Source of the DNA: Desulfuromonas sp. SDB
GTDB taxonomy: Bacteria > SDB-A
Length of the DNA stretch: 7,058 bases
Assembly (NCBI GenBank): GCA_001412365.1
Contig: LKUE01000401.1
Span: 1 to 7,058 of the forward strand
Reading direction: 5' to 3'
A program made the translations under genes and the position numbers. The notes below the pieces were generated by a model that saw only the letters and a list, made by a program, of their open reading frames with translations, had not been told where the DNA came from and searched no databases. This document shows positions 1-7,058 of the stretch, in pieces (positions within the stretch are counted from its first letter, which is position 1; every line of letters begins with the position of its first letter).

Positions 1-45
1 TCAAGATATGATTGAATAAATTCATCATATCCTTATTATTTTTAA

Positions 46-62
46 TGCTATCTGCGATAGCA
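46..62. repeat. Short perfect inverted repeat (7-bp arms, 3-nt loop)
   Basis: TGCTATC (46-52) and GATAGCA (56-62) are perfect reverse complements around the loop TGC. The hairpin lies about 100 bases past the stop of the minus-strand histidine kinase. Read on that strand it is followed by TTAAAAATAATAA, which is A-rich rather than a U-run, so it is a poor intrinsic terminator. It could stabilise an mRNA 3' end or belong to the dispersed-looking G-rich strip next to it. Confidence 0.5.
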
Positions 63-67
63 CGACT

Positions 68-160
68 AGGTCATCGGTGAGATTTACACGGATTGTTACC
101 TCCCACAACACACCGGGGAATTGGAACGCGGAGGATGGGATGAAGGGGATAGAACGGGGA
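68..160. other. Non-coding GC-rich, purine-rich island, possible dispersed-repeat remnant
   Basis: A hand count gives about 50 G or C in 93 bases (54%), well above the AT-rich flanks and genes. The right half is strongly G-biased on the plus strand: GGGG at 115-118, GGG at 137-139, GGGG at 145-148 and GGGG at 156-159, with GG steps between and a loosely recurring GGGAT/GGGGAT. The left half contains GATTTACACGGATT, which resembles 'ACACGGATT'-type interspersed repeats of some environmental bacterial genomes (from memory, unverified). No convincing reading frame exists on either strand. The whole interval 1-162 otherwise holds only the hairpin at 46-62. Confidence 0.4.
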
Positions 161-162
161 TT

Positions 163-2514
163 TTACTGTTTTCTGATCATCTTAATCAATTCATCGGTAG
201 TAAAAGGTTTTTGTAAAAAATTTACATCCTTTACCAGTCCCTTTGTTTTCATTATTGAATCTTCCGTGTAACCGGACATATAGATAACTTTAAGGAATTC
301 CTTTTCTTTCAGCAGAATCTCCGCTAACTCTTTTCCACTCATATTAGGCATAACAACATCAGTTAAAACAACAGCGATATTATCTTTATTTTCATTGAAT
401 AACTCAATAGCCTGTTCTCCACTTTCAGCAGAAATAATCCGGTAGCCGTAATCAGTTAATGTATTTTCAGTAACCAGACGAACTCCAGGATCATCTTCTA
501 CTAATAAAATGGTCTGCTTTTTACTTTTTGTTTTTACATCTTGTCGGGAATGCATGTAATATTCATCAGTTTTATCCTGAGTTTGGGGGAAATATATTTT
601 AAAGGTTGATCCCTTGTCAATTTCACTGTAAACATAAATAAAACCGCTGTTCTGCTTAACGATCCCATAGACAGTAGCCAATCCTAGACCAGTACCCTTA
701 CTCTTGCTTTTGGTGGTAAAAAAAGGTTCAAACAATCTAGATTTAACCTGTTCATCCATTCCTATTCCAGTATCGCTAACACTTAACATCACATACTTGC
801 CTGAAGGAATCCACTGTTTGCTTTGGGGTGTTTCTTCAATGAAATCCGCATTGGCAGTTTCAATGATCAGAATACCACCATCGGGCATGGCATCCCTGGC
901 ATTAACTACTAAATTCATTATAATCTGATCTACCTGTCCAGGATCAATTTTAACTTCAGCTATATCTTCATTTAAACTTAGTTTAATTTGAATGTCTTCA
1001 CCTAATATCCGGTTAAGCATATTGTACTGATTAACGATTATATCATTTAAATTGACAATTTTGGGCTGAACTACCTGTTTTCTGCTGAATGCCAATAACT
1101 GGGAAGTCATTCTTTTTCCTTTTTCACTTGCCGCCTGCATTTCCTGAACTGCCTGATTTGCTGGGGAGGATAAATTACTACGCAGTAAAATATCACAGTA
1201 ACATAATATAACTGTCAAAATATTATTGAAGTCATGGGCAATACCCCCAGCCAGACGTCCTATTGCTTCCATTTTTTGTGCCTGGTGAAGCTGTTCTAAA
1301 AGATTTTTCCGTTCAGATATATCTGTAGCAAATCCTTCCAGATAGGGAGGTTGACCATCCTCTCCCCTAACCAATCTGGTATTTAGAGACATCCAGATTT
1401 TTTTCCCGTCTTTGCGGTAAAGCTGAACAGGATGATCCATAATTCTGCCTTTACTTAATATGTCCGAAATATATTTTTTCCTCTCTTCAGGCACAACGTA
1501 CAACTGTTTTTCGATATCTACACATTCTTCCAGCAGATCTTCTTTGGAATCATAGCCCAGATAATGCACCATGGCTGGGTTCATATTAAGAAATCGTCCA
1601 TCCAGGGTGGTCTGAAATATACCTTCAACTGCATGTTCATAGATATCTTTGAATTTTTTTTCACTTTCTATCAGCGCTAACTCCGCCTTTTTTCTTTCAG
1701 ATATTTCGTCCTTTAATTCCTGTATTAAATTTTTAAATCCTTCAGTCATACTGTTCAAGGCTTCTGCCAATACATCAAATTCATTATTCCTTCTGGCTTT
1801 TATTCTCACCGATAAATCTCCATCAATAATCTGTATTGATTTTTCCACCAGAAGGGTTATCGGTTTTAAGATACTCCTAGAGGTCAGGTAGAGAACAGAC
1901 AATCCAAATAATATGGCTAAACCGGCAGTTAGTATCCAGAACAATCTCATTTTATTCATTAAACTTACTGAATTTTCTATAGAAAGGTTAAGTTCATTAT
2001 TGATATTTTCATCGAGTAAATTTAAATTTAGTTCTAGTTCCCTCTGCAGTGAAGACAGGTCATTGTGCCGGATAAACTGAGCTCTAGACCATTGTCCTTT
2101 ATTGATAACCGCAACAAATTCAATAAATACACTGTCCAATTTGCCGCTGATAATCTTCAATTCTCCAATGATCCGGGAATTCTGATCTTCTACCTCAGGG
2201 CTGCTGGGCTGAAAAGATAACTCAATATCCTCCAGATTATGTTTGAAATCATCTAAAAGAGGTTCAAGCTTTACCTCTACTTGAGTGCCCTGGCGGGTAA
2301 GTAAGATATTATCAACTGTGGAAATAATCCTCAGCCAATTTTCTTCCAAGTGGGTTAAACGTTCTAATTGATTGGATTTATTCCGAACCGTCCCCACTGC
2401 TTTTCTTACCGACCAGGTGTAAATAAGTCCCAGGGTGCTGGAAATTATAACCAGGATCACAATAAAAGAAATACCCATGGCTGCATTTCTTCTTATGGAA
2501 TTTCCCCATTTCAT
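163..2514 (-). CDS. Membrane hybrid histidine kinase (helical sensor-HAMP-PAS-HisKA-HATPase-REC)
   Basis: This 783-residue sensor autophosphorylates on histidine and passes the phosphate to its own receiver. Domains in order: TM1 about 14-34; a 155-residue extracytoplasmic helical region 35-190, sized like a four-helix bundle; TM2 191-210; HAMP about 211-264; a linking coiled coil; PAS about 285-395 ending in the usual 'DISERK' linker; HisKA with GGIAHDFNN and His427; HATPase with the N-box Asn538, DTGIGM at 581-586, LFEPFFTTK at 594-602 and GTGLGL at 607-612; receiver about 668-783 with acidic Glu673/Asp674/Asp675, phosphoacceptor Asp719, Ser747 and Lys769. All catalytic motifs are intact. 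There is no Hpt or DNA-binding output domain. An in-frame stop lies just upstream, so the ATG at 2514 is the longest start; no clear Shine-Dalgarno precedes it. It follows the binding-protein gene by 33 bases and is probably co-transcribed. The ligand is probably relayed by that protein (inference). Confidence 0.95.
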   Translation of the reverse strand: MKWGNSIRRNAAMGISFIVILVIISSTLGLIYTWSVRKAVGTVRNKSNQLERLTHLEENWLRIISTVDNILLTRQGTQVEVKLEPLLDDFKHNLEDIELSFQPSSPEVEDQNSRIIGELKIISGKLDSVFIEFVAVINKGQWSRAQFIRHNDLSSLQRELELNLNLLDENINNELNLSIENSVSLMNKMRLFWILTAGLAILFGLSVLYLTSRSILKPITLLVEKSIQIIDGDLSVRIKARRNNEFDVLAEALNSMTEGFKNLIQELKDEISERKKAELALIESEKKFKDIYEHAVEGIFQTTLDGRFLNMNPAMVHYLGYDSKEDLLEECVDIEKQLYVVPEERKKYISDILSKGRIMDHPVQLYRKDGKKIWMSLNTRLVRGEDGQPPYLEGFATDISERKNLLEQLHQAQKMEAIGRLAGGIAHDFNNILTVILCYCDILLRSNLSSPANQAVQEMQAASEKGKRMTSQLLAFSRKQVVQPKIVNLNDIIVNQYNMLNRILGEDIQIKLSLNEDIAEVKIDPGQVDQIIMNLVVNARDAMPDGGILIIETANADFIEETPQSKQWIPSGKYVMLSVSDTGIGMDEQVKSRLFEPFFTTKSKSKGTGLGLATVYGIVKQNSGFIYVYSEIDKGSTFKIYFPQTQDKTDEYYMHSRQDVKTKSKKQTILLVEDDPGVRLVTENTLTDYGYRIISAESGEQAIELFNENKDNIAVVLTDVVMPNMSGKELAEILLKEKEFLKVIYMSGYTEDSIMKTKGLVKDVNFLQKPFTTDELIKMIRKQ

Positions 2515-2547
2515 ATATTAACTTAAATTGATTTTATTTATATTCAG

Positions 2548-3489
2548 TTATTTTAAAATTAATGCAAGATCAATGAATATGGTATCGGGAATGTCTTTTC
2601 CTGAAAGATAGGCAATAACTGTCTCCACTCCGATTTTACCCATCTCTTTAGGCCTTTGAGCAATAGTCGCCAACAGTTCGCCATTTTCCAAGGCATCTAT
2701 TGCTTCTTCGATGCCGTCAAATCCGACAAAGTAAATCTCATTAAGCCGTCCCGCTTGTTTAGCCGATTCAATTGCTCCCAGTATCATATCATCGTTATGA
2801 GCAAATACAGCGTCAATGTCAGAATATTGAGTCAGCACTTCCTTAAATAATACTCTACCATCCTGCCGGTTAAAATTAGCAGATACCGAGGCAATCACAT
2901 TTATCCCGGGATATTCAGATATAGCCTGATGAAAACCCTGCCCTCTCTCTATTGCGGCAGAAGAACCGGGAGTACCGGTTAACTCCACTATATTTCCCTT
3001 TCTATTCAATACTTCTGCCATGTAAACTCCTGCCATTCTTCCTCCATCAAAATTGTTGGAGGCGATATGACTGACTATACAGGTGCAGGCCAGGCTGCGA
3101 TCTATAGTGAAAATGGGAATACCCCTGCCGGCAACTTCTTCAACATAGGGATGCACACTGTCACTGACCGGATTTAATATTATAGCGCTTACTCCCTGCC
3201 GGGTTAATTCCTTTATCTGATTACCCTGTAGTTCAGGATCGTCATGGGCATATAAAATTATCAGTTCAATTCCATAACGTTCAGAAGCTTCCCGGGCTCC
3301 CTCCACCAGGGAGATGAAAAAGGGGGTGTCTTCAGTCATGCAGATTAAAATACCTACAGTAATGGGTTCAGTTTCTTCCTGCAGGGAAGAGGATTGCTCA
3401 GAAGAACACCCTATCTGGGATAAGGTAAACACCATTCCCACACTGATGCAAACAATTTTAAGGAGATGTAACTGTTTGGACTTCATCAT
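2548..3489 (-). CDS. Ribose/galactose-type periplasmic-binding lipoprotein (type I PBP)
   Basis: A 313-residue extracytoplasmic sugar-binding protein of the RbsB-like family. A basic, hydrophobic signal segment is followed by Cys28 in the context LSQIGC, an imperfect lipobox with Gln at -3, so lipid anchoring is likely but not certain. Recalled ribose-contacting positions of E. coli RbsB have counterparts: FF (57-58), DR (130-131), Asn146, Arg182 in AAIERG, Phe206, Asn232 in HNDD, Asp258 in GFDG and Gln278 in TIAQ. The first Asn contact is Thr55 here. The ligand is therefore probably a pentose or related sugar. The open frame begins at a TTG at 3501, but GAGG at 3496-3499 sits six bases from the ATG at 3489, which I take as the start; the adjacent ATG at 3486 is the alternative. 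No transporter permease or ATPase is nearby. The next gene is a membrane histidine kinase, pointing to sensing rather than uptake (inference). Confidence 0.93.
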   Translation of the reverse strand: MMKSKQLHLLKIVCISVGMVFTLSQIGCSSEQSSSLQEETEPITVGILICMTEDTPFFISLVEGAREASERYGIELIILYAHDDPELQGNQIKELTRQGVSAIILNPVSDSVHPYVEEVAGRGIPIFTIDRSLACTCIVSHIASNNFDGGRMAGVYMAEVLNRKGNIVELTGTPGSSAAIERGQGFHQAISEYPGINVIASVSANFNRQDGRVLFKEVLTQYSDIDAVFAHNDDMILGAIESAKQAGRLNEIYFVGFDGIEEAIDALENGELLATIAQRPKEMGKIGVETVIAYLSGKDIPDTIFIDLALILK

Positions 3490-3495
3490 CCCTAA

Positions 3496-3499
3496 CCTC
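3496..3499 (-). promoter_or_regulatory. Ribosome binding site that sets the binding-protein start
   Basis: GAGG on the minus strand is followed by six bases (TTAGGG) and then tandem ATG codons. It would lie inside the coding sequence if the upstream TTG at 3501 were used, so it argues for the ATG at 3489. Confidence 0.75.
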
Positions 3500-3525
3500 A
3501 ATTTTTTAAGTGTTACAATATTTAA

Positions 3526-3534
3526 ATTATAACA
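3526..3534 (-). promoter_or_regulatory. Candidate extended -10 promoter for the binding protein-kinase unit
   Basis: On the minus strand the bases read TGTTATAAT, a perfect TATAAT preceded by the TGn extension. No good -35 is seen 16-18 bases upstream, which fits an extended -10 type. The start would fall near 3519, giving a leader of about 30 bases. A second TATAAT (3552-3557) lies upstream on the same strand but also lacks a -35. The rest of the 3490-3614 gap is AT-rich, and I see no stem-loop terminator for the acetyltransferase gene. Confidence 0.5.
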
Positions 3535-3614
3535 AATCTATCTTAATCTGCATTATATTAATTTGATCTGTAAAAAGATAAAAATTCTAAATTAAAGGCA
3601 GCAGTTCATGGAGA

Positions 3615-4421
3615 TTATCCCCAGCAGCCATGTGCGTAGGAATAAATATTCTGGGGGATCCAGGGCAACATCTCTCCCCAATACATCCGGGTACAATTAT
3701 GATAATTTTCAAACTTGTAATTATTAAAAAACTTCAAAGCATGTTCATTCTGCCGGGGGAAAGCTGTTTTACGGTCAGTGAGGTGGTGTTTAAATTTCAG
3801 CAGAGATATCCCCGCCTCAGGATCAAGGGCAATGATTAATCCCCTGCCGAATTCAGGAATATAGTATCCCCTGATTTCCTTTTCCCGGTCAAATACCCAG
3901 GCGGTGTCTACATAGCGGTTAAGTAAACAACTCCTGTCCTCTGCAGTGGTCAGCTCATCCAGATGTAAAATAGCAGGATAATCTTGGGGAGAAGCTTTTC
4001 TTATCTGATCGGCAATGGTAAATTCCCGGGGCTGATCCCCTGATCTGAAATAATAATAATCACATAACGGTTTAAAACCCACCGATTTATAAACTCTTCT
4101 CCCTTCAGCAGTGGCAATTAACAACAAGGTCCGGCAATTTTGTTTTACCAGGTAATCCTTTAAATACCTGGTAATAGCGGTACCCACTCCCTGACGCTGA
4201 TATTCAGGAATTACAATAATATTACTAAGCCAGGCTACCGCCCCACTGATCACCGCATTACCTGAACCAATAATCCGGTCATCTTCCACTGCCACACAGG
4301 CATAAAAGTATTTCTGACCATAATGGGTTTCAATAAACTTTTCAAAATTAAAATACCAGTTTTCCGGGGGGAAATCCTTGAGCTGAGATGCTTCTTGGAT
4401 ACTGATCTGGCGGATAAACAT
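3615..4421 (-). CDS. GNAT-family N-acetyltransferase with C-terminal second domain
   Basis: A 268-residue cytoplasmic acyltransferase that would move an acetyl group from acetyl-CoA to an unknown amine. The N-terminal GNAT fold (about 1-125) shows the strand 'AWLSNIIVIPEYQ' and the acetyl-CoA pyrophosphate loop QRQGVG (75-80), then the usual 'EGRRVYKSVGFKPL' end of the fold at 106-119. Residues 140-268 form a second domain ending RMYWGE...IYSYAHGCWG. That resembles the C-terminal half of YitH-like acetyltransferases (Acetyltransf_18 type, from memory), so length and ending look complete. The ATG at 4421 lies 7 bases beyond the stop of the PAS gene, so translation is probably coupled; no strong Shine-Dalgarno is visible. 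It is the last gene of the bioY unit. The substrate cannot be told from sequence. Confidence 0.9.
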   Translation of the reverse strand: MFIRQISIQEASQLKDFPPENWYFNFEKFIETHYGQKYFYACVAVEDDRIIGSGNAVISGAVAWLSNIIVIPEYQRQGVGTAITRYLKDYLVKQNCRTLLLIATAEGRRVYKSVGFKPLCDYYYFRSGDQPREFTIADQIRKASPQDYPAILHLDELTTAEDRSCLLNRYVDTAWVFDREKEIRGYYIPEFGRGLIIALDPEAGISLLKFKHHLTDRKTAFPRQNEHALKFFNNYKFENYHNCTRMYWGEMLPWIPQNIYSYAHGCWG

Positions 4422-4428
4422 ATATAGA

Positions 4429-5109
4429 TTATTCTACCGGCATGTCCGGATACAGCTTCCTGAAACATTCAGGGCAGATGGCATGGCTGAATTCCATATC
4501 AGAATGGTCATTTAAATAATTCTCCACCTGATGCCAGTAACCTTCATCGTCTTTTATTTTCTTGCACACCGGACAGATGGGCAACAGGCCTTTCAATGTA
4601 TTGATTTTTTTCAGAGATTCTTTCAAGTCAGAAATTAATTTTTCTCTTTCCCTAAAAATTTCTATCTGTTCAGTTATATCCTGTCCCACATCTAAAACCT
4701 CGTAAACTATACCTTGTTTTTGAAGGGGTATTCCTATTAGTTCTATACATAATTTTTTTTTATTTTGAAGTTTTATCTCATAAATAGTTTTCCCGGTAAC
4801 CTTACCCGAAATATTTTTCTTAAATTCTCTAATAGCCTTGAAAATACTTTTGTTTTCAAGTAAACCCAATTCAAAAAAACCTTTGCCCTTGACTTGTTTT
4901 AATTTAATTCCCAATAAATTTTCAGTATAGGGATTTCCATCCAGAATTCTTCCTTTCCGGTCCAGGGTGAAAGCAATAAAGGGGAGGTTTTGAAATATTG
5001 TTTTATAATGCTGATGGCTTTTCTTTAACAAAGCATGAGATTCTTTTTGACTGGTTAATTCCTGGATCTTCTGTTTCAGCTGATCTAATTCAAACTTAAA
5101 TTCTTTCAT
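4429..5109 (-). CDS. PAS-domain protein with C-terminal CxxC...CxxC (zinc-ribbon-like) tail
   Basis: A 226-residue soluble protein. Residues 1-35 form a charged coiled coil. A PAS domain spans about 36-150: 'YKTIFQNLPFIAFTLDRKGRI' opens it and 'VGQDITEQIE' is its usual exit. A second helix (150-175) leads to LLPICPVCKKIKDDEGYW. Cys179/Cys182 and Cys212/Cys215, with His209 close by, form two CxxC pairs that could bind zinc. This tail is known at the C-terminus of many PAS and receiver-containing signalling proteins, where its role is undefined. There is no kinase, GGDEF or DNA-binding domain, so the output is unknown. It lies 59 bases behind bioY and 7 bases before the acetyltransferase. An in-frame stop just upstream fixes ATG 5109 as the longest start; the Shine-Dalgarno is weak or absent. 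Confidence 0.85.
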   Translation of the reverse strand: MKEFKFELDQLKQKIQELTSQKESHALLKKSHQHYKTIFQNLPFIAFTLDRKGRILDGNPYTENLLGIKLKQVKGKGFFELGLLENKSIFKAIREFKKNISGKVTGKTIYEIKLQNKKKLCIELIGIPLQKQGIVYEVLDVGQDITEQIEIFREREKLISDLKESLKKINTLKGLLPICPVCKKIKDDEGYWHQVENYLNDHSDMEFSHAICPECFRKLYPDMPVE

Positions 5110-5168
5110 ATCTATTTATATATTAAAATTCAAAATCTTTCCTTAATTCTGTCTATCACCAGATTAAA

Positions 5169-5768
5169 TTACATTTCATTTTTCTTTTGGATAAACCACG
5201 CTGAAAATCCGGCAGCCAGTGATATTTTAATAAGATCTCCCAGGATAAAGGGGAATGATCCCAGGCATAAAAGTTTCCAAGGATTAAGTACTGTTCCGGT
5301 CAGGCAATAATGCCAATAAGCCAGATAAGACATACCCGGAAGATGAATTAAAACAAAATTAGCAAACAGCATAATTTGAAATATTTTAAATGGGGAAATC
5401 TGCTTCCGATTCACGGCATAACCCACAAAATAAGCGGCTAACAGGAATCCCATAAGATATCCGGTGGTAGGACCGGTTAAATAAAGCCATCCCTGCATGC
5501 CTCCGGCGAAAAAAGGGCCAACCGCAGAACCCAGTACAATATAGATCAATTGACTTAAACTGCCCCATTTTTTTCCCAACAGTGCACCCCCAGCAAGAAC
5601 CACCATTGTCTGAACAGTTAGGGGAACAGGGGTAAATGGAAGAAAAAATTTAATCTGAGCTGATATACCAGTTAACAGAGCAAATAATCCGGAAAGGAGT
5701 AATCCATACCACAGTGAACTATAGCTAAAATCTATTGTACTCTTTTCCAATATTTTTATTTTTATCAT
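5169..5768 (-). CDS. bioY: BioY-family biotin transporter, ECF S-component
   Basis: A 199-residue integral membrane protein that captures biotin for an energy-coupling-factor transporter. About six hydrophobic helices are visible. Family signatures are present: 'PFTPVPLTVQT' (44-54), AGGALLGKKWG (59-69), the GPTTGYLMGF loop (99-108), and SFPFILGDLIK (171-181) with the conserved Asp178 and Lys181 of the biotin site. Length is normal for BioY and nothing is missing. A strong Shine-Dalgarno (GGAGG, 5774-5778) stands five bases before the ATG. No EcfA or EcfT gene is in the window, so it would use a shared module encoded elsewhere, as group II S-components do, or act alone. It heads a minus-strand unit with the PAS and acetyltransferase genes. 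I found no canonical BirA operator upstream. Confidence 0.95.
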   Translation of the reverse strand: MIKIKILEKSTIDFSYSSLWYGLLLSGLFALLTGISAQIKFFLPFTPVPLTVQTMVVLAGGALLGKKWGSLSQLIYIVLGSAVGPFFAGGMQGWLYLTGPTTGYLMGFLLAAYFVGYAVNRKQISPFKIFQIMLFANFVLIHLPGMSYLAYWHYCLTGTVLNPWKLLCLGSFPFILGDLIKISLAAGFSAWFIQKKNEM

Positions 5769-5773
5769 CTCTT

Positions 5774-5778
5774 CCTCC
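5774..5778 (-). promoter_or_regulatory. Strong ribosome binding site of bioY
   Basis: GGAGG on the minus strand, five bases (AAGAG) before the ATG at 5768. It is the best Shine-Dalgarno in the window and supports the annotated bioY start. Confidence 0.85.
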
Positions 5779-5805
5779 GTTGAAATTGATCATTTCGGTA
5801 AATAG

Positions 5806-5834
5806 AATATATAGCATAAAAATAATTAAAACAA
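5806..5834 (-). promoter_or_regulatory. Candidate sigma-70-type promoter of bioY
   Basis: On the minus strand TTGTTT (5829-5834) and TATATT (5806-5811) are separated by 17 bases. The -10 matches TATAAT in five of six places, the -35 only in its TTG half. Transcription would begin near 5799, about 30 bases before the bioY ATG. AT-rich sequence makes chance matches likely. Confidence 0.45.
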
Positions 5835-5850
5835 TACTATGATTTTTCCT

Positions 5851-5903
5851 AGATGTCCATGAGTCCTACCTTCTTACAAGAAGATTTAAGTCTGATGACA
5901 TTT
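5851..5903. repeat. Imperfect 53-bp stem-loop in the divergent intergenic region
   Basis: ATGTC (5853-5857) pairs with GACAT (5897-5901). The stem continues inward after a one-base bulge through AT/AT, AG/CT and further scattered pairs. The top is a separate compact palindrome, CTTCTT-ac-AAGAAG (5870-5883). Several mismatches interrupt the stem. If bioY is transcribed from a start farther upstream than the proposed promoter, this would be a leader structure; otherwise it may be a protein-binding site. Confidence 0.35.
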
Positions 5904-5939
5904 ACAAAGATCAATAAAAAGATGATAATTTAAACAATG

Positions 5940-5971
5940 AAAGGTTATCAGATAATTAACTGTTAACCTTT
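5940..5971. promoter_or_regulatory. 32-bp near-perfect palindrome, candidate operator
   Basis: Fourteen of sixteen base pairs are symmetric. Outer arms are AAAGGTTA (5940-5947) and TAACCTTT (5964-5971), inner arms CAG (5949-5951) and CTG (5960-5962), core TAATTA (5953-5958). Only the pairs 5948/5963 and 5952/5959 break symmetry. It sits between divergent genes, 49 bases before the DUF4177-like ATG and about 170 bases before bioY. The two halves resemble BirA half-sites (CTGTTAACC on the plus strand), but they point outward, the reverse of a biotin operator. No T-run follows on either strand, so it is not a terminator. Confidence 0.65.
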
Positions 5972-5987
5972 AAAGAAAGCTGTCAAA

Positions 5988-5993
5988 TATTAT
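5988..5993 (+). promoter_or_regulatory. Weak candidate -10 element for the DUF4177-like gene
   Basis: TATTAT stands about 27 bases before the ATG at 6020. The best upstream partner, TTAACC (5963-5968), is 19 bases away and lies within the right arm of the 32-bp palindrome, so a bound repressor would cover it. The match is weak. Confidence 0.3.
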
Positions 5994-6005
5994 CGTAAAT
6001 TTAAC

Positions 6006-6011
6006 AGGGAG
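6006..6011 (+). promoter_or_regulatory. Ribosome binding site that sets the DUF4177-like start
   Basis: AGGGAG lies eight bases before the ATG at 6020. The longest frame begins at a GTG (6011) that overlaps this site, so the internal ATG is the better start. Confidence 0.65.
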
Positions 6012-6019
6012 TGCTAAGT

Positions 6020-6226
6020 ATGAAATGGGAGTACTGTACTTTGGAATGGTTATGGAATTCCAGCCAAATAAAAATTAATTATCCTTCCGGGAATGAAAAA
6101 CTGTCCCAGGGGAGTTATAATGAAATAGTAAATACATTAAATGAATTGGGAGCAGAAGGATGGGAGTCAGTAAACTGCGTTTCAGGGGGTAACTGGCTGT
6201 TCTGGACTTTAAAACGGGGATTTTAA
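6020..6226 (+). CDS. Small DUF4177-like protein
   Basis: A 68-residue protein beginning MKWEY and containing LNELGAEGWESV (about residues 42-53), then a hydrophobic 'NWLFWTLKR' end. The order MKWEY, L-x-x-LG-x-x-GWE, and a C-terminal LKR is the signature of the DUF4177 family of short bacterial proteins of unknown function, so it appears complete. No signal peptide or membrane helix is seen, and the protein is unusually rich in Trp for its size. The start at 6020 rests on the AGGGAG site. It is the only plus-strand gene, divergent from bioY across the palindrome and convergent with the TPR gene, with one base between the two stop codons. No role can be assigned. Confidence 0.8.
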   Translation: MKWEYCTLEWLWNSSQIKINYPSGNEKLSQGSYNEIVNTLNELGAEGWESVNCVSGGNWLFWTLKRGF

Positions 6227-6227
6227 A

Positions 6228-7058
6228 TTACTGTTTGGATAAAGATTTCTGATAGACTATTTCTCTTTGTTCATAAGCTTTAAGCAGGTGATCATAAGCT
6301 TGATGATAATCCTTCACCTTTACATAGTACTCTGAATAGAGAAAATAAATTCTTTCCATTGATTCATTGGAACCAAGTTCTTTGCATAAACAGTAACTTT
6401 TGTTCAGGTAGACCAGTGCCTGCTGAAGATTATTCTGCTGAAGATACAGTTGAGCCAAGCTAATTAAAATATATGATCTGAAATAATCATCTTTATCATC
6501 TTTGATTAAATCAAGGGTCCGGTTAAAACCATCCAATGCTTTTTTGATATTATTTGTATTAAGGTTCAATTGGGCAATATTACCGGTTATAATTGCCAAT
6601 CCCTTAAGATTTCCTGTTTTCTGCTCAAGGTCCCTGGCTTTAGTTAAATATTCCATACTCTGTTCGTAGTTGTTCATCTCCATATAAACACAGCCAAAAT
6701 TACTGTAAACTTTGATCACTCCGATATCATCATCATGTTCTAAAAATATTTTTTCAGCTTGTTTGAAATAATCTATAGCCTGATTGAATTTTTTTTGCTT
6801 CCAGTTGACAATACCAATATTGTTTAAACAATCAGCAGTGTTGCGGTAATGGTCAGTCTGTTTAAATAGATTCAAAGCTTTGGTGTAGTATTCCAGAGCT
6901 AAGTAATATTCATTGAGATGACTGTAAAGAACACCCCAGCACAGGTATATCTCTCCCAGCCCAAAGATATCATTTAAGGCAATCTTAATTGATTCAGCTT
7001 GCTTGAAATACACAATGGCTTCAGTGAAATTCCCTTTTTTCTGACAGGCAAGTCCTTT
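6228..7058 (-). CDS. TPR-repeat protein, C-terminal part (start beyond window)
   Basis: The frame stays open to the last base of the window. Translation upstream of the GTG at 7013 reads KGLACQKKGNFTEAIVYFKQA, an obvious TPR helix pair, so that GTG is internal and the gene is truncated by the window edge. The visible 276 residues hold about seven tetratricopeptide repeats with a near-regular 40-residue spacing, for example 'LALEYYTKALNL', 'QAIDYFKQAEKI', 'QSMEYLTKARDL' and 'QALVYLNKSYCL'. Such spacing is usual for MalT-like or TPR_12 solenoids that bind partner proteins. The protein stops soon after the last repeat, at 'YEQREIVYQKSLSKQ', with no output domain. Any catalytic or DNA-binding domain must be N-terminal, outside the window. 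Confidence 0.9.
   Translation of the reverse strand, partial: KGLACQKKGNFTEAIVYFKQAESIKIALNDIFGLGEIYLCWGVLYSHLNEYYLALEYYTKALNLFKQTDHYRNTADCLNNIGIVNWKQKKFNQAIDYFKQAEKIFLEHDDDIGVIKVYSNFGCVYMEMNNYEQSMEYLTKARDLEQKTGNLKGLAIITGNIAQLNLNTNNIKKALDGFNRTLDLIKDDKDDYFRSYILISLAQLYLQQNNLQQALVYLNKSYCLCKELGSNESMERIYFLYSEYYVKVKDYHQAYDHLLKAYEQREIVYQKSLSKQ

Follow-up and report, generated by a model that had tools for sequence, protein, structure and literature searches.

Results

The DNA analysed here (the window) is the entire 7,058-nt contig C401 of the draft assembly of Desulfuromonas sp. SDB, which comprises 3.14 Mb in 433 contigs (98.7% complete, 3.9% contaminated). As C401 is a small contig in a draft bin with 3.9% contamination, the absences reported below at the genome level hinge on its correct binning. 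The window carries bioY, encoding a biotin-specific S component (5169-5768, minus strand; Pfam BioY, 113.6 bits), and, divergently on the plus strand, a small ORF of 68 aa from its ATG (6020-6226, with an alternative GTG at 6011; 68-71 aa), the two being separated by a gap of 251 bp. The small gene was called DUF4177-like in the initial annotation; a weak similarity is indeed present, but its score (19.9 bits, Pfam) lies under the cut-off of 25. No relative of this ORF was found in 59 other genomes or in viral contigs. The BioY protein is closest to those of Methanobacteriaceae, Omnitrophota and further distant groups, with identity up to 49%, and shares with its counterpart in one other genome (G030) an insertion of ~8 residues that two aligned family relatives lack. 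From such comparisons, a horizontal transfer of bioY is possible.

The bioY/small-ORF gap contains a 32-bp near-perfect palindrome, AAAGGTTATCAGATAATTAACTGTTAACCTTT (5940-5971). We verified the main elements of its initial description, namely that 14 of the 16 pairs are symmetric, that the two breaks give T/T and A/A when folded, and that it sits between divergent genes. An Rfam search returned no match. The palindrome had also been considered far beyond what chance gives, and composition models do make it unlikely: sequence generated from the gap by a first-order Markov model contains 19 sites with at least 14/16 pairs per 10 Mb (~4e-4 for the gap), and a whole-window composition model gives ~0.004 such palindromes per window. 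However, palindromes are more numerous in real genomes than in random sequence. A census over 858 kb of the 3.14-Mb assembly, with a non-ORF share of ~6% (ORFs of at least 60 aa), retrieved 14 palindromes with at least 14/16 pairs (1 per 61 kb), and 11 of these lie between genes. By the genome's own rate, the probability of such a palindrome in the 251-bp gap is near 0.05, so that the 5940-5971 palindrome is uncommon rather than extraordinary. It belongs to a kind that clusters in intergenic DNA, with perhaps fifty members genome-wide. A stronger one, the perfect 32-bp intergenic palindrome ATGTCAAGTATTTTGCGCAAAATACTTGACAT, is found at L214:14455-14486 (G000:C44).

The palindrome is built as AAAGG + TTATCAGATAA + TTAACTGTTAA + CCTTT. 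Each of the two central blocks is a perfect 11-bp odd dyad with a 1-bp centre: dyad A, TTATC-A-GATAA (TTATCAGATAA), at 5945-5955, and dyad B, TTAAC-T-GTTAA (TTAACTGTTAA), which abuts it at 5956-5966. Their centres fall at 5950 and 5961, a distance of 11 bp or one helical turn, and both dyads conform to the consensus TTAWC-W-GWTAA. This is the arrangement expected of a double operator for two dimers: a pair of dyads with a shared consensus, spaced by about one turn of the helix. The two breaks in the large symmetry correspond to the exchange of T..A for A..T (TTATC/GATAA versus TTAAC/GTTAA), with one substituted pair per dyad; they are mutually compensatory in that the large symmetry is spoiled while each small dyad is left intact. 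These two abutted 11-bp dyads were absent from the earlier description of the palindrome and are the main new result of this work.

For comparison, 400,000 palindromes with 14/16 pairs and matching composition were simulated: both halves held dyads with arms of at least 5 bp in 0.43% of them, and both breaks also fell inside these dyads in 0.034%, values that are indicative and post hoc, as the nested pattern was seen prior to testing. Dyads in both halves were present in none of the 13 other palindromes with at least 14/16 pairs from the 858-kb sample. The single dyad TTAWCNGWTAA has 78 copies in the genome, twice the number of its reversed control, and is not clearly enriched in intergenic DNA when compared to other AT-rich dyads.

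The palindrome is unique in the genome at up to one mismatch, which rules out the scattered repeat element that had been raised as an alternative. The nearest other copies differ by two or three specified bases, and those examined look like chance occurrences: the one with 2 mismatches (C130) is internal to an NtrC-like gene, and a start codon falls within the one with 3 mismatches (C208). An apparent small interspersed repeat of another sequence, TGTGTTTATC(T/C)GTGGTT(A/T)A, is common to the intergenic positions L104:4554, L105:6459 and L287:1501.

The initial annotation would count a lack of conservation in relatives against its reading, and no conservation was seen at the bioY loci compared, all of them distant (at most 49% identity). 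The palindrome is absent upstream of bioY at 20 other loci from whole genomes and at the best 80 GTDB loci, the latter collected by an alignment scan (at most 49% identity), a single-protein scan of GTDB contigs having returned none. The whole-genome comparison includes three other genomes of the phylum, all from one other genus, whose BioY proteins are 42-45% identical. One locus, L176, carries a AGGGTTAATAG...CTATTAACCCT hairpin that has the outer letters in common with the palindrome, but not the nested dyads, and nothing similar was observed at the other GTDB loci. As only distant BioY loci were compared, the failure to see conservation says little for or against the palindrome.

With regard to promoters, a match to TTTACA-17-GATAAT (5901-5929, plus strand; 10/12, by consensus only) points toward the small ORF, adjoins the palindrome and ranks in the top two of the promoter-like matches found on the plus strand. 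Transcription would start at ~5936, which would place the palindrome at ~+5 to +36 of the small gene, a usual location for a repressor operator. Toward bioY, two weaker minus-strand matches were detected (9/12 each, also by consensus only): CTGATA-18-TATCAT at 5922-5951, with its -35 inside the palindrome, and TGGACA-17-TATTGT at 5831-5859, ~80 bp from the palindrome. None of these is secure, since six promoter-like matches were obtained where 2.4 +/- 2.0 are expected.

We then consider which regulators the genome could provide. None was recognised among the genes of C401. The assembly holds one match to PF03099, a 226-aa ORF in which the ligase domain starts near residue 50 and a repressor domain is missing; this biotin protein ligase ORF (L035:1360-2040) adjoins a methylmalonyl-CoA mutase-like gene. 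A search of the assembly for the GntR family (PF00392, E<=0.001) gave no match, while 12 of 14 control genomes were positive; regulators of the BioR, BioL and DhdR types are thus unlikely. No protein of the assembly exceeds the 225-bit cut-off for BioB (the best reaches 84.7), and the organism may therefore rely on biotin taken up from outside.

Among operators of known proteins, the closest in letters is GTTATCAGATAAC, the footprinted operator of the GntR repressor DhdR from Achromobacter denitrificans (PMC8651671). Dyad A with its flanks, GTTATCAGATAAT, matches it at 12 of 13 bases, as well as none of 300 shuffles did. Both are odd dyads with a 1-bp centre near a promoter, and the DhdR footprint indicates that a dyad of such a shape can be a real operator; that operator is, however, a single site, whereas two dyads abut here and no GntR-family gene was found in the assembly. 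A Rex-like match within the palindrome is marginal (11/14, p ~0.07). By consensus strings, we found no fit of the palindrome to the motifs of Fur, PerR, CRP, FNR, CIRCE, LexA or NikR, and the best matches to the 28-bp dif (XerCD) consensus, 15/28 and 17/28, fall outside the palindrome, with shuffles doing as well in 90% and 33% of cases, respectively.

Discussion

We read the palindrome as a candidate double operator, to which a single regulator would bind as two dimers or as a tetramer, and give this preferred explanation about even odds. Because the dyad centres are one helical turn apart, two dimers could occupy the same DNA face, side by side on dyads A and B. A bound regulator would block RNA polymerase and repress the small DUF4177-like gene, the likely effect given the position of the palindrome a short way downstream of this gene's promoter-like element; bioY would perhaps also be repressed, through the weak promoter whose -35 falls in the palindrome. 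We infer the protein binding, the promoter positions and the direction of control from the sequence. The dimeric or tetrameric regulator proposed in the initial annotation, acting over the promoter of the small gene, agrees with this anatomy. An element of this kind is ordinary, and novelty would lie only in its particular regulator, were that found.

The location next to bioY suggests a biotin operator, read by BirA or by BioR, BioL or BioQ, a reading that we find hardly credible. The resemblance noted initially is real as a string, the half GGTTATCAG/CTGTTAACC containing CTGTTAACC, which agrees with the BirA half-site TTGTTAACC at 8 of 9 bases, and the BirA operator (TTGTNAACC-N14-16-GGTTNACAA) likewise forms a large palindrome ahead of bioY, with half-sites of similar letters. 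Its half-sites, however, face inward across N14-16, whereas here they occur in reversed order, facing outward across an 8-bp gap. The best fit to a BirA operator is 9-10/16, equalled or bettered by 46-93% of shuffles, in agreement with the earlier view that this is not a standard BirA operator; the same scan does recover BirA-type boxes upstream of bioY at L017, L139, L142 and L191, but not here. The earlier link to BirA fails on this misfit in spacing together with the ligase, the only one found in the assembly, which lacks the N-terminal helix-turn-helix DNA-binding domain, and BirA control of the palindrome is very unlikely on these grounds. The BioR box of alphaproteobacteria, TTATMKATAA (PMC4494728, PMC4554459), resembles the palindrome in placing an AT-rich TTAT...ATAA dyad before bioY, at times in tandem copies, but it is a 10-bp even motif as opposed to the 11-bp odd dyads described here. 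Its fit, like that of the BioQ motif (BioQ was assessed by motif only), is no better than that of shuffles, and the GntR family, which covers both BioR and the MocR-type BioL, was not found in the assembly.

The spacing of the dyads can also be read as that of a Pho box, which consists of direct TTAACA repeats with 11-bp spacing. The palindrome does contain 11-bp direct repeats of TTAWCW on both strands, TTATCA-N5-TTAACT (plus) and TTAACA-N5-TTATCT (minus), and the genome's only detected OmpR/PhoB-type response regulator (the single PF00486 match in the assembly) lies in a phoP-phoR-porin-pstS-pstC-pstA-like operon whose phoR-porin gap carries TTAACTGAAATTTAACA, with the same 11-bp direct repeat, at L235:7028-7044. 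Unlike a Pho box, the palindrome is fully symmetric; bioY and the small gene are not obviously phosphate genes and none lies nearby, and the statistics give no clear support, as agreement with the Bacillus PhoP box is marginal at 10/12 (p ~0.09 versus shuffles) and the 11-bp repeat spacing is not enriched in intergenic DNA over other spacings. Binding of that response regulator to the palindrome is, in our view, improbable. The operon itself (L235, G000:C165, 2847-9397) has TTAACTGAAATTTAACATTATTTTTATTAACAGTTAAC in its phoR-porin gap, and the very similar TTAACTGATTATTAACATTATTTT is located upstream of a secreted-protein gene in L282, as a possible local Pho box.

A transcribed RNA hairpin, either a 5'-UTR stem in the message of the small gene or a weak terminator for antisense transcripts coming from the TPR gene, is unlikely. 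The 32 bases alone do fold, into 8 bp, a mismatch and 3 bp closed by an 8-nt loop, and many comparable palindromes of the genome are near gene ends. Nevertheless, a U-run is missing on either strand, no intrinsic terminator was found in 5700-6100, the palindrome lies 256 bp beyond the TPR stop with another ORF intervening, and the fold of the 96-nt leader is little better than that of shuffles (z -1.1). The T/T and A/A breaks moreover weaken the hairpin yet preserve the small dyads, and it is this combination of compensatory breaks and intact dyads that speaks for a DNA operator bound by two protein dimers rather than for an RNA hairpin. There is, finally, a modest chance that the palindrome is neutral, having arisen at random or persisted as a relic devoid of function: it is unique and unconserved in the loci examined, and a comparable palindrome is encountered about every 5 kb of intergenic DNA in this genome. 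Its low expectation by composition and the compensatory nested dyads argue against this neutral origin.

A more specific version of the double operator would have it shared by bioY and the divergent small gene, under a regulator not described before, either biotin-responsive or local, in which the DUF4177-like protein may take part. The setting is that of a biotin importer whose assembly yielded neither a BirA-type nor a GntR-type biotin regulator, and we regard this version as a long shot.

The compensation between the two breaks suggests a test of wider use: if the mismatches in a long palindrome cancel out inside shorter dyads, selection probably acts on those shorter units, which helps to tell protein operators from RNA hairpins. 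If the palindrome is an operator, control of the divergent promoter region of bioY and the small gene would lie beyond the biotin regulators known so far, in a phylum that has received little study.
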